A program made the translations under genes and the position numbers. A stretch of 64,000 nucleotides of DNA from an uncultured Paenibacillaceae bacterium (GTDB lineage Bacteria; Bacillota; Bacilli; Paenibacillales; K13): the NCBI GenBank assembly GCA_913056365.1, contig CAJXLT010000005.1, forward strand, positions 186,001 to 250,000, in the 5' to 3' direction. Below are positions 1 through 64,000 of this stretch, one piece after another. Each line of letters opens with the position of its first letter. The stretch's first letter is position 1. The notes beneath the pieces were generated by a model. The model did not search any database. It worked only from the letters and a program-made list of their open reading frames with translations, and was not told the origin of the DNA.

Positions 1-549
1 AAGCAGCGCCTTGATGCTTAGTTCATGGCTGCCTCCCCAAATTTTAGACGCCAATGTCAAGCGCTTCATAATGCCCGAAGCAGGGACGTTCTCCAGCGGT
101 GTAATCAGCGAAAGCACCTGTTCCGCTTTGCTTCCCTTGGCAATCAAAATGGGCGCATTCAATCGCAATTCTCGAGACCGTTCATAAAAATCAAACAGGT
201 GAGAGAAACCCTCCCGCGCCAGCTCCTCACCAATGATGACCATTTGTGTATGGGCAAAAAACGGCTGCCGCGGCACGCTGTTGGCGGTTTTCCGCATCGC
301 CTCGAAAATCGTGCTCCCCGTCTCGGTATATACCGATACCGGCATCGCCTTCGAGCCTCCGCCGCTTTTGCGCCCCATTGTGATCGCGCCTGGATTGACA
401 ATTTGCATACTTACTTTGTACTCGCCCGGCTGTTCGGACTTATCGATGCCCAAGCCGGCCACAATCGCCAGCTTGTCGAGCTCGCGATTGTTCCAGCAGC
501 CAGTAAGCACGATCAGCATCAGTCCCCATACTAGCCACACTCTGCGCAT
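1..549 (-). CDS. Ger(x)C family spore germination lipoprotein (partial, C-terminus off window)
   Basis: The minus-strand frame from ATG at 549 is open for 183 codons to the window edge, so the C-terminal half is missing. Residues 4-18 are hydrophobic and end in a lipobox (VLTGC, Cys18), followed by WNNRELDKLAIVAGLGIDK, the start typical of Ger(x)C proteins. These are outer-leaflet lipoproteins of the inner spore membrane and form germinant receptors with A and B subunits. The ATG follows directly on the TAA of the gerA-like gene at 550, so the two are co-transcribed and probably translationally coupled. A B subunit is not visible and may lie to the left. Confidence 0.9.
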   Translation of the reverse strand, partial: MRRVWLVWGLMLIVLTGCWNNRELDKLAIVAGLGIDKSEQPGEYKVSMQIVNPGAITMGRKSGGGSKAMPVSVYTETGSTIFEAMRKTANSVPRQPFFAHTQMVIIGEELAREGFSHLFDFYERSRELRLNAPILIAKGSKAEQVLSLITPLENVPASGIMKRLTLASKIWGGSHELSIKALL

Positions 550-2109
550 TTAGCCTCTCCCCTTGCTCGGCTCGCTCTGAGTCCCCTGCCGGATGACGTC
601 CTGCTGGCTGATCAGCCGTGGCCGGGTGAACAGCTTCTTGAGTGGAAAGCGGATCAGCGTATCTTTGTGATCCTCCAGAATGAAAGGACTGAACGGACTC
701 ATATAAGGGATGCCGAAGGACCGCATGCTGCACATATGGGTAAGGATCAGCAAACTGAATATGGCCATGCCATAGAATCCGAAGATGGCGGCAGAGAACA
801 TCATCAAAAACCGGACAAAGCGAACGCCCAGCGACATGCTGAACGACGGATTGGCAAAGCTGCTAATGCCAGTGATGGACACGACAATAACCATCATCGA
901 AGAGACGATACCCGCCTCAACCGCCGCTTGCCCCAGAACAAGCGCACCGACAATAGAGACGGCCTGTCCGACTGCACGAGGCATACGGACACCTGCTTCT
1001 CTCAAGATTTCGAAGGCGACCTCCATGAGCAGCGCTTCGATCAAAGCCGGGAAAGGCACACTTTCCCGTTGCGCTGCGAGATTGATCAAGAGCGCGGTCG
1101 GAATCATCTCCTGATGGAAGGTGATGGCGGCAATATAAACGGAAGGGCCGAATAAGGCAATCAGGAACGTTCCGTATCTTAGCAAGCGAATGGCAGAGGA
1201 AACCGGGTAGCGCTGATAGTAATCCTCGGGCGACTGGAAATGCATGAAGAACGTTGTCGGCGCCACGAGTACAAACGGCGTGCCATCTATGAAGATTGCA
1301 ATGCGACCCTCCAGCAGATTGGCGGCAACGGAGTCTGGACGTTCCGTATTGTAGATCGTCGGAAAAGGCGTATTTCCCTTGTCCTCGATGAATTCTTCAA
1401 TGTAGCCGGATTCCAGAATCCCATCCGTATTGATTCGGTTAAGACGGCGTTTGATTTCCTTCACGATCTTCTCACTGGCAATACCCTGTATGTACATAAC
1501 GGCCACGTCGGTTTGGGTCACCTGGCCAATCTTCATTGTCTCAAGCCACAAATCTTTACTCTTGATGCGCTTGCGCACAAGCGATACATTCGTGCCAATC
1601 GATTCTGTGAAGCCCTCCTTCGGCCCGCGAATGACTAGCTGTGTAGAGGGCTCTTCCACATTACGGTGCTGACCGCCCTTTGTACCGCAAATCAGCGCTT
1701 CCGCATACCCCTCGACAAATAGCACCGTATCCCCGGACAAAACGGAGAGGATCACCCTATCCCAATCCTGCACGATCCGCACTTCCCCGACGGCAAGCGC
1801 ATGCGTTTGGATAAAAGAGAGCAGATCATCTCCAGCAGATTGCCTGTTCTTCTGAGGCTCCTTGGGCAACTGGTTCGTTTCCGTCAATAAGGCATGAATA
1901 ATATAGTCATTAATCTTATCCTTGTCCGTAATGCCATCCATATATGCCGCCGCTGTACGTATCTCGCCAACTGCCTGCAACTCCCGCACGACCAGATCAG
2001 AGCTGTTGCCGAGCAGCGTTTTCAAATGGGCCACATTCACAGCGACTTGTTCAGCTAGAGCAGGCTGTGCTGGTTGCTGACTGGACTCAGGCCTGCTTTT
2101 CCATCTCAT
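550..2109 (-). CDS. GerA-family spore germinant receptor A subunit
   Basis: A 519-residue protein with a hydrophilic N-terminal domain (about residues 1-280) and a C-terminal half with five or six hydrophobic segments, the layout of GerAA/GerKA proteins. Diagnostic stretches are GYIEEFIEDKGNTPFPT, YNTERPDSVAANLLEGRIAI and RESVPFPALIEALLMEVAFE. The A subunit sits in the inner spore membrane and helps sense germinants. The ATG at 2109 is chosen because GGAGGGAGG ends 4 bases before it; an upstream in-frame TTG (2127) would lie inside that ribosome binding site. It is followed without a gap by a gerC-like gene. Family assignment is secure; the germinant cannot be predicted. Confidence 0.95.
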   Translation of the reverse strand: MRWKSRPESSQQPAQPALAEQVAVNVAHLKTLLGNSSDLVVRELQAVGEIRTAAAYMDGITDKDKINDYIIHALLTETNQLPKEPQKNRQSAGDDLLSFIQTHALAVGEVRIVQDWDRVILSVLSGDTVLFVEGYAEALICGTKGGQHRNVEEPSTQLVIRGPKEGFTESIGTNVSLVRKRIKSKDLWLETMKIGQVTQTDVAVMYIQGIASEKIVKEIKRRLNRINTDGILESGYIEEFIEDKGNTPFPTIYNTERPDSVAANLLEGRIAIFIDGTPFVLVAPTTFFMHFQSPEDYYQRYPVSSAIRLLRYGTFLIALFGPSVYIAAITFHQEMIPTALLINLAAQRESVPFPALIEALLMEVAFEILREAGVRMPRAVGQAVSIVGALVLGQAAVEAGIVSSMMVIVVSITGISSFANPSFSMSLGVRFVRFLMMFSAAIFGFYGMAIFSLLILTHMCSMRSFGIPYMSPFSPFILEDHKDTLIRFPLKKLFTRPRLISQQDVIRQGTQSEPSKGRG

Positions 2110-2210
2110 GTGACCTCCCTCCTTCAACGTTTCATTATTCGGTATTTACCCACTCATTCCGTGACAGTACGGTCCCTGTGATTTTGCCGAAGGCGCTTGC
2201 GTAAACATGT

Positions 2211-2252
2211 AAAAAGCGGGAGGGAAGCGCTGACGCCTTCAGTGCTTCCCTC
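2211..2252 (-). terminator. Rho-independent terminator after the small gene at 2260-2403
   Basis: On the minus strand a 14-base stem (GAGGGAAGCACTGA paired with TCAGCGCTTCCCTC, one G-U) with a 5-base loop is followed by CCGCTTTTT. It begins 7 bases after the TAA of the 47-codon reading frame, so it probably ends that transcript before the gerA-like gene. Confidence 0.7.
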
Positions 2253-2259
2253 CTCATCG

Positions 2260-2403
2260 TTACGCTTGTAGCCAGCAACTTTTTTCCATACATTGATAAC
2301 TTGCCCGGTCTTGGGCAGCTTCATGCGAAACGAAGCCCATTCGCGCAAAAAAGAACAACAGCTGCACAAGCGGCAAAGTTGCCGCAGCTTCAGCTGCAAA
2401 CAT
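2260..2403 (-). CDS. Small hypothetical protein, 47 residues
   Basis: The peptide begins MFAAEAAATLPLVQLLFFFA, a single short hydrophobic helix, then continues with a polar tail containing two Cys (YQCMEKSCW). GGAGG stands 9 bases before the ATG and a clear terminator follows the stop, so the locus has the layout of a tiny stand-alone gene. I do not recognise the family. The ribosome binding site is part of one arm of an inverted repeat (see 2406-2456). It could instead be the untranslated tail of a transcript, so confidence is moderate. Confidence 0.4.
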   Translation of the reverse strand: MFAAEAAATLPLVQLLFFFARMGFVSHEAAQDRASYQCMEKSCWLQA

Positions 2404-2405
2404 AG

Positions 2406-2456
2406 AAAACCGCCTCCGATTTGCTGCTGCATGCACAGCTCGCCGGGGGCGGTTTC
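2406..2456 (-). promoter_or_regulatory. Inverted repeat covering the ribosome binding site of the small gene
   Basis: On the minus strand GAAACCGCC (2448-2456) pairs with GGCGGTTTTC (from 2414 down), enclosing about 33 bases. The right arm contains the end of the GGAGG sequence used by the gene at 2403, so the fold would hide its ribosome binding site. Whether this is a switch or an attenuator remnant cannot be told from sequence. Confidence 0.35.
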
Positions 2457-2623
2457 TTGTTTGTGCGCAAGTATCCGCTTCTGGTTCAGCAAATTGCAGC
2501 GCTTGGCGGAGAGAATGCGCGTTCGATTTACAGCAGCATGACAGCGAATACAATATCCTGTATCCATCTTCCAGACTATGCCGTACAGACCACAAATTTA
2601 GCCAAACAAATCGTCGCACACAC

Positions 2624-2810
2624 TGTAACGGAAATCAGAGACCCTTAGAAGCTGATTTCGCCACCATGCAGATTGTAACGGAAATGAGAAGCACTTAAAC
2701 CCCAAATCTAAGCTGATTTCATCTAATGAGCCTGCAATAAGCCCCTCTCAGTTCCGTTAGCGTAGCATATTGTGCGAAAAGTGGCTGTAAGAGTCTCTCA
2801 TTTCCGTTAG
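2624..2810. repeat. Four copies of an intergenic TAACGGA/TCCGTTA element
   Basis: Two direct copies (TGTAACGGAAATCAGAG at 2624, TGTAACGGAAATGAGAA at 2674) are followed by two copies in the opposite orientation (CTCTCAGTTCCGTTAG at 2745, TCTCTCATTTCCGTTAG at 2794). Between them AAGCTGATTTC occurs twice. The copies can pair to form large hairpins. No coding frame explains them, and similar TAACGG/CCGTTA ends recur at 30156-30340. Confidence 0.7.
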
Positions 2811-2906
2811 CCGTAGTACACATCCGCTCTCCACTTCATCGCGCTCGCTCTGCGTGTGTCTTCACTACCTCTATTCCTCAACCTGTGTCTTCTCTTCGCC
2901 ATTCGC

Positions 2907-3272
2907 TCAATCTGTTGGCTCCTCACTATGCACAAGAATGTTCACTAACTTCCCGAATGGATCACGCACGAAGAATCGCCGAACACCCCAAGGCTCTTGC
3001 GCAGGTCCATACGTCACTTCAAATCCGGCATGCTGCATTCGCGCCAACACCTCGTCGAGATCATCCACTTCAATCGATAGATCCGGCACCGGCGTATCCG
3101 AACCCCCTTGTACAGCAAAGCTAATCTGAACCTTCATCTCGTGCTGTGCCCCATATGTAGAGATCCAACCATGATCCATCAACAGCTCGAGTCCCAGCAC
3201 GTCCTGGTAAAATGCCTTTGCAGCCCCAATATCAGCAGTAGCTATATTCGCCACAATTCTTTTTACTTGCAT
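2907..3272 (-). CDS. VOC (glyoxalase/bleomycin-resistance fold) family protein
   Basis: A 121-residue single-module vicinal-oxygen-chelate protein. It begins MQVKRIVANIATADIGAAKA and has the family's FYQDVLGLEL helix near the start and the GVRRFFVRDPFGKLVNILVH strand near the end. Such proteins bind a metal and small electrophiles or antibiotics; the substrate cannot be read from sequence. The ATG at 3272 has AAGGAGG 6 bases upstream; an upstream in-frame GTG overlaps that site and was rejected. It is divergent from the merR-like gene and appears monocistronic. Confidence 0.85.
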   Translation of the reverse strand: MQVKRIVANIATADIGAAKAFYQDVLGLELLMDHGWISTYGAQHEMKVQISFAVQGGSDTPVPDLSIEVDDLDEVLARMQHAGFEVTYGPAQEPWGVRRFFVRDPFGKLVNILVHSEEPTD

Positions 3273-3385
3273 TTGTATCCTCCTTGTCACTCGCTTTAAG
3301 TGTGTGAAGCTTTCAATTTCCCATTGCGTTCTTGCTGTCAGTTGTGATCAATATAACATATGTAAATGTTTTTGCCAGCCACTAC

Positions 3386-3417
3386 TTGACCCTCACACCA
3401 ATGTCACAGTTTATACT
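3386..3417 (+). promoter_or_regulatory. Promoter of the merR-trx operon with 20-bp spacer
   Basis: TTGACC (3386-3391) and TATACT (3412-3417) are separated by 20 bp. Overlong 19-20 bp spacers are characteristic of promoters activated by MerR-family proteins that twist the DNA, and the spacer holds an imperfect dyad (ACCCTCAC/GTCACAGT). Self-regulation by the downstream MerR-like protein is inferred. Confidence 0.6.
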
Positions 3418-3448
3418 TAAGGAGTATCGTCCCAGAAGGAGTTGATGA

Positions 3449-3823
3449 ATGATGAAGATTGGAGAGCTGTCTGCGCGTTCCGGCGTTAGCATTCGTTCCC
3501 TTCGCTATTACGAGGAGCAGGGGTTGCTCAGCCCATTGCGCCACCAGAATGGCTACCGGGAATACTCCCCATTCGCGGAAGAACAGGTGCGCACGATCCA
3601 GTTTTACCTAAGTCTCGGGCTTACGACACAACAGATTTCTAGTTTCTTGCATTGTGTGCTGAAGAATGAGGAAGCGTTCTGTCAGGAAGTGCTTCCAATC
3701 TATCAGCAGAAGCTCGCAGAGATTCATGAGCAAATACAGCTGCTTGAGAGTATCAAATCCAATCTGGAGGACCGCATTCGCTTCATTCTGGACGAACGTG
3801 AATCCAACACGAAGGAGAAGTGA
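3449..3823 (+). CDS. MerR family transcriptional regulator
   Basis: A 124-residue protein with the MerR winged helix at the N-terminus (IGELSARSGVSIRSLRYYEE, then GLLSP and NGYREYS) and a C-terminal dimerisation coiled coil (about residues 80-118). No metal-binding cysteine pair is obvious, so it is closer to the general stress/redox MerR group than to metal sensors. AAGGAG lies 7 bases before the ATG. The stop is 3 bases from the thioredoxin-like gene, and the promoter has the long spacer expected for a MerR target, so it probably controls this two-gene operon. Confidence 0.9.
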   Translation: MMKIGELSARSGVSIRSLRYYEEQGLLSPLRHQNGYREYSPFAEEQVRTIQFYLSLGLTTQQISSFLHCVLKNEEAFCQEVLPIYQQKLAEIHEQIQLLESIKSNLEDRIRFILDERESNTKEK

Positions 3824-3826
3824 ACG

Positions 3827-4144
3827 ATGACTGTACAAGCTGTCAACGACACAACATTTCAAGACAATGTTCGGGAGCATGGAACGACACTCGTTGAATT
3901 TGGCGCCACCTGGTGTCCTCCATGCAAAGGACTACAACCCATCCTCGATGAACTGGCCAACCAATATAGAGAGCAACTGTCTGTGTTGCAGATCGATAGC
4001 GATGAATCGCCAGAAATTTCTTCCAAATATGGAGTGATGTCGCTTCCCACGGTGATCGTGCTCCACGACGGGCAACCTGTAGAGAAGATTATCGGCCTGC
4101 GGCCAAAAAGTGTCTACGATACGATGCTCGCACGTTATGTGTGA
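3827..4144 (+). CDS. Thioredoxin-like protein with WCPPC active site
   Basis: A 105-residue thioredoxin fold with no signal peptide, so cytoplasmic. The redox motif is WCPPCK (Cys30 and Cys33), followed by a cis-Pro loop (MSLPTVIV) near residue 75. Housekeeping TrxA normally has WCGPC; the extra proline shifts the redox potential, so this is probably an accessory disulphide reductase. It is the second gene after the MerR regulator, and a terminator follows. Confidence 0.9.
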   Translation: MTVQAVNDTTFQDNVREHGTTLVEFGATWCPPCKGLQPILDELANQYREQLSVLQIDSDESPEISSKYGVMSLPTVIVLHDGQPVEKIIGLRPKSVYDTMLARYV

Positions 4145-4220
4145 ATCAGACGACTATCGACGTCAAGACCTACTGTTTTATAGAAATCCAGAAGGCTATG
4201 CGGACCTAAATACCAATCAG

Positions 4221-4249
4221 GAACCTCCTAAGCAGAGGTTCTTTTTTTA
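4221..4249 (+). terminator. Rho-independent terminator of merR-trx operon
   Basis: GAACCTC, a 7-base loop, GAGGTTC and then seven T residues. It lies 77 bases after the thioredoxin stop. Confidence 0.85.
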
Positions 4250-4301
4250 TTATCTACACACAGATTGATGCAAATATTTTATTACATAATGCAATATATC
4301 C

Positions 4302-4330
4302 TTTACATTTTGACTAGAATGATTTACAAT
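4302..4330 (+). promoter_or_regulatory. Sigma-A-type promoter for the XRE operon
   Basis: TTTACA (4302-4307) and TACAAT (4325-4330) with a 17-bp spacer, 34 bases before the XRE start codon. The two boxes are embedded in near-repeats of TTTACA, which may also serve as the regulator's operator. Confidence 0.55.
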
Positions 4331-4363
4331 GCGATAGATGCTACAGAAAGGAACCGTTGCGCC

Positions 4364-4591
4364 ATGCTAGAGAATAAGGTACGTGAACTGCGAGCACGAT
4401 ACAAACTGTCACAGACCGAATTAGCCAACCTGGTTGGCATCACACGGCAAACGGTAGGACTCATCGAGAAGGGTGATTACGCTCCGTCCGTTGCACTCGC
4501 ACTTAAACTTGCCAAGGCGTTACAGACATCGGTCGAAGAGGTATTCTGGCTGACCGATAAGCAAGAGGGAGGGAATGGGAAACATGCTTAG
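4364..4591 (+). CDS. XRE family helix-turn-helix regulator
   Basis: A 75-residue protein that is almost entirely one lambda-repressor-type HTH (YKLSQTELANLVGITRQTVG, residues about 11-30), ending in TSVEEVFWLTD. This is the YozG/YgzD-like group of very small regulators commonly found next to small membrane proteins. The ATG at 4364 was chosen over upstream in-frame starts because the HTH begins directly after it and GAAAGGAA lies upstream. It overlaps the next gene by 17 bases, so it probably regulates that operon. Confidence 0.9.
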   Translation: MLENKVRELRARYKLSQTELANLVGITRQTVGLIEKGDYAPSVALALKLAKALQTSVEEVFWLTDKQEGGNGKHA

Positions 4592-5030
4592 AGACATATT
4601 GCGCTCACCATTAACAGCAATGGTAATCCTCGCTCTCACCATCGGAATCTTATGGGTGCATTACTTGGCACCGCCGATTCTGGAAGCTTACCATGACAAA
4701 TTCAAGACTGGTGCACTTCTTCTCCTTGGCTTGTTTCTTGTCCTTATATTGATTCACAATCGGCGTCATCCGACCGATAAGCTCAGCCTGATCAGTTGGA
4801 CGCCTTACGAATTCAAGGAAGAAGATGAAGGTATGCGTTGGATTACGTTGCAAGCTTGTCGGAAGGTGTACGTGTTCTACTATGTCGCCATACCAATCGG
4901 CGCATTGCTGATCATGGTATTCCGCTCATATTCGTTCGTACCGCTGCTGGTTCTGTTCGTGATGGGGGCAGGGCAGTATTGGCTTTACTGGTGGGAAGTT
5001 AGAAAATATTTGCGACAAGAGGAAGGATGA
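4575..5030 (+). CDS. Small integral membrane protein (hypothetical)
   Basis: A 151-residue protein with four predicted membrane segments (about 12-28, 44-60, 98-115, 119-137) and a short charged loop. It is the kind of DUF membrane protein often paired with small XRE regulators, but I do not recognise a function. ATG 4575 has GAGG 6 bases upstream; ATG 4584 is an alternative. It overlaps the regulator upstream and shares ATGA with the export-type gene downstream. Confidence 0.75.
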   Translation: MGNMLRDILRSPLTAMVILALTIGILWVHYLAPPILEAYHDKFKTGALLLLGLFLVLILIHNRRHPTDKLSLISWTPYEFKEEDEGMRWITLQACRKVYVFYYVAIPIGALLIMVFRSYSFVPLLVLFVMGAGQYWLYWWEVRKYLRQEEG

Positions 5031-5533
5031 CGGATATGATTTTCTTAGTTTATGCAGTCGTATTCTTATTGGCTGCCACCCCATTTCTTGAAGTGGTAAG
5101 CGTGATTCCTATAGGCATAGCGGCAGGACTGCCCGCTGTGAGTGTGACGATCGTCGCATTGCTCGGGAACTTAGCAACGATCTGGCTGCTGATTCTGCTG
5201 TTGGAGAAGTTCCAGAATTGGCGGAACAAGCGGAGAGAATCGAAGGGACAGCCAGCGACGGGCAAGCGCCAGCAGAGAGCCGCACACATTTGGCAAAAAT
5301 TCGGACTTCCCGGATTGGCTCTCATCTCACCTTTTCTCATAGGAAGTCACCTGGGTACAATTCTCGCAATGGGCTTCGGCGCCTCGAAGAGGAACGTCGG
5401 CATCTGGATGACCGCCAGCGTCGCAGCTTGGTCGATCTTGGCAGCTATCCTCACCCATTATGGTCTTGATCTGCTCTTCAACCAAACGGGACGCGAAGGA
5501 TTTCTAATGGACTTTCTCGAAGAACATGCCTGA
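5027..5533 (+). CDS. Small multidrug export-type membrane protein (Sm_multidrug_ex family)
   Basis: A 168-residue membrane protein with hydrophobic segments at about 4-24, 30-58, 95-115 and 125-145 and a basic cytoplasmic loop (NKRRESKGQPATGKRQQR). The ATPFLEVVSVIPIGIAAGLP start and the GLPGLALISPFLIGSHLGT segment match the family annotated as small multidrug export protein, whose substrates are mostly untested. It starts within the stop codon of the preceding gene (ATGA), which indicates coupling. It ends the XRE operon. Confidence 0.75.
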   Translation: MTDMIFLVYAVVFLLAATPFLEVVSVIPIGIAAGLPAVSVTIVALLGNLATIWLLILLLEKFQNWRNKRRESKGQPATGKRQQRAAHIWQKFGLPGLALISPFLIGSHLGTILAMGFGASKRNVGIWMTASVAAWSILAAILTHYGLDLLFNQTGREGFLMDFLEEHA

Positions 5534-5557
5534 CAGCGAGGAGAAATATTCAAACCA

Positions 5558-5752
5558 TTGTACATGCCCAAGACTACTCCTACCACACTCGAAGTAGGGT
5601 CCATGCCCTACTTCGTGCTGCAAGGGGACGGCGATCCGAATCAGAAACTGTTCACCCGAGCGGTCGAGGCACAGTCCACATATCCGACCCGCGGAAGACT
5701 GTGCTGCGCTTCGCTGCAGAGAGGAAATAGCTTGAATCAGTTGTTCTCGTGA
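5558..5752 (+). pseudogene. Truncated GyrI-like domain remnant
   Basis: The 64-codon frame starts MYMPKTTPTTLEVGSMPYFV and continues LQGDGDPNQKLFTRAVEA, closely resembling the N-terminal segment of GyrI-like small-molecule-binding proteins (pattern: lysine/proline lead, YxxIxGxGDPN, AVEALY). The similarity stops after AVEA, where the frame continues into unrelated sequence and stops early; the family is normally about 200 residues. It looks like a decayed gene. Assignment is from pattern memory only. Confidence 0.45.
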
Positions 5753-5791
5753 AGTTCATGCGAATAATTAAATACGAGCCTACTATGGGCT

Positions 5792-6016
5792 CTAAATTCT
5801 GCTTCCATCCGATTGTGCTCGGGTCTTCCATTCCAGAAAGGCTTTATATCCTTCGCCAGTCAGTCCATCACTTGATTGTGTCAGAAGTCCTGTAGGATCA
5901 GCCTCCATCGCCTGCATCCTTTGCTTCATACCAGACACCTCAGTCGGATAGCCCAAGTCTGCCATAAGTTTCGCTACTTGCTCCAGATCACACCATGCAA
6001 AACCACGAATGTTCAC
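5792..6016 (-). pseudogene. GNAT N-acetyltransferase N-terminal remnant
   Basis: The 74-codon frame begins (GTG) NIRGFAWCDLEQVAKLMADL, then GYPTEVSGMKQRMQAME. This is the first beta-strand and helix pair of GNAT acetyltransferases of the type DLEQVAxLMxxLGYP. The acetyl-CoA motif (Q/RxxGxG/A) is absent: after residue 42 the sequence changes to an unrelated tail (GLTGEGYKAFLEWKTRAQSD). It looks like a deletion fusion of two gene remnants. It follows the membrane protein at 6033 by 16 bases and has an AAAGGA-type site, so a short peptide could still be made. Confidence 0.5.
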
Positions 6017-6032
6017 CCGTCACAGTTCCTTT

Positions 6033-6548
6033 TCACTTGTCAGCCACGAATCCACGCAACCAGCTGCTCACCTTCCGTGCGTATAGCACCAGACCTAGCC
6101 CCAACGCAAGCTTGACGGCTTGTGATAACATCTCATACAGCTGCCGTTTGCTGGCTAGCGCATTCGTAATGGCTGCATATTCACTGAAATAAACCGGAAT
6201 CGCGCGAACTAATCCGCCGACCGATACAATGATGATCACGATCCCGGCAACAGATAGCAGCATAGGGAAGCTGATGTGGAGCGAAGCTGAATCCGTGGAA
6301 GTCTGCCCCCTTGCCAGTATTCCGGCACATTTCCCCGCGAACGCCCATAACAAAATGCCAAAACTTAATAGAACAACAGAGGGAAGCGCATGAAGCTGTA
6401 CCATCACCCGCCAATCTACGATCCATTCAAGTGTGTAGGCATTCGCCATGGCGGTATAATATAAATGGACGAGATGCGTTATACTGGCATACCACATATA
6501 CACAGCAAGCAAACGCAATGATAAGAACGCCGCATCCACCCGTTTCAT
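6033..6548 (-). CDS. Hypothetical four-helix membrane protein
   Basis: A 171-residue protein with hydrophobic segments at about 5-30, 48-70, 95-118 and 135-158. The N-terminal region is rich in Tyr/His (YMWYASITHLVHLYYTAMAN). I do not recognise the family. Its ATG overlaps the stop of the 60-residue gene upstream (ATGA), so both are translated from one message together with the gene at 6759. Confidence 0.65.
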   Translation of the reverse strand: MKRVDAAFLSLRLLAVYMWYASITHLVHLYYTAMANAYTLEWIVDWRVMVQLHALPSVVLLSFGILLWAFAGKCAGILARGQTSTDSASLHISFPMLLSVAGIVIIIVSVGGLVRAIPVYFSEYAAITNALASKRQLYEMLSQAVKLALGLGLVLYARKVSSWLRGFVADK

Positions 6549-6727
6549 TCGTACTTGCTCCCTTCTTCGTATGAGTCTTCGCGACGATCTCTATGCTGTT
6601 TCTCACGATTGTCCCTGTCCATCGCTTCCTTCACATAATCACGACGAGGCATTCGATCAATAATTTCGGTTAGTTGATAGACGATGATTACTAGCAAAAT
6701 TACAATGATCGTGTACAAAATAGCCAT
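6545..6727 (-). CDS. Small single-pass membrane protein with charged tail
   Basis: A 60-residue protein: one membrane helix (MAILYTIIVILLVIIVYQL) followed by a highly charged, Arg/Asp/Glu-rich cytoplasmic tail. The start at 6727 is fixed by CAAGGAGG 7 bases upstream; upstream in-frame codons overlap the preceding gene and were rejected. The function is unknown. It sits in the middle of a three-gene membrane-protein operon. Confidence 0.7.
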   Translation of the reverse strand: MAILYTIIVILLVIIVYQLTEIIDRMPRRDYVKEAMDRDNREKQHRDRREDSYEEGSKYE

Positions 6728-6758
6728 AGCCCATCCTCCTTGCTTATACCGCTTGATC

Positions 6759-7055
6759 TCATGGTCCTGAGCCTGCGGTGGATACATACCAGAACGGCCC
6801 CAAGCGTTTGAGATAGAACGTATCCACTTCATCCCCAGTCGCACGATCTATATATCCATCTGCCACATACAGTTCACCGTACGAGACATCCGTATACCCT
6901 GTCTTATGCACAGCCGTTGTTACACTCGTCACTAGTTGTCCGTGCAGGAATATGTACCTGCGAACTGTCCATTCCGGCGACAGAAAGCTCATCATCAGTC
7001 CTGCCAACAGCAAAATCGCCGCAACAGCGATGCTCTTTCTTTTAGATATTGTCAT
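6759..7055 (-). CDS. Hypothetical membrane-anchored extracytoplasmic protein
   Basis: A 98-residue protein with an N-terminal basic stretch and a membrane helix (about 8-25), then a soluble domain with VSYGELYVADGYIDRATGDE. It looks like a signal-anchored protein facing outside. ATG 7055 follows GAGGTG at 8 bases. It heads the operon continuing to 6033. The family is not recognised. Confidence 0.6.
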   Translation of the reverse strand: MTISKRKSIAVAAILLLAGLMMSFLSPEWTVRRYIFLHGQLVTSVTTAVHKTGYTDVSYGELYVADGYIDRATGDEVDTFYLKRLGPFWYVSTAGSGP

Positions 7056-7262
7056 ACAGCTGCACCTCACTAGGCTTAATCATCTACATCACTCCGAACT
7101 AATGGGGTGTTAATAAGTTTCACTATAATCTATATAAACCGTAGACAGAGAAGCCACTACTGTGCATGCAGAGGTGAACACTACTATTCAAAGAAAAGAC
7201 GCATTCCATTCTCACATGAGTATATGATACAATCTGCACAAAAGTTGAAAGCAGGTGACTTT

Positions 7263-7469
7263 ATGGAAGAGCTATTCAAGCAAATCATCACGAAACTGGA
7301 AACCTTGCCAACAAAAGAAGATCTTCAATCCATTCACCACAAGCTTGATGCCATTATGGGGCAGGTTGCTACAAATACGGAAATGAACAGTGCAATCCAT
7401 GAGCTAGCATCCACCTCTCAAGAGCATGACACTGATATCAAATTATTGAAAAAGGTTGTCAGTCAATAA
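7263..7469 (+). CDS. Small coiled-coil protein (hypothetical)
   Basis: A 68-residue, fully helical, soluble protein (MEELFKQIITKLETLPTKED...) with heptad-like hydrophobic spacing, resembling short phage- or sporulation-associated coiled-coil proteins and the N-terminal half of several Paenibacillus hypothetical proteins. The ribosome site is weak (AGGTGA, 6 bases). Possible -10 TACAAT is near 7230. The function is unknown. Confidence 0.55.
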   Translation: MEELFKQIITKLETLPTKEDLQSIHHKLDAIMGQVATNTEMNSAIHELASTSQEHDTDIKLLKKVVSQ

Positions 7470-7820
7470 AGACACCTACTTGTAACCACCCTTCCATTAT
7501 AATCCATACCTTTAAAGAAATCAGCATTTTTTTGTTATCCAACTACCCTCATTACTGATTGTACAACGATGCACGTAACCGATATAGGAAAAAGCTGCGT
7601 TCGTGCAGGAATCGATATCGACAATAGCGACAAATGACCAATTACCTGCGTATGTACATCCTTATCATTCATATAAGGGCGAAAACGGCTTGATTGAGAT
7701 AAAAAGATGTATTTCCGCAGCAATTCCGCTATACCCTCACGTTTACACGTTAAAAGCCTGCATATTCGCAGCAACTCAAATTCTACTATCCCTCACCTGC
7801 ACCGCGAATCCCCTACCTAT
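7470..7820. repeat. Intergenic region with degenerate CCTGCGAATGTGCA-family copies
   Basis: No convincing gene is seen here. Three short segments resemble the repeat seen at 23 and 29 kb: CGTTCGTGCAGGAA near 7599, ACCTGCGTATGTACATCC near 7645 and AGCCTGCATATTCGCAGC near 7755. The copies are diverged. Confidence 0.4.
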
Positions 7821-7854
7821 AAGAAAAGACCCCGCACAAGTAACATACGAGGTC
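7821..7854 (-). terminator. Terminator of greA-rlmN operon
   Basis: Minus strand: GACCTCG, 13-base loop, CGGGGTC (one wobble pair) and then TTTTCTT. It lies 47 bases downstream of the rlmN stop. Confidence 0.75.
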
Positions 7855-7900
7855 ATCAGAACGCACTGCTATGAGTAGGAGCGCCTCCGCTCAAATACAC

Positions 7901-8980
7901 TTATTGCGCTAGGCTCGGTTCGCCTTCTTCGCGCAGCTGCTTGCTGCGCAATTGACCGCAGGCCGCGTCGATGTCGGTGCCGTGCTCCAGACGCACGCTG
8001 CAGCTGAAGCGATGCTGCTTCATGATGTCAGCGAACGCGCGGACCGCACTTTCCTCACTGCGCTGGTATTGACTGTGCTCATCAACCGGATTGTAGGGGA
8101 TCAGGTTCACATGCACGGCGCTTTCCCGGCCACGCAGCAGCTCCGCCAGTTCCAGCGCCTGTTCTTGACCATCGTTCACATCCCTGAGCAGGATGTACTC
8201 GATCGTCACCCGCTGATTCGTTCGCTGCACGAAATCATCTACTGCTTCCATCAGCTGCTCAATCGGAATAGCCTTGTTGATCTTCATAATACGGGTGCGC
8301 AGCTCATTGTTCGGCGCATGCAGCGACAGCGCCAGATTGACGCGCAAGTTCAGGTCGGCGAACGCCCAAATCTTCTCCGCGAGCCCGCTGGTCGATACGG
8401 TAATGTGGCGAGGGCCGAGGGCCAGCCCCTTCGGGTCCATAATTACGCGCAGGAAGGCGATCAGATGGTCGAAGTTGTCGAAGGGCTCGCCAATGCCCAT
8501 CACGACCGCATGCGTAACCCGTTCGGCACGACCCGCGGCATCCAGATAGCGCTGTACTTGCATAATCTGCTCGACAATTTCACCGCTGGTCAAATCCCGC
8601 TTCTTCGCCAACAGACCGCTCGCACAGAAGCTGCAGCCGATATTGCAGCCGACCTGTGTCGTCACGCACACCGTCAAGCCGAACTTGTGCCGCATGAGCA
8701 CCGTTTCGATCAGGTGTCCGTCCGCCAACCGGAACAGAAATTTCACGGTTCCATCCTTCGACTCCTGCTTGGTGTGTTCCTCTAGACTCCCAACAGCAAA
8801 CTGCTCGGTAAGAAGATTCCTGCACGCTTCCGGCACATCGGTCATCGCAGTAAATTCGGTCGTCCGCTTGCGATACAGCTGCTCCCACACTTGCGTTGCC
8901 CAATACTTGCTATGTCCTCGCTCCTCCAGCCATGCAGTCAGCTGATCGTATGTGTATCCATAGATAGATAGTTTGTTCAT
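7901..8980 (-). CDS. rlmN: RlmN/Cfr-family radical SAM 23S rRNA methyltransferase
   Basis: A 359-residue protein with the radical SAM motif CNIGCSFC (Cys112, 116, 119) that binds the 4Fe-4S cluster, the SAM-binding GIGEPFDNFD, and the conserved resolving cysteine in DIDAACGQLR (Cys341). RlmN methylates C2 of A2503 in 23S rRNA and some tRNAs; Cfr relatives methylate C8 and give ribosomal drug resistance. The sequence matches RlmN more closely than Cfr (GEPFDNFD, SLHAPNNELR), but FCASGLLAKKRDLTSG differs from the usual Bacillus FCAST stretch, so it may be a second paralogue. It lies 39 bases after greA in one operon. Confidence 0.85.
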   Translation of the reverse strand: MNKLSIYGYTYDQLTAWLEERGHSKYWATQVWEQLYRKRTTEFTAMTDVPEACRNLLTEQFAVGSLEEHTKQESKDGTVKFLFRLADGHLIETVLMRHKFGLTVCVTTQVGCNIGCSFCASGLLAKKRDLTSGEIVEQIMQVQRYLDAAGRAERVTHAVVMGIGEPFDNFDHLIAFLRVIMDPKGLALGPRHITVSTSGLAEKIWAFADLNLRVNLALSLHAPNNELRTRIMKINKAIPIEQLMEAVDDFVQRTNQRVTIEYILLRDVNDGQEQALELAELLRGRESAVHVNLIPYNPVDEHSQYQRSEESAVRAFADIMKQHRFSCSVRLEHGTDIDAACGQLRSKQLREEGEPSLAQ

Positions 8981-9019
8981 GACCGTACCCCGCTTCCGTC
9001 TTCCTCATTGTTGGCAAGC

Positions 9020-9499
9020 TTACCCGAGCTTGATTTCGAGCAGCTCATAGTTGATCACACCGGCAGGGGCATGGACTTCGATCGATTCGCCAACACGCTT
9101 GCCGAGCAGCTCCTTGCCGAGCGGGCTTTCATACGAAATTTTATTAGCAGCCACATCGGCTTCCTCGCTGCCTACTATGGTGTATGCTACTTGATCGTTG
9201 AACTCCTTGTCGTCCAAGACGACCGTGCACCCGATTTGGACGTGGGACAGGTCCTGGTCTTCGATTTGTACGACTTTGGCCTTCTTCAGCGTCTTCTCAA
9301 TGGTGAGAATGCGTGATTCCATCATCGCCTGATCTTCCTTAGCGGAATGATATTCGCTATTCTCTCTCAGGTCCCCATAGCTGATAGCGAGCTTGATCCG
9401 TTCAGCCATTTCCCTACGCTTGACGTTCTTCAGCTCATCAAGCTCAGCCTCCAGCTTAGCCAGGCCCTCCTTGGTCAGCACAACCTCTTCCTTGGTCAT
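9020..9499 (-). CDS. greA: Transcription elongation factor GreA
   Basis: A 159-residue protein of standard GreA length. It has an N-terminal antiparallel coiled coil (MTKEEVVLTKEGLAKLEAEL through the acidic YGDLRENSEYHSAKEDQ tip) and a C-terminal FKBP-like globular domain (SPLGKELLGKRVGESIEVHA). GreA enters the RNA polymerase secondary channel and stimulates cleavage of backtracked transcripts. The ATG at 9499 with CAGGAG upstream is preferred over an in-frame start 84 bases earlier, which would add an unrelated extension and cover the promoter. It is upstream of rlmN. Confidence 0.95.
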   Translation of the reverse strand: MTKEEVVLTKEGLAKLEAELDELKNVKRREMAERIKLAISYGDLRENSEYHSAKEDQAMMESRILTIEKTLKKAKVVQIEDQDLSHVQIGCTVVLDDKEFNDQVAYTIVGSEEADVAANKISYESPLGKELLGKRVGESIEVHAPAGVINYELLEIKLG

Positions 9500-9533
9500 A
9501 TCGCCACACTCCTGCTTTTCTGTATTTCCTTCT

Positions 9534-9562
9534 ATTGTAGCCTTTCCCCCAGAATCTATAAA
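9534..9562 (-). promoter_or_regulatory. Candidate sigma-A promoter of greA-rlmN
   Basis: Minus strand TTTATA (9557-9562), 17-bp spacer, TACAAT (9534-9539), ending 34 bases before the greA ATG. The -35 box is a weak match. Confidence 0.45.
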
Positions 9563-9591
9563 TAGGATCGCTTCAATCTTCATCTATAGAT

Positions 9592-9626
9592 AAAGAAAAA
9601 GCGAGGGCTTCTCCCGTTCCCCGCTT
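9592..9626 (-). terminator. Terminator after the ATP-grasp gene
   Basis: Minus strand AAGCGGGG, 12-base loop, CCTCGCTT and then TTTCTTT, with one G-T pair. It separates the ATP-grasp gene from greA. Confidence 0.75.
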
Positions 9627-9706
9627 CCTCATTTGTAACCGTCGTGCAATAAAGTTGGTGCGTGTCATGTTGTATCGCTATAGAGCCGCTCATTCATTGC
9701 GGTTCG

Positions 9707-10522
9707 TTAAGAAATAATCTTCCCAGGCGTCGTAGGCGAGGTCGGGAAGGTAGGCGTAAACTGCGCTAATAAATATTGATAAATAGCACTCTCCACTGAC
9801 AGGCCCTTGGCCTGAATGCCTTGATTCCCGAACAATGCGTTGAATTCCAAAATGTAATAGCGATCGCCGCTCATCATCACGTCAAACCCGGCATGATTGA
9901 TGTTCAGTTCCTTGGCTACGCGGAGCACCAGCTCGCAAGCTTCCTGCGGCACGAAGTCGAAGCACAGCTCCCCGCCCTGCGCCACATTATGCAGAAAAGA
10001 GCCGTCCGCGCCAACCTTCCAGTATGCGGTGAACACTTGGTCACCGACTATGCAAATACGCAGCTCCTTGCCGTCGTTCTCCAGATACTCCTGTACGTAC
10101 AGCACCTCGCTCTGCTCGGCATAAGTTCGGAAATCCCGCTCCTGCTCAATCAGGAACACGCCGTTGCCCCGAGCATTCCGCGCTTCCTTGGCGACGAAGG
10201 GATAAGGAAAGGTGTGCAACACATAGTCGATGTTAGTAGGTGTATTCGCCAATATTTCCGTATACGGCACATGTTCTCGTGCAACCGTCCACAACGCTCG
10301 GGTCATTTCCACTTTGCTATATCCAAGCTGCAACGTTTCCACGCTCGGAAATATCTGCTTCTTCAAGCCGTAGACTAGTGCAGGCACCTGCCACGTTTCC
10401 GGAAACAAGATAATATCCGCCTCCCGGATCGCTTCGATTTCTTGAAACATCAAATTGGGCTTAATGTAGCGAGCCTCTGGTATACCCAGGGTGCGATACG
10501 CCTGAAAGGTAATCAGTTTCAT
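9707..10522 (-). CDS. ATP-grasp (RimK-like) ligase
   Basis: A 271-residue protein with an N-terminal pre-ATP-grasp region and an ATP-grasp core from about residue 90: PFVAKEARNARGNGVFLIE (lysine and glycine loop that hold ATP), YVQEYLENDGKELRICIVG (hinge and ribose-binding), and the metal-binding end YYILEFNALFGNQG. Relatives join an amino acid or peptide to a carboxylate through an acyl phosphate, as in RimK glutamylation or YheC/D-type spore proteins. The substrate is not predictable. It is monocistronic, with a terminator downstream. Confidence 0.8.
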   Translation of the reverse strand: MKLITFQAYRTLGIPEARYIKPNLMFQEIEAIREADIILFPETWQVPALVYGLKKQIFPSVETLQLGYSKVEMTRALWTVAREHVPYTEILANTPTNIDYVLHTFPYPFVAKEARNARGNGVFLIEQERDFRTYAEQSEVLYVQEYLENDGKELRICIVGDQVFTAYWKVGADGSFLHNVAQGGELCFDFVPQEACELVLRVAKELNINHAGFDVMMSGDRYYILEFNALFGNQGIQAKGLSVESAIYQYLLAQFTPTFPTSPTTPGKIIS

Positions 10523-10627
10523 CCATCATCCCCTCACTCCTAATCGTTTCGATGCCAGCAATACTTTCTCATCATAGCACCATCGCCGGATTTCGCAATC
10601 ACCTTTTTACTTTCACTATGGATGTTC

Positions 10628-11317
10628 TTACATCTGTCTCACCTTAGAGTGAAGCCGCTTCCGGTCATGGATGAAAATTTTCTTCTCCTCAATCGAAATG
10701 ATTTCTTCCCGCTGCAGCTCCAGCAAGCACTTCGTCACCGTCTCCCTGACAGTGCCGGACAAGTCCGCAATCTGCTGATGCGTCCACTTCATGTTGATCC
10801 AGATTCCTTCCGGTCTGACAACGCCGCACTCTTTTGCCAGTCGCATGATCGTCTTATATATACGGGAAGGCGCATCGAGCAAGGTCAAGTCCTTGATCAT
10901 CTCATTCGTCTGCCGCAACCGATGCATGGCGAGATGCAGCAATTGGATGCTAATAGCCGGATGCTGAGCCATCAACTTATTGAAATCCTCTTGCTTCAGT
11001 ACATAGAAAGTGCTGTTCTGAATCGCTTCTACAGAGGCGGAGCGAACTTCATCTCTCTGGAATACAGCCATCTCCCCGAACGTATCGCCAGGGAACAAGT
11101 AGGCAAGCACGACCTCCTTCGTCTCGCCTGTCCGATAGACGCGCACCTTGCCGGTTTTAATAATAAATAGTTCATCTCCAGCATCTCCTTCGAAGAAGAG
11201 AATCGTTCCTTTCTTATACGTGCGCTCTTGCATAACGCCTTGAATTCGAGATATATGATCTGTAGGCAATTCATTGAAGAAATCCACACCCCGAATAAAC
11301 TTGTCGAAGCTGCTCAT
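10628..11317 (-). CDS. Crp/Fnr family transcriptional regulator
   Basis: A 229-residue protein: cyclic-nucleotide-binding-type beta-barrel (residues about 15-125, with GDTFGEMAVFQRDEVRSASV at the phosphate-binding cassette), dimerisation helix, and a C-terminal winged helix (THQQIADLSGTVRETVTKCL). No cluster of N-terminal cysteines is present, so it is not a classical iron-sulphur Fnr. The ATG at 11317 follows a GGGGGGGAG site. It is monocistronic and divergent from a LysR remnant. The ligand and targets are unknown. Confidence 0.9.
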   Translation of the reverse strand: MSSFDKFIRGVDFFNELPTDHISRIQGVMQERTYKKGTILFFEGDAGDELFIIKTGKVRVYRTGETKEVVLAYLFPGDTFGEMAVFQRDEVRSASVEAIQNSTFYVLKQEDFNKLMAQHPAISIQLLHLAMHRLRQTNEMIKDLTLLDAPSRIYKTIMRLAKECGVVRPEGIWINMKWTHQQIADLSGTVRETVTKCLLELQREEIISIEEKKIFIHDRKRLHSKVRQM

Positions 11318-11354
11318 CTCGCTCCCCCCCCTTCTCCGACCCCAAGCATAGGAC

Positions 11355-11516
11355 TCAGCCAATTACGCTGCCCTCCATTATACAAGATCATGTCGAATTC
11401 GAGAAGCTGCATGTCAAGCTGTTCGAGCGGACAACCCGCTCCATACGATTAACGCCATCCGATGAGGTGCTCAAGCGCTATGCGGATCGAATTCTTCAAA
11501 AAAAGACACAGCCGTG
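11355..11516 (+). pseudogene. LysR-family regulator N-terminal remnant
   Basis: The plus strand encodes EKLHVKLFERTTRSIRLTPS, then DEVLKRYADRILQKK and a stop at 11514, an unmistakable LysR helix-turn-helix wing and linker helix. About 35 bases upstream, in another frame, SANYAALHYTRS matches the preceding recognition region (AAxxLHYTQSxVS). The frame change, the missing residues between the two blocks and the absence of the effector domain show a dead fragment. It may mark an old deletion beside the Crp-type gene. Confidence 0.6.
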
Positions 11517-11679
11517 ATCGACTGCATCTTCGTCTATGATCCATATGTCCGCGTTCTATATATAAGCATGGGTAGTGGGGGCGGCACGCATCTACTATGA
11601 CCCGCTCTACCCAGCGAGGCGGCCCATTCCAGCCACAACCCGTTGCAATAGGGTAAGCGCGTCAACCCGTACACGGCCT

Positions 11680-12558
11680 CTACTTCAGCTCATAACTGAC
11701 GAATGCCAGCTGACGGTTGTCTGGTGACCACGAATTGACATTCAACGTTCCTTGTCCGCCGAACAGCTTGACCAGCGTCTGGAACTCGCCGCCTGTGCTA
11801 GCCATCAGGCGAATTTCCACATGCTTGTTCGGTGGATGGTCTCCCGGCTCAACGTCCCCTTTGCGATAGGACAAGAAGGCGACCTGCTTGCCGTCTGGCG
11901 AGACGTGCGGGAACCAATTGTTGCTCTCGTCTGTCGTCATCTGCGTCGGATTACTGCCGTCCGCTTCCATCCGCCATACTTGCATCAGTCCGGAACGAAC
12001 AGAGTTGAACCAGATGTGCTTGCCGTCCGGCGAATATTCCGGTCCGTCATCCAATCCCGGCGTATCCGTCAGCTGTGTCTCGATACCGCCATCCACTGGA
12101 ATCGTATAAATATCGTACTGCCCGTTGCGCTCGGCGCAATACGCCAGCGTATGGCCATCCGGCGACCAGCCATGCAGATAGCTCGGCGCAAGCGGCGTAA
12201 TCAGCGTCGGACGTCCGCCCGCCATCGGGAATACATAAATCCGGGACTGTCCGTCCTCCTGCGTATGATGGCTGACAGCAATCGCGTTATTGTCTGGGGA
12301 CAGCACATGATCATTGTTGCATTGATCCACATACGCAGACTCGATCACCGTGCTTGTCTTCGCAGCCAAATCGAACTCGAATATGCGTCCGCAGCTGTTG
12401 TAGACGAGACGCTTACCGTCTGTCGTCCAGTTCGGCGCTTCGATCAGTTCATCGAATTCAGCTAGCACAGTACGTGCGCCGGTGGCTACATCTACTGTTT
12501 CCAATATACTTCTGACGTTGCGGCTCTCTACTTGACGCGGTTCCTTCAATGTATTCAT
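11680..12558 (-). CDS. TolB-like PD40 beta-propeller protein
   Basis: A 292-residue protein without a signal peptide. It contains repeated beta-propeller blades with SPDG motifs ([65 protein letters not shown]). Similar cytoplasmic proteins in Bacillales have no assigned reaction; they resemble the propeller half of TolB or of prolyl oligopeptidases without the peptidase. The start overlaps the GNAT stop (ATGA), so the two are coupled. Confidence 0.8.
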
Positions 12559-13082
12559 GGTGTCGATCTCTTCCCTTCTGTTCCTTCTTTAGTCATATAC
12601 AGTGCCAGATCATGCCCTACCTCAACCGTGTCGCCCTTCTGCACATGCTGCTGCCCGTCATAGATGCCGCGCCCATCCGGCAAGTATCCTCGTCTGGCAT
12701 ACAGACGCTGGGCTTGTCCATAGCTGGCATACAGTCCTACTCCAATGCCTACGGTCTGATACTTGGTGAAGGCATGCTCTTCTACAGCGTCCATCAACGC
12801 TTCGCCAACGCCCTTCCGGCGGAAGGCAGGAATCACCTCGAAGTTGTTAATCTCCGGAATCCCTGCTGAGCGAAACGGTGGATAATAAGATTGCGGCAGC
12901 AGATGAAGCCAGCCTGCGAATTGCTCTCCCCATTGGGCAACGAACGTGACGCGCTCACCAGACTGCTGTTCTGTCCAACAGCTTTCGATATACGTCAATG
13001 GTTTACCCATCTCATTGTCATTCAGCGCTGTGTAAATCCAATCGATGTCTGCCGCTTGCATACGGCGAATGTGCACACTCAT
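12555..13082 (-). CDS. GNAT family N-acetyltransferase
   Basis: A 175-residue GNAT fold with the acetyl-CoA pyrophosphate loop [11 protein letters not shown] (about residues 85-95), a preceding beta-bulge strand ([10 protein letters not shown]) and the C-terminal [16 protein letters not shown] helix-strand. AAAGGAG lies 7 bases before the ATG. It forms a two-gene unit with the propeller protein downstream. The acyl acceptor is unknown. Confidence 0.85.
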
Positions 13083-13173
13083 GACAGTTCTCCTTTGTAC
13101 GGATTTGCCTTCTCTAGTTAGCGGGAAAACTTGGCTCTATGATGTGCCATACAGGCGCTTCTCGTCCATTAGG

Positions 13174-13296
13174 GGACTTACTTGGTCTTATCTCGACCAC
13201 CAGCCGCCTCCCCGTGCTAAAATGATGCGAATAAGACCACAATACGGCGCTATCCAACATCACATCCACCATCGGACTTACATAAGACCACTTCCG
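13174..13296. repeat. Intergenic TGGTCTTAT/ATAAGACCA repeats
   Basis: GGACTTACTTGGTCTTAT (13174), ATAAGACCACAATACGGCG (13231) and GGACTTACATAAGACCAC (13274) are variants of one element in both orientations, in a 750-base stretch (13083-13839) with no supported gene. Confidence 0.55.
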
Positions 13297-13623
13297 CCCG
13301 CTATCGAATCGATATCCAGCATTAGCCGCTATCGATACCCAGCGTTCACCTGCGATCAGAGCAGTCTATAGTCGTTCAATCCTACAGATGGTCAGAAACT
13401 TATCAATGCTCAGAACTAACCCATGCTCCGTACTCCTACATGTTCTGAACTTCCACATACTCAGTTCCTCTGTTCGTCCACTCTTCCTTCTACAAACTGC
13501 AAACTACAAACTACAAGCCAAGCCAACGGCAGGACAATATCCCGACAGTGCCGCCATACGAAGACAGGCAGCAGCTTGTCAGGTTCATTATAGTACAAAT
13601 AATTGCCCAATGATAGCCGTGTG

Positions 13624-13742
13624 GAGTCAATTTCATAATGCGCTATCAAGCAGATTTCATCACCTGATGTAGAACCATGCATATGCATGTCAATAAGATC
13701 TAGTGACGGCATCTGCAGAAGTTATCATCATGAAATTGACTC
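13624..13742. repeat. 17-bp inverted repeat enclosing 85 bp
   Basis: GAGTCAATTTCATAATG at 13624-13640 is matched in reverse complement at 13726-13742 with 16 of 17 bases identical. The interior has no gene and contains the palindrome ATGCATATGCAT. It resembles a miniature inverted-repeat element or a long hairpin RNA, but no target-site duplication was established. Confidence 0.45.
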
Positions 13743-13839
13743 GGAAAGCGAATGCAATGCGAAACAGGCTGGCAGCAGACAGCTATGCCTGATCTGACAG
13801 CCTTGTGGGAGCAGCATGGTTCATACTCCCTCGCACAAC

Positions 13840-14730
13840 TTATGCACGGGGTGGCGCTTCTGCGGGTTCCGGCGGCTTCGTCCAGCGGGACGCCATGCCG
13901 TACTTGGGTGAGCCTATGAAGCTGATCATGAATAGAATGCCAGTAGCGAATGCCATCGAACCAGATATCGAAGTGTCCAGCCACGCAGCGATATAGTAAC
14001 CGATGAACGCCGACAGCACACCGATCCCTCCGCTAAGCGCGAGCATAACCGCCAACCGGTCAGTCCATAGATAAGCACTTGCTGCAGGGGTAATAAGCAT
14101 CGCCACGACCATAATTGCGCCTACGGCATCGAACGCAGCTACCGTCGTCATCGATACCATCGCCATGAACAAGTAATGCAGCAGTACGACAGGCAACCCA
14201 AGACTCGCTGCAAGCGCGGGATCGAACGAGGTGATCTTCCATTCCTTATACAAGGCGAGAAGGACGACCAGCACGACCACCAGCACACTCGACAGCATTA
14301 ACACCGCCTGCGGAACAGCGCCGACAATAGGCAGTTCGACCGTCTCCCACGGGATGAACGTAATTTCCCCCATCAGCGCATGCTGTACGTCAAGATGCGC
14401 ATTCCCGACCTTCGTAGCGATCAGCACGACCCCAATTGCGAACAAGGTCGTGAAGACAATTCCGATCGACGCTTCCTGCTGAACGCCTGTCGTATGGAGC
14501 CATTGCACGAGGACGGCTGTCAGCAGACCGGCGAGCGTAGCGCCGATCAACATATGCACACCGCTCAGCTCACGTGTAATCAGGAAGGCAATGACAATGC
14601 CGAGCAGCACCGTGTGGCTGATCGCATCTGCCATCATCGCCATCCGTCGCAAGATCAGCAGACAGCCGATCAAGCCGCAGGACAAGCCAACTAAGGAGGC
14701 TGTCAGTAATATCCAACCTGTATAGCTCAT
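13840..14730 (-). CDS. mntD: Metal ABC transporter permease (MntD-like)
   Basis: A 296-residue ABC-3 family permease with eight or nine hydrophobic segments, including the conserved GLPVVLLHYLFMAMVSMTTV and ALVLxG-type SHTVLLGIVIAFLI. It is the second of two permeases in an SBP-ATPase-permease-permease operon, the order of mntABCD. The ATG at 14730, inside the stop codon of mntC (ATGA), is preferred over the ATG 6 bases earlier, which abuts GAGGAGG. It imports Mn(II), or possibly Zn(II), across the cytoplasmic membrane. Confidence 0.88.
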   Translation of the reverse strand: MSYTGWILLTASLVGLSCGLIGCLLILRRMAMMADAISHTVLLGIVIAFLITRELSGVHMLIGATLAGLLTAVLVQWLHTTGVQQEASIGIVFTTLFAIGVVLIATKVGNAHLDVQHALMGEITFIPWETVELPIVGAVPQAVLMLSSVLVVVLVVLLALYKEWKITSFDPALAASLGLPVVLLHYLFMAMVSMTTVAAFDAVGAIMVVAMLITPAASAYLWTDRLAVMLALSGGIGVLSAFIGYYIAAWLDTSISGSMAFATGILFMISFIGSPKYGMASRWTKPPEPAEAPPRA

Positions 14731-15650
14731 CCCCATCCTCCTCTCTGCACAGCACTCGACGACATAGCTGTACCGCTAAGCTTCTTGCGCTGCGCCCTGT
14801 GCTGTAATGCGATGACGAGCAAGCCTTTGCGCATACCGAAGCTAAGCGACAGCACGAATAATGCAGCTGCTGCTATGACGATGAACGGACCGGTCGGCCA
14901 GCCTTGACCCATCGTGCTAATCCAGGTGCCCGCCAAGCCGGAAACACCCCCGAACACGGCAGACAGCACCATCATCCAGCCGAACGAATGCGTCCAGTAT
15001 CTGGCGCTGACGCTAGGCATGATCAACAGGGCAGCCATAAGAATGACCCCGACGGCTTGAATGCCAATGACGATCACGACGACGAGCAGAACGATATAGA
15101 TCACATTCATCGTCGCACGGCTCAGACCTACACCCTTCGCGAACGCCGGATCGAACAGGTACAGCTTCCACTCCTTATACCCAATAAGCGACACTGCCAG
15201 AATGAGCAAGGCCGTAATCGCCATCGTATACACATCTTCACGCACCATGGAGGCAGCTTGCCCGAATATGAAGGAGTCCAATCCACTCTGATTGCCGCCC
15301 GGCATCCGGTTCACCCAAGTAAGCAGCATGATGCCAAGTCCGAAGAACACAGACAGTACCATGCCCATCGCCGCATCCTCCTTCACCCTGCTGGATGTGC
15401 GAATCCACTGGATCATCATGGCGCCAAGCAACGCGCTGACTGCCGCTCCCAAGATCATTACCGGCATGTTCTTACTCCCTGCAAGAACGAAGCCGATAAT
15501 GACGCCGGGCAGCGCAGCATGCGACAGCGCATCGCTCATCAAGCTTTGCCGCTTCCAATAAGCCAAGCAGCCGACGACACCGGCTGCCATTCCGAGAATG
15601 AGGGTGCTCGCCAGCACCCACTGCGCGTTATGAGACAATCCTAGTATCAT
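14727..15650 (-). CDS. mntC: Metal ABC transporter permease (MntC-like)
   Basis: A 307-residue ABC-3 permease, with KRQSLMSDALSHAALPGVII near the N-terminus, the family's conserved metal-path region, and an ATPase-coupling segment LFDPAFAKGVGLSRATMNVI. Like other MntC proteins it ends in a charged tail. The ATG at 15650 overlaps the ATPase stop (ATGA); the in-frame TTG at 15671 is less likely. It is partnered with the permease at 13840. Confidence 0.88.
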   Translation of the reverse strand: MILGLSHNAQWVLASTLILGMAAGVVGCLAYWKRQSLMSDALSHAALPGVIIGFVLAGSKNMPVMILGAAVSALLGAMMIQWIRTSSRVKEDAAMGMVLSVFFGLGIMLLTWVNRMPGGNQSGLDSFIFGQAASMVREDVYTMAITALLILAVSLIGYKEWKLYLFDPAFAKGVGLSRATMNVIYIVLLVVVIVIGIQAVGVILMAALLIMPSVSARYWTHSFGWMMVLSAVFGGVSGLAGTWISTMGQGWPTGPFIVIAAAALFVLSLSFGMRKGLLVIALQHRAQRKKLSGTAMSSSAVQRGGWG

Positions 15651-16384
15651 CCGGATTTCTCCCCCATCCAACGAATCGTGCCGCCATACGTTCGATAAAT
15701 ATTGTTCTGATGGAACACATCAGCTGTCGGCCCGTGCGCCACGACCGTACGATTCAGCATGAAGACATGATCGAAGTAATCCGCCACTGTCTGCAAATCA
15801 TGATGCACGACCAACACCGTCTTCCCTTGCTCCTTCAGCAGCTTCAGCGTATTCATGATCGCGCGCTCCGTAGCGGCATCGACGCCAGCAAGCGGCTCGT
15901 CTAGGAAATACAGATCGGCATCCTGAACGAGCGCGCGTGCGAGGAACACCCGCTGCTGCTGGCCGCCGGACAGCTGGCTGATCTGCCGCTCCGCATAATC
16001 CGCCATGCCCATCTCGTTGAGCGCCTGCAACGCCAGCTCGCGATGCTTGCGCGTAGGCCAGCGCAGCCAGCCGATCTTGCCATACAGGCCCATCATGACG
16101 ACATCCAGCGCATTCGTCGGGAAATCCCAATCGACCGTTCCGCGCTGCGGCACATAGCCAATTCTGGATTTCGCCTTCGCATACGTTGTGCCGAAGAATG
16201 ACACCGTGCCCGACAAGCGCGGATGCAGCTCCAGCAGAACCTTAAGCAGTGTCGACTTGCCTGCTCCATTCGGTCCGATGATACCCGTCAATGTACCCGG
16301 AGCAATCTGGAATTGGACATCGGTTAGAACTTTATTTTTCCGATAAGAAGCGTTCAATTGGTTCACTTGCAGTACAGGATCCAT
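15647..16384 (-). CDS. mntB: Metal ABC transporter ATPase (MntB-like)
   Basis: A 245-residue ATPase with Walker A GPNGAGKS, signature LSGGQQQR and Walker B DLYFLDEPLAGVD, plus the switch histidine in LVVHHDL. Its length and close relation to MntB/ZnuC-type ATPases fit a metal importer. The ATG at 16384 is chosen because the ABC domain begins directly there and GAGGAG lies upstream; earlier in-frame codons run back through the binding-protein gene. It is 7 bases from the mntA stop. Confidence 0.92.
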   Translation of the reverse strand: MDPVLQVNQLNASYRKNKVLTDVQFQIAPGTLTGIIGPNGAGKSTLLKVLLELHPRLSGTVSFFGTTYAKAKSRIGYVPQRGTVDWDFPTNALDVVMMGLYGKIGWLRWPTRKHRELALQALNEMGMADYAERQISQLSGGQQQRVFLARALVQDADLYFLDEPLAGVDAATERAIMNTLKLLKEQGKTVLVVHHDLQTVADYFDHVFMLNRTVVAHGPTADVFHQNNIYRTYGGTIRWMGEKSG

Positions 16385-16391
16385 AGGATGT

Positions 16392-17354
16392 TCACTCCTC
16401 TCCGTCCCCCAAAGCTTGGGCAATCGTATTGACGTTATGTGCATACATGCCGAGGTAAGTACCTTCTTCCGTGCCAGCTGCGCCCATAGCGTCGGAGAAC
16501 AATTCACCGCCCAACTGCACATCCAGCCCTGCTGCCGCTGCCCCTTCAATCACCGCATTAATCGATTCTGGATTGATGCTGCTCTCCACGAATACAGCGG
16601 GCACCTGGTGCTCCGTCAGGATCGCAATCGTCTCCTCGATGTCCGTCAACCCGATCTCAGCATCTGTGCTCAGCCCTTGCAGACCGATGACGTCCAGATC
16701 CAGCATGCGTCCGAAGTAGCCGAAAGCATCATGCGCAGTCACCAGTACACGCTTGCCTTCGGGAATGTGCGCCATCTTCGCTTCTGCCTCATCCTTCAGC
16801 CTATTCATCTCTGCGAAATACTGCTCCTTATTCGCGTCGAAGTATGCGGCATCGTCCGGCGATGCTTCCTTCATCTGTTCTGTAGCTGCAGTCAGCGCTT
16901 GCTGCCACAGGTCGATTTCGAACCAGATGTGCGGATCGATTGCCCCTTCCTCATCATGCAGCAATGCATCTTCCGCAATGCCATCACCTACAGCCAGTAC
17001 AGGTCTGTCCTTACCAATTTGCTCGAAGACTTGCACCATATTAATCTCCAAGCCTAAGCCATTGTAAAAAATCATATCTGCCTCTTGCAGCTTCTGAATA
17101 TCTCCTTGCGTTGCTGTGAATAAATGCGGATCGACACCGGGACCCATCAAGCTGTTCACCTCTACTCGTTCCCCGCCGATAACGGCAATCGGATCGGCAA
17201 TCTGCGCAATCGTCGTCATTATCGTCAGCTTGCCCTTCGCATCCACTCCTGCCTTCTCTTCTATGCCTGCACCGCAAGCCGATACTATCAACATTGCCCC
17301 AATAAGCCATACTGCTGCGTACAGCCTCCTGCGACTGCGTTCGTTCTTCTTCAT
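16392..17354 (-). CDS. mntA: Manganese-type metal-binding lipoprotein (MntA-like)
   Basis: A 320-residue cluster A-I (TroA-type) binding protein. The N-terminus is basic then hydrophobic with lipobox VSAC (Cys27). Metal-ligand regions are DPHLF, DPHIW, and the distal FVESS and GGELFSDAMG segments. It has no His-rich loop as in ZnuA, which together with operon order favours manganese. VLVTAHDAFGYFGR is strongly conserved in MntA/PsaA-like proteins. GGGGAGG lies 9 bases from the ATG. It opens the operon. Confidence 0.88.
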   Translation of the reverse strand: MKKNERSRRRLYAAVWLIGAMLIVSACGAGIEEKAGVDAKGKLTIMTTIAQIADPIAVIGGERVEVNSLMGPGVDPHLFTATQGDIQKLQEADMIFYNGLGLEINMVQVFEQIGKDRPVLAVGDGIAEDALLHDEEGAIDPHIWFEIDLWQQALTAATEQMKEASPDDAAYFDANKEQYFAEMNRLKDEAEAKMAHIPEGKRVLVTAHDAFGYFGRMLDLDVIGLQGLSTDAEIGLTDIEETIAILTEHQVPAVFVESSINPESINAVIEGAAAAGLDVQLGGELFSDAMGAAGTEEGTYLGMYAHNVNTIAQALGDGEE

Positions 17355-17384
17355 TGTCTGGTTCCTCCCCTTATAAGTTCCTGC

Positions 17385-17495
17385 CTCGTCCATATGTCTC
17401 GCATCTGTTGCAGTTGCCAATTGGTATGATGAAACAAACCTGTGTATTAGCAATATTTTTTCCCTGATGCAACTTTTGTTCATATGTCTAAAATA
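17385..17495 (-). promoter_or_regulatory. Candidate metalloregulator sites upstream of mntA
   Basis: Two similar segments occur 90 bp apart on the minus strand: TTTTAGACATATGAACAAAA (17474-17493) and GAGACATATGGACGAG (about 17385-17400). Both contain AGACATATG(A/G)AC; the first is a near palindrome (TTTT-N3-CATATG-N3-AAAA). They are plausible operators for a DtxR/MntR-type repressor, but no exact match to a known MntR box was found. A weak promoter (TTGCAT-17-TAATAC) lies between them. Confidence 0.35.
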
Positions 17496-17661
17496 ATTGA
17501 GTCAGCCCATATTGTCAAGCGATTTTTTTCTCCATGAAGAAGATCGTTCTACAAGTTACACGAAGGAGCCTGTTGCGATGGGGGCATGTAGCTGCAACAG
17601 TTCAGCAAGGAGAGCTGCGCACTTGAAAGGGTACGCAGCGTATAGTTTGCGTTGTGCTGGC

Positions 17662-18756
17662 CTACGATTGTTGCGATTTGAACAGGCTGAACACTACAAT
17701 CACGAGAAAAGGAAGGAGAGCGAAGCTTACATTGATGAGCGGCCAATACATCGACACATACTTGGTCTGCTCCGCTTGCGTGATGAACATGGCCAAGCTC
17801 AGCATGAAGCTTAACATCGCGATCGGATACACAAGGACGCGGTCGTTATCCAGCTTGAACAGCCGGGAGATGACAAGATTCAAGACGAACAGGGCAATCG
17901 TTCCCTTCATATAAGAGCTTGCAATCAGCGAGACGCCCACGACAGATTCAATCCGTTGGAGAAAGTCAGCAAAATCAATCACGCGCGAGATCGCGAACAG
18001 CGGATACTTCAGATCTGTCGCTAGCGGACCAAACAGCATCAACGTACAGAGCGTCGTAACCAGCAGCAGCATAATGTTCAAACCGAGCGCCGCATACATG
18101 TATTTGGCCAGTCGGGATGAAGCTTGCTTCCGCACATACGGAAGCAGCATGGCGAATACCGTCATTTCGGCATAGGGAAATCCAAGGGTGAAGTAGGTGC
18201 CCATCAGCACTGGCTTGATTCCATCCGGCATGACCGGAAGTAAGTGTATGGGCTGGTAATACCCCACGGACAGCAATAAGACGATAAACACAAAGCCGAT
18301 CATCAGACCGGTATACAGCACGAACATACGAACCATCACTTCAATTCCGGCGCGAACCGTCATCGCAGCGGTAACTAAGACAAGAAAGTGAAACACATAG
18401 GAAGGCGTATCCCGCATCATCGTACTTGTCATGAATGCGCCTACGTCCATCACAATCCACGTAACCATCAATAGTAAATAGAAGATATAGGGAAGCAGCA
18501 ATAGTACTGTCGCTATATTTCCCGTTGCCTTGCGGCTGTAATCGATAAGGGTAAATTCCTTATTACGTTGATGTAAGAACAAGATGACACTTAACAGCGC
18601 AATGCCCAACATACTACTCGCCAGCAGAGAAATCCAAGCGCCGTTCTGTGCGTATGCAATCAGCGGTCCCGGTACATTAATAATGGAAGAACCCGTTACG
18701 AACGAGAAGAATAAGACGGCCAGCTGTCCATTCGAAACCGTACCCTGTCTGCTCAC
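17662..18756 (-). CDS. GerB-family spore germination permease (B subunit)
   Basis: A 364-residue integral membrane protein with ten hydrophobic segments, of the amino acid/polyamine/organocation type seen in GerAB/GerKB. Family hallmarks include GSSIINVPGPLIAYAQNGAW near the start and FPYAEMTVFAMLLPYV near the middle. The B subunit is thought to bind the nutrient germinant. The GTG start at 18756 has AAGGAGGGG 7 bases upstream. It is last in the A-C-D-B operon. Confidence 0.93.
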   Translation of the reverse strand: MSRQGTVSNGQLAVLFFSFVTGSSIINVPGPLIAYAQNGAWISLLASSMLGIALLSVILFLHQRNKEFTLIDYSRKATGNIATVLLLLPYIFYLLLMVTWIVMDVGAFMTSTMMRDTPSYVFHFLVLVTAAMTVRAGIEVMVRMFVLYTGLMIGFVFIVLLLSVGYYQPIHLLPVMPDGIKPVLMGTYFTLGFPYAEMTVFAMLLPYVRKQASSRLAKYMYAALGLNIMLLLVTTLCTLMLFGPLATDLKYPLFAISRVIDFADFLQRIESVVGVSLIASSYMKGTIALFVLNLVISRLFKLDNDRVLVYPIAMLSFMLSLAMFITQAEQTKYVSMYWPLINVSFALLPFLVIVVFSLFKSQQS

Positions 18757-18771
18757 ATGTCATCCCCTCCT

Positions 18772-19014
18772 TCAAGCAGCCGGTTGCTGCCAAGCCGTCT
18801 CGATTGCATGCGCAAGCCGTTCGAACATCAAGTTCAACAGCTCGTTCACATGCGGCAGCTTGGCAGGCAGCAAGTAGTCTACTCCTAGATATAGCGTGCA
18901 ACCGAGTATAATCGCATAGGGCAGCTTGGCCTTGCCCAGCTTCTGCTTACGCTGTATGCCGTCATAACCAAGCAGGGCGAAGGTGCCAAGCAAGACAATT
19001 AGTTTCTCCACCAT
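18772..19014 (-). CDS. Small two-helix protein in Ger operon (D-subunit-like)
   Basis: An 80-residue protein with two predicted membrane helices (about 3-18 and 33-50) and a soluble tail. Small two-helix proteins of 55-80 residues encoded inside ger operons are known as D subunits and modulate germinant-receptor function. Here it stands between the C and B subunits, with GGAGGG upstream of the ATG. Assignment is by position and topology, not by sequence motif. Confidence 0.7.
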   Translation of the reverse strand: MVEKLIVLLGTFALLGYDGIQRKQKLGKAKLPYAIILGCTLYLGVDYLLPAKLPHVNELLNLMFERLAHAIETAWQQPAA

Positions 19015-19032
19015 CGAACTGCTCCCTCCTGA

Positions 19033-20199
19033 TCATTGCACTTGCATCTGCTTGCCAGCATGCATACCTGTGTCAAGCAATGTCAACTTCACATCATAAG
19101 TGAATCGCGCACGTTGGAAGTGCTCGCCCCAGTCTGATTCGAGACTCTTCCACAAGCTTGGATTGCTCCGGTACACTTGATCGCCGAATCCTAGCACATC
19201 CAGCTTCTTGGTCTGCAATTCTTGAACGACGGCTTCCAGGTTCGTCTGGACGCGGTCCTCGGTCTCAACGATGAACCGGGCCTCCTTCTCCGCCGTAGTC
19301 ACATCAGCGCAATGCGCTTCAGCCAGCGATCCTGTAATATTCACAGTAACTGTTGCATGCAACACCCCTGCTGCATAATCGCTTGCAAGCTTGGCCTGCG
19401 ATTGGACTACCTCTATAGAGTTATTTAGACCGCCAGCATTAAGCTCATCGGTCCCTCCACACGGCGTTTGAATGATTGCATAATGATACTTGTTCATCAG
19501 CATGAGCAAGTATTCCGTTCTGTTCGGCGAAAGTGCGCCGACCATCTTCCCGTCATCGAGCAAGACGACGCCCTTCACCGCGAACGGCGCATCGTCTGCT
19601 TGCATCAGGCCAATATAGGGAGCCACGGCGTGACCTGTCTTGTTGCGCAGCATCAAATTCATATCGAGCAAGTTCATCTTCATGGTCTTCCCTGAGTATT
19701 GAGCGGCTGCTTCCTGAATACGCTTCAGCTGCTGACCGGTCGTACTCTCAACCAACGGCTTCTCCTCCAGGAAGGCGGATGCCTTCCCTTCGGTAACGAA
19801 TAAATTACTCGACATCCGGGGCTCATGATCTCGATTGAAGAAGTCGAGCACATCCCGCAGCCCGCGCTTCTGCACATAGGCATCACTAATGAGCACGATA
19901 CGCTGGTGGCTCCATTGCGCCCTTCTCCCCAGTAAGGTCGGTATATCCCGCACAGCTTCGAATACACTGTCCTGCACATTCTTAAGATTGAAGTAGGCAT
20001 CTGTCGGTTGAATGCTGCCGCTGGTTGACACTTGCAATGGCTTGTAAATCTGTGTCGTCAGCTCGACCTTCCCTTCCTTGTTCAGATCGATTGCGACAGC
20101 CATGACGAAGCCTCGCTCGGTTAATTCCACCTGATCCCAGCACCCCGTCAGCAACAACAGCGACAGTAAGCTTAACCATGTCCCAATTGATTGCTTCAT
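19033..20199 (-). CDS. Ger(x)C family spore germination lipoprotein (C subunit)
   Basis: A 388-residue Ger(x)C protein. Signal sequence and lipobox are LLSLLLLTGC (Cys20), then WDQVELTERGFVMAVAIDLN, and the family's three-domain body follows: QWSHQRIVLISDAYVQKRGL, HEPRMSSNLFVTEGKA, and the C-terminal DVLGFGDQVYRSNPSLWKSL. It anchors to the outer face of the inner spore membrane and is required for receptor assembly. It is 11 bases downstream of gerA. Confidence 0.95.
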   Translation of the reverse strand: MKQSIGTWLSLLSLLLLTGCWDQVELTERGFVMAVAIDLNKEGKVELTTQIYKPLQVSTSGSIQPTDAYFNLKNVQDSVFEAVRDIPTLLGRRAQWSHQRIVLISDAYVQKRGLRDVLDFFNRDHEPRMSSNLFVTEGKASAFLEEKPLVESTTGQQLKRIQEAAAQYSGKTMKMNLLDMNLMLRNKTGHAVAPYIGLMQADDAPFAVKGVVLLDDGKMVGALSPNRTEYLLMLMNKYHYAIIQTPCGGTDELNAGGLNNSIEVVQSQAKLASDYAAGVLHATVTVNITGSLAEAHCADVTTAEKEARFIVETEDRVQTNLEAVVQELQTKKLDVLGFGDQVYRSNPSLWKSLESDWGEHFQRARFTYDVKLTLLDTGMHAGKQMQVQ

Positions 20200-20210
20200 C
20201 GTTGATCATC

Positions 20211-21680
20211 CTAATCCAAATATTTGCGGTTATGCGCACGCCGCGGTGTGTTCAGTATCCGCTTCAATGGCGCGCGAAGGAGCGTATCTCTAAGCTGACC
20301 GATCCGCAGAGGGGCAAGCGGAGACAAGTATGGCTGACCGAGAGACTGCAAGGAGCTGAGATGAATAATTACCCACAGCAGCCCGATCATCGCACCGAAT
20401 ATACCCAGTATTGCTGTCATAATCATCAACGGCAATTGCAGCAGTCGCAAGGAAATCGCAATCGAATATTGCGGGATCGAGAAGGAAGCGATGCCTGTCA
20501 GCGCAACGATGACGACCATAATAGGCGAGGCGATGCCCGCATTGATCGCTGCCTCCCCAATAATTAACGCACCGACGATACTGACCGCAGAACCGACAGG
20601 CTTAGGCAATCGAATTCCTGCTTCTCGCAACAGTTCGAAGAAGAACAGCATAATAATCGCCTCGACCAGAGAAGGGAACGGAATACCCTCCCGTGTATTC
20701 AATACAGCTAACAGCAATACAGTCGGGATCAACTCTGGATGGAACGTAGACAAAGCAATATAGATGGAAGGCAATGTCAGAGCGATGAAGAATGCTACAA
20801 TACGAAGCTGACGGATGAAGCTGGATATAACCGTACGTTCATAGTAATCTTCACTCGATTGGAAGAACTCCGGGAACAACCCCGGACAGATGAGGATGAT
20901 CCCAGTGCCTTGCACCAGAACCACGATCTTGCCTTCCAATAAGGAAGCGACAGCTGTATCCGTTCGTTCCGTATACCGGTACTGCGGGAAGGGGGAATAG
21001 GTAGAATCCTCAATCAATTCCTCAATATATGAAGTTTCTAGAATTTCCTTGTTGGCAGCTGCAGCAATTCGCTTGGTGAAGATAGCCAAGGTTTGCTTCG
21101 GCACAGCGTCCTCCACATAGCCGTAGATCACAGCCGTCTTCGTTTCGCCACCAGTAGGCACCTTTCTGATCTTAAATTTAGGCGATTGCAGGCGTGAACG
21201 CAGCATACCGATATTCGTCTGCAAATTTTCGACAGTTCCTTCTCGCGGTCCCTTCACCACAGATTCGCTTACCGGTTCATCTACCGAACGCCCTTCCACG
21301 CTCTTATCTTCATACTTGATGGCGTTCGCCCAGCCTTCGATCAGGACGATGACATTGCCTTGAAGCAGCTCAGAGATGGCATCGTCCATACGGCGTATGA
21401 CGATACCCTGCTTCTGATCAGCTCCATGCTGCTCGAAGTAGGAGATAATCTGCCGCGGCTCCAACTCAGTATCGGATCCCATATCATTCCCTACTAAACT
21501 TCGCAGTGTCTCTCTCATGAAATTATGGTCTTGCCGATCCGTCAACGTTTCGAAATATACACTAAGTGCCTCGTATTGCATGCGATTGCCAAACCGCCAA
21601 GGCAGGACAACCAGATCGTGGCAATCGGCAAAGGTCGCTTCAAGCTTTCTTCGATTTTCGACCAATCTTATAGAAAACAT
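20211..21680 (-). CDS. GerA-family spore germinant receptor A subunit
   Basis: A 489-residue A subunit with a hydrophilic N-terminal half (MDDAISELLQGNVIVLIEGW, PREGTVENLQTNIGMLRSR) and a membrane half (IREGIPFPSLVEA-type region, residues about 285-470). Its first about 80 residues diverge from the copy at 550-2109 and lack the QxxxDxL-rich lead, so it belongs to a different paralogue group. It opens an A-C-D-B operon. The ATG has AAGGCGAT upstream. No clear sigma-G promoter was found in the 260 bases before it, although ger operons normally use sigma G. Confidence 0.93.
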   Translation of the reverse strand: MFSIRLVENRRKLEATFADCHDLVVLPWRFGNRMQYEALSVYFETLTDRQDHNFMRETLRSLVGNDMGSDTELEPRQIISYFEQHGADQKQGIVIRRMDDAISELLQGNVIVLIEGWANAIKYEDKSVEGRSVDEPVSESVVKGPREGTVENLQTNIGMLRSRLQSPKFKIRKVPTGGETKTAVIYGYVEDAVPKQTLAIFTKRIAAAANKEILETSYIEELIEDSTYSPFPQYRYTERTDTAVASLLEGKIVVLVQGTGIILICPGLFPEFFQSSEDYYERTVISSFIRQLRIVAFFIALTLPSIYIALSTFHPELIPTVLLLAVLNTREGIPFPSLVEAIIMLFFFELLREAGIRLPKPVGSAVSIVGALIIGEAAINAGIASPIMVVIVALTGIASFSIPQYSIAISLRLLQLPLMIMTAILGIFGAMIGLLWVIIHLSSLQSLGQPYLSPLAPLRIGQLRDTLLRAPLKRILNTPRRAHNRKYLD

Positions 21681-21946
21681 ACTTATCGCCTTCTTGCATC
21701 ATGTAGTGGTGTTAGTTTTCTCCAAATTCCGTGAAGACATTCCCGAAAAGTGAGGATTATGGCAACAATCTGTACACTAGAGTCAAAATTCACAATGCCG
21801 CTAACAATAAACTCCATCACCTGTTATTAGCCAATGAATAAAAAAAGAACGTCCCTATGAATGCATAGCTATGGTAAAATATAGATGTTTCACAACTAAT
21901 CTCCCCGTGTGGGGAACAATTTATTAGGAAAAGGTGGGATTTGCAC

Positions 21947-22987
21947 ATGTCAGACAAGCAACCGTCATCCCCAGCAGACAAGCACCTTCACCATATCCCG
22001 ATCTCGGTCCTCGATCTCGCTCCAATCATAGAAGGCGGCACAGCGGCAGACTCGTTCCGCCGCACCTTGGACTTGGCGCGTCATGCGGAGCAGTGGGGCT
22101 TCCACCGCTTCTGGTTGGCCGAGCATCACAATATGCCCGGCATTGCCAGCTCAGCTACTTCGGTCGTGATCGGTCACGTCGCCGGCAACACAGAGAAGAT
22201 CCGTGTCGGCTCTGGCGGTATCATGCTGCCGAATCATGCGCCGCTCGTCATCGCTGAGCAGTTCGGCACATTGGAATCGCTGTACCCTGACCGCATCGAT
22301 CTTGGCTTGGGTCGCGCTCCCGGCACCGACCAACCGACTGCCCACGCCTTGCGGCGTCATACGAATACAGGCGGCAATGACTTCCCCGCACTGCTGCACG
22401 AGCTGCTTGAGTATTTCGAGCCGACTGAATCGATCAACCAGCAGTCCATTCGTGCCATCCCAGGCGAAGGCCTGTCGCTGCCGATCTGGCTGCTCGGCTC
22501 CAGCGGCTTCAGCGCAGAACTGGCCAGCCAGCTCGGGCTGCCGTTCGCATTCGCGAGTCACTTCGCGCCGGATTACTTGATGCAGGCTCTAGCTCTGTAC
22601 CGCGAACAGTTCCGCCCCGGATTTCGGAGCACACCCTATGCGATGGTCGGACTAAGCATCATCGCTGCCGATACGACGGAGGAAGCGCACCACCTAGCTA
22701 CCTCGCAGCAGCAGCAAATCTTGAACATGATCCGCGGCAAGCGCGGACCGCTACAACCGCCTGTTGCCAGCATGGATTCGCTATGGGACGCACATGAGAA
22801 GCACATTATCGAAGCACAGATGAGCTATGCCATTGTCGGTGATAAGCAGTCGGTGAAGGAACGGTTACAGGAAGTGCTGCACGAGACGCAGGCGGACGAG
22901 TTCATCGTTGCTTCACAAATTTTCGATCATGCCGCGCGCTTACGCTCCTACGAGCTGATCTATGAGATCGTGCAGGAAGTGAAGTAA
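21947..22987 (+). CDS. LLM-class flavin-dependent oxidoreductase
   Basis: A 346-residue bacterial-luciferase-fold protein. The signature stretches are [18 protein letters not shown] (strand 2) and [20 protein letters not shown], then [17 protein letters not shown]. These match the group annotated MsnO8/YceB-like LLM oxidoreductase, FMN-dependent with unknown substrate. The ATG at 21947 is used; the in-frame TTG 6 bases earlier lacks a separate site. A CTCCCC/GGGGA hairpin sits in the leader. It forms no operon with the second LLM gene but is in tandem with it. Confidence 0.9.
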
Positions 22988-23030
22988 GCATAAGGGAAGG
23001 AGCTATCTCCACTCGTCAAACTACTCAAAT

Positions 23031-23310
23031 CCGCTCGGAGTGGCTATTGCCTGCGATTATGCATCTATTTCCGTCCAATCCCGCTCGGAGTGGCTATTAC
23101 CTGCGATTATGCATCTTTTTGAAGCACAGAACGCCTGAACGGGGGATTATTCGAATACAAAGATGCACATTCGCAGGCAATTCGGGAAATCGTCCATCCT
23201 GCATGCTCCAAGCCTGCACATTCGCAGGAATTTCTTGCATACATGCCAGCATGTACACCAAAGAGAGGAATTTCTTGCATACATGTCAGCATGTGCACTG
23301 CAATTCCTGC
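23031..23310. repeat. Cluster of direct and inverted repeats, CCTGCGAATGTGCA family
   Basis: A 37-bp unit (CCGCTCGGAGTGGCTATT... ending GATTATGCATCT) occurs at 23031-23067 and 23081-23117, with one substitution and a 50-bp period. GATGCACATTCGCAGG (23163) and CCTGCACATTCGCAGG (23213) follow. Then a 33-bp unit beginning AGGAATTTCTTGCATACATG occurs at 23226 and 23266 (40-bp period). The 22988-23447 interval holds no gene. Confidence 0.65.
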
Positions 23311-23391
23311 GATCATACTAATCCCATCATCCGATATCATTGCGAATCAAGGGCGCTACTCTCGTTCCATACACCACATCACTTACTAAAG

Positions 23392-23420
23392 TTGAGATAC
23401 ATTAAAAAATAAAGTATACT
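23392..23420 (+). promoter_or_regulatory. Sigma-A promoter of the second LLM gene
   Basis: TTGAGA (23392-23397), 17-bp AT-rich spacer, TATACT (23415-23420), 28 bases before the ATG, with AAAGGAGG downstream. Its matches to consensus are good. Confidence 0.75.
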
Positions 23421-23447
23421 AAAAGAAACATAAAGGAGGAGCATCCC

Positions 23448-24509
23448 ATGACCGATCAAGCAACACAGATGGAAATTGGAATTAGCACCTTTCTCGAAGC
23501 CACTCCCGATCCGAAGACAGGACAAGCGATCAGTCATGCTGAGCGTCTGCGCCAAGCCGTTGAGGAAATTGTATTAGCTGACCAAGTGGGGCTGGACGTC
23601 TACGGTGTAGGTGAGCATCACCGGGCTGATTACGCCAGCTCAGCGCCCGCAGTAGTGCTTGCTGGCGCCGCTGCTGCAACGAAGCATATTCGCTTGACAA
23701 GCGCCGTAACCGTACTCTCGTCAGACGATCCCGTACGCGTCTACCAATCCTTCGCTACATTAGACGGCTTGTCCGGCGGACGGGCGGAAATTATGGCAGG
23801 GCGTGGCTCGTTCATCGAATCGTTCCCACTATTCGGCCACAGCTTGGAAGACTATAACGACCTGTTCGACGAGAAGCTGGAGCTGCTGCTCGCCATCCGC
23901 GAATCGGAGAAGGTCAATTGGGCCGGCAGCAAGCATCGACCGGCGATTCACAATCTCGGTGTCTACCCGCGCGCAGAGCAACACCCGCTCCCCGTCTGGA
24001 TCGCCAGCGGCGGCAACCCGCAATCAGCAGCGCGCGCCGGAACGCTCGGACTGCCCATCGCATTCGCGATCATTGGCGGCATGCCAGAGCAATTCGCACC
24101 GTTAGTCGAGCTGTACAGAGAGGCAGCCGTGCGGGCTGGACATGATCCCGACAAGCTGGAGATCGCGACGCACTCGCACGGCTTCATCGGCGATACACGT
24201 GAGCAAGCCGCCGAGCTGTTCTTCCCGCCGACCCAGGCACAGATGAATGTTATCGGACGCGAGCGCGGCTGGGGGCCCTACACGCGCGCGACGTTCGACG
24301 CAGCCTGCAGTCCGCGCGGCGCACTCTATGTCGGCGACCCAGAATATGTCGCTGAGAAGATCCTGCTGCTGCGTAAGAATCTCGGCGTAACCCGCTTCTT
24401 CCTGCACATTAACGTCGGCACGATGCCTCACCGTGACATTCTGCACACGATTGAGCTGCTAGGAACACGCGTCGCTCCGATTGTGCGTAAGGAACTTGCG
24501 CGCGATTGA
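23448..24509 (+). CDS. LLM-class flavin-dependent oxidoreductase
   Basis: A 353-residue LLM protein distinct from the preceding one. [20 protein letters not shown] and [20 protein letters not shown] are diagnostic, with [20 protein letters not shown] at the FMN phosphate site. It belongs to the LLM group that includes Atu2307/SP_0267-family flavoproteins. Ribosome site AAAGGAGG is 8 bases from the ATG. It has its own promoter. The substrate is unknown. Confidence 0.9.
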
Positions 24510-24598
24510 TCAGAACCTTCACGGACTTCGGTGAGGCTGTCGATTCATTGTGAATATGCGCCACTTACTCTCAGCTCACACCGATCGCTACTGTTGAG

Positions 24599-24717
24599 GA
24601 AATCTGCTTGTAGCCTCTTTATGAAGTGGACGCTACTCAGCAGATTTCAAGCAGGTATGTAGTGACCGACACGCACACATTAAGCAGGGGCTGTCCCTAA
24701 TGGGAAAGCCCCTGCTT
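24599..24717. terminator. Hairpins after the LLM gene (possible terminator)
   Basis: GAAATCTGCT (24599-24608) is inverted at 24640-24649. A second stem, AAGCAGGGGC (24682-24691) with GCCCCTGCTT (24708-24717), contains an inner TCCC/GGGA pair. Neither has a proper T-run on either strand, so they may act as a processing hairpin or a bidirectional terminator between converging genes. Confidence 0.4.
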
Positions 24718-24797
24718 GTGTGCACTAACCTTATATTCGCTCCCATGTGGTGCAATTCCAATGAACGCGGAGGCAGAAGCGCCTCCACCGTCACCGT

Positions 24798-25685
24798 TTA
24801 TCTAGGATTCACCACACCCGAGGAATCACTGAATATGACAGTTTGGCCATTCTTATTAATAAGAATCTCATTGCCTGGGTTGGAGTCGACATTTTTGAAT
24901 TCCCGGAATGTCCAGTTCGTCGTGCCTACGTTATGCGTTTTGACAGAATAGGTTGCATCCTTGATGACCCTGATGTATCGACCGTCATCGATAACGATCT
25001 CCTGACCGCTGGCGCCATTCGTATCGGTAAACCCAAGCAGCGAGAAGCCCGATCCGACTGTGTAGGTCTTCGTGGAGTAACTAGCTTCGCGAATGACGTA
25101 TACTTTATTACTGCCCTGCTTCAGTACAATCTCTTTGCCCGCACTGCCATTCACATCCTGAATGCCTAGCAAGGAGAAGCCTCCGCTAATATTATAATTT
25201 CTTGTCGTTCTAGACGCGTCCCGAATCGTAAAGATTCGTTGTCCCGCCACATCAATAATAATCTCTGCCCCAGACTGACCATTCGTATCTTCAACAGCTA
25301 ACAGGGTCCAATCAGCCCCGTTGGCCACACTGTAACTTCTCGTCGTGTATCTCGCTTCATTAATGACGAGTACAGCGGTTGTTGTTGTGGATCGAACTGT
25401 ACTGAGTATAATTTCTGCTCCCGCATTCCCATCTACGTCTGCAACCTTCATAATGGCCCAGCTGGAATAGGCAGTCATGCTGTGTCTGCGCACAGAACCG
25501 GTAGGATGCTCAATTTCTATGCCGGTTGTCGTGTTATACACATCCGAGAGCTGCCCTGTTCCTTTCAGATCATAGGAGCCTACATAATGACGAGTGGCTG
25601 CCTCAGCAGTGTCTGAGGGTACGAAAGCCGAGAACGCCGATACCATGCCTAGAGCTACACACAACGCAACAAACCTTTTTTTCAT
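24798..25685 (-). CDS. Secreted FG-GAP-like repeat protein
   Basis: A 295-residue protein with a Sec signal peptide (KKRFVALCVALGMVSAFSAF, cleaved near TAEAA) and about five repeats of 44-47 residues, each with DxNGxxGxEI(V/I)(L/I) followed by a strand containing Y/V-x-(V/I)-I-(R/N)-(D/E)-A-x-Y. This is the FG-GAP/VCBS propeller pattern, with Asp-rich loops that may bind calcium. It is probably extracellular. GGGAGG lies upstream of the ATG. No partner is obvious and the function is unknown. Confidence 0.75.
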   Translation of the reverse strand: MKKRFVALCVALGMVSAFSAFVPSDTAEAATRHYVGSYDLKGTGQLSDVYNTTTGIEIEHPTGSVRRHSMTAYSSWAIMKVADVDGNAGAEIILSTVRSTTTTAVLVINEARYTTRSYSVANGADWTLLAVEDTNGQSGAEIIIDVAGQRIFTIRDASRTTRNYNISGGFSLLGIQDVNGSAGKEIVLKQGSNKVYVIREASYSTKTYTVGSGFSLLGFTDTNGASGQEIVIDDGRYIRVIKDATYSVKTHNVGTTNWTFREFKNVDSNPGNEILINKNGQTVIFSDSSGVVNPR

Positions 25686-26041
25686 ATAAACGAATCCTCC
25701 CACATTTTTAATAGTTACATTTTTCAGAAAATTATTTATCCCTCCTCGCAACTGAAGTCTAGTTCCCTCTATAGATTACCAAATACAATCATATATTGGA
25801 AAGTACCTCATAGAAAAATAGTTCTTCATCTAGTGCATATGTTCTACTACGAGCCTTATTGCATGACTATCCAACTAGGACCTGCTTGAAACCCGTGAGG
25901 AAGCGTCCGCCCTTGACCGTAACCGGGCAGACGCAATCTGACGAAGTGCTGGCGGTTCGTTCGCGCGAGCGAGGCTGGACTTTCGCACATGCGCGCGACA
26001 TTCGTCGCAGCCTGTAGCCCGCACAACTTGCCGCTTCGCGC
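25686..26041. other. Intergenic region, no gene seen
   Basis: The stretch between the repeat protein and the MMPL transporter holds no supported gene and no clear terminator. A GCGCGCGA-rich segment lies near 25990. Confidence 0.4.
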
Positions 26042-28144
26042 TTACTTCTCCTGTCTCGACGGCTTCTCCTTCTCGAACAGCACCAGCAGTGCCGGCATTA
26101 GCACACCGCGGATGAGGAACGTATCGAGTAGAATCCCTACTGCCACGATGAAGCCGAATACGAACAGCAGCTGAATTGGCTGCGTCATCAGCACAGCGAA
26201 GGTAGCCGCCAGAATAATACCTGCCGAGGAAATAACGCCGCCCGTTGCTGAGACGGATATTTCAACCGCCTTCTTTACCGGATGCTTCCGCCGTTCCTCC
26301 ATCAATCTAGAGATCAGCATAATGTTGTAGTCAATGCCGAGCGCTACGAGAAAGACGAAAGCGTATAGCGGTACTCGGTTGCTCACCGTATCAATGCCGA
26401 ATAACAAGTCGCTCAGGAATATGCCCAAGCCTAATGCTGCTAAGAAGGAGACGAGAATCGTGCCCATCATATAGATCGGCAGCTTCATAGACCGCGTCAT
26501 CGCGATCAGCATCACGAAGATAAGAATCGATTCCAGCACGACAATCACGATCAAGTCTCGGCTGTTCGCCGCTCGGTCGTCCACCGTCACTGCTGTCTCC
26601 CCGGCAAAGTACATTGCCCCCTCAATCTCACTTGCGTTCAGCAGCTCCTCAGCCTGCTCGCGCAGCTGTTCCAATGCGTCGAGGGTTGCGACCTCATACG
26701 GACTCTCGGCAAAAGTCAGGCTGAGCTGCACTACTTGCTGATCAGCAGTCGCATCGCTTGGCTGCACCGCACTAACGAGCGGCTGCGCAGTCAGCTCCTG
26801 AATGAGCGCAGTACGCTGATCGTCAGATATCGGCGCTTCCGCTTCCACGATGACCGACGTTGGCGCTAGGTCGCCCTTGGCGAATTGCTCCTCCAATATG
26901 TCGTAGCCTACTCGCGACGGCATATCTGCCGGGAACGACTTCATCGTATCGAATTCGTAGTCGAGATTGAACAGATTGAGCGCCGAGGCGAGCAGAATGA
27001 CACCGATCACCGATGCTGCAACCAACGGCTTGCGCACGACCGTGCGCCCAACCTTGCTCCATAGCGAGCTTGCTCGTACCGCAGCATCGCCCACCTGAGG
27101 CACCTTCGGCCAGAACGATCTTCTGCCGAACAGCGTGAACAAGGCCGGTACCAGCGTCACCGAAGCCACCATAATAATAAGCATCGCTGTCGCGAAGATC
27201 GGAGCGAAGTTCCGGTAATCGCCGAACTCAGCGAAGAATAGCACGAGCATCGCAGCTAAGACAGTACCGCCTGAATAAAATACCGGCAAGCCGACCTCGC
27301 GCATCGCCTCCCGCATCGCCGTATACTTGTCGTCGGTCTTCTTCAATTCTTCACGGAATCGGGAGAAGACGAACAGCGAGTAATCAATAACAGCGGCAAA
27401 CAGCAATATCGTCATAATCGACAACGTCTGCTGATTCAACAGCAGTCCCGCCTGCCCCATCCAGCCCAACGTCTGATTGACCGCCTCATAGACGAAGGCT
27501 GCCGCAAGCAGCGGGATGAACGCCAGTAGCGGCGAACGGTAAATAACGACGAGCAACACCAGAATTAATCCTACCGTGGAAAACAACAGCACCAAATCTG
27601 CACGCGAGAACAAATTCAGTGTATCAACAGCAATTCCGGCTGGACCCGTCATCGTATACGTCAGATTCGTCTCATCTGCTGCAATCGCTGTCAGCTGTTC
27701 CTGAATGTCTCGAATCTCATCTGTCTCCAGCCCTGGCTCGAACGCAATAGGCAGCGCGACCGTACTTCTGTCCTCCGCATAGAAGCCTGCAGCCGCTTGC
27801 GGCGGCAATTCCGTGAACGGCACTACACTTGCAATCCCATCCAGCTCTTGTAGCTCGGCGAAGAACGCGCTTAACTCCTCGGGCTCGAACGACCCGCCAT
27901 CAGACTGAAAGACGAGAATGCCCGGCAAGCCGTCCTCATTGGCAAAGTACTCATCCAGCTTCTCCTGCGCGACAGAGGACGGTGCGTCTACCGGAATCGA
28001 ATCGATGCTAGAAGTTTCATAATCCTTGGCGCTGGGCGCAACAACAGCAAGCAGCATCGTCGCCGCAAGCCAGATCGCCAGCGTCGTCCACATGCCTTTC
28101 CTCGTGGACAGGCGATCGGTAATAGCTGTCAATAGATTACGCAT
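26042..28144 (-). CDS. MMPL-family RND transporter (YdfJ-like)
   Basis: A 700-residue protein with two similar halves, each with one N-terminal helix, an extracytoplasmic domain and a bundle of five helices (12 in all), the layout of YdfJ/MmpL exporters. Conserved elements include FAAVIDYSLFVFSRFREEL and VALGIDYNIMLISRLMEERR, the two GxDYxxF/L-type helices carrying proton-relay Asp. These exporters move lipids, drugs or siderophores. It sits downstream of a TetR regulator gene, with operator-like palindromes between them. AAGGAGG lies 9 bases from the ATG. Confidence 0.92.
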   Translation of the reverse strand: MRNLLTAITDRLSTRKGMWTTLAIWLAATMLLAVVAPSAKDYETSSIDSIPVDAPSSVAQEKLDEYFANEDGLPGILVFQSDGGSFEPEELSAFFAELQELDGIASVVPFTELPPQAAAGFYAEDRSTVALPIAFEPGLETDEIRDIQEQLTAIAADETNLTYTMTGPAGIAVDTLNLFSRADLVLLFSTVGLILVLLVVIYRSPLLAFIPLLAAAFVYEAVNQTLGWMGQAGLLLNQQTLSIMTILLFAAVIDYSLFVFSRFREELKKTDDKYTAMREAMREVGLPVFYSGGTVLAAMLVLFFAEFGDYRNFAPIFATAMLIIMVASVTLVPALFTLFGRRSFWPKVPQVGDAAVRASSLWSKVGRTVVRKPLVAASVIGVILLASALNLFNLDYEFDTMKSFPADMPSRVGYDILEEQFAKGDLAPTSVIVEAEAPISDDQRTALIQELTAQPLVSAVQPSDATADQQVVQLSLTFAESPYEVATLDALEQLREQAEELLNASEIEGAMYFAGETAVTVDDRAANSRDLIVIVVLESILIFVMLIAMTRSMKLPIYMMGTILVSFLAALGLGIFLSDLLFGIDTVSNRVPLYAFVFLVALGIDYNIMLISRLMEERRKHPVKKAVEISVSATGGVISSAGIILAATFAVLMTQPIQLLFVFGFIVAVGILLDTFLIRGVLMPALLVLFEKEKPSRQEK

Positions 28145-28176
28145 CGTGGTCTACCTCCTTCAAAAATAGAAATAAG

Positions 28177-28221
28177 TGTCGATCGACATCGTTCTGTTTA
28201 AAGTGACACAAGTGTTACTTT
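28177..28221. promoter_or_regulatory. Candidate TetR operators between MMPL and tetR genes
   Basis: AAAGTGACACAAGTGTTACTTT (28200-28221) is a near palindrome of two 10-base arms with an AA centre and one mismatched pair per arm. TGTCGATCGACA (28177-28188) is a perfect 12-bp palindrome. Both lie between the end of tetR and the MMPL start, so the regulator probably represses the exporter from here. Confidence 0.6.
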
Positions 28222-28289
28222 GGTCGTACAAAATACCCCTTCATGTACATATTCACCTTATTATAGTCATGAGAAACCCCCACCGTCTA

Positions 28290-28865
28290 TTACCTTGCTG
28301 TGAACATTCCTTGTCCAAGCACTTCCTTCATCGCAGCCACCCACTCTGCGTGCGGGATGTTGTAATGGTTAGGGACCGCAATTGTTTGGAACAGCAGCCC
28401 GAGCATGACACTGTCAGGCAGATGTGCCTTCAGCACGCCCGCCTGCTTCCCCTGGGCAATCAAGCGCTGCAAGGTCTCGTACATCGCAAGCGGCAGCTGC
28501 TCCAGCTGCTGACGCTGTTGTTGACTGTCCGCTTCCATTCGCTGCATCATATGACGGGCAATCTGAATGAGGGGCAGCACATCTTTTTTCTGAAAAAACA
28601 AGTCTACTAGCCGATCATATTGCGCCTCGAAGCCTTCTATCTGCTCTACTGCCGCCAGCTCTACGAGAAATGCATCCATCTCATCGTTCATCAATGCGGT
28701 GATTAGCTCATCCTTGTTCTTGTAATACTTATACAGGGACGCTCTCGATACTTCCAGCCGTTCAGCCATCAAGCCGAAGTGAAAGGCATCGTAACCGTGC
28801 TCCAGCAGCAGATGCTTGACTGCGTGGAACAGCTCCCTCGTAGTAAATTTCCGCTCACGTGCCAT
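28290..28865 (-). CDS. TetR/AcrR family transcriptional regulator
   Basis: A 191-residue protein with an N-terminal TetR HTH (LMAERLEVSRASLYKYYKNK, about residues 32-51) and an all-helical ligand domain. It precedes the MMPL exporter in the same direction, 145 bp upstream, with palindromes in the gap, the normal arrangement for a local repressor. The ligand is unknown. Confidence 0.92.
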   Translation of the reverse strand: MARERKFTTRELFHAVKHLLLEHGYDAFHFGLMAERLEVSRASLYKYYKNKDELITALMNDEMDAFLVELAAVEQIEGFEAQYDRLVDLFFQKKDVLPLIQIARHMMQRMEADSQQQRQQLEQLPLAMYETLQRLIAQGKQAGVLKAHLPDSVMLGLLFQTIAVPNHYNIPHAEWVAAMKEVLGQGMFTAR

Positions 28866-29069
28866 CTGCGCAACTCACCTCTGCTCTATTATACGAAATC
28901 CAGTCCGCGAGGCAAAGCTGCCGTAGTTGTATAGTGAGAAAGCCTTCGAGCCCTGCTCGCTATGGCGCCGAACCTAACATTCCCTGAGATAACGTAGGCT
29001 ATCAAGTATATCTGGTCCCGGATTTCGCAGTTTTCACTTGCGCAACGTGCATGCTGCCCTGTATGCATA

Positions 29070-29262
29070 TATTACCTGCGAATGTGCAGGCTTCGTATAC
29101 GCATGATGAGTGAGTTCCCGAAATACCTGCGAATGTGCATCTTAGCATACAGAAAATCGACCGATCAGGCGGACTGAGCTTCAGAAGGGATGCAGGATCG
29201 CAGGCATTCACCTCATTCACCTCCATTTTGGAAGCAAAGCCTGCACATTCGCAGGCATCTCG
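29070..29262. repeat. Intergenic CCTGCGAATGTGCA repeats
   Basis: ACCTGCGAATGTGCAGGCTT (29072) and ACCTGCGAATGTGCATCTTA (29130) are direct copies, and GCCTGCACATTCGCAGGCAT (29240) is an inverted copy. The 28866-29286 interval otherwise holds nothing recognisable. The same element recurs at 23 kb and, in diverged form, at 7.6 and 35.2 kb. Confidence 0.7.
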
Positions 29263-29286
29263 TCGAATCACGCTCAAATAACGCTA

Positions 29287-29802
29287 CTACTTCTGCTCAT
29301 GCGTCAAGCGAACAACGTCTAACAGATTAATCTTCTGCTTCGAAGCTTCGTCATACAGCCACTTCTCCTCCACATGATCGACGAACAGCACGCCATGAAG
29401 ATGATCAATCTCATGCTGCATACAGCGGGCCAGATAGCCTTCTCCCTCCAGCACAACCATTTCACCCCGACGGTTCAACGTTTGCACTTTCACATAGTTC
29501 GCCCGTTTCACGAAGCCGAAATACCCCGGGAAGGACAAGCAAGCCTCTGCCCCCTCCTGTTCCCCACTGCTTTCCATAATCTCAGGATTAATCAATTCAA
29601 TGAGACCTTCCCCGCAATCCATCACTATCAATTGACGCAATATGCCAATCTGCGGTGCAGCTAGCCCTGCACGTCCTTCTTCGACATATAATGTTTCGGC
29701 CAGATCATCCAAATACTTGAGCGTCTTCGCATTGATTTCAGCAGGTCTTGCCACCTTGCGCAAGATCGGCTCGCCGAAGGGCAAAATCTTTCTCACAGCC
29801 AT
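29287..29802 (-). CDS. def: Peptide deformylase
   Basis: A 171-residue protein with the three PDF motifs: GLAAPQIG (residues 46-53), EACLS (normally EGCLS; Cys88) and QHEIDHLHG (His130, Glu131, His134), which bind the Fe(II) and activate water. It removes the formyl group from new N-termini. The Gly to Ala change in motif 2 and the placement beside an XRE regulator rather than fmt suggest a second, accessory deformylase. AAAGGAG is 10 bases from the ATG. Confidence 0.92.
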   Translation of the reverse strand: MAVRKILPFGEPILRKVARPAEINAKTLKYLDDLAETLYVEEGRAGLAAPQIGILRQLIVMDCGEGLIELINPEIMESSGEQEGAEACLSFPGYFGFVKRANYVKVQTLNRRGEMVVLEGEGYLARCMQHEIDHLHGVLFVDHVEEKWLYDEASKQKINLLDVVRLTHEQK

Positions 29803-29806
29803 CTAC

Positions 29807-30049
29807 TTAAGCTCCTTTCGTCTTCTGCGGTGCGGAGTGGTGCCACAGATCATTCGGTGTGCAGTCCAGTGCCGTGCATAGTGCATCCAGTGTTTCGGCC
29901 TTCATCTGGCGCGGCTGCTTCGTCAACAACGCACTGATCGATGCCGGCGTCAGGCTGTAGCCCGCCCTCTCCTGCAAAAGCCGCGCTAGCTCTGCACCTT
30001 TCCAAATTCCGCGCTCTGCCATCACTTGCCGCAACATCCATATAAGCAT
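29807..30049 (-). CDS. XRE family HTH regulator
   Basis: An 80-residue protein, MLIWMLRQVMAERGIWKGAE onward, with an HTH (SLTPASISALLTKQPRQMKA) and TLDALCTALDCTPNDLWHHS, the HTH_26-type layout. The ATG at 30049 has GGAGG 8 bases upstream; the ATG at 30067 has none. The stop is 4 bases before the deformylase start codon, so the two are co-transcribed. Confidence 0.85.
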   Translation of the reverse strand: MLIWMLRQVMAERGIWKGAELARLLQERAGYSLTPASISALLTKQPRQMKAETLDALCTALDCTPNDLWHHSAPQKTKGA

Positions 30050-30065
30050 GCCATCGTCCTCCATC

Positions 30066-30106
30066 ATATTAGTTAATACCTTAATTAATTAGTTACTACC
30101 TAATAT
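30066..30106 (-). promoter_or_regulatory. AT-rich operator-like repeats before the XRE-def operon
   Basis: ATATTAG (30066) and CTAATAT (30100) form an inverted repeat, and inside it TTAGTTAATACCTTAAT (30069) and TTAGTTACTACCTAAT (30089) are near-direct repeats. Two spaced half-sites directly upstream of the XRE gene fit an autoregulatory operator. Confidence 0.45.
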
Positions 30107-30155
30107 ATCATGGTACGCAATGAAAACCAACAGGAGTTCCTCCTATAAAGGGGTG

Positions 30156-30340
30156 TAACGGTCACTCGTGTCCGTCACACCGAGAAAGAGCACATTTTGG
30201 ATTGCTAACGGACGCGGATGTCCATCAGAAGCGGAAAACAGCCCGTTTGACCGATACATGCTGCGCTTATGGACATCTGTGTCCGTTACATTATGAAATC
30301 ACGCCCCATACGCCCTTTAACGGTCACCAGTGTCCGTTAC
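30156..30340. repeat. Four TAACGG...CCGTTA quasi-palindromes
   Basis: Copies start at 30156, 30205, 30270 and 30318. The clearest, TAACGGTCACCAGTGTCCGT plus TA, is a 22-bp near-perfect palindrome. They share the TAACGGA/TCCGTTA ends with the repeats at 2624-2810. Confidence 0.65.
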
Positions 30341-30508
30341 AACACCCTTTCCAAGCGAATCCCAGCCAGGCAGCAGCTGCTCAACATCGGCAAGGTCGAT
30401 CAGCTATGGCCGAAAGCCAAGCTGAGCAGGTAGAAGATCTTATCTCACAGATGGCTTCTAGGCAGATGGCATCAGGACCTCCACGACGAAAATAATAGCA
30501 CCAGATAG

Positions 30509-30565
30509 TGGTTATACCCGCCTCAGTTGGTTACACTAGCCTCAGCTGGTTACGCCAACCCCATT
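30509..30565. repeat. Three tandem 19-bp repeats
   Basis: TGGTTATACCCGCCTCAGT, TGGTTACACTAGCCTCAGC and TGGTTACGCCAACCCCATT follow one another without gaps, just upstream of the aldo/keto reductase promoter. They may be a regulatory binding array or simple tandem duplication. Confidence 0.55.
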
Positions 30566-30586
30566 TAGTTAAGCCGACTATACTTC

Positions 30587-30615
30587 TTACATTCATCTGG
30601 ATAGTGCTATACAAT
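30587..30615 (+). promoter_or_regulatory. Candidate promoter of the aldo/keto reductase gene
   Basis: TTACAT (30587-30592), 17-bp spacer, TACAAT (30610-30615), 35 bases before the ATG. The -35 box is a weak match. Confidence 0.5.
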
Positions 30616-30649
30616 AAGAGATAGATCCTTGAACAGGAGGTAGTTAAAC

Positions 30650-31480
30650 ATGAAGATCCAACACATTACAGACACGACTACATTGAATAACGGCGTGCGC
30701 ATGCCGTGGCTCGGACTCGGTGTCTTCCAGGTAGAAGATGGCGAGGAAGTGATCAACTCTGTCCGCTATGCGCTTGAGGACGGATATCGTTCGATTGACA
30801 CGGCTGCTGGCTACAACAACGAGACAGGCGTCGGCACAGCGATTAAGCAAAGCGGCATTCCGCGCGAGGACATCTTCGTCACTACGAAGCTCGCCAATGG
30901 CGACCAAGGGTACGAATCTACGTTGCACGCATTCGAGGAAAGCCGCCGCAAGCTCGATCTAGAATACGTTGATCTGTACTTGATCCACTGGCCTGGCAAG
31001 GACAAATATAAGGACACATGGCGCGCATTCGAGAAGCTGCAGAAGGAAGGCTATATTCGCGCGATTGGCGTCAGCAACTTCAAGGAGCATCATCTGGAAT
31101 CGCTCAAGCAAGATAGCGACATTATCCCTGCGGTCAATCAAGTCGAGTTCCATCCGCTGCTGAACCAACAGAAGCTGCTCCAATACTGTAAGAACGAAGG
31201 CATTCAACTCGAAGCGTGGACTCCGATCATGAAGGGCAAGCTGGATATACCGGTATTGACAGAGCTAGCTGCCAAGTACAGCAAAACACCGGCCCAAATC
31301 GTGCTTCGCTGGGACTTGCAGCATGGTATCGTGACGATTCCGAAATCCGTTCGCCAAGCGCGCATTCAGGAGAACGCCGATATCTTCGACTTCACCTTAT
31401 CTGAGGAAGACATGAAGCGGATCGATCAACTGAACGAAGATTATCGCTTCGGTCCTGATCCGGACGAACTGCTATTCTAA
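30650..31480 (+). CDS. Aldo/keto reductase (AKR5-like)
   Basis: A 276-residue (beta/alpha)8 NADPH-dependent reductase. It has the full catalytic tetrad Asp50, Tyr55 (DTAAGYNNE), Lys80 (VTTKLAN) and His113 (LIHWPG). The NADPH phosphate loop IPKSVRQARIQEN is present near residue 225. Relatives such as YvgN reduce methylglyoxal and other aldehydes. CAGGAGG lies upstream of the ATG and a terminator follows. Confidence 0.93.
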   Translation: MKIQHITDTTTLNNGVRMPWLGLGVFQVEDGEEVINSVRYALEDGYRSIDTAAGYNNETGVGTAIKQSGIPREDIFVTTKLANGDQGYESTLHAFEESRRKLDLEYVDLYLIHWPGKDKYKDTWRAFEKLQKEGYIRAIGVSNFKEHHLESLKQDSDIIPAVNQVEFHPLLNQQKLLQYCKNEGIQLEAWTPIMKGKLDIPVLTELAAKYSKTPAQIVLRWDLQHGIVTIPKSVRQARIQENADIFDFTLSEEDMKRIDQLNEDYRFGPDPDELLF

Positions 31481-31532
31481 CTGAGACACCATTACGCATA
31501 GACAAGGAAATACGCACATTGCATTCATTAAC

Positions 31533-31574
31533 GGCTGGGCAGAGGATGACTCTGACCCGGCCATTTGTCTTTTT
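31533..31574 (+). terminator. Rho-independent terminator after aldo/keto reductase
   Basis: GGCTGGGCAGAG, 5-base loop, CTCTGACCCGGCC (one bulge and one mismatch) and then ATTTGTCTTTTT. Confidence 0.8.
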
Positions 31575-31631
31575 GACAAGCCCCCCTTACTATAGATAAA
31601 AGAGGAACCTATCACGAAAGGATGATCTATT

Positions 31632-32399
31632 ATGATTCCGCTTATCCCCTACCTGCACCGCATCGGCGCCCAGATTCCGCAAGGTAATCCCTTGCAATCG
31701 CTGCATCACATGCAATATCGGCAAGTGCGCAGCATCCCCTTCGAAAACTTAAACATCCTATGGCGTATTCCGCTAACGATGGACGTAGCTACCTTATATA
31801 CGAAGCTCATAACAGAACGACGCGGCGGTGTATGCTACGAGCTGAACGGCTTCTTCCACCACGTGTTGACCCAGCTAGGATACACGGCACAGCTACATGC
31901 CGCCACCGTCCATCACGATACAGATTGGTATCATATAGACAATACACACATGTTCAATGTTGTTACGCTGGATGGCGAAGCATACTTGGTCGATGTCGGA
32001 TTCGGCGGACAATCGCCTAGCAGCCCTGTGCCTATGAACGGCGAGGAAGTTGCAGATATTGACGGTGCCTACCGCGTCATCACACAAGAAGGCTACGCAA
32101 TATTGCAAAAAAACGAGGGAGAACATTGGAAGCACCTGTACCGATTTGAACGAGTACCGCGGCGTGAGGAGGAATTCGAGCCGTTCATGCGTTTTATCGA
32201 ACAATCGCCCGAGTCCCATTTCAACAAGAAGCCCTTCCTCACTATGGTGAAGGATACTGGCAGAGTGACAATATCCGGCAACTCTCTGACACAGGTAGAA
32301 CAGCAGCACAAAGTCAAAACCGAAATCACTGCCGAGGCCCTCGCTGAGACCATCGTCGATCATTTCGGCATGCCGATTAACCGCTCGATCACTTGGTGA
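31632..32399 (+). CDS. Arylamine N-acetyltransferase
   Basis: A 255-residue NAT-fold protein with the catalytic triad Cys68 (RRGGVCYE), His105 (NTHMFN) and Asp120 (YLVDVGFGG). It transfers acetyl from acetyl-CoA to arylamines or hydrazines; natural roles vary. AAAGGATG lies upstream of the ATG; a TTGACA element at 31573 may be the -35 box. Its last 13 codons overlap the 3' end of the convergent rocB-like gene by 40 bases. Confidence 0.93.
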   Translation: MIPLIPYLHRIGAQIPQGNPLQSLHHMQYRQVRSIPFENLNILWRIPLTMDVATLYTKLITERRGGVCYELNGFFHHVLTQLGYTAQLHAATVHHDTDWYHIDNTHMFNVVTLDGEAYLVDVGFGGQSPSSPVPMNGEEVADIDGAYRVITQEGYAILQKNEGEHWKHLYRFERVPRREEEFEPFMRFIEQSPESHFNKKPFLTMVKDTGRVTISGNSLTQVEQQHKVKTEITAEALAETIVDHFGMPINRSITW

Positions 32400-34018
32400 A
32401 TGAGATTGGGTACGATATCGGCGGAATACTTCACTTCCATGCGCTCATACATTTTATGCGCATCTCTACCATAAGGGCCAATATTGATGACCGGAATATT
32501 CAAGAGACGGATGCTGTCGTAGTCAATCCAGTGCTTCTTGCCCCAGCTCGGATTGTTCGCACACGCGGCAGCAATCGCCTCCTCGTCATCGGTTAACCGG
32601 AGAAAGCTCATATCTGATATGTAAGGGAAGAAGGCGCGGGTTACAATCGGTTGCGCATAGAACGGCTGCACTTCCGAAATTGCAGCTTCCAGCGCCCGAT
32701 TCAGCTCCCGCTCCCGTTCATCATTGTCGTCGAGTGTAGACGCAGGCGAATACAGCGACGCATAGAACAGCACAATCGCAGGCTGACGGCTGCTGCGCCA
32801 CTTGCATGCTTCCTCCACGACCCGTACCGCATACATTCTAACGTCCAGCTCCTCCTCATACAGCAGCTGCTCCTTCCACTGCTCCATATGTTGTGCATAG
32901 CGCTCCCCGTATTCCTGCAGCAGATGCTGGTGCAGCTCCTGATACGTCCACACCTCCGGCTGCCAGGGAAGCTCGCGGAACGCCTCGCCAATCGCAGCAC
33001 AGTACGCCTGGTACTTGTTCTGGAATGTCGCCATCGCCTGCTCCATCGCCAGATGCGCTTGTTCCTTCAACAACGACAACACGGTGCTTGGCGACCAGCT
33101 GTGCACGAACATATTGTAATAAGCGAAAGCGCTCAGAGCGGTCTGCACGGTGTAGAACGGCTTCAGATCGCTCTGCTTCAGCGAGACAGGCGGCAGCGTA
33201 CGCTCGCCATGCTTCTCATCGCATAATGCCGGATTGTAGGACAGCTGCCGCGTCAGCTCCGACAGGATGAAGTTCGGGTCCACCCCTTCGAAGCAAGAGC
33301 CTACGTGCGTCTCTACACCCGTGACGTAACAAGCCGGCAGCAGCTTGCCGACTGTTCCCTTGTATATATAACGGTTCGAGTCTCCTTCATAAGCAGGCGA
33401 CACGAACTCCGCATTCACTGCCGCGATATAGTCGAACCGATGCTCCCGCTTCCACGCATGCAACGTCTCTATGGCGGACAGCATGCCGTGCGAGCTGTCT
33501 TCCTCGTCTACGACCGCTACGAATACGAGATTGCCCGCAAGCTCCTCAGGGTGCTCGGCATAATACTTCATCATGTACATATGGCTTGCCACGCCGCCCT
33601 TCATATCCAACGCGCCGCGCCCGAACAGCCACTCGCCTGATTGCAGATGCTGCTGTACCTCTGGCGGCAGCAGCTCCTCCTTCAGCGCTTCGGCAAGCTG
33701 ATCAGGACGGCAGGCATAAGGCCGTGCTCGCCCGTAGTCGTCAATATCGACCGTATCCAGATGTCCGGTCAGCACAACCGTACGATCGCTCTGCGCCTTC
33801 TCTCCCCGGATATAGGCCAACACATTATAGCGGTCTCTATGATCATCCAGCGTCTTCTCTTTGCGAATGCGATCTGGATGCTGTTGGAAGTACGACCAGG
33901 CCGACATCATCGCATAGAGCGCATCGGCAACAGCCCGCTCTCCCTCCGTATTCACTACACTTTCAATCTCCACAAGCTGTTTGGTAAAAAACAACACGTC
34001 CTGCTGACAATCGAGCAT
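32360..34018 (-). CDS. rocB: M20-family peptidase, RocB-like
   Basis: A 552-residue M20 metallopeptidase with GHLDTVDID (first metal His/Asp), GRGALDMKGG and VVDEEDSSHG (catalytic Glu, metal ligands). The length, the AYEGDSNRYIYKGTVGKLLP stretch and the large middle insertion match RocB of the Bacillus arginine regulon, and rocF lies just upstream. RocB's exact reaction is unproven; a role in arginine or a derivative's breakdown is inferred. GGGGAGGG lies before the ATG. The 3' end overlaps the NAT gene. Confidence 0.85.
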   Translation of the reverse strand: MLDCQQDVLFFTKQLVEIESVVNTEGERAVADALYAMMSAWSYFQQHPDRIRKEKTLDDHRDRYNVLAYIRGEKAQSDRTVVLTGHLDTVDIDDYGRARPYACRPDQLAEALKEELLPPEVQQHLQSGEWLFGRGALDMKGGVASHMYMMKYYAEHPEELAGNLVFVAVVDEEDSSHGMLSAIETLHAWKREHRFDYIAAVNAEFVSPAYEGDSNRYIYKGTVGKLLPACYVTGVETHVGSCFEGVDPNFILSELTRQLSYNPALCDEKHGERTLPPVSLKQSDLKPFYTVQTALSAFAYYNMFVHSWSPSTVLSLLKEQAHLAMEQAMATFQNKYQAYCAAIGEAFRELPWQPEVWTYQELHQHLLQEYGERYAQHMEQWKEQLLYEEELDVRMYAVRVVEEACKWRSSRQPAIVLFYASLYSPASTLDDNDERERELNRALEAAISEVQPFYAQPIVTRAFFPYISDMSFLRLTDDEEAIAAACANNPSWGKKHWIDYDSIRLLNIPVINIGPYGRDAHKMYERMEVKYSADIVPNLIHQVIERLIGMPK

Positions 34019-34165
34019 CGATGTCCCTCCCCTCCTCCGGCTACCGAGGCGCAGTCGTTGTGCAGGAAATCCGCCGTCACCCTGCTTACGAAGTCGCCTC
34101 CTACACAGGGGAATGCTAGCCGCAGCCCTGCGCCTGACTCCCTCAACAGCTAGTATGCGAGATGA

Positions 34166-35083
34166 TTACAAAATTTGCTCTCCCAGTAAGGAAGCGATGA
34201 ATTCTACAGTTACCTCGGCCGTCGCATTGTCGTCTTCCAGCATCGGATTCACTTCTACGAACTCGGCAGAAGTAATCAAGCCAGACTCATGCAGCAGCCG
34301 CAGCGCAAACTGCGCTTCCCGATAGCTCACCCCGCCCTTGACGGGCGTTCCGGTACCAGGCGCCTCCAGCGGATCGAGACTGTCCACATCGAAGCTCAGA
34401 TGAACACCGTCCGTCGTGTCGCGCAGCAGATCGAGCGCCTGCCGAATCACTTCCTCCATGCCCATCTGCTCAATATCGTGCATCGTGAAGCAAGTGACAC
34501 CTGATTCGTTAATGTAGGCCCGCTCTCCTTCATCGATCGATCTCGCGCCAATCAGAACGACATGCTTCGGTTGGATCGGATGTCCGCTCTCCTTGATCTG
34601 CGTCAAGCGCGGGTCCCCCACCCCCAGTCCGACAGCGAGCGACATCCCATGAATATTGCCGGACGGACTCGTCTTCGCTGTATTCAAGTCGGAATGGGCA
34701 TCGAACCAGATCACGCCTAGATTCCGATAATGTCTCGCCAAGCCGGATAGCGTCCCGATCGCAATGCTGTGGTCACCACCGAGCACTAACGGGAATTGTC
34801 CTTTGCCCACGACAGCCTCGACACGATCGGCCAGCTTCGCATTGGCATCGATGACTTCCTCCAAGTTCTTCAGATTGTCATCCATGTCCCGATTCGCCTT
34901 CCCGGTTGTCGGCGGCACGACTTCATCCTCTATAACGCAAGACACCCCAACATCCGCCAAGCGCTGCTCCAGCCCCTCCTTCATGATCGCATTCGGACTG
35001 AGATGTACCCCTCTTCTGCCTGCACCCAGATCGAACGGCACGCTTAGTATGGCTACGGTCTTTTGCTTTACTTGAACAGTCAC
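34166..35083 (-). CDS. rocF: Arginase
   Basis: A 305-residue ureohydrolase with all manganese-binding motifs: GGDHS (His105), DAHSD (Asp128, His130, Asp132) and SFDVDSLDP, and the arginine-holding region SPSGNIHGM. It splits arginine to ornithine and urea, the first step of the roc pathway. The GTG at 35083 is used, with GGAGG 10 bases upstream. It is the likely operon partner of the rocB-like gene 147 bp downstream. Confidence 0.95.
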   Translation of the reverse strand: MTVQVKQKTVAILSVPFDLGAGRRGVHLSPNAIMKEGLEQRLADVGVSCVIEDEVVPPTTGKANRDMDDNLKNLEEVIDANAKLADRVEAVVGKGQFPLVLGGDHSIAIGTLSGLARHYRNLGVIWFDAHSDLNTAKTSPSGNIHGMSLAVGLGVGDPRLTQIKESGHPIQPKHVVLIGARSIDEGERAYINESGVTCFTMHDIEQMGMEEVIRQALDLLRDTTDGVHLSFDVDSLDPLEAPGTGTPVKGGVSYREAQFALRLLHESGLITSAEFVEVNPMLEDDNATAEVTVEFIASLLGEQIL

Positions 35084-35269
35084 ATTCCTTCATCCTCCAT
35101 TCTTAGTCCATTCACGCGACCCCGCTATGAAGTGGATAGGCGCAATCAGCATCTGCACGCGGTTTTCATAATTTTTGTCTGGAAGGGATGCTTTATTCAC
35201 ACAATATAGGAAAACAGGCATCCTCTGCACATTCACAGAAGAAGCCTGCATGTATCCGCTTCACGCCTA
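35084..35269. repeat. Short intergenic stretch with a diverged repeat copy
   Basis: CTGCACATTCACAGAAGAAG (about 35226) resembles the TGCACATTCGCAGG repeat. Nothing else is recognised. Confidence 0.35.
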
Positions 35270-36874
35270 TCACCCGCGAATATCCCGATTCCTGTCTCCA
35301 AGTATACCGAGCACTGCCAAGCCAACCGCTATCACTAGCAAGAGGAAGAACTTACCGTAAGCCATCTCTTCCACCGGCAGTCCGGACGCATGAGCGAAAG
35401 GGGACAAATTGCTGAGCCAAGCCGGAAATTGCAGCAGTCCGCCCAAATAGACAACGATGAAAGAGAATCCCAAGTACGCCCACACCAGCCCTGTGACCGA
35501 GGGCAGGAATCCAATGAGAAACACAGCCAGCCCGATCATTACCCATAAGGCAGGCAAGTAAGCCATAGCCGCTTGGTAGAAGGTGCCAAGGGGAATGGGC
35601 TCTTCCATTACTCCAGCCGCTGCCAACCCAAGACCGAGCGCCGCCAGGGACAGCATCGCCCACCCTGCTGTGAAAGCGATCACCACATAACCGCCGATAA
35701 CGCGTATGCGAGATGCCGCGCGGCTAAACAGATGCTCCGTTCGATTCTTCTTCTCCTCCACCCTCAGCTTCATGATCGCCATAAGCGCAGGTACGGTACA
35801 GATAATCGCAATAATAATCATGAGGAAAGGAATAAATTGCTCGATTAACGAATAGCCCTCCACGGGAGTGAGCACTTCCTTCAGCATCTCGTTGTCAGCC
35901 ATGAACGCATCGAGATCACCCAATACAGAGCCATAGGAAGCGCCAAGCACCAGCATGCCGATCGCCCAGGCAACCAATCCGGTACGCTGCAAGCGCAGTC
36001 CAAGACCCAACGGGCTTAGCAAGAACTTAGATGCCCGTGTGCGGCCAGGCTTGGCAGGAAGGAAGCCGGCGTCCAGATCACGCTTAGCATGCAAGACGTA
36101 TGCCACGGCTGCAAGCCCAATTGCAACAGCGGCTGTAAGTGCAACCGGCCACCAGTAATTGTTCACATACACCTCCGCACTCGCCACCCAGCCTAGAGGA
36201 GACAACCAGGATAGACCGCTGCCTGTTACATCCCCAACCGCTCGGACCAGATAAGCGAGCAGCAGCACCGTAATGGACAACCCGATCGTGCCGCGGGCAT
36301 TGGCCGATAGCTGCGCAGCGATCGCCGTCACGCTGGTGAAGAACATACCCGCTGCGCCAAAGGCTGCGCCGTACAGCAGCGATCCTTCCAGATCCATACT
36401 CGCAATGCCAAGCGCAGACAAGCCGATACCGACAAGCAAAGCCAGTACGATATTCGTGCCGAAGCCGACGACCACCGTCGCATGCAAGCTAGACAACCGC
36501 CCTACAGGCAGCGAGCGAATCAGCTCCATCCGTCCTTCCTCTTCATCCGCCCGCGTATGGCGCGCAACTAGCATAATGCTCATAATGCCCACCGCGACCG
36601 CAGTCATCAACAGCATCTGGTGTGCCATCATAGCACCGAACGTATAATTGTCCAAGCCGTAGCCCTTGCCAACCATAGCCGTCATTGCCGGGTTCAGCAT
36701 CGTCTCGGCCATCGTCTGCCGTTCCTGCGCAGTCGCATACAGACCGGTGAACGCTTGCGCCACGATGAAGGTGAGCGCCGCTATGCCTAGCAGCCATACG
36801 GGTATGCGCACACGGTCACGCCTAATGATGAAACGAACGAGCTGGCCGGTTCTATGAGATAACGAGGTAAGCAT
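35270..36874 (-). CDS. ABC exporter permease (tetronasin-exporter-like, ABC-2 type)
   Basis: A 534-residue protein with 12 hydrophobic segments in two similar halves, each starting with an amphipathic coupling helix, as in the large fused ABC-2 permeases annotated as tetronasin-type exporters. VARHTRADEEEGRMELIRSL and LRVEEKKNRTEHLFSRAASR are the two cytoplasmic E-loops. It overlaps the ATPase stop by one base (TAATG). The substrate is probably an antibiotic or detergent-like compound. Confidence 0.88.
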   Translation of the reverse strand: MLTSLSHRTGQLVRFIIRRDRVRIPVWLLGIAALTFIVAQAFTGLYATAQERQTMAETMLNPAMTAMVGKGYGLDNYTFGAMMAHQMLLMTAVAVGIMSIMLVARHTRADEEEGRMELIRSLPVGRLSSLHATVVVGFGTNIVLALLVGIGLSALGIASMDLEGSLLYGAAFGAAGMFFTSVTAIAAQLSANARGTIGLSITVLLLAYLVRAVGDVTGSGLSWLSPLGWVASAEVYVNNYWWPVALTAAVAIGLAAVAYVLHAKRDLDAGFLPAKPGRTRASKFLLSPLGLGLRLQRTGLVAWAIGMLVLGASYGSVLGDLDAFMADNEMLKEVLTPVEGYSLIEQFIPFLMIIIAIICTVPALMAIMKLRVEEKKNRTEHLFSRAASRIRVIGGYVVIAFTAGWAMLSLAALGLGLAAAGVMEEPIPLGTFYQAAMAYLPALWVMIGLAVFLIGFLPSVTGLVWAYLGFSFIVVYLGGLLQFPAWLSNLSPFAHASGLPVEEMAYGKFFLLLVIAVGLAVLGILGDRNRDIRG

Positions 36875-37791
36875 TACCTTACACCTCCGGAACCTGCTTG
36901 TGAGGCTTGCCCCGTCCCTTCATAGTGCCGCATGAACAAGTCCTCCAGCGTCGGCGGGGCGCTCTCCAGCTTCACAATCCCTTGCGCGCTCAAGACAGCC
37001 ATGACGGGTTCCAGCTCCTCCGAATCCACCTGGAATGATAAGCCCAAGCCGTCCTCCTCCAGATCGTGCACCCCTTTCATCTCCCGCAGTGCAGGCACAG
37101 GCAGGCGTGTCTCTACTCGCAAGGAAGTTCGGGTCAAGTGGCGCAGCTCAGCAAGCGTTCCTGTCTCGATCAAGCGCCCTTCGCGAATAATGCCCACCTT
37201 GTCACAGAGCCGTTCCACCTCAGACAAGATGTGGCTCGACAGCAGCACACTCTTCCCTGCCTGCTTCGCCTCCATCACACATTCCTGGAAGACAAGCTCC
37301 ATTAATGGATCGAGACCGGACGTCGGTTCGTCCAATATATACAGGTCCGCATCTGAGGAAAAAGCCGAAATGATCGCGACCTTCTGCCGATTGCCCTTCG
37401 AGTACGTCCTGCACTTCTTCGACGGGTCGAGATCAAACCGCTCGATGAGCTCCTCCCGCCTGCTCTTATTAGCCGTCCCGCGCAGCTTGACGAACAGATC
37501 AATGACTTCCCCGCCCGTCAGGTTAGGCCACAGATTAACATCCCCCGGCACGTAGGCTAGCCGCTTATGAATGTCTACCGCATCCTTCCATACATCCCTG
37601 CCGAATATCGTCGCTTCGCCCGACGTCGCCTTCAAGATGCCAAGCAGCAGCCGAATCGTCGTCGATTTGCCCGCGCCGTTCGGACCGATAAATCCGTACA
37701 CCTCTCCCTTATTGACTTCGATGTTGATCCCATTTAACGCTGTAAAGCTGCCGAACGATTTGGTGAGGTTGGTTGTACGCAATATCGTCAT
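36874..37791 (-). CDS. ABC transporter ATPase
   Basis: A 305-residue ATPase with Walker A GPNGAGKST, signature YSKGNRQKV (in place of LSGGQ), Walker B LYILDEPTSGLDP and the His switch SSHILSEV, plus a C-terminal accessory domain of the DrrA/BcrA type. The start at 37791 follows GGAGGAGG; codons further upstream lie in AT-rich operator sequence. It is coupled to the permease at 36874, and the divergent TetR gene is the probable regulator. Confidence 0.92.
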   Translation of the reverse strand: MTILRTTNLTKSFGSFTALNGINIEVNKGEVYGFIGPNGAGKSTTIRLLLGILKATSGEATIFGRDVWKDAVDIHKRLAYVPGDVNLWPNLTGGEVIDLFVKLRGTANKSRREELIERFDLDPSKKCRTYSKGNRQKVAIISAFSSDADLYILDEPTSGLDPLMELVFQECVMEAKQAGKSVLLSSHILSEVERLCDKVGIIREGRLIETGTLAELRHLTRTSLRVETRLPVPALREMKGVHDLEEDGLGLSFQVDSEELEPVMAVLSAQGIVKLESAPPTLEDLFMRHYEGTGQASQAGSGGVR

Positions 37792-37805
37792 GGAACATCC
37801 TCCTC

Positions 37806-37885
37806 CAATAGTTATGAAATAAATTAACTTATATAGTTCATAATATATAATATTTATTCGCATTGCAATAGTTTATGAACTATTG
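37806..37885. promoter_or_regulatory. Divergent promoter/operator region with CAATAGTT-TATG-AACTATTG
   Basis: CAATAGTTTATGAACTATTG (37866-37885) is a perfect 8+4+8 palindrome. CAATAGTTATGAAAT (37806) and ATATAGTTCATAAT (37831) repeat its half-sites. It lies between the ABC ATPase and tetR genes, so the regulator probably controls both. Confidence 0.65.
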
Positions 37886-37940
37886 CTGTTGTTCTATTAC
37901 ATAATTTTGATTACACTGAGAGAAGGGAGGAGAAGCCAAC

Positions 37941-38525
37941 ATGAACGGATTTGAACGCCGCCGCGCACAAAAAAAGAAAGATATTCTTGAAGCCGCCTTG
38001 GCTCTCTTTATGGAATACGGGGTGCAGAAGCCTTCTATAGCTGAAATTGCCAAACAAGCGGGCGTGTCGCAAGTGACCATCTATAATTACTTCAACAGCA
38101 AGCACAACTTGGCTTACGAGGTCTTCTTGTATTATCTGGACAAAACCTCTGCCCAATTCTTCGATATATTGAACAGCGACCTGGATTTCCCCGACAAGGT
38201 GAAGCAGCTCATCTTCCGCAAGAAAGAAGCAGCCCAACAAATTCACGAAGATCTGTATCGCTTCATCATGCGGGAATACGCCGCCAATCAGGATCACTTC
38301 CGCAAGCTGATTATGGAGAAGACAGTGCCGCAACTGTACGAATTGTTCGAGCAAGGCAAGGCACAAGGCTATGTCGATCCGAATATGTCCAATGAAGCGA
38401 TCTTGTTCTACATCCACGCGCTTAACGAATATATGCAACGCGAGGATGTGTACAGCAACGTTCTGCCGATGACAGAGGATATCGCGAACCTATTCTTCTA
38501 CGGCATTGCAGGCAAGCGGGAGTAG
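37941..38525 (+). CDS. TetR/AcrR family transcriptional regulator
   Basis: A 194-residue TetR protein with an HTH (IAEIAKQAGVSQVTIYNYFN, about residues 33-52) and an all-helical ligand domain. It is divergent from the ABC exporter, and a perfect palindrome lies between them. GGGAGG is 9 bases before the ATG; a terminator follows the stop. Confidence 0.93.
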   Translation: MNGFERRRAQKKKDILEAALALFMEYGVQKPSIAEIAKQAGVSQVTIYNYFNSKHNLAYEVFLYYLDKTSAQFFDILNSDLDFPDKVKQLIFRKKEAAQQIHEDLYRFIMREYAANQDHFRKLIMEKTVPQLYELFEQGKAQGYVDPNMSNEAILFYIHALNEYMQREDVYSNVLPMTEDIANLFFYGIAGKRE

Positions 38526-38527
38526 AT

Positions 38528-38546
38528 GGGGGAACTTCCCCTTTTT
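38528..38546 (+). terminator. Terminator of tetR
   Basis: GGGGA, short loop, TCCCC and then TTTTT, starting 3 bases after the stop codon. Confidence 0.65.
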
Positions 38547-38642
38547 ACTTGTAAATAGAGGAAATTGCAAGGAAATGTCGAATTGTGGAGAGTGGTTATC
38601 TGAAAAATTAAAATTTATAATCAGAAAGAAGGTAGATGTCTA

Positions 38643-40880
38643 GTGACACGTCTGCACCTTCAGCTGGATCGCATAGAGGAAATCGGCTATGCCCTGCATA
38701 GCAGCACGAATAGGTTATCCTCCATTGTGGATCAAGTTAGTTCCTTACATCGTCAAATCGATTATAAGGTATCGGCGCGCAATCAAATCGGCATTCGCAC
38801 GCATCGTTCTGAACAAACATTAGAAGACCTAGTGAACCGAATCGAAGCGCTGCGGTCCTTCATACATGAATCCGTTTATCAATACGGTATGACAGAGAGG
38901 CGCATACAGGGAGAGGCGCAGCTTATCCGTGACATTGTCGCACTCCCGCCGATCAGCCTGCATGAGCGCGTCCAAAGGTTGATGGACCAATTCGAGAATG
39001 ATCCCTTACGGAACGATCCGCTCGTACAACGTCTCATCGAGGAAGCGAACCATCACGATGAATTCGTTAGCATCCCGGCATTGGAGCAGCTTAGGGAGAT
39101 CTTCGAAGCACGCAACAATATCGCACGCGCACAGACTGCCTGGTTCATCTACATGCAATTCAATAACACAGAAGCGGCAGAGCGTGCACATGCGTACGCC
39201 ATGGAATTACGAAAGCTGCTGCGAGAACATGGTATCGATGAACAATACTTCGCCGAAGACCTAAGCCTCTCCGGATTTTACTCAGGCGAACCATTGGACG
39301 CCGTCTCTTACGACCCGTCTATACCGATCCAAACACCGATGCCCAAGGATAACCAATATCGCTACTTGCTTGGACTAATCATTGCAGGCGGTTCCCAAGC
39401 AGCCTGGGCCAAGCAGCAGCTGGCACACATTCACGCAAGGTTGAAGGAGATAGGCCGAGCCCAGAGAGCGTGGACAGAATACAAGGAAAGGGGAATGAAT
39501 CAAGAAGCGGACAATGCCCATCTGTATGCAGAGAAGATCCGAGACGAGTTGAAAAATGAGTTCGGGCTATCAGAGGGAATGGTTGACGGCGTCAATTACG
39601 AGCATCTGTGGACAGAAGAAGGGCCAGCCGGAAAGTATCTGAACGACGAGAATACGATGAATCAGTATGACACCTCTGGAACGCAGCACCCGAATCCGAA
39701 CGAGAAGTATAAGCATATTACAGAACAGGTCCAATCGATCACGGACATTAATGAAGGCAAGTTCGGAGATGAGATGGACCATTTTATCGATATTTTCAAA
39801 GAACATCAAGATTTGTACGAGCGAATCTCTGACAAAACAGGCGTACCTGCTGAGCTGATTGCCGCCCTCCACTATAGGGAGAATCCAGGCAAGTTCGATA
39901 TTTATCTGCATAACGGACAGAAGCTTGGTCAAGAGACTACCATTCATCCAGCGGGCATTTATTTCGACAATTTCGAAGAGGCTGCCGTCGATGCTTTGCT
40001 GTCCAAATCCTATGTACGGGATACGTATCAACTGCATGCAGACTCCAACGATCTGGTCGCCATGCTTGCCTATGCAGAGGCCTATAACGGATGGGGATAC
40101 TATAATCGTGACGAAGTCAGCCCCTACGTGTACAGCGGTACAGATATATATACTAGTGGCAAATATACTTCGGATGGGGTGTATGATCCTACTAAGGTGG
40201 ATGGGCAGCCCGGTGTATACATTTTGTTGGCAGCACTCGAAGAAGAATTTGCAACTATACCGGCCGAGCCGGAATCCTCCGGTACGATACCTACAGATGG
40301 TATAGAGTTTGAAGCAAATGTGCAATCAGCAGGTAACATTCTCGGCGCAAATCCTAACTATGCCGACGCTGTGACCATTCCGGAAATAGAGAATTTCCCC
40401 TTATACAAACAAGGAGATTCGAGATACGGTGGAGAGCTTATAGGATTAGACTCTTCTGATACGATGGCCAATATTGGATGCACGACAACAGCACTCGCAG
40501 CCGTCAACGCGTGGGAGACAAGCGGCGAGTGGATAAACAGTCAAGAACCCCACCCCGGCAGGTACAATGACACCGTGGAATATACAGCGAATGGTGAAAT
40601 CCATTGGCCGTTTTCAAGACCCGGCGAGGTAGACTTTGCATACAATGATTCTCAATTCGAATCCAACGTCCAGGACGCTATCGACCGCGGGAATCCGGTT
40701 TTATTCGCTGTCAATAACGATGCCCACTGGATGGTCGCAGTCGGTTATATGCCTGACGGTGACGTGATTGTCTATAACCCCGCCGACGGCATGGTGGGAA
40801 CGTTCGATGAAATGAATGAACATCGGGAATCGATCAACAGGTATACCTATACCTCGATTAGCCGTTATCGCGAATTTTAA
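38643..40880 (+). CDS. Multi-domain peptidoglycan hydrolase-like protein with C39-like peptidase end
   Basis: A 745-residue protein without a signal peptide. Residues 1-95 are a helical, polar bundle (LDRIEEIGYALHSSTNRLSS...) resembling the N-termini of LXG/WXG secreted toxins. Residues about 140-320 hold two copies of a helical repeat (IARAQTAWFIYM / IGRAQRAWTEYK). Residues about 370-535 resemble a muramidase (ALHYREN, Glu413; SPYVYSGTDIYTSGKY). Residues about 585-730 are a C39-like peptidase (Cys613 in IGCTTTAL, His695 in HWMVAVGY, Asn712). The GTG start follows AAGAAGG. A secreted cell-wall-degrading effector is inferred; the route of secretion is unknown. Confidence 0.75.
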   Translation: MTRLHLQLDRIEEIGYALHSSTNRLSSIVDQVSSLHRQIDYKVSARNQIGIRTHRSEQTLEDLVNRIEALRSFIHESVYQYGMTERRIQGEAQLIRDIVALPPISLHERVQRLMDQFENDPLRNDPLVQRLIEEANHHDEFVSIPALEQLREIFEARNNIARAQTAWFIYMQFNNTEAAERAHAYAMELRKLLREHGIDEQYFAEDLSLSGFYSGEPLDAVSYDPSIPIQTPMPKDNQYRYLLGLIIAGGSQAAWAKQQLAHIHARLKEIGRAQRAWTEYKERGMNQEADNAHLYAEKIRDELKNEFGLSEGMVDGVNYEHLWTEEGPAGKYLNDENTMNQYDTSGTQHPNPNEKYKHITEQVQSITDINEGKFGDEMDHFIDIFKEHQDLYERISDKTGVPAELIAALHYRENPGKFDIYLHNGQKLGQETTIHPAGIYFDNFEEAAVDALLSKSYVRDTYQLHADSNDLVAMLAYAEAYNGWGYYNRDEVSPYVYSGTDIYTSGKYTSDGVYDPTKVDGQPGVYILLAALEEEFATIPAEPESSGTIPTDGIEFEANVQSAGNILGANPNYADAVTIPEIENFPLYKQGDSRYGGELIGLDSSDTMANIGCTTTALAAVNAWETSGEWINSQEPHPGRYNDTVEYTANGEIHWPFSRPGEVDFAYNDSQFESNVQDAIDRGNPVLFAVNNDAHWMVAVGYMPDGDVIVYNPADGMVGTFDEMNEHRESINRYTYTSISRYREF

Positions 40881-40902
40881 TAAGAAATTGGAGATGTTAG
40901 CA

Positions 40903-42072
40903 TTGAAACGATGTATACCGTGGGTCGCTGTATGCTTGATACTTACATTCATGACTAGCTGTGCGAATACCCAACCTTCCTCGCAACCAAACCCTATGAA
41001 GTTGCAGGAGGATCATGTAGGGAACGCCCCTGCAAATTCCAACGAACAAACAGAAGAATTAGTGGATGATCTTGACTCATCCCAAACACCGACACAAGAT
41101 ATTAAACCGGATTCAGACAAGGTTGTTATAGATCCTGTTCTGGCCGATGCAAATGACACCATCACCGAAACAGGAAATCAAGAGGAACTAGAGGCTTGCA
41201 TACAAGCCATTCATGATAGAGGATTTTTACTTCCCGAGGAAGGTTACGTTGACTACAAAGGGGGTTTTCGTATCTTCCCTCTGCTCCATTTCATCCTGAC
41301 CAAAGAATCTATCCCAGCAACTAGGCCAGGTGAAGACGTCTATATGCTGGATAATCCGGTATTCGTAACCGAACATGAAAACTATGCGGATGCACTTGTA
41401 TTCGCGCCCGTCCATTCGCAACGGACAGGGGTTATTCAGGGAATTCCCGGCATGCCACAAAATGAAGTAACAGAATACTATACAGATATCTTATACGGCC
41501 CTGTTTCTCATCACCTTGCCACAGATGTAGGTCCTACGAACAAATCGGTGCCTGTAACACGCGATACTTGGGGGAACGAGTTGTCAGAGTATACCGAACC
41601 ATGCGAGGATGTGCTTGCACTGCCTCCTGCACAGGATGAACCGCCTACTTTCCATACAAGCGGTGCCATGTTCCCATTTACAGAAGAAATTGATTTCATC
41701 GCGGGACAAAGCCGAGTCGGGTATTCCCTGTTACAAACTGGAAAAGGATTTCGATTTGAAAATAAAAAAATTGCTGAGATTCAGATCCCCATATTGCTGT
41801 ATTGTCCTGGCTGCGAAGTAGACAGCGTAGAAATGGTACAGGACGATGCCACTTTGCACTTTCAGACCAGCAAGTATGACTACCTGTGGAAGGAATGGCT
41901 AGGGGACGACTGGCATGCATTTACCTCCGAATGGGTCGACTTTGACGAGGACTTGTTCATGAAGGCTGAGCTGGATAAGATCGATTCCGATACTCCTCCA
42001 TTCATCAGTGACAGCCCTTCGACGATCGGGGTGACGATGGATGGTGAGCGTGTAACGTTCATGAATCATTGA
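40903..42072 (+). CDS. Lipoprotein of unknown function, partner of the hydrolase
   Basis: A 389-residue protein starting with TTG (GGAG 9 bases upstream) or possibly ATG 40894. The N-terminus KRCIPWVAVCLILTFMTSC ends in a lipobox cysteine (Cys20), followed by a long low-complexity Asn/Gln/Asp-rich linker and a soluble domain of unknown family with several Cys (EACIQAIHD, YCPGCEVDSVE). It begins 22 bases after the hydrolase gene, so the two are co-transcribed. A protective or substrate-delivering role is only guessed from position. Confidence 0.65.
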   Translation: MKRCIPWVAVCLILTFMTSCANTQPSSQPNPMKLQEDHVGNAPANSNEQTEELVDDLDSSQTPTQDIKPDSDKVVIDPVLADANDTITETGNQEELEACIQAIHDRGFLLPEEGYVDYKGGFRIFPLLHFILTKESIPATRPGEDVYMLDNPVFVTEHENYADALVFAPVHSQRTGVIQGIPGMPQNEVTEYYTDILYGPVSHHLATDVGPTNKSVPVTRDTWGNELSEYTEPCEDVLALPPAQDEPPTFHTSGAMFPFTEEIDFIAGQSRVGYSLLQTGKGFRFENKKIAEIQIPILLYCPGCEVDSVEMVQDDATLHFQTSKYDYLWKEWLGDDWHAFTSEWVDFDEDLFMKAELDKIDSDTPPFISDSPSTIGVTMDGERVTFMNH

Positions 42073-42088
42073 TGATGACAAGAGAAAA

Positions 42089-42104
42089 GGGGGCAGCCGC
42101 CCCC
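42089..42104. terminator. Bidirectional terminator
   Basis: GGGGGC, AGCC loop, GCCCCC between the converging lipoprotein and LPMO genes. On the minus strand the stem is followed by TTTTCTCTT, which favours termination of the LPMO transcript. Confidence 0.65.
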
Positions 42105-42136
42105 CTCCTGCTTGATTACGGTTTACGTTAGTGATG

Positions 42137-43150
42137 TCATGGAGTAACCGGCTGCCACGGTCCCCATTGACCGGTTGTGCCAGGCTCTTGTCCTTGCGTC
42201 CACCATTGTGCTTGCCACAATTGTCCATTGTGATACACAATTTCATTGGTATATACCGTGTTCGGGTCCCAAGTTGGATAGTCTCCCGGGTCATCCGGGT
42301 CTGGATCAGGGTCTGTAGGTGTACCGTCTACTAGAGTCCAAGCGCCGCCTGTTCCTGGGGCTTGCCCTTGGGAATAGTAGACTGCTTCCCATACTGCGCC
42401 GTTATAAAGCACGGTTTCCCCTGCTTGATAAGGTCTGTACGATACCCACTCCTCAATTTCGCCGAAGCGGTCCGGATCACCGGCATGTCCGGCTGGCGGC
42501 GTAGTAGGAGAAGACGGATCGATGGTCAGGTTCACATCTATCGCTTGATAGAACGCATTCTGCGTGTCGAAGATATCCCACACCGCTACAATGACATAAT
42601 AACCTTCCCGATCGTTCGGAATAAAACAGTCACTGGAGTAATCATTCGGCGGGTTGAGGCCATGATCCCTGTACTCGCAGAACAACTCCAGATTGTCACG
42701 AGCTAGCGGCTGATTCGGATCCCATCCTTGCTTGGTAATATAGTACTTCCAGTTGTTCGTAGCATGGTTGGCTTGAATGTACCATTGGAACGTATGCGGA
42801 CCGCCTTGCAGATCAACTTTGGCCCAGCGTGTTGCCGTTTGTTCGTCCAATTCGTAGAACGGCGCAGCTCCTGTTCCGCCATCCGCACTTGCAATCCGAC
42901 CATCCGGTACACCGATTTCCGGGAAGTCCCCCCGTCCCTCTACACTAGCAGGTTCGTACTGTACTTGACCACAGTTCGTGTTCACTCCTTGTTGACACAA
43001 GTGAGCACGGCTGTCTATCACATAACCGTGAGCGTTGGCAGAATCTGCGAATAATAGCATGCATGCAAATAGTAAGACGGTCAACCCTGCTGCTGCCAGA
43101 AGCATATTCGTCTTGGACATTCTCCTGTCCTTTACCCATTGTGCTGTCAT
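42137..43150 (-). CDS. AA10 chitin-active lytic polysaccharide monooxygenase with two CBM5/12 domains
   Basis: A 337-residue secreted protein. The signal peptide ends ...SANA and mature His41 (HGYV) is the first ligand of the copper histidine brace; His129 (QANHATNNWKYY) is the second. The AA10 domain runs to about residue 205. Two C-terminal CBM5/12-type modules follow (AVWEAVYYSQGQAPG and QLWQAQWWTQGQEPG) joined by a Pro/Asp linker. It cleaves crystalline chitin oxidatively. AAGGAGG precedes the ATG; a cre-like box lies 80 bases upstream. Confidence 0.93.
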   Translation of the reverse strand: MTAQWVKDRRMSKTNMLLAAAGLTVLLFACMLLFADSANAHGYVIDSRAHLCQQGVNTNCGQVQYEPASVEGRGDFPEIGVPDGRIASADGGTGAAPFYELDEQTATRWAKVDLQGGPHTFQWYIQANHATNNWKYYITKQGWDPNQPLARDNLELFCEYRDHGLNPPNDYSSDCFIPNDREGYYVIVAVWDIFDTQNAFYQAIDVNLTIDPSSPTTPPAGHAGDPDRFGEIEEWVSYRPYQAGETVLYNGAVWEAVYYSQGQAPGTGGAWTLVDGTPTDPDPDPDDPGDYPTWDPNTVYTNEIVYHNGQLWQAQWWTQGQEPGTTGQWGPWQPVTP

Positions 43151-43628
43151 TTTTCATTCTCCTCCTTTTTTTTCGTTCAGATAAGCCAAGCCTGTCTTGT
43201 GATGATGACGCCTAGCTGCATACGAAAGTGTAAGCACTTTCATAAATACTTAGTTCGAACGCTATCACCTCTCTCCTCATAACCTCTGAGCCGACACTTC
43301 GTTGATATATAATCAATCCTGAAGGACAACTATCACTTGTATGTGAATCCGACTCCTGCCATGCTTCCTGCTGTAGCCGCTCCAGGAATTGATATGAATT
43401 GTCACGCTCTTGTCTATCGATATAGACTCTTACTAGAATTATGACAGACTAGATGGCAATGTAAAATAACCCCTTCGACTTATTCCTTCGACAGCATTTT
43501 TCTTCATTTCAGCTACAGGAGACTCAGAAGATTGTTCGTGCAAAAGGACTATATAACTATAATGTTTACCACCAAAGTAAAAGATACACTGCTTCACGAA
43601 AATGTATAAATAGGTAGTGTATTTATTC
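43151..43628. other. Intergenic region with cre-like box, no gene
   Basis: The 478-base stretch upstream of the LPMO gene contains the cre-like palindrome at 43224-43241. Its left end is AT-rich and shows no other recognisable feature. Confidence 0.45.
43229..43242 (-). promoter_or_regulatory. CcpA catabolite response element (cre)-like box
   Basis: Minus strand TGAAAGTGCTTACA differs at one base from the strong Bacillus cre TGAAAGCGCTTACA. It is the core of the palindrome GAAAGTG-TAAG-CACTTTC (43224-43241) and lies 80 bases before the LPMO start, so carbon catabolite repression of the chitin LPMO is likely. Confidence 0.65.
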
Positions 43629-44216
43629 TTAATCATGTATATTAATCTTCCCCCTCTCGATGATATATTGTTTTTCTAATATTTTTCTTGCTCGCTCATG
43701 TCGTTTAAATAGAACTTGTTCACTGACACCTAGTTTTTTTGAAATCTCCTTATACGATAATTGCTCAATATATCGAAAATATATGATGATACGATGATCA
43801 TATTTTAATTTACTTAGAAAACGATGCAACACTTCGTTTGAGTACTGTTCCTCAATTATGATTTGTTCTGGATGATTAAAATCCATAAGCTGGGTATCTA
43901 AAGCTGCACTTATAGCATAATCAATGCTAATATTTTTAATATTATGTTTATTTTTCCTTATAAAGTCTAACGCTGTATTATGAGCTACTTTTTTAAGCCA
44001 TGCTTTCATGGTGGATTTTTCTTTCGTCATTGGTCCTTTTAACATCGCTTTAATAAACGCTTCTTGAATTACATCTTCAACCATTGCGTGATCTTTGACT
44101 AGAAATTTTATGTCATTATAAACCAACATCCAATATGCTCGAAAAAGATGACGCTGTGTCATTGAATCTAATCTTCGAACATCGCTTTGAAATAATGCAT
44201 ACAGCTCCTCATACAA
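43629..44216 (-). CDS. ECF-like RNA polymerase sigma factor
   Basis: A 195-residue sigma-70-family protein with region 2 (MVEDVIQEAFIKAMLKGPMT, then MKAWLKKVAHNTALDFIRK) and region 4 HTH (LSYKEISKKLGVSEQVLFKR). The composition is AT-rich and Lys/Ile-heavy compared with the flanking genes. The TTG at 44216 is chosen because GGAGG lies 9 bases upstream; the TTG at 44237 overlaps that site. No anti-sigma gene adjoins it. Its targets may be the two secreted-protein genes upstream. Confidence 0.85.
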   Translation of the reverse strand: MYEELYALFQSDVRRLDSMTQRHLFRAYWMLVYNDIKFLVKDHAMVEDVIQEAFIKAMLKGPMTKEKSTMKAWLKKVAHNTALDFIRKNKHNIKNISIDYAISAALDTQLMDFNHPEQIIIEEQYSNEVLHRFLSKLKYDHRIIIYFRYIEQLSYKEISKKLGVSEQVLFKRHERARKILEKQYIIERGKINIHD

Positions 44217-44300
44217 GAAGGAAACCCTCCATACCAATGTAGTTTAAATGTAACCATATCAATATGCCGATGAGGTAGTAATGGTTGTTTTTTTGAATAC

Positions 44301-45020
44301 TTATTGAATTAATTGAACATCTACAAAATCAATTGTTAATTTATCGACGCCCTCTTTCTCGAAGTATAGTTTCAATTTAGAAATTTGCCTCAAGTCGATG
44401 TCAATATCAATCGGATGGTCCCCACCTCTTAATTCATCTTTTTTGAAGATTTCCTCTCCATCACCATAAATGATGAAAGTACCTCGTGCATCACTGTTCT
44501 TTGTACGATCGTCGATTCCTACTTTTCCAGTAAGTCTAGCGTATTGCTTGTCGAGATTATATTCAATAGAACCAAATTCACTCGTGTTGTTGTGGTTCAA
44601 ATCGACTTCAGGTAACTTTACTTTAATACCATTACTTGCGTACATTGTACCTGCAACGTGAAGGACATTGTTAAAAAAAGCATTCTCTGCAGCAATTCCA
44701 TCAGCCCGGGCATATTCGATGTCAGCCAAATAATTGATTCTCCCATCCCTCATTCCAATCCAAATAGTTTGATTCTCTTGATCCCACTCTACCTTTTTGC
44801 CTAATGCTTCACTTATAAATCGCAACGGTACATAAGATTTCCCTTCATAGATTAAACCTGTTTCACCCTTCCCTGCTTGTTTTTCTACACCATCTATCAT
44901 ATATTTAAGATCTTTAAAAAACACATGGACTTGTGTTGGTTCAGATGCATAAGCAATTGATCCAATTAACAATCCGCTAACCATTACCCCAGAGACAAAA
45001 CCTTTTATTTGCTGTTTCAC
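44301..45020 (-). CDS. Secreted protein with copper-amine-oxidase-N-type (stalk) domain
   Basis: A 239-residue protein with a Sec signal (KQQIKGFVSGVMVSGLLIGS, cleaved at AYA-S). Residues about 30-90 match the PF07833-type domain: YMIDGVEKQ, GKSYVPLRFISEALGKKVEW, NQTIWIG. The remaining 140 residues resemble an NPCBM-like beta-sandwich (GIDDRTKNSDARGTFIIYGD). Such proteins bind the cell surface in Paenibacillus. The GTG start follows AGGGAG. AT-rich, like its neighbours. Confidence 0.8.
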   Translation of the reverse strand: MKQQIKGFVSGVMVSGLLIGSIAYASEPTQVHVFFKDLKYMIDGVEKQAGKGETGLIYEGKSYVPLRFISEALGKKVEWDQENQTIWIGMRDGRINYLADIEYARADGIAAENAFFNNVLHVAGTMYASNGIKVKLPEVDLNHNNTSEFGSIEYNLDKQYARLTGKVGIDDRTKNSDARGTFIIYGDGEEIFKKDELRGGDHPIDIDIDLRQISKLKLYFEKEGVDKLTIDFVDVQLIQ

Positions 45021-45100
45021 TTTATCACTCCCTATACGAATGAATAAGAGGTACTCTGAATTATTTGCAAATTCCGAGTACCTTCTCTTATATTATAATA

Positions 45101-45556
45101 TTAGTAAGCTCTTACAGCAACAGTATAGCCATAGTTGATACCACCATCGCCATCATCTGAAACAATTCTAATAGTGTAAGTTTCATCTTGATTTGCTGGC
45201 GTAAAAGTGTTTAATACTTTCCACTGACTAGCTGATGATGTCTGTCCAGATGCAATCAGATTATTACCGGAATCATATATCTTTAATGTCATCCCAACAT
45301 GATCCTCATCCTCCAAATAATATCTGATTGTATTTCCATATGAGGTTTCGTAATCAAACTCGTAATCAATCTCACCTATTTTAGGCAAATTTCCAGATTT
45401 ATTGAGCATCAACTCTAAAATTGTGATATCACCAAAACCAGCAACATTACGTAATTTGTTAATATCCATTGATGTTACATTTGTTTGGGCAAAACTAATG
45501 GCCGGAACCGACATTAACAATACAATAGAAAAAAGCAAGTACAAAAGTTTTTTCAT
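45101..45556 (-). CDS. Small secreted beta-sandwich protein (hypothetical)
   Basis: A 151-residue protein with a signal peptide (MKKLLYLLFSIVLLMSVPAI..., cleaved after SFA). The mature part contains YRYYLEDEDHVGMTLKIYDS-like strands and a C-terminal TYTIRIVSDDGDGG. It resembles bacterial pre-peptidase C-terminal (PPC) or similar beta-sandwich domains that follow secreted enzymes, here standing alone. GGAGG lies 5 bases before the ATG. AT-rich. The function is unknown. Confidence 0.7.
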   Translation of the reverse strand: MKKLLYLLFSIVLLMSVPAISFAQTNVTSMDINKLRNVAGFGDITILELMLNKSGNLPKIGEIDYEFDYETSYGNTIRYYLEDEDHVGMTLKIYDSGNNLIASGQTSSASQWKVLNTFTPANQDETYTIRIVSDDGDGGINYGYTVAVRAY

Positions 45557-45754
45557 ATTACCTCCAAAAAGTAAGTTTATAAAGGCGCCTTCATAAGAAT
45601 ATAACGAATGTAATTGGTGAAATCTGACTGTTCATTAAAAAAATTCATTTTTTATTCTAATCTTGAAAGCCGGCACGAAAATAGCATAGCTGTCGCTTAC
45701 CTGATATAATCGTCACTGAAGTTACCAATATCGCTCGGCCATGTTAACGGATAC

Positions 45755-45770
45755 GAGTATCTTGATACTC
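45755..45770. other. 16-bp perfect palindrome at the downstream edge of the biosynthetic cluster
   Basis: GAGTATCTTGATACTC is an inverted repeat with a 2-base centre, 35 bases beyond the fkbI-like stop. It could be a termination hairpin for the long operon, though no T-run follows on the minus strand. Confidence 0.35.
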
Positions 45771-45804
45771 TGTTAGTCGTAGCTGATTCCCACTAAACGA
45801 TCAT

Positions 45805-46962
45805 TCACCTGCTATCTACATGGTATGAGCGAATTTCCTGGGAAGCAATTAGCCATTCATGCATTTGTGTCGTGCCTTCGATGATTTCGTTAATCTTCGC
45901 ATCACGGTAATAGCGCTCGGCGGGATAGTCGCTGTGACAGCCGTTAGCCCCGTGAATTTGGACGGCATCGCTTGCGGCCTTCGTTACGATCGTGGACGCG
46001 AAGTATTTGGCCGTCCATGTCTCCATTATGCTGTCTGGATCTCCGACGTCCTTCAAGTAGCCTGCCTTATAGCACAACAGTCTGGCCGCTTTCACATTCA
46101 CCGTCATCTCCGTAATCATCTTCTGTATTAACTGCTTCTCTTGGAGCAGCTCTCCGAACTGCCGTCTCTGGCTTGCATAGTTCATAGATGCTTCGAGACA
46201 TGCCTGGGCCAGGCCGACACACCCGCAGGCGATCGTGTATCTTCCGTAGTCTAGGCTGAACAATGCTATATGCGACAAGCCCGTTCCGACTTGCCCGAGC
46301 AGGCTGGTAGTAGGAAGCGGACAATTATCGAATGTCAGTTCCGCGATCATGGAGCCTCTTGCGCCTAACAATCCTGTCATAGCCTTAGAAGTGAAGCCTG
46401 CACAGCTCCGTTCGACGAGGAAGGCGCTCGGCTTGCCGTCACATATGGCGAATAGGAGGAACAGATCGGCGATCTGGCCCATGGTGATCCATTTCTTCTG
46501 ACCATTCAGTATGTAGCCGTCATCTGTCAGCTCGGCTGTGGTCTCGATACTCTTGGCATCGCTGCCTGCATGCGGTTCCGTTAGCGCCAGTGCCCCGATT
46601 GCTTCACCGGATGCCAGCTTAGGCAGCCAGTCGTCCTTCTGTTGCTTCGTCCCCCATCTCAAGATAGCCAAGGCGACCATGCCATGAACGGTCAATAAAC
46701 TTCGGACCGAGGAGCATCCGCGACCGAGCTGTTCATTCAGCATGCCTTGGGTGACATAGTCCAGACCCATCCCGCCATACGCCTTAGGCAGCATAGCGCC
46801 TAGATATCCCGAAGCTCGTAAGGTCTCGAGCACTTCTGGACAGATTCGCTCTTCCTTGTCGTGACGACCAGCATAGGGGATGATGGCAGAATCGACGAAA
46901 GCTTGAAACTCGCACTGACGCTCATATTGATCGGCTGTGAATTCGAATTGGATAGCGATCAC
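45805..46962 (-). CDS. Acyl-CoA/acyl-ACP dehydrogenase, FkbI-like
   Basis: A 385-residue flavoprotein of the acyl-CoA dehydrogenase fold: ALALTEPHAGSDAKSIETTA (FAD/substrate loop), GQKKWITMGQIADLFLLF, SLDYGRYTIACGCVGLAQAC and the catalytic Glu362 in NEIIEGTTQ. Next to a carrier protein and a FkbK-like dehydrogenase it matches FkbI/AsmN-type enzymes that oxidise a carrier-bound glyceryl unit in methoxymalonyl-ACP synthesis. The GTG start has AGAAGGA directly before it. It is the last gene of the cluster, 18 bases after the carrier gene. Confidence 0.82.
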   Translation of the reverse strand: MIAIQFEFTADQYERQCEFQAFVDSAIIPYAGRHDKEERICPEVLETLRASGYLGAMLPKAYGGMGLDYVTQGMLNEQLGRGCSSVRSLLTVHGMVALAILRWGTKQQKDDWLPKLASGEAIGALALTEPHAGSDAKSIETTAELTDDGYILNGQKKWITMGQIADLFLLFAICDGKPSAFLVERSCAGFTSKAMTGLLGARGSMIAELTFDNCPLPTTSLLGQVGTGLSHIALFSLDYGRYTIACGCVGLAQACLEASMNYASQRRQFGELLQEKQLIQKMITEMTVNVKAARLLCYKAGYLKDVGDPDSIMETWTAKYFASTIVTKAASDAVQIHGANGCHSDYPAERYYRDAKINEIIEGTTQMHEWLIASQEIRSYHVDSR

Positions 46963-46980
46963 TCCTTCTCTTAGCCGCGT

Positions 46981-47223
46981 TTACTTCGCGGACGTCTTCG
47001 CTTCAATGAAGGCGAGCATACGATGAATCGTTCGGAAATTGTCCAAGCTCATATCCTCGTTCTCAATGACTATGGCAAATTCTTTCTCCAGATACATCAC
47101 AAGCTGCATGGCGAACAGCGAGTTGACGAAGCCGAGCGCGAATATATCGTCATCGTCATCCAAGTCCGGCTTTCGGATAAATCGCATGAGAAACTGTTTG
47201 ATCTTCGCTTTATTCTCTTCCAT
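46981..47223 (-). CDS. Stand-alone acyl carrier protein, FkbJ-like
   Basis: An 80-residue carrier protein with the phosphopantetheine serine in LGFVNSLFAMQLV (Ser35) and an acidic helix II typical of extender-unit carriers. It lies between FkbK-like and FkbI-like dehydrogenases, so it probably carries the three-carbon unit made into a hydroxy- or methoxymalonyl extender. AAGGAG lies upstream of the ATG. Confidence 0.85.
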   Translation of the reverse strand: MEENKAKIKQFLMRFIRKPDLDDDDDIFALGFVNSLFAMQLVMYLEKEFAIVIENEDMSLDNFRTIHRMLAFIEAKTSAK

Positions 47224-47275
47224 CCTTCACACACTCCTTCGTGTAACTGCGTTGATTGCAGCCCAATGCCAGTAT

Positions 47276-48124
47276 CTACTGCTCGTACGTGTAAAATCCT
47301 TGTCCGCTCTTCCTTCCATGCAACCCGGCATCGACCATCTTGCGCAGCAACGGACAGCACCGAAACTTCGGGTCCTGATACGCTTCATACAAGACGTTGA
47401 GAGAATGCACGACCGTGTCTAGGCCGATCAAATCTGCGGTTTCCAATGGACCCATAGCATGTCCGTAGCATTTCTTGAAGATATCGTCTACGTCGGTCGG
47501 TGTCGCAACCTGATCCTGCACCACGTATGCCGCTTCGTTCATGAACAGATGCGATATCCGGTTCGATACGAAACCGGGATAGTCGTTTACCACTATCATT
47601 TCTTTGCCCATCTTGCCCATCAGCTTCTCCACCGCTTGCACACAGGCATCAGACGTATGGTAGCCGCGGATGACTTCGACCGTATGCTTGGCCGGGACTG
47701 GATTCATAAAGTGAGTGCCGATCACGGATTCAGGCCGCTTCGTTAAGGCTGCAAGCTTCGTGATCGACATACACGATGTATTGACCATGAAGATGCATGA
47801 CGCATGACAGAGCTCGTCGATCGTCTCATATATCGCTTGCTTCACCTCCCATTCTTCCGTCGCATTCTCTATGACATAGTCGACATCCGCAAGCTCGTGT
47901 ACATCCATGCTAAATTGGATTCTCGCAAGAATAGACTGCGCGTCCTCCAGTTTATCCGAGGAGCCGAACAATGTGCGGAAGCGAAGCTGATTGCGCATTT
48001 CCTCCCTTGACCGCTCCAGCCGATCCTCGCCAACATCTATGAGCACGACTTGCATGCCTGATTGGGCGAGGCTTTGCGCAACGCCAGTGCCCATGACACC
48101 TGCACCGATAACACCGATTTTCAT
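47276..48124 (-). CDS. 3-hydroxyacyl dehydrogenase, FkbK-like
   Basis: A 282-residue NAD-dependent dehydrogenase of the 3-hydroxybutyryl-CoA type: Rossmann GAGVMGTG (residues 7-14), VIENATEEWEVKQ, catalytic GTHFMNPVPAKHTVEVI and YPGFVSNRI. In FK520, ansamitocin and zwittermicin pathways this protein oxidises the carrier-bound glyceryl unit's C3 alcohol. GGAGGTGA lies 5 bases before the ATG. It lies 52 bases from the carrier gene. Confidence 0.85.
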   Translation of the reverse strand: MKIGVIGAGVMGTGVAQSLAQSGMQVVLIDVGEDRLERSREEMRNQLRFRTLFGSSDKLEDAQSILARIQFSMDVHELADVDYVIENATEEWEVKQAIYETIDELCHASCIFMVNTSCMSITKLAALTKRPESVIGTHFMNPVPAKHTVEVIRGYHTSDACVQAVEKLMGKMGKEMIVVNDYPGFVSNRISHLFMNEAAYVVQDQVATPTDVDDIFKKCYGHAMGPLETADLIGLDTVVHSLNVLYEAYQDPKFRCCPLLRKMVDAGLHGRKSGQGFYTYEQ

Positions 48125-48218
48125 TCCTGGTCACCTCCTGATAGATGAATCGATCACTTGGGCAAGGCAGTAAGGCTGCTCTGTGTGAGCTCCTATTGAC
48201 CGCTCGCCTACGCATGCG

Positions 48219-48980
48219 CTAAATCTGCAAATGCAAGTAATGATGATACACATCGTTGAACGGCGTATCCGAGTTCCAAGGCTTCTTGGAGCTAGTAAAA
48301 TGAATGATAGCAGGGTTCGGGATGTCCCTTGTATTCCAAAAGTGTGTCTGATAGTTCCAGCGCAGATCTAGTTGAAGCATCTTGTCATAGAGTACGAGGT
48401 TTAATGCATCTTGATCCATGAAGCTCAGCGTCTCCCCGCGCTTCATTAATACTTGCTTCAGTTGGGAAGGAATGTGATCTTGCCTCCACTTGTGCAAGTT
48501 GAGCACGAGGAGGCCTGCATTGAAATAACAATATCCCGATGGAATGATCAGCTCATCCTTCTTCCATACATTGATGAAATCTTCTACAGCTGCGACATGA
48601 TAATTACTAATATCCAGCTCCCAGATTTCCCTGAGGTCGTCCAGTACGACGATATCACAATCCAGATAGATCGCTTTGTCATCATGAGGTGAGAGCAAAT
48701 GCGGGATGTCAATTCGGTAGAAGGTCTCTCTGCTCACATATTGTGCCCCAGCGTCCATCGGGATGTCCGATATGTCCGGGTCTTGGATATTCGTAAATTC
48801 GATAACAGCCCCGAATGATGTGACCAGATCAGCAATGAGTTCCCGCCTAGCTGCAGCTATGTCCGAATGAATAATGACCACTCTGACATCCGACTTCCTC
48901 GACACATGCACCAACAATGATTTCAGCATGACATAGAGATGTGTAGCGTAATTGTCATTCGCTGCGGACACGATGATCAT
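48219..48980 (-). CDS. Family 8 glycosyltransferase
   Basis: A 253-residue GT-A-fold, retaining glycosyltransferase of family GT8: N-terminal IVSAANDNYATHLYVMLKSL, the metal/nucleotide-binding YLDCDIVVL (DxD at 107-109), FNAGLLVLNLHKWR, MDQDALNLVL and the C-terminal IIHFTSSKKPW. Relatives use UDP-glucose or UDP-galactose. In this cluster it probably glycosylates the product or a pathway intermediate. Its ATG overlaps the BtrH-like stop (ATGA). Confidence 0.9.
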   Translation of the reverse strand: MIIVSAANDNYATHLYVMLKSLLVHVSRKSDVRVVIIHSDIAAARRELIADLVTSFGAVIEFTNIQDPDISDIPMDAGAQYVSRETFYRIDIPHLLSPHDDKAIYLDCDIVVLDDLREIWELDISNYHVAAVEDFINVWKKDELIIPSGYCYFNAGLLVLNLHKWRQDHIPSQLKQVLMKRGETLSFMDQDALNLVLYDKMLQLDLRWNYQTHFWNTRDIPNPAIIHFTSSKKPWNSDTPFNDVYHHYLHLQI

Positions 48981-50590
48981 AAGCCACCTCCAGAATTAGA
49001 ATGGGAAGGAATAGCAGGCTCGGACGAGAGCATCGTTAGCGCGAAGATATGCATGCTCGGACATACCGGCAGCAGTAGCTTGCTCACTCGCTTGCCTCGC
49101 TTCAGCGGATAATGAACGGCGAAGATGCGCCCTTGGTCGATAGATGGCGTCTGACTGTTCTTGCGGTATATCGGATACGTCAGCACGACCGTCTCCCCGA
49201 ACTTCGGAGTCCATGCCCAATCTGTCAGTTGCACCTTAATGCTCTCCGCCTCTCCCTCCTCATCCTGCACCTTGAAGGTGCCGATCTGGTCCCCCCATTC
49301 ACCGCAGCCGAGCAGACAGATACCGCTATACGCTCGACTCTCCAGCTCAAGCGCTTGTCCTTGGCAAGCAATATTGTCGCAGCCTCTGCCGAGCGGTTCG
49401 TGCATCCGGTACGCGACATCTCCGACAGTCACGACATTCAGCTCTTCCGCTGCTTCATCTAGCAAGTAATGCTCTCCCCCGCCAGTCAGATCCGCGTCCG
49501 ACTGCTTCCCTCCGAATGCCTGGTTGTTATAGGAAGCAGACAGGTCGATCATGTGTGGCTGTTGCACGGCCTGTTCGTGGAGCGATTCCTCAACTTCTCC
49601 CGTTGCGCCTGATGACTTCGCACTGCGCTCCAGCACTTCCTCGAACGACAACGACAGGATGTGATCCGCGAACGATGCTGAGCGAACATAGGTCGCACAA
49701 CTGTCGTACGCTTGCTGCAATGCCGTCAGTTGATCTTCAACAGCGGATAGGGTTAACTTGCTTGTCATTAGAAATTTCCTCAAGGTGACCGTCAAGATAT
49801 CTGTCAGACTAGCAATCTCTGCGAATGCATCCGCGATCTCATCACGACATGCCAGCAATGTTACAAACTTCTGCATCATGAGTGCCGAGCCGGATAGCAG
49901 GCTGTAGGCGCGGCATATTCCCTCGATATAGGCATGCTCAGACGAGCCTTCCAGATGCCCCTTAAGCTTCGGAATAAGCGTGTGGAACAGCTGCCCGTGA
50001 TCCGCCGAGTAGTGCTTGTAAAAGGCGAGGTAGTTCGTCCGCAGTCTCTCATAATCAGCGGGTATGCGAGTGAAGTGAATGATCATTCGACTATCATGAG
50101 AGTAGGCCGTCGCTATAGCTTCTTCTTCGTATTCGAATAAGTCATAATACGTATGAACCTCGTCCATGATAGTATAAGCGTCTGTCCGCTCATCATAATC
50201 CGTGAGCATGACCCAATGGCTTTCGTGCCGATCGTTGTATTCGATTCGATGTGGGAAGTAGAAGGAATCTACGGATAGGAAGACAAGCTCCCCTGCTGCG
50301 AGCACACGACGAATCGTTGCTTTCAGATCGGTGAAGGTGCCGTGTAGAATATGGGGCTTGACCCCGATACATCTGAAGTCGTCCTCTGTCAGCACGTCGA
50401 ACTCATATCCCCATCGGGTTTTCCCGTTCACCACAAGCTGCTCGTACAAGTGCTGCGGCTCCTCGAGACAGCGGTACAGGAGCAGGTCGATAGGCACTTC
50501 TAGATGCTTCATATAACTATAAATTTCGGAATACAAGCAATTGAAGTATGGCTGATTATGCCGTTCGATCGCTCCACGCTTGCTCTTCAT
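48977..50590 (-). CDS. BtrH-like protein fused to a carbohydrate-type beta-sandwich
   Basis: A 537-residue soluble protein. Residues about 10-190 look like the papain-like BtrH N-terminal domain found in natural product clusters: a Cys early (YFNCLYSEIYSYM), an acyl-transfer-type His in RHESHWVMLTDYDE, and an Asp. A helical middle follows. Residues about 385-520 form a beta-sandwich (DNIACQGQALELE, GEWGDQIGTFKVQDEE, LTDWAWTPKFG, PSMHIFALTM), as seen at the ends of glycoside hydrolases. BtrH moves an acyl chain from a carrier protein to an aminoglycoside; a similar acyl transfer to a sugar is inferred. The gene overlaps both neighbours by ATGA. Confidence 0.5.
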   Translation of the reverse strand: MKSKRGAIERHNQPYFNCLYSEIYSYMKHLEVPIDLLLYRCLEEPQHLYEQLVVNGKTRWGYEFDVLTEDDFRCIGVKPHILHGTFTDLKATIRRVLAAGELVFLSVDSFYFPHRIEYNDRHESHWVMLTDYDERTDAYTIMDEVHTYYDLFEYEEEAIATAYSHDSRMIIHFTRIPADYERLRTNYLAFYKHYSADHGQLFHTLIPKLKGHLEGSSEHAYIEGICRAYSLLSGSALMMQKFVTLLACRDEIADAFAEIASLTDILTVTLRKFLMTSKLTLSAVEDQLTALQQAYDSCATYVRSASFADHILSLSFEEVLERSAKSSGATGEVEESLHEQAVQQPHMIDLSASYNNQAFGGKQSDADLTGGGEHYLLDEAAEELNVVTVGDVAYRMHEPLGRGCDNIACQGQALELESRAYSGICLLGCGEWGDQIGTFKVQDEEGEAESIKVQLTDWAWTPKFGETVVLTYPIYRKNSQTPSIDQGRIFAVHYPLKRGKRVSKLLLPVCPSMHIFALTMLSSEPAIPSHSNSGGGL

Positions 50591-50874
50591 ACATGCTCAC
50601 CTCTGGAAGAATCGTTCGTCTCCTGCTGATCTGCCAGCTTGCGCTGGATTAATTGATAGATGCTGTCTATCGATTGAAAATGTGTGGAAGACAGCTCATT
50701 ACCAGCGAACTCGACACCATAATGTTCCTCCAAGCGAACGAGTACGCCTACCATATAGACAGAGTGTACCCCTTGCGATGGAAGATCCTGATCCTCTGCG
50801 ATGGGCGGGTTCCCATCCACAACGCCTGAGACGATAGAGCAAATTTCCCGCTTCATGCTTTCCATTGTGTTCAT
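50587..50874 (-). CDS. Stand-alone carrier protein
   Basis: A 95-residue carrier with the phosphopantetheine site in PSQGVHSVYMVGVLVRLEE (Ser38). It differs from the usual G(G/L)DS motif, but the spacing and following amphipathic helices fit an ACP/PCP. Directly before a BtrH-like gene (ATGA), it is a plausible acyl donor for that enzyme, as BtrI is for BtrH. AAGGAGG lies 6 bases before the ATG. An in-frame ATG 9 bases later is possible. Confidence 0.75.
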   Translation of the reverse strand: MNTMESMKREICSIVSGVVDGNPPIAEDQDLPSQGVHSVYMVGVLVRLEEHYGVEFAGNELSSTHFQSIDSIYQLIQRKLADQQETNDSSRGEHV

Positions 50875-50901
50875 ATGCTGCCTCCTTATCGTTCCTCTTC
50901 A

Positions 50902-51711
50902 TTAACTGCTTGCACTGCTGTACTTGGATAAGCAGAACCTCCACACCTTGCGCGTTACTAGTAACATCACAATCGGCACCGCGAATACCCATATGCTTGC
51001 GAGCGTATCCAGTTCATCCATCATCGCAAGTACCGGAAAGTTCGTAATGACGAAGATCGGCAGCAGGAAGGTCCCGATTCGTTGAATCCAGCGACTGTAT
51101 ATCCCCATCGGCATGTTGTTGAAATCCCAGAACTTATCGGTAATCTCGATCAGCGATTGTGTCTTGATAATGTAGAACGACAGCAGCATCGGCAGCAGAA
51201 ATAGCGCATACATGAGGACGATGCCGCACACGATGAGCAGCAAGAACAAGCCAATCTCTTGCGGACCGCTCTCCAGCCCCAATCGCCTCCATGCCATGAC
51301 TACCATCGACGTGCCGACGATAAAGTTCGGAATCGGGAAGGAGAAGTTAATGCGGCGCAGTGTGACCATGAATTGCAACGATACAGGCTTCGTCATCATC
51401 ACATCGAGCAGACCGCTCTGAATGTGCTGCGACAGCTGGTAGAAGTTATCCATGAAGAAGAGCACATAGAACCCGGTCATAATCATGTACGTCCCGATGA
51501 ACAAGAGCACATGGTCGGGGGATAGACCGTTAATATCTACACCTACTTGGTAAATCAGGATGACGTACAACAGCTTGGCGAATGTGAAGACACACTCCTG
51601 AGCGATGCTGATGACGAAATTCATGCGATACTCCATCTGTGCGATCAGGCAATTCTTGACGAACAATCCGTAAATGCGCATATGCTTCAACATTTCGCGT
51701 AATAGATACAT
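50902..51711 (-). CDS. ABC-2 family exporter permease
   Basis: A 269-residue protein with six hydrophobic segments, similar to the DUF990/ABC2_membrane_6-type permeases (RMNFVISIAQECVFTFAKLL and YSRWIQRIGTFLLPIFVITN). It is paired with the similar permease upstream and the ATPase at 52502-53509. The cluster's own product is the likely substrate. A weak GGGG-type site lies upstream. Confidence 0.85.
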   Translation of the reverse strand: MYLLREMLKHMRIYGLFVKNCLIAQMEYRMNFVISIAQECVFTFAKLLYVILIYQVGVDINGLSPDHVLLFIGTYMIMTGFYVLFFMDNFYQLSQHIQSGLLDVMMTKPVSLQFMVTLRRINFSFPIPNFIVGTSMVVMAWRRLGLESGPQEIGLFLLLIVCGIVLMYALFLLPMLLSFYIIKTQSLIEITDKFWDFNNMPMGIYSRWIQRIGTFLLPIFVITNFPVLAMMDELDTLASIWVFAVPIVMLLVTRKVWRFCLSKYSSASS

Positions 51712-51717
51712 ATCGGC

Positions 51718-52533
51718 TCAGCCCCCAACCGCTACGTATTTTTTGATGCCATAGCGCCAGCAACTGCTCGCAACTAACGCAGCTACCACTGTCCATATTG
51801 CTTGGATCACAAGCCCCGTGCCAATCTCTGCCTCGCTAATCTTCCCGCTCCATATGTTGACCGGAAAGTAGATCGTATACGGAAAGGGCAGCCACTGCAG
51901 GACACGATTGACAGCCGGACCGAAGATATCGAGCGGGAACACACCGCCGCTCATAATGTTCGTCAACAGGTTGAAGCCGATAAATACGGCCCACACCTCT
52001 GTCATCCAGAATGCCAATAAGCTTAATAAGTAAAAGATCATGCCGTTCAGTATGAGAGCGAACAGCAGTGAAATGCCAAACCAGACGATGCGGTCGTCGG
52101 ATAACGAGAGAGTGCTCTGCCACGAGAAGCCGAGCAACAGCGCGAGCAGCAACAGGGTGAATGCCGCCAATTGAATACTCTTCGTGCCATAGAAGCACAT
52201 CATGCGGTACCAGAAGTAACTGATCGGCTGCACAATGAATTTATTCAATCCGCCATTCTTGATATCTCCGGCGATCTCGTATTCGAAGCCAGTCGAGATT
52301 AATCGACCGACGACTATCGCCATAATCGTGTAGGCAATCATCTGGTCGTGTGTGTAGCCGTACACCTCGCTCCCAGGCGCAGCTGTATAGACCGCATTCC
52401 AGATAAATAGCTGTATCATGAGCGGGAAGACGCCGCTTACGAGACCGAGCCAGAAGTCTGTCCTGTAAGCCATCGCATTCTGTACGCCGAGACCGTAGCT
52501 CTTAAGATATTTGCCCGCCGACTTCAAGCGCAT
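51718..52533 (-). CDS. ABC-2 family exporter permease
   Basis: A 271-residue six-helix permease of the same family as the one at 50902 (YRTDFWLGLVSGVFPLMIQL, GGLNKFIVQPISYFWYRMMC). The ATG at 52533 follows AAGAAGGAA. It overlaps the ATPase gene by 32 bases. In-frame codons further upstream lie inside the ATPase gene and were rejected. Confidence 0.88.
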   Translation of the reverse strand: MRLKSAGKYLKSYGLGVQNAMAYRTDFWLGLVSGVFPLMIQLFIWNAVYTAAPGSEVYGYTHDQMIAYTIMAIVVGRLISTGFEYEIAGDIKNGGLNKFIVQPISYFWYRMMCFYGTKSIQLAAFTLLLLALLLGFSWQSTLSLSDDRIVWFGISLLFALILNGMIFYLLSLLAFWMTEVWAVFIGFNLLTNIMSGGVFPLDIFGPAVNRVLQWLPFPYTIYFPVNIWSGKISEAEIGTGLVIQAIWTVVAALVASSCWRYGIKKYVAVGG

Positions 52534-53509
52534 CACGTTCCTTCTTGTAGATTTCCGACAATCCGTCCTCGATCGACAGCTCTTCGACGTTGAAATCAAC
52601 GATCGGCAGCACGTCCAGCACCGCTTGGAGCACGGTCTTGACCTCCTGCTTCTCAACCTCAAGCAGCGCCTGCCCTTCACCGCTCTCGACAACCCGACCG
52701 TAGCGGCTGAGCGTCACTTCATCGACAGGCACTCCGAACTGAAGACGCAGACGCTTCCTGTCCCCGACGAGCCGGTTCATCTTGCTCAGTTCACCGTCGA
52801 AGACGATGGAACCGTGATTGATGACGACCGACCGCTTGCACAAATTTTCAATATCGGCCATGTAGTGGCTCGTGAGCAAGATCGTCGTCTTCGTCTGCTT
52901 GCTGTAGGTTTTAATAAATTGCCGAATGTTCTTCTGTGAGATTAAGTCGAGACCGATCGTAGGCTCGTCCAAGAACATGATCTTCGGTCTGTGAATCAAC
53001 GAGGCGATTAATTCAATCTTCATTCGCTCTCCGAGCGACAAGCGGCGAACCTGCACGCTGAGCAAATCGCGGACATCCAACAGTTCAGCCAGTTCATCGA
53101 GCGTAGCTTGAAACGCCCTATCGCTAAGCTCATAGATGCTCTTGTTCAACGCTAGTGACTCATTGGCAGGCAAGTCCCACCACAGCTGGCTCTTCTGCCC
53201 CATCACGATCGAGAAGTTCATCTTGTACTCCTTCTTGCGCTCCCACGGAGTGAAGCCCATGACGCGCGCGGTGCCGGACGTAGGATGGAGAATGCCGGAC
53301 AGCAGCTTCAGCGTCGTCGTCTTCCCGGCTCCGTTCGGTCCAAGGAAGCCGACGATCTCACCTTCCTCCACCTCGAAGCTTACGTCGCGAACAGCGTGCC
53401 GGATGAGCTGCTTCCGATAGAATAAGTTACGGAGCGAATGGCGAAGCCCTGTCTCCTTCTCATAGTAGGTATAATCTTTCGATAATCGGTCCACCTCAAT
53501 AATTGCCAT
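52502..53509 (-). CDS. ABC exporter ATPase
   Basis: A 335-residue ATPase with Walker A GPNGAGKT (57-64), LSLGERMK signature and Walker B IMFLDEPTIGLD, in the subclass paired with DUF990-type permeases, with a C-terminal domain of about 90 residues. AAGGAG lies 7 bases before the ATG at 53509. The gene overlaps the KS-ACP stop by 14 bases. Confidence 0.92.
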   Translation of the reverse strand: MAIIEVDRLSKDYTYYEKETGLRHSLRNLFYRKQLIRHAVRDVSFEVEEGEIVGFLGPNGAGKTTTLKLLSGILHPTSGTARVMGFTPWERKKEYKMNFSIVMGQKSQLWWDLPANESLALNKSIYELSDRAFQATLDELAELLDVRDLLSVQVRRLSLGERMKIELIASLIHRPKIMFLDEPTIGLDLISQKNIRQFIKTYSKQTKTTILLTSHYMADIENLCKRSVVINHGSIVFDGELSKMNRLVGDRKRLRLQFGVPVDEVTLSRYGRVVESGEGQALLEVEKQEVKTVLQAVLDVLPIVDFNVEELSIEDGLSEIYKKERDALEVGGQIS

Positions 53510-55706
53510 GCTTCCACTCCTTACGGTTGTGTGTGTGCTCCCCGCATTCCAACGCATATGCGATGAAGCTGTCCAGCGTCGGATACCGCTCCATATCGGT
53601 CGCTTTCACGGGAAGTCCGAGCTCTTCCATCCTCGCCTCCACTTGGATCGCTAGGACGGAATGGCCGCCCAGCGCGAAGAAATCATCGGTTGCCGCTACA
53701 GCTGCTACACCGAGCACCTCTTGCCATATGGCAGCGATGGTCTGCTTCAGTTCTTCCTCTGTATGATGCGCTCTCTTCTCCGGGAGGCTGCCGACTTGCC
53801 CCCACTGACCTGAATTGGCTGGTATGTCGATCCAGCACCTGTAAGCACGGAACGGATACGTAGGGAATGGAACGCGGCTCCGCTGCTCATTCCTGTACAA
53901 TCGTTCCCACGGTATGTCTGTTCCGGCTGCGAAGGCATGTGCGATTCGCTGCAGCAGCGCGGTCGAAGTACAATCAGTTTGCCGCCATTCCTCGATTAGC
54001 GTGCACATAGCGGTTGTGCTAAGCTTCTCCCCTGATTGACGAGACAGCTCTTGCTTACCAGTCTCTAGATAGCGCTCCATCTGCCGGACTATATCCTCCT
54101 GCGTGCTTCCGACGAATGCGGCACGGTATGCATATGCTCCTCTTCCTGTATTGGCTGCATAGCATAGGTCAGGCAGTCGGGCATCCGAATGCGTTGTGAG
54201 CCACTCGATAGCAACGCGAACATAATCGCTTAATGCATCCGGTTCCTTCGCTGACAGCACCAACAGCTCATCAGGTCGCCCTGCTTCGCGGGCATCGTTC
54301 GTTCGCTCAGGAGGCGCTTCCTCGAGCACGAGGTGGCAATTCGTTCCGCTGAAGCCGAAGGAGCTGACACCGCAGCGCAACGGACCACCGTCAGTGCGCC
54401 AATCCCGCAATTGGTCATGGACATACACAGGCGAGTCTTCGAAGCGAATGCTGCGATTCGGACGATCGAATCCTAATGTTGGCGGCAACTTCCGCTTCCT
54501 CAAGCACATTACGGCCTTCACCAGACTGGCAATACCCGACGCGCCGTCCAGATGTCCGATGTTGCTCTTCACAGAGCCAATCGCGCAACTTTGTCTCCGG
54601 CTCGTATGCGCACGGAACGCTCTCGTAATGCCGTCAATTTCAATCGGATCGCCAAGCTTCGTCCCGGTGCCGTGCGCTTCGATGTAAGTAATCGTCTCGG
54701 GATGCACGCCTGCTCGCTTCCATGCCTCTTCCAGCAGGCGTTGCTGAGCGGGCGCATTCGGTGCGGTGAGACCGATGGATGTGCCGTCATGGTTAGTTGC
54801 ACCGCCTTTGATAACGGCATAGACATGATCGCGATCGCGAAGCGCAGTCCGCAGCGGCTTAAGCAAGACCGCGGCAGAGCCTTCGCCCCATACAGTGCCG
54901 TCCGCTGCATCATCGAACGTACGCGTCCGGTCACCCGCCGTTTCAATGCCCAGCTTGAAGTCCTTGTCTACCGGGACAATATTGAGCTTGATTCCACCGG
55001 CTAACGCATAGTCGCATTCTCCATGCTGCAAGCTGCTGCATGCTGTATGCACCGCAACGAGTGATGAGGAGCAGGTCGTATCGATCGTCAGGCTCGGACC
55101 TTGCAGATCGAGCAAGTGGCTGAGTCGGCTTCCGATAATCGAAGCAATATTACCCGGCAGCGCGACAGCCATCTGCTCAGGATGCAAGCGCGAGACGATC
55201 ATGCCGTACGTCGGCCAAGCGTTGTAGCCGACGAACACGCCAGTCTTCGTTCCGGCGAGCGCCTTCCCGCCGTAGCCTGCATCCTCCAGCGCTGCCCATG
55301 CGGTTTGCAGGAATACGCGCTGACACGGGTCTGTCAGCTTAGCCTCGGCAGGCGGCATCGCGAAGAACGGGTAATCGAAGTCAGCAATCTCACTCAAGTA
55401 GCCTGCTTGCGCATAACGCATAGAACCGCCTGTCAGCTGATCGGCAAGCGCTCTGCGTTGCGCGGGAACTTCGCGAATGCAGCTTGCCCCGCTAGCCAGC
55501 AACTGCCAATACTTCTCGTAATGATCGGCAAGCGGCAAGCGAACCGCCATGCCGATAATGGCAATGTCTTCTTGCTCTGTCTGTTCCGGTTGCTGCGTCT
55601 GTTCAGACTGTTGCATACGCAGCAGCTTCACAAGCTGAACACCTGTCGTTCGATCGATCGTTCCTTCCGCTATTTGTCTGAGCACGAATTCCAATGCCGC
55701 GCTCAT
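53496..55706 (-). CDS. Trans-AT polyketide synthase module, KS-ACP
   Basis: A 736-residue protein. A short N-terminal linker (to residue 45) precedes a ketosynthase with catalytic Cys212 (DTTCSSSLVA), His345 (EAHGTGT) and His385 (KSNIGHL), so it is condensing. The post-KS linker runs to about 630 (LPTYPFRAYRCW-like end) with no acyltransferase; the carrier domain has LGGHSVLA with Ser683. Absence of an AT, with a linker in its place, is the mark of a trans-AT PKS. The start overlaps the preceding PKS stop (ATGA). Confidence 0.93.
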   Translation of the reverse strand: MSAALEFVLRQIAEGTIDRTTGVQLVKLLRMQQSEQTQQPEQTEQEDIAIIGMAVRLPLADHYEKYWQLLASGASCIREVPAQRRALADQLTGGSMRYAQAGYLSEIADFDYPFFAMPPAEAKLTDPCQRVFLQTAWAALEDAGYGGKALAGTKTGVFVGYNAWPTYGMIVSRLHPEQMAVALPGNIASIIGSRLSHLLDLQGPSLTIDTTCSSSLVAVHTACSSLQHGECDYALAGGIKLNIVPVDKDFKLGIETAGDRTRTFDDAADGTVWGEGSAAVLLKPLRTALRDRDHVYAVIKGGATNHDGTSIGLTAPNAPAQQRLLEEAWKRAGVHPETITYIEAHGTGTKLGDPIEIDGITRAFRAHTSRRQSCAIGSVKSNIGHLDGASGIASLVKAVMCLRKRKLPPTLGFDRPNRSIRFEDSPVYVHDQLRDWRTDGGPLRCGVSSFGFSGTNCHLVLEEAPPERTNDAREAGRPDELLVLSAKEPDALSDYVRVAIEWLTTHSDARLPDLCYAANTGRGAYAYRAAFVGSTQEDIVRQMERYLETGKQELSRQSGEKLSTTAMCTLIEEWRQTDCTSTALLQRIAHAFAAGTDIPWERLYRNEQRSRVPFPTYPFRAYRCWIDIPANSGQWGQVGSLPEKRAHHTEEELKQTIAAIWQEVLGVAAVAATDDFFALGGHSVLAIQVEARMEELGLPVKATDMERYPTLDSFIAYALECGEHTHNRKEWKHGNY

Positions 55707-58700
55707 GATGCGTCACCGTCCCGATCTTTCCGCAGCATGGACATCGCATTGTCCACCGACAATTCGCCTGAAGACAGCTGCTGAATGAGCCTATCAAGCT
55801 CCCCGTCATCGTGTGACTCTGACGAGTCTAGCTGTTCATCTTCCCCGGCTTCCTGCCAGATGGAGTCGATATGTGCCGACAGCTTCGCTATCGTCGAATA
55901 CGAGAATAGATCCGGCAATTGCACAGCCCCCGGATACTGCTCATCCACTCGCGCATGCACCTTCAGCATCAAGATGGAATTGCCGCCGATATCGAAGAAC
56001 TGATCCTCGATATCGTATTGCTTGTAGCCGAGCACTTCATGCCAAATTTGCGCAACGGTCTGCTCTGTACGGGTGAACGCTTCTCTTCCCGTAAGGGTAA
56101 TGGTGATGTCGGCTGCTACATGCTGCTCTGCAACCGCTGCCGTTCGTGCTTCATCCCCTTCCGCTTGCTCCATGTACGCATGAAGTCCGATGTCTCTTGC
56201 CATCAACCGCATGAATGACTCATCTGATCGCGAAGGCTTTCCGATGACAACCGCTGATTGCCCAGTCTGCAACACACGCTCGAAAGCGTCCATCGCCTCA
56301 GTGTTGGAAATCGCATGCAGCACACCGCTGGCCAACTCTCCCCCCGCATGAACCGCCATTCCTTGTTCATGCCAGGCTGGCCAGTTCAAGCAGCTCGTAC
56401 CGGGTGTATGCAAGCTGCGTTCCTCGCAATAAGCATCGAGGAACGCATTCGCCAGGCTGTAATCTATCTCACTGGCAAGTCCGACATGCGAGGCGATGCT
56501 AGAGCTGCACAAGAAGAAGTCCGGTTCATCCTGCTTCGTTGCCATATCGATGTACATCGTTCCGTACACCTTCGCATGCAACACTGCGCGAATCGCCTCA
56601 TTCGACTTCTGCAGCAATGTGCCTGCTTCACTTGCAATGCCTGCACAATGAATAACACCTCGTATCGGACCATATGCGCGTCGAATGTCATGCAGAACAG
56701 TCTGTACGGAATCGAACGAACCGATATCGGCACGATGGAGCGAGACGGACGATCCAGCCATTCGGATCATCTCCTGCGTCTGCTCAGAAGGCGCTGTGTG
56801 GCGACTGATGAAGGCGAGATGTATCCGCTGTTGATCGGACATATACTTGGCGATTTCTTGCGCAATCGCACCTCCGCCGCCTGTAAGGACGTACACGCCG
56901 TTCTCGCGTAGAGGCAGCTCACCTGCTGCCTCATCCTGAAGCGGACGGATAGCGAACGCGTATCGTTCTCCCCGGCGAAGCGCAACGGTCGGCTTCTCCA
57001 TCGGTCCCGCAAGTTCGCGGACAAATTGTTCGTCCGTCGTATGCGCATCGCCATCTACCGTGCGGATGACAACATTCGGACACTCAATCGGGAAGGCATT
57101 GCCTAATGTATGGAGCAGCCGATGCTCGGGCCGGAGGTCACCCTCCTCCCGAGTCACCGCGTAGCCAAGCTGTGTCACTATGGCGAGCTCCGGATTGCGA
57201 CCGATACGTCTGGCAAGCGTTCGGCACAGCTCCAGCAGCGGGAGCAAGCCATGATTCACGCCGTTCTCTACTCGAACGACTAACGATTCTGTGCTGTCAT
57301 CGGCAGCAGCCATTCCGGAGAGGAACACCACTTGATCCAGCTCGGCGAGCGGAAGCGACTCGCTCCACGTTCGGTAATCATCATGCTGCGGGATCTGCGC
57401 CATTGCCACCGAATCGGATTGCGCTTGCAGTCTTCTGATGATACGCAGAGAGGCTTCACTGCCGTCATGAATCGCGAGCCGACGCCAGCTTGACGGTTCA
57501 AGCTCCGCGCGCTGCTCCAAGCGTATCCATGCAGGCTCCCAGAGCGGGACTGACGGTAATTCGGCAGGTTGTATCCAACAGCGGCTCGGTGCGAACGGGT
57601 AACCCGGCAGCCTCGTACGTCTGTACGCTCTCCCTTCATATAACGCCTCCCAGGAAACTGCCTCCCCTCGCGCATAGGCGGCGCAAAATGAGCGAAGCGA
57701 CTCGTCAGGAATCTGCTCCGTTGCTACGACCAGTCCAGCCCCAGGCACAATCGTATCCATCGGATCAGACGCCAGCTCTCCTAACCGATCCAGCATGTCC
57801 TGTGCATCAAGACCGATTACAACAAGGCGATAATCATAATGAGTGCGGGCTGTATGCAAGGTGGTACATATGGCTTCCATCGACTCGTGAGCCGATGCGG
57901 ACAACCAGGCAGCGAATTGACGTACCGTTCTGCGAAGTGCAGCTTGTGACTTCGCGGACAACGTCATGACGTGGGGAGATGCGGGAGGTGACAGCTCCGG
58001 TTGCGTCTCCGCTGCAGTCGGCTCCTCTTCCAGCACGATATGGCAATTCGTCCCGCTGAAGCCGAATGAGCTAACGCCGCAGCGTCTCGGCACGCCCTTC
58101 GGAACGTTCCACGGTCTAACGATATCGTTCACGAATACGGCCGTATCCTCGAACGCGATACTCCGATTCGGTCGCTCGCAGTGCAGCGTAGGCGGAATTG
58201 TCCGATGCTGCAACGCCAGCGCCGCCCGCACGAAGCCTGCCAGACCAGCACAGCCGATCAAGTGACCGACATGCGGCTTCACTGAGCTAACTGCGCAGAA
58301 TTGCTTCCTCCGCGTGAAGCGGGAGAATGCTTGGCGGATAGCCTCGATCTCAATCGGATCGCCGAGCTTCGTACCGGTGCCGTGCGCTTCGATATACGTA
58401 ATCGTCTCCGGATCAATGCCTGCCTGCCGCCATGCTTCCACGATGACCTTCTCCTGAGACAATACGTTAGGCGCTGTCAGGCCAATCGAATGTCCATCTT
58501 GATTCACGGCGCTTCCTTTGATAACCGCATAGATGGCATCGCGATCCCTTCGCGCTTGCTGAAGCGGCTTGAGCAGCACGGCGCACACGCCTTCGCCGGT
58601 AACTGTACCGTCCGCCCGATCATCGAACGTCCGCGTCTTGCCAAGCGTGGATTCGATCCCCACTTGACCGTTCAGGTCGATCGGCCACACATCGAGCCGC

Positions 58701-59374
58701 AGCCCGCCAGCTAGCGCCAGCTCGCATTCTCCCTTCTGGATCGCGTCGATAGCCGTATGAACGGCAACTAGAGAAGACGAACAAGATGTGTTCACGATCA
58801 TGCTCGGACCGAGCAGGTCGAAGTAGTGCGCAACCCGCCCTGGGATCATCGAGACGAGGTTGCCAACATGAGCCTCCTTGTACGATCTCGGGGCTGCTTC
58901 CAAGATACGGGTCGCATACGTGTACGGCTCTTGATCGTATCCGACGAATACGCCCGTCTTGCTGCCTGCCAGCTTGTCCATCGTATAGCCGCCGTCTTCG
59001 AAAGCGTGATAGGCGGTTTCGAGGAACAGTCGCTGGTGCGGATCCATCCATTCCGCCTCCTTGGGCGAAATTCCGAAGAAAGCATAATCGAATCGATCGA
59101 TGCGGTCCAGATAGCCTTGGCGAATAAATTGCCATTCGTCACGCTCCATACGTCTTGCTCTCGTGTACTGCTCCGCCTCCATTCTCCTCGCATAAGGAAG
59201 CTCGCGCGTCGCTTCTCTGCCATTCACTGCATTGTCCCAGAATGACGAAGGGTTGTCCGCAAGAGGGAAGCGCAATCCGATACCGATGACGGCAATTTCC
59301 TTGCCTGTTTCCGCTCGCTGTGCAGATTCCGGTTGTCCCATCATTCGCTCCATGAAGCTATTTCCCATACGCAT
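55703..59374 (-). CDS. Trans-AT polyketide synthase module, KS-KR-ACP
   Basis: A protein of 1223 residues. KS domain about 25-450: Cys at about 198 (NTSCSSSL), EAHGTGT, and VKPHVGHL in place of the usual KSNIGHL (the catalytic His is kept). A linker, then a ketoreductase about 645-1010 with TGGGGAIA for NADPH, FLCSSSIASHVG and DYSLANAFLDAY (catalytic Ser and Tyr). Carrier Ser at about 1133 (IGGNSILM), then a C-terminal linker. No AT. ATG 59374 follows AAGGGGGT; it overlaps the NRPS stop. Confidence 0.93.
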   Translation of the reverse strand: MRMGNSFMERMMGQPESAQRAETGKEIAVIGIGLRFPLADNPSSFWDNAVNGREATRELPYARRMEAEQYTRARRMERDEWQFIRQGYLDRIDRFDYAFFGISPKEAEWMDPHQRLFLETAYHAFEDGGYTMDKLAGSKTGVFVGYDQEPYTYATRILEAAPRSYKEAHVGNLVSMIPGRVAHYFDLLGPSMIVNTSCSSSLVAVHTAIDAIQKGECELALAGGLRLDVWPIDLNGQVGIESTLGKTRTFDDRADGTVTGEGVCAVLLKPLQQARRDRDAIYAVIKGSAVNQDGHSIGLTAPNVLSQEKVIVEAWRQAGIDPETITYIEAHGTGTKLGDPIEIEAIRQAFSRFTRRKQFCAVSSVKPHVGHLIGCAGLAGFVRAALALQHRTIPPTLHCERPNRSIAFEDTAVFVNDIVRPWNVPKGVPRRCGVSSFGFSGTNCHIVLEEEPTAAETQPELSPPASPHVMTLSAKSQAALRRTVRQFAAWLSASAHESMEAICTTLHTARTHYDYRLVVIGLDAQDMLDRLGELASDPMDTIVPGAGLVVATEQIPDESLRSFCAAYARGEAVSWEALYEGRAYRRTRLPGYPFAPSRCWIQPAELPSVPLWEPAWIRLEQRAELEPSSWRRLAIHDGSEASLRIIRRLQAQSDSVAMAQIPQHDDYRTWSESLPLAELDQVVFLSGMAAADDSTESLVVRVENGVNHGLLPLLELCRTLARRIGRNPELAIVTQLGYAVTREEGDLRPEHRLLHTLGNAFPIECPNVVIRTVDGDAHTTDEQFVRELAGPMEKPTVALRRGERYAFAIRPLQDEAAGELPLRENGVYVLTGGGGAIAQEIAKYMSDQQRIHLAFISRHTAPSEQTQEMIRMAGSSVSLHRADIGSFDSVQTVLHDIRRAYGPIRGVIHCAGIASEAGTLLQKSNEAIRAVLHAKVYGTMYIDMATKQDEPDFFLCSSSIASHVGLASEIDYSLANAFLDAYCEERSLHTPGTSCLNWPAWHEQGMAVHAGGELASGVLHAISNTEAMDAFERVLQTGQSAVVIGKPSRSDESFMRLMARDIGLHAYMEQAEGDEARTAAVAEQHVAADITITLTGREAFTRTEQTVAQIWHEVLGYKQYDIEDQFFDIGGNSILMLKVHARVDEQYPGAVQLPDLFSYSTIAKLSAHIDSIWQEAGEDEQLDSSESHDDGELDRLIQQLSSGELSVDNAMSMLRKDRDGDAS

Positions 59375-62300
59375 GTTCACCCCCTTGTCGTACTTGTTCA
59401 GCCAATATCGTTAACATGTCGCCAAATCGTGAAGACAGCGCCTTAGCCTTGTCCTCCATATCTGTTGATACGAAGACGGCTTGCACTTCTCCCTCGTCCA
59501 GCACATACAAGGCGATAGCAATCTCTCGCTCTTGCACTCCCGGCTCCGCCTGCAGCATAGCAAGCGTAACGCCCTCTGCTAGAGCGGTCACCTTCGTTGC
59601 ACGTCCAATATGGCGGTGTTGCATCTCGCGCACCCCATCTGCAGCGCTCTCGATTTCTTCAAGCAGCAGGAGATGTGAGGTTGAGGCATCACCTGCGAAG
59701 ACGGCAAGCGGAACAGACGATTGAGAGGTAAGCTCTGCAACCATGTAAGCGAAGGCAAGCACATATAGCTCGAATGGCTCTGCACCGATACTAGCGGCAC
59801 TCTCTGCCATAGCGCGACTCGTTGCGCGAGGAAGCAAGGCACGTGCACGGTGATGCGACTGCGGCTGCACACGCCGCGTCAGCTCGACTGCGAGCTTCTC
59901 TACGGTAGGATAGGCGAACAAGTCGGCAATATGTGTCAAATTCGGATACAAGCCTTCGAGTTTGGCATGGACGCTCATCAGCATGATCGAATCTCCGCCA
60001 GCCTCGAAGAAGTGATCGCGAATACCGAAGCTGCTCGTGCCAAGCACTTCCTCCCACATGCCGTATACGATCTTCTCCATGTGCGTTGTCGGGCGTGCAG
60101 CTGTGCTATTACCGGAACTAGGTATATGCGGTTCAGGCAACTGCTTCCGGTCTACCTTGCCGTTGGCAGATAAGGGCAGCCGTTCAAGCATAGCAACGCG
60201 TGACGGAACCATGTATCCCGGAACGCGAGCCTTAAGCGCAGCCATCACTCGCTCCGCTAGCAGTCCTCCTGCAGCTTGGCTTGATTCGGAAGCTTCGGAA
60301 GTGGAAGGCACCCAGTAAGCAGCCAGGTACGTACGACCGTCATTGTCTTGCTTGTCCACAACTACTGCATCCCGCACCTCAGGCTGCTGCATGAGTATAC
60401 TTTCTATCTCACCTAGCTCCACCCGGTACCCGCGAATCTTGATCTGATGATCCCTGCGCCCGAGAAATTCCATGTACCCTTCCTTGTGCATGACACCGTA
60501 ATCTCCGGTGCGATACAACGGCCCCAGCTCGGGGTGCCGGATGAAGGCTAGCTGCGTCTTCTGTTCTTCACGCCAATAGCCCTTCGCTAGTCCCGCCCCG
60601 CCGATCGCGAGCTCGCCAGTGACCCCAACTGGACATATCCGACCGTCCTCGCTTAGCACATACCATTGCTGATTCCCTAACGGATAACCGTACGGGATAG
60701 ACCGCCAGTGCTCATCAATAGTCGTAACCGGATAGTAGATGGACCAGATCGATGCCTCAGTTGCCCCGCCCAAGCTGTACAACGCAGCATGTGGGAACCG
60801 CTGTCTCACCGTGCGCGCAAGCTGCAGCGGTATCCAATCCCCGCTCAGCATTACCGTGCGAAGTCCGGGAAGCTGTTGCCCTTCTGCTGGTTCTGCTGGC
60901 AGCACCTCCAGCAGCGCAGCGAACAAGGCAGGCACGGAGTTCCATACGGTACATTCGCCAGCCGCTGCCGTGCGCAACACATCGGGCATATCGCGCGGGT
61001 CTTCGATCACGATGACAGCGGCCCCTGCTGCAAGCGTGCCGAACCAATCGAACACAGACAGATCGAAGGAGAACGAAGAGAGCGCTGCGACGCGGTCTTC
61101 TTCCGTTATGGCGAACCTATCAATTACGTCCAACAGTGTGTTCGATGCAGCCTCATGCGTCACTACAACCCCCTTCGGCTGACCGGTGCTGCCCGAAGTG
61201 TAGATGATGTAGGCGATCCCATCTGCACAGCTGTCCTGGATAAGCTCCGCGTCAGGCTCCAGCTGCGGTAGCTGCGGCTCCTCCGCTGCTGCATCCACTA
61301 CATAGCGGCATTCGCTGTGCGAGACGATATAGCTTCGGCGCTCCTCGGGGTAATCCGGATCGATCGGCACGTAGCAGGCCCCTAGCATCAGCACGCCTTG
61401 CATGGCCGCAATCGTCGCATAATGGCGATGCCCGATCACGCCAACGGCATCTCCAGGCTGAATCCCTTCGTTCTGCAGCTTGACGGCGAATTGCCGTGAC
61501 AGCTCGTACAACTCGCCATACGTCACATGCCGCTGCTTGTCGATCACCGCGATTCGTTCCGGATGACGCTGAGCACGCTCTGCGAACAATTGATCCAGCG
61601 TTGCCCGCATCAGCCGCACTCGCGACGTCTCGTTGTAGCATGCGTAGAGCTCTGCGTGCGACGGTGGAAGCGGAATCGGTTGTGCATAGCCCTGAACTGC
61701 CAGCTCCTCTAATATTCGCTTGAATGCTGCGAACATTAGATCGATGACTTCCTTATTGAACAGCTCCGATACGTAGTCCCAGCTTAGTTCAACGACACCG
61801 TTTCGTTCAGTCAGCTGGAAGTCAATGAACACTTGCGACGTCTGGCTCAATCTCATCTTCGCCTCGCCTGGCAAGGAACCCGCTTCACCGGCACCTTGGA
61901 AATCCTGCGAGAGTAGACTCGTGAAGACGTACGGCATGATCGCTCCTTTCTCATAGTTGCGCGCCTTCGCAAGCTCGCGGATCATCTCCGTTCCGTCGTA
62001 GTGGCGATGCTCCAACGCTTCTGCAATCGTCCGATGCACATAGAACGCCTTGCTCCAGAAGCTTTGCTGTGAAGACCACTCCAGCCCGAGCAGCATAAGC
62101 GAAGTGAAATCACCGACCAGCTCATGCACGTCAGGGTGGAACGGATAGCGATTGAACACCGTTAGATTGACCGCCAGCCGCGGCTGATTGGACCAGCGCG
62201 ACAGCACTTCCGCGTATGCGGCACAAAAGACAGCGGACGGCGTAACAGTGTGCTGCGCAGCTAATCGCTTGATCTGTTGCCAGTCTGCATCCGCCAATAC

Positions 62301-64000
62301 GGCGCTTACCCGTTGGAACGTCGGCTTGGCAATCTCGGCTGGCACCCGCTGCATCGGGATGTTCGGCGGTTCAGGGAAGGCAGCGACGCGCTCGAGCCAG
62401 AAGGCCCGACTCTCGTCATAGGCCTTCGTCTTCCGAAACGCTTCATACGCCTGTATATAGTCACGGAATGTGAAGGCCAGCGGCTCAAGCTCCCGCTCCG
62501 GATGTGTATAAGCTTGCATGACATCCTTCTCGATAAGCTGCATGCTCATGCCGTCTGCGATGAGCACATCGAAGCTCGTACATACATAGTGCTCGTCATC
62601 TGCTATACGGAACGCCTTCACCTCGAATAACGGCCAGCGATCAGTCTGGAACATCTGATGCGACATCCGACCACGCTCACGTTCGATGCGGGCTTGGCGC
62701 TCCGGAAGTGCGAGCGCTCTCATATCTTCGACTACAATCCTGTATTCGGGGACCCGTTCTAGTATCTTCTGTTTGCCTGACGGCAATATGACCGTTCGCA
62801 GCATCGGGTGTCTGCCGATTGCCGCATTCAAGCTTGCAGTGAGCCGTTGAATGTCTAGCTTCGTCGTCAGCTCCGAATACGCATGTGTCGCAACACCGCC
62901 AAGCTCGAAGTACTCATTGCGGCCGATGAAATATGCCCGTTGCACTTCCGTTAATGCAAACGGTTCATAGAGATTCGCGACATCCGGTTCAGCATGTCCA
63001 ACTAGACCGCTCGCGGACTCCTCTGATCGCTCTTCCCGCGCTTCATTAGCAGCCTCCGCCGCAATCCATGCGGCCATCCGTTCGATCGTCACATGCTCCA
63101 TGAAGACCGTGGGCTTCATGTGGACGCCGAATTGTTCGGACAACAGACCGATCATCTTCATCATCGCGATCGAATCACCGCCAAGCTCGTAGAAGTTATC
63201 ATGGATAGCCATAGCGGTATAGCCAAGCACGCGGCTCCAAATCTGTGCCGTTCGACTCTCAACCTCGGAATATTCGTTGTCCAACCGTCCTTTCAATGCA
63301 ACAGCACTGCCTGCGTCGGAACTTTCCTTACTAACTGGCTCCTGCTCCTCTCTGGAAGAACGTATTCGCGCGCGCAAGCGCTCTACCGTCTCGTCCGCAT
63401 AGCGAATCGCCAGCGTATCCAGCATGTCGAATATTTCGCCATCCGTATTCACTTGCCCGACGACAACCCGGGGAAGCTTCAAGGCCAGCGCCTGCGACAA
63501 GTACGCATGGACATGCTCATCCGGTGTCACCTTGTACAAGGAGAATTGACCGAACAGCTTCGTATACGCAGCGTTATCGAGCGCCAGGATGCTGGAGTAG
63601 AACGTCTCTTCCCAGGTAGGCCAGTTGATCGTGACTGTTCGCTTGCCGCGCAAGTTCCGTTCCTCCGTGTAAGCGTCCAAGTATGTATTAGATGCCGCGT
63701 AGCCGCCGACAAGATTGCCGCCCGTGAGGGTGATGATCGATGAGCAGAGCAAGAAGAAATCCAGCGGGTCCTGTTCTGTTAGCCGATCCAGGGCGAGGGT
63801 GCCCCACACCTTCGGACGCAGATCATCCCGAACATCATCGATTGTCAATGGTACTTGCTCGAAGTCATAGGGATGGACAAGACCCGCCGCATGAACGATG
63901 CCGTGCAGAGGGCCGTATGCTGCGCGCACATGCTTCAGAACGCTGCCCAGCGCCTCTTCATCCGCGACGTCTGCGCTCATCACAATGAGCTGCGAGCCGT
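59358..64000 (-). CDS. Hybrid PKS-NRPS protein, KR(partial)-ACP-Cy-A-PCP (N-terminus off window)
   Basis: About 1546 residues are visible. In order: the end of a KR (LLCSSIITL, GYAASNTYLDAY); ACP (LGGDSIAM); a heterocyclisation (Cy) domain with DVLIADGMS (DxxxxDxxS) instead of HHxxxDG; an adenylation domain (YTSGSTGQPKG, FSFDLSVFDWFG, TGDYG, GKVDRKQL); and a PCP (AGGDSIML). The A-domain residues read by alignment to GrsA give D-L-F-N-M-S-L-I-W-(K), near the cysteine code DLYNLSLIWK, so a thiazoline or thiazole is likely. A 150-residue tail resembles a cut-down condensation domain without its histidines. The reading frame is open to the window edge. Confidence 0.92.
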   Translation of the reverse strand, partial: GSQLIVMSADVADEEALGSVLKHVRAAYGPLHGIVHAAGLVHPYDFEQVPLTIDDVRDDLRPKVWGTLALDRLTEQDPLDFFLLCSSIITLTGGNLVGGYAASNTYLDAYTEERNLRGKRTVTINWPTWEETFYSSILALDNAAYTKLFGQFSLYKVTPDEHVHAYLSQALALKLPRVVVGQVNTDGEIFDMLDTLAIRYADETVERLRARIRSSREEQEPVSKESSDAGSAVALKGRLDNEYSEVESRTAQIWSRVLGYTAMAIHDNFYELGGDSIAMMKMIGLLSEQFGVHMKPTVFMEHVTIERMAAWIAAEAANEAREERSEESASGLVGHAEPDVANLYEPFALTEVQRAYFIGRNEYFELGGVATHAYSELTTKLDIQRLTASLNAAIGRHPMLRTVILPSGKQKILERVPEYRIVVEDMRALALPERQARIERERGRMSHQMFQTDRWPLFEVKAFRIADDEHYVCTSFDVLIADGMSMQLIEKDVMQAYTHPERELEPLAFTFRDYIQAYEAFRKTKAYDESRAFWLERVAAFPEPPNIPMQRVPAEIAKPTFQRVSAVLADADWQQIKRLAAQHTVTPSAVFCAAYAEVLSRWSNQPRLAVNLTVFNRYPFHPDVHELVGDFTSLMLLGLEWSSQQSFWSKAFYVHRTIAEALEHRHYDGTEMIRELAKARNYEKGAIMPYVFTSLLSQDFQGAGEAGSLPGEAKMRLSQTSQVFIDFQLTERNGVVELSWDYVSELFNKEVIDLMFAAFKRILEELAVQGYAQPIPLPPSHAELYACYNETSRVRLMRATLDQLFAERAQRHPERIAVIDKQRHVTYGELYELSRQFAVKLQNEGIQPGDAVGVIGHRHYATIAAMQGVLMLGACYVPIDPDYPEERRSYIVSHSECRYVVDAAAEEPQLPQLEPDAELIQDSCADGIAYIIYTSGSTGQPKGVVVTHEAASNTLLDVIDRFAITEEDRVAALSSFSFDLSVFDWFGTLAAGAAVIVIEDPRDMPDVLRTAAAGECTVWNSVPALFAALLEVLPAEPAEGQQLPGLRTVMLSGDWIPLQLARTVRQRFPHAALYSLGGATEASIWSIYYPVTTIDEHWRSIPYGYPLGNQQWYVLSEDGRICPVGVTGELAIGGAGLAKGYWREEQKTQLAFIRHPELGPLYRTGDYGVMHKEGYMEFLGRRDHQIKIRGYRVELGEIESILMQQPEVRDAVVVDKQDNDGRTYLAAYWVPSTSEASESSQAAGGLLAERVMAALKARVPGYMVPSRVAMLERLPLSANGKVDRKQLPEPHIPSSGNSTAARPTTHMEKIVYGMWEEVLGTSSFGIRDHFFEAGGDSIMLMSVHAKLEGLYPNLTHIADLFAYPTVEKLAVELTRRVQPQSHHRARALLPRATSRAMAESAASIGAEPFELYVLAFAYMVAELTSQSSVPLAVFAGDASTSHLLLLEEIESAADGVREMQHRHIGRATKVTALAEGVTLAMLQAEPGVQEREIAIALYVLDEGEVQAVFVSTDMEDKAKALSSRFGDMLTILAEQVRQGGEHAYGK

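Follow-up and report, generated by a model that had tools for sequence, protein, structure and literature searches.

What does a protein do that joins a BtrH-like domain to a beta-sandwich, and whose gene lies between those of a carrier protein and a glycosyltransferase? This question is raised by three genes in the 64,000-nucleotide stretch of DNA analysed here (the window). The initial annotation had described them as overlapping or nearly touching, with a carrier gene directly before the fusion gene and a GT8 gene after it. All three open reading frames were found on the minus strand (Table 1), and their assignment and tight spacing held up: both the carrier/fusion and the fusion/GT8 junctions are head-to-tail 4-bp ATGA overlaps, and a Shine-Dalgarno-like purine run occurs 5' of each of the three genes. 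The locus is part of an antibiotic-type NRPS/trans-AT-PKS cluster. Past the end of the window, the KS-KR-ACP-C-A-PCP gene is followed by trans-AT, FkbH (TIGR01686, 7e-82), and NRPS genes (L011). Among 384 genomes searched, the best match of the GT8 protein outside its own genome (47%) lies within a BtrH_N/FkbH cluster (L054), and the ABC transporter trio shares 47, 43, and 60% identity with the trio of a fusion-bearing cluster of Paenibacillus sp. P25. The thioesterase family PF00975 has seven matches in this genome, none of them on contig C5, to which the window belongs, and is absent from the four assembly-line proteins scanned. On the upstream side, contig C5 stops 209 bp before the first NRPS gene seen, so a thioesterase could sit beyond the contig end. 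No obvious gene for loading of the stand-alone carrier ACPb was found among the cluster genes seen.

Table 1. Features of the locus in window coordinates, with the matches on which each assignment is based.
Feature	Position	Strand	Evidence or remark
Stand-alone carrier protein ACPb, 95 aa	50587..50874	-	PF00550 (PP-binding) 1e-5, above cut-off; 4-bp overlap with fusion gene
BtrH_N/AziU2-like fusion protein, 537 aa	48977..50590	-	PF14399 4e-7; AziU2 1e-20 with profile; two near-full-length homologues, 41% and 37% identity
GT8 glycosyltransferase, 253 aa	48219..48980	-	PF01501 (Glyco_transf_8) 1.9e-46; 4-bp overlap with fusion gene
N-terminal papain-like BtrH_N domain (predicted fold) and helical region, residues 8-310	49661..50569	-	Domain envelope, tree, triad counts, HMM scores, fold matches of weak model
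Triad codons Cys18, His125, Asp143	50537-50539, 50216-50218, 50162-50164	-	
C-terminal AziU2-like beta-sandwich (by sequence and model), residues 342-522	49025..49567	-	AziU2 match (single sequence, profile), domain HMM, Foldseek
3-Hydroxyacyl-CoA dehydrogenase-type gene, probable hydroxymalonyl-ACP set	47276..48124	-	PF02737 5e-55, PF00725 2e-32
Second stand-alone carrier ACPa, probable hydroxymalonyl-ACP set	46981..47223	-	PF00550 2.8e-8
Acyl-CoA dehydrogenase-type gene, probable hydroxymalonyl-ACP set	45805..46962	-	PF00441 3.6e-41
ABC transporter trio (two ABC2_membrane_6 permeases, one ATPase)	50902..53557	-	Pfam
KS-ACP protein, 736 aa	53496..55706	-	C-terminal end past ACP; no AT or thioesterase match
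KS-KR-ACP protein, 1225 aa	55703..59380	-	No AT match
KS-KR-ACP-C-A-PCP protein, 2506 aa	59358..64000	-	Continues beyond window end

In the N-terminal half of the fusion protein, the BtrH_N profile PF14399 matched residues 88-143 only, scoring 30.8 bits and thereby above its gathering cut-off of 29.7. The BtrH-like domain of the initial annotation was borne out by this match and by the phylogenetic placement described below, and the Cys and His expected in such a domain are both present. In an alignment of 45 N-domain rows, Cys18 is kept in 43 (the other two have a gap), His125 in 44, and Asp143 in 43 with Glu in the remaining two. In the N-domain tree, the window subtype (three proteins) falls within a clade of 17 rows (support 100/99) that also includes 13 proteins with BtrH_N only. 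One of these, L029, corresponds to L117:9168-10136 and is encoded in a cluster with genes for a carrier, an ATP-grasp protein, a PLP decarboxylase, a luciferase-like monooxygenase, and gamma-glutamylcyclotransferase-like, DHQ-synthase-like, and PIG-L proteins, which we take to be a butirosin-type cluster from its gene set and the functions of the Btr genes. An HMM of the three subtype N-domains gave 101 bits for the L117 protein and 87-155 bits for all 13 BtrH_N-only proteins, whereas three AziU3 homologues scored 10-20 bits and none of the 21 other fusions exceeded 15 bits. This contrast is biased, since the BtrH_N-only rows had been collected for their N-domain resemblance to the window protein and the other fusions mostly by their C-domain. 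For this reason, scoring was also run in reverse. With the L117 protein alone as query, the three subtype proteins reached 51-75 bits, the 21 other fusions no more than 8.5, and the three AziU3 homologues 8-14. An AziU3 HMM gave only 6-23 bits on the three subtype proteins, and AziU3 and the window N-domain are separated by a starred branch in the tree and do not group. By its sequence, the window N-domain is of the BtrH type and belongs, apart from AziU3, to the clade of the BtrH-like protein of the butirosin-type cluster. Both L050 (Paenibacillus sp. P25) and L108 have a further BtrH_N protein next to carriers; it falls outside this clade, scores -1 and 27 bits with the HMM of the three subtype N-domains, and may be the one that acts there.

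Two AlphaFold2 models, built from three sequences each, had pLDDT values of 47 and 57, and the region around Cys18 was poorly modelled (residues 1-78 below 50 in one of them). With the weak N-domain model, Foldseek listed AziU3, CtaG, and CcbD first. For CcbD/LmbD/CtaG-type folds, the E values in Foldseek were 8e-5 to 7e-3, and comparison by VIA gave Z scores of 8.8-10.2 over 224-244 residues at an rmsd of 11-12.6; the helical half of the model matched many unrelated bundles with similar scores. Because low-confidence models give meaningless matches, results from Foldseek and VIA were counted only where the sequence agrees. In a profile search of the PDB with the three subtype N-domains, AziU3 was the only match (E 0.6); neither CcbD nor CtaG appeared up to E 10. 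Pfam, profile comparison, and the low-confidence model point to a papain-like fold for this domain.

The C-terminal part comprises about 180 residues and had no Pfam match at E 1, to a sugar-binding family or otherwise. It matched AziU2 with E values of 2e-7 as a single sequence and 1e-20 when 19 relatives were combined in a profile; judged by these matches, it is homologous to AziU2, which is the smaller of the two aziridine synthase subunits and its closest solved relative. On the low-confidence C-domain model, AziU2 accounted for the top four Foldseek matches (E 1e-8 to 2e-7), with CBM35 and CBM61 far behind (E 7e-3 to 8e-3). A test of the grouping of the C-domain with AziU2 gave a borderline p of 0.052. 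The initial annotation had spoken of a beta-sandwich of the glycoside hydrolase type, which was a fair guess, as a GH28-like protein (L062) has four copies of the domain in tandem and a GH76 protein (L066) has two, all identified by the domain HMM with E values of 6e-19 to 3e-24. However, the nearest solved structure is that of AziU2, and the glycoside hydrolase repeats, while homologous, form a separate clade (support 100/98) in which Cys409 is lacking from all six copies.

The fusion architecture had appeared unfamiliar in the initial annotation. It is not unique, as 24 distinct BtrH_N+AziU2-like fusion loci were read in 16 genomes, a count that leaves out matches with only a short locus or with none; with an E-value limit of 1e-10, the protein is matched at least in part in 41 genomes out of the 392 searched in the order. 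Only three genomes, that of the window and two others, were found to combine the window N-subtype with this C-domain; the two others were recovered again by a named-genome scan with two peptide patterns, and more may exist. A single clade of all 24 fusions was rejected on the N-domain, suggesting that the architecture was assembled more than once or that the N-domain was swapped. A whole-protein search of plasmids yielded two weak half-length matches, and neither a single-protein scan of genome contigs nor a search of viral contigs gave anything useful. No BtrH_N/AziU2 fusion was found in excerpts of open-access literature naming AziU3 or BtrH, and we know of no BtrH_N+AziU2-like fusion with a known activity.

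The association with carrier proteins was surveyed with an HMM made from 12 carriers, several of them out of these same loci. A carrier domain occurred within about 10 kb at 18 of the 24 fusion loci, two of these matches being weak (L059, E 8e-5; L061, E 5e-4), and was not seen nearby at the remaining six, of which two (L013, L016) belong to the window's own genome. Loci with BtrH_N and no AziU2-like domain had a carrier in 5 of 11 cases. Pieces with neither domain lacked one in 11 of 15 cases, and the four that were positive (L011, L051, L101, L103) are extensions of the same clusters; these counts apply to the loci surveyed, which are not a random genome sample. At L053 the whole fusion stands in cis behind a PCP (PCP-BtrH_N-AziU2-like), and at L054, L014, and L105 a BtrH_N domain is found in cis behind a carrier.

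Based on these results, we consider the 537-aa protein to be probably a carrier-protein-dependent cysteine acyltransferase of the BtrH type, i.e., an amide or ester synthase, with an AziU2-type beta-sandwich in the same chain. For BtrH itself, the published function is that of an ACP:aminoglycoside acyltransferase (PMC10318531). The window protein belongs to the N-domain clade of a BtrH-like protein, has the Cys, His, and Asp, and is encoded next to a carrier gene. Unlike the window fusion, the L117 protein of the BtrH type is 322 aa long and lacks an AziU2-like domain, and its gene has loading genes (ATP-grasp, decarboxylase) beside it, which the window gene has not. The lincosamide condensation enzymes CcbD and LmbD are matched in fold by the weak N-domain model and share a Cys-His-acid triad and a carrier-bound donor. 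CcbD is reported to use Cys-His-Glu ping-pong chemistry, taking the acyl group off a carrier protein and joining it to an amino sugar (PMC12945683). The known acceptor of these enzymes is an amino sugar, they have no sequence match to the window N-domain at E 10, and the excerpts describing these enzymes do not mention an AziU2-like part. CtaG of closthioamide biosynthesis is likewise a fold match of the weak model, and variants of its Cys11, His128, and Asp144 are named in PDB titles. With about 310 residues it is too short to include an AziU2-like domain, and it also lacks a sequence match at E 10. It has been proposed to shift an acyl group between carriers (PMC6772006).

In the cycle that we propose, an acyl or aminoacyl chain would be delivered as a thioester on ACPb or on the final ACP in the KS-ACP protein and would be accepted from the carrier by Cys18 in a ping-pong manner. 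The resulting acyl-enzyme would be resolved by an incoming amine or hydroxyl activated by His125 and Asp143, with the C-terminal sandwich perhaps shutting the pocket and holding the acceptor. The fusion would then perform release or side-chain transfer in a cluster without a visible thioesterase, and the GT8 protein may glycosylate the acceptor or the product. A sugar as the acceptor, which the initial annotation had suggested, is plausible in view of the GT8 gene and the CcbD-like fold of the weak model.

The same triad and carrier neighbourhood would also suit an enzyme with a thioesterase or proof-reading function, which would hand the carrier-bound acyl chain over to water or to an intrachain group, without a separate acceptor. 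The lack of PF00975 on the contig and the L053 protein, in which the fusion occupies the thioesterase position, fit such an activity as well. We regard it as unlikely, since the acyl-transferring relatives BtrH and CcbD are described as transferases (PMC10318531, PMC12945683), and both tree and scores place the window N-domain with the BtrH-type protein. In addition, a separate, stand-alone-sized PF00975 gene lies less than 15 kb from the fusion at L015, L060, L064, and L112, so that the fusion is not always tied to a missing thioesterase.

We see only a small chance that, rather than releasing the final chain, the protein shuttles an FkbH-derived glyceryl or hydroxymalonyl group from ACP to ACP, between the stand-alone carriers or onto a hydroxyl. 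The trans-AT argues against this, as the AT of zwittermicin biosynthesis is reported to take hydroxymalonyl off its ACP (PMC4207774), and a BLAST search at 1e-8 with the FkbH of this cluster gave no match in the stretches read from P25 and P. kobensis. In its favour, FkbH is encoded within the cluster, the best GT8 relative is found alongside a single C-FkbH-PCP-BtrH_N protein (L054), and FkbH, a carrier, an acyl-CoA dehydrogenase, and two BtrH_N genes occur together in L113.

Even more doubtful is a ring closure in which a single-chain counterpart of AziU3/AziU2 brings a neighbouring amine into line with a leaving group to form an aziridine or another small ring. Both halves of the fusion are homologous to the azinomycin enzyme (PDB 7wuw, 8gs1), but this consists of two separate subunits, with the AziU2 gene coming first in three annotated Streptomyces homologue loci. 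It functions as an aziridine synthase on a sulfated amino acid (PMC12559475, PMC9570651) and is termed a novel fold in one figure legend (PMC11168924). AziU3 retains Cys, His, and Asp, at positions 33, 137, and 153 counted along the PDB construct in the alignment. The one characterised BtrH_N+AziU2 pair performs ring closure despite the same residues, which is a point contrary to acyl transfer. Sulfotransferase and LysW-type genes are present in L069 and were not seen at the window locus. None of the 24 fusions in 16 genomes has PF00685 or PF13469 on its contig at a distance of up to 50 kb, a figure limited by draft contig ends. The nearest sulfotransferase on the window's contig is about 220 kb away, the cluster being visible only as far as the contig end; at L070 and L071, a sulfotransferase is likewise unlisted in the stretches shown, for which the gene table is incomplete. 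No azinomycin-type precursor gene was found among cluster ORFs of at least 60 aa, LysW-sized ORFs being below that. AziU2 and all three homologues compared carry an E-R-R motif at positions 431-433, which, as a guess, may bind sulfate; its R-R occurs in no fusion, and the motif is missing from that of the window. As the sulfotransferase is missing and the N-domain is of the BtrH type, not the AziU3 type, an aziridine synthase was rejected as the main reading. A non-catalytic partner that merely holds the carrier and the GT8 protein together would accord with the overlap of both genes with that of the fusion, but is very improbable given a triad near-invariant over 45 rows.

Returning to the BtrH-type acyltransferase, we would only tentatively extend this reading to the family. 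BtrH_N+AziU2-like proteins might constitute an unrecognised offloading didomain of NRPS/PKS systems, a thioesterase substitute either free-standing or, as at L053, in cis behind a PCP, whose AziU2-type, lectin-like lobe might pick a glycosylated acceptor; AziU3/AziU2 might then be a branch of an acyltransferase family turned to ring closure. The acyltransferase reading links two enzyme groups that were unconnected in the excerpts of the literature found, the papain-like carrier-dependent acyltransferases, with BtrH and, on grounds of fold, CcbD and CtaG as members, and the aziridine synthase AziU3/AziU2. If it is true, the retained Cys of AziU3 would be a testable puzzle, genes annotated as 'BtrH N-terminal domain-containing' in biosynthetic clusters would be candidate chain-release or acyl-transfer genes, and an assembly line without a visible thioesterase would have a concrete release enzyme.

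The initial annotation had described three adjoining genes in the window, for a carrier (ACPb), a BtrH-like fusion and GT8; their positions were borne out, and they lie on the minus strand, each junction being a 4-bp overlap. By Pfam, BtrH_N was confirmed at residues 88–143 of the fusion, barely above the cut-off, and a PDB search with the fusion matched AziU2 at residues 346–522 and, weakly, AziU3 at residues 92–132. With a profile of 19 relatives, the PDB matches reached 1e-20 for AziU2 and 5e-5 for AziU3. Two AlphaFold2 models, built from three sequences each, were of low confidence (pLDDT 47, pTM 0.31 for the first; pLDDT 57, pTM 0.43 for the second). Foldseek placed four AziU2 chains on top for the full low-confidence model (E 1e-8 to 2e-7), followed by CBM35 and CBM61 (E 7e-3 to 8e-3), and returned AziU3, CtaG, CcbD and phytochelatin synthase for the low-confidence N-domain model. 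With the latter, the longest VIA-align matches among the 50 listed were CcbD, AziU3 and CtaG (224–244 residues; Z 8.8–10.2, rmsd 11–12.6), an equal Z being reached by helical bundles. The fusion is probably a carrier-dependent acyltransferase of the BtrH type joined to an AziU2-type domain, a variant of a known enzyme kind. The earlier suggestion that a sugar or glycosylated intermediate is acylated appears sensible; the sandwich, likened there to those on glycoside hydrolases, is AziU2-type.

The N-domain tree (45 rows) united the window protein and the fusions of Paenibacillus kobensis and Paenibacillus sp. P25 in a clade of their own (100/100). This is nested in a larger clade (17 rows, 100/99) whose other members are 13 BtrH_N-only proteins and a PCP-linked domain. 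Outside it fell 21 other fusions, three AziU3 homologues, two ACP-linked domains and two more BtrH_N-only proteins. One of the 13, L029, is the same gene as one in stretch L117, whose neighbours encode a carrier, ATP-grasp, PLP decarboxylase, luciferase-like monooxygenase, gamma-glutamylcyclotransferase-like, DHQ-synthase-like and PIG-L proteins, which we take to be the butirosin set. An HMM from the three N-domains gave the L117 protein 101 bits and AziU3 homologues 10–20 bits. Reverse scoring, with the L117 protein instead of the window protein as the starting point, gave 51–75 bits for the three, at most 8.5 for the 21 other fusions and 8–14 for AziU3 homologues; with an AziU3 HMM the three reached 6–23 bits, against a maximum of 46 for other fusions. 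On these scores we class the N-domain of the window fusion as BtrH-type. Excerpts of the literature place BtrH_N among papain-like proteins, as an ACP:aminoglycoside acyltransferase (PMC10318531), and name the BtrH family among candidate papain-like transacylases (PMC2922099).

A single N-domain clade of all 24 fusions was rejected (log-likelihood 87 lower, p 1e-58); the group was defined once the tree was known, and several rows are long or of odd composition. In the C-domain tree the three grouped with the other fusions (24 rows, 93/89, below star), apart from AziU2 and the GH copies; constraining their C-domain with AziU2 was not clearly rejected (p 0.052). The simplest reading of these sequences would be that the same architecture was assembled a second time, or that the N-domain was exchanged.

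AziU2 was matched by five Streptomyces plasmid records. In the three whose annotation was read, the AziU2-matching gene is directly followed by one for an AziU3 homologue, labelled "BtrH N-terminal domain-containing protein" and above the PF14399 cut-off; AziU3-type proteins are therefore, judged by sequence, members of the BtrH_N family. The PDB AziU3 (7wuw_C / 8gs1_B) aligns with BtrH_N proteins and retains a papain-like triad of Cys, His and Asp, yet the reaction known for it is ring closure. That the fusion performs an AziU3/AziU2-like aziridine or small-ring closure is very unlikely: E-R-R occupies positions 431–433 in AziU2 and all three homologues, whereas no fusion has R-R there, and no sulfotransferase (PF00685/PF13469) lies within 50 kb on the same contig of any of the 24 fusions, in a search of the 16 genomes holding them plus G182 that is limited by draft contig ends. 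On contig C5, about 220 kb separate the fusion from the nearest such match. A sulfotransferase lies within 9 kb of the AziU2/AziU3 pair in Streptomyces stretch L069; none is listed in the stretches shown for L070 and L071.

A carrier domain lies within about 10 kb of 18 of the 24 distinct fusion loci and was not found within that distance at L013, L016, L063, L104, L106 and L111. In L053 the whole fusion stands in cis, its PCP-BtrH_N-AziU2-like terminus occupying the usual thioesterase position of megasynthases; carrier-bearing proteins ending in BtrH_N occur in L054, L014 and L105. The fusion occurs together with a carrier and a PLP decarboxylase in P25 (L050), L056 and L108, with an ATP-grasp gene additionally in L050 and L108 and a luciferase-like monooxygenase in L108. 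In P. kobensis (L047/L048) an ACP and a DUF1702 gene lie at a distance of about 8 kb from the related fusion, and KS- and FabG-like genes (the latter by eye) lie further out.

Features in the window and in the compared stretches (L-handles; coordinates within each stretch)
Feature	Location	Remark
Fusion paralogue, window's own genome	L013:9546-11159	no carrier domain found nearby
Fusion paralogue, window's own genome	L016:8600-10234	no carrier domain found nearby
2742-aa megasynthase	L053:10093-18321	last PCP, then BtrH_N and AziU2-like
PKS with ACP-BtrH_N end, window's genus	L014:9972-17286	followed by radical SAM- and TIM-barrel-like genes (by eye) and separate BtrH_N/AziU2-like fusion
PKS with ACP-BtrH_N end, window's genus	L105:3247-10522	PKS shared with L014; followed as there
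Cluster with KS-ACP-C-FkbH-PCP-BtrH_N protein	L054:3100-17203	also trans-AT, carrier, NRPS, closest GT8 relative
Tandem BtrH_N-only genes	L113:9682-19039	beside FkbH, carrier, acyl-CoA dehydrogenase
GH28-like protein	L062:6405-10520	four tandem AziU2-like domains
GH76 protein	L066:10145-12394	two tandem AziU2-like domains
BtrH_N-only gene (L029)	L117:9168-10136	
Butirosin-type or -like side-chain gene set	L117:5258-15539	
Butirosin-type or -like side-chain gene set	L108:466-10522	terminates in BtrH_N/AziU2-like fusion
Butirosin-type or -like side-chain gene set	L114:6823-14133	BtrH_N match below Pfam cut-off
NRPS-bearing proteins, contig C5	L011:15162-19055, L011:5359-12879	about 170-250 residues beyond last PCP, no Pfam match (E 1e-4)
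LPMO_10 + CBM5/12 protein	window 42137-43150	near cluster end

The window (G000:C5:186001-250000; contig end at 259263) holds part of a gene run on one strand, comprising NRPS, FkbH, trans-AT, KS-KR-ACP-C-A-PCP, KS-KR-ACP, KS-ACP and three ABC genes, then ACPb, the fusion, GT8, 3-hydroxyacyl-CoA dehydrogenase, a second carrier (ACPa) and acyl-CoA dehydrogenase; the first NRPS gene seen is 209 bp from the contig end. Taken together, FkbH, both dehydrogenases and ACPa resemble a hydroxymalonyl-ACP set as in zwittermicin biosynthesis, the enzymes other than the ZmaD and ZmaE counterparts presumably matching as well. The hydroxymalonyl-ACP of zwittermicin is made with the ACP ZmaD and the FAD-dependent ZmaE, according to an excerpt of PMC4207774. 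The ABC trio is common to P25 and the window (47, 43 and 60% identity). Among 384 genomes searched, the best match of GT8 outside its own genome was in the L054 cluster (47%, 1.2e-80), the next at 42% (1.3e-56). A Pfam scan (E 1e-4) gave no match to AT in the three KS proteins, nor to thioesterase in these or the NRPS protein; none of the genome's 7 PF00975 matches is on contig C5.

CcbD and LmbD, as an excerpt of PMC12945683 describes, pass a carrier-bound acyl group via Cys to a sugar amino group, using Cys-His-Glu. By analogy the fusion fits this scheme because of its conserved Cys-His-Asp triad, the adjoining carrier, the sandwich and the glycosyltransferase after it; we infer donor, acceptor and bond formed alike. 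The fusion's Cys would take the acyl group from the carrier and then pass it to the acceptor, which the sandwich could hold. Four loci (L015, L060, L064 and L112) speak against a general role as thioesterase substitute, since each has a PF00975 gene of stand-alone size no more than 15 kb from the fusion. The more interesting part of the finding is that BtrH_N with an AziU2-like domain may form a general release unit, with AziU3/AziU2 in the same family.
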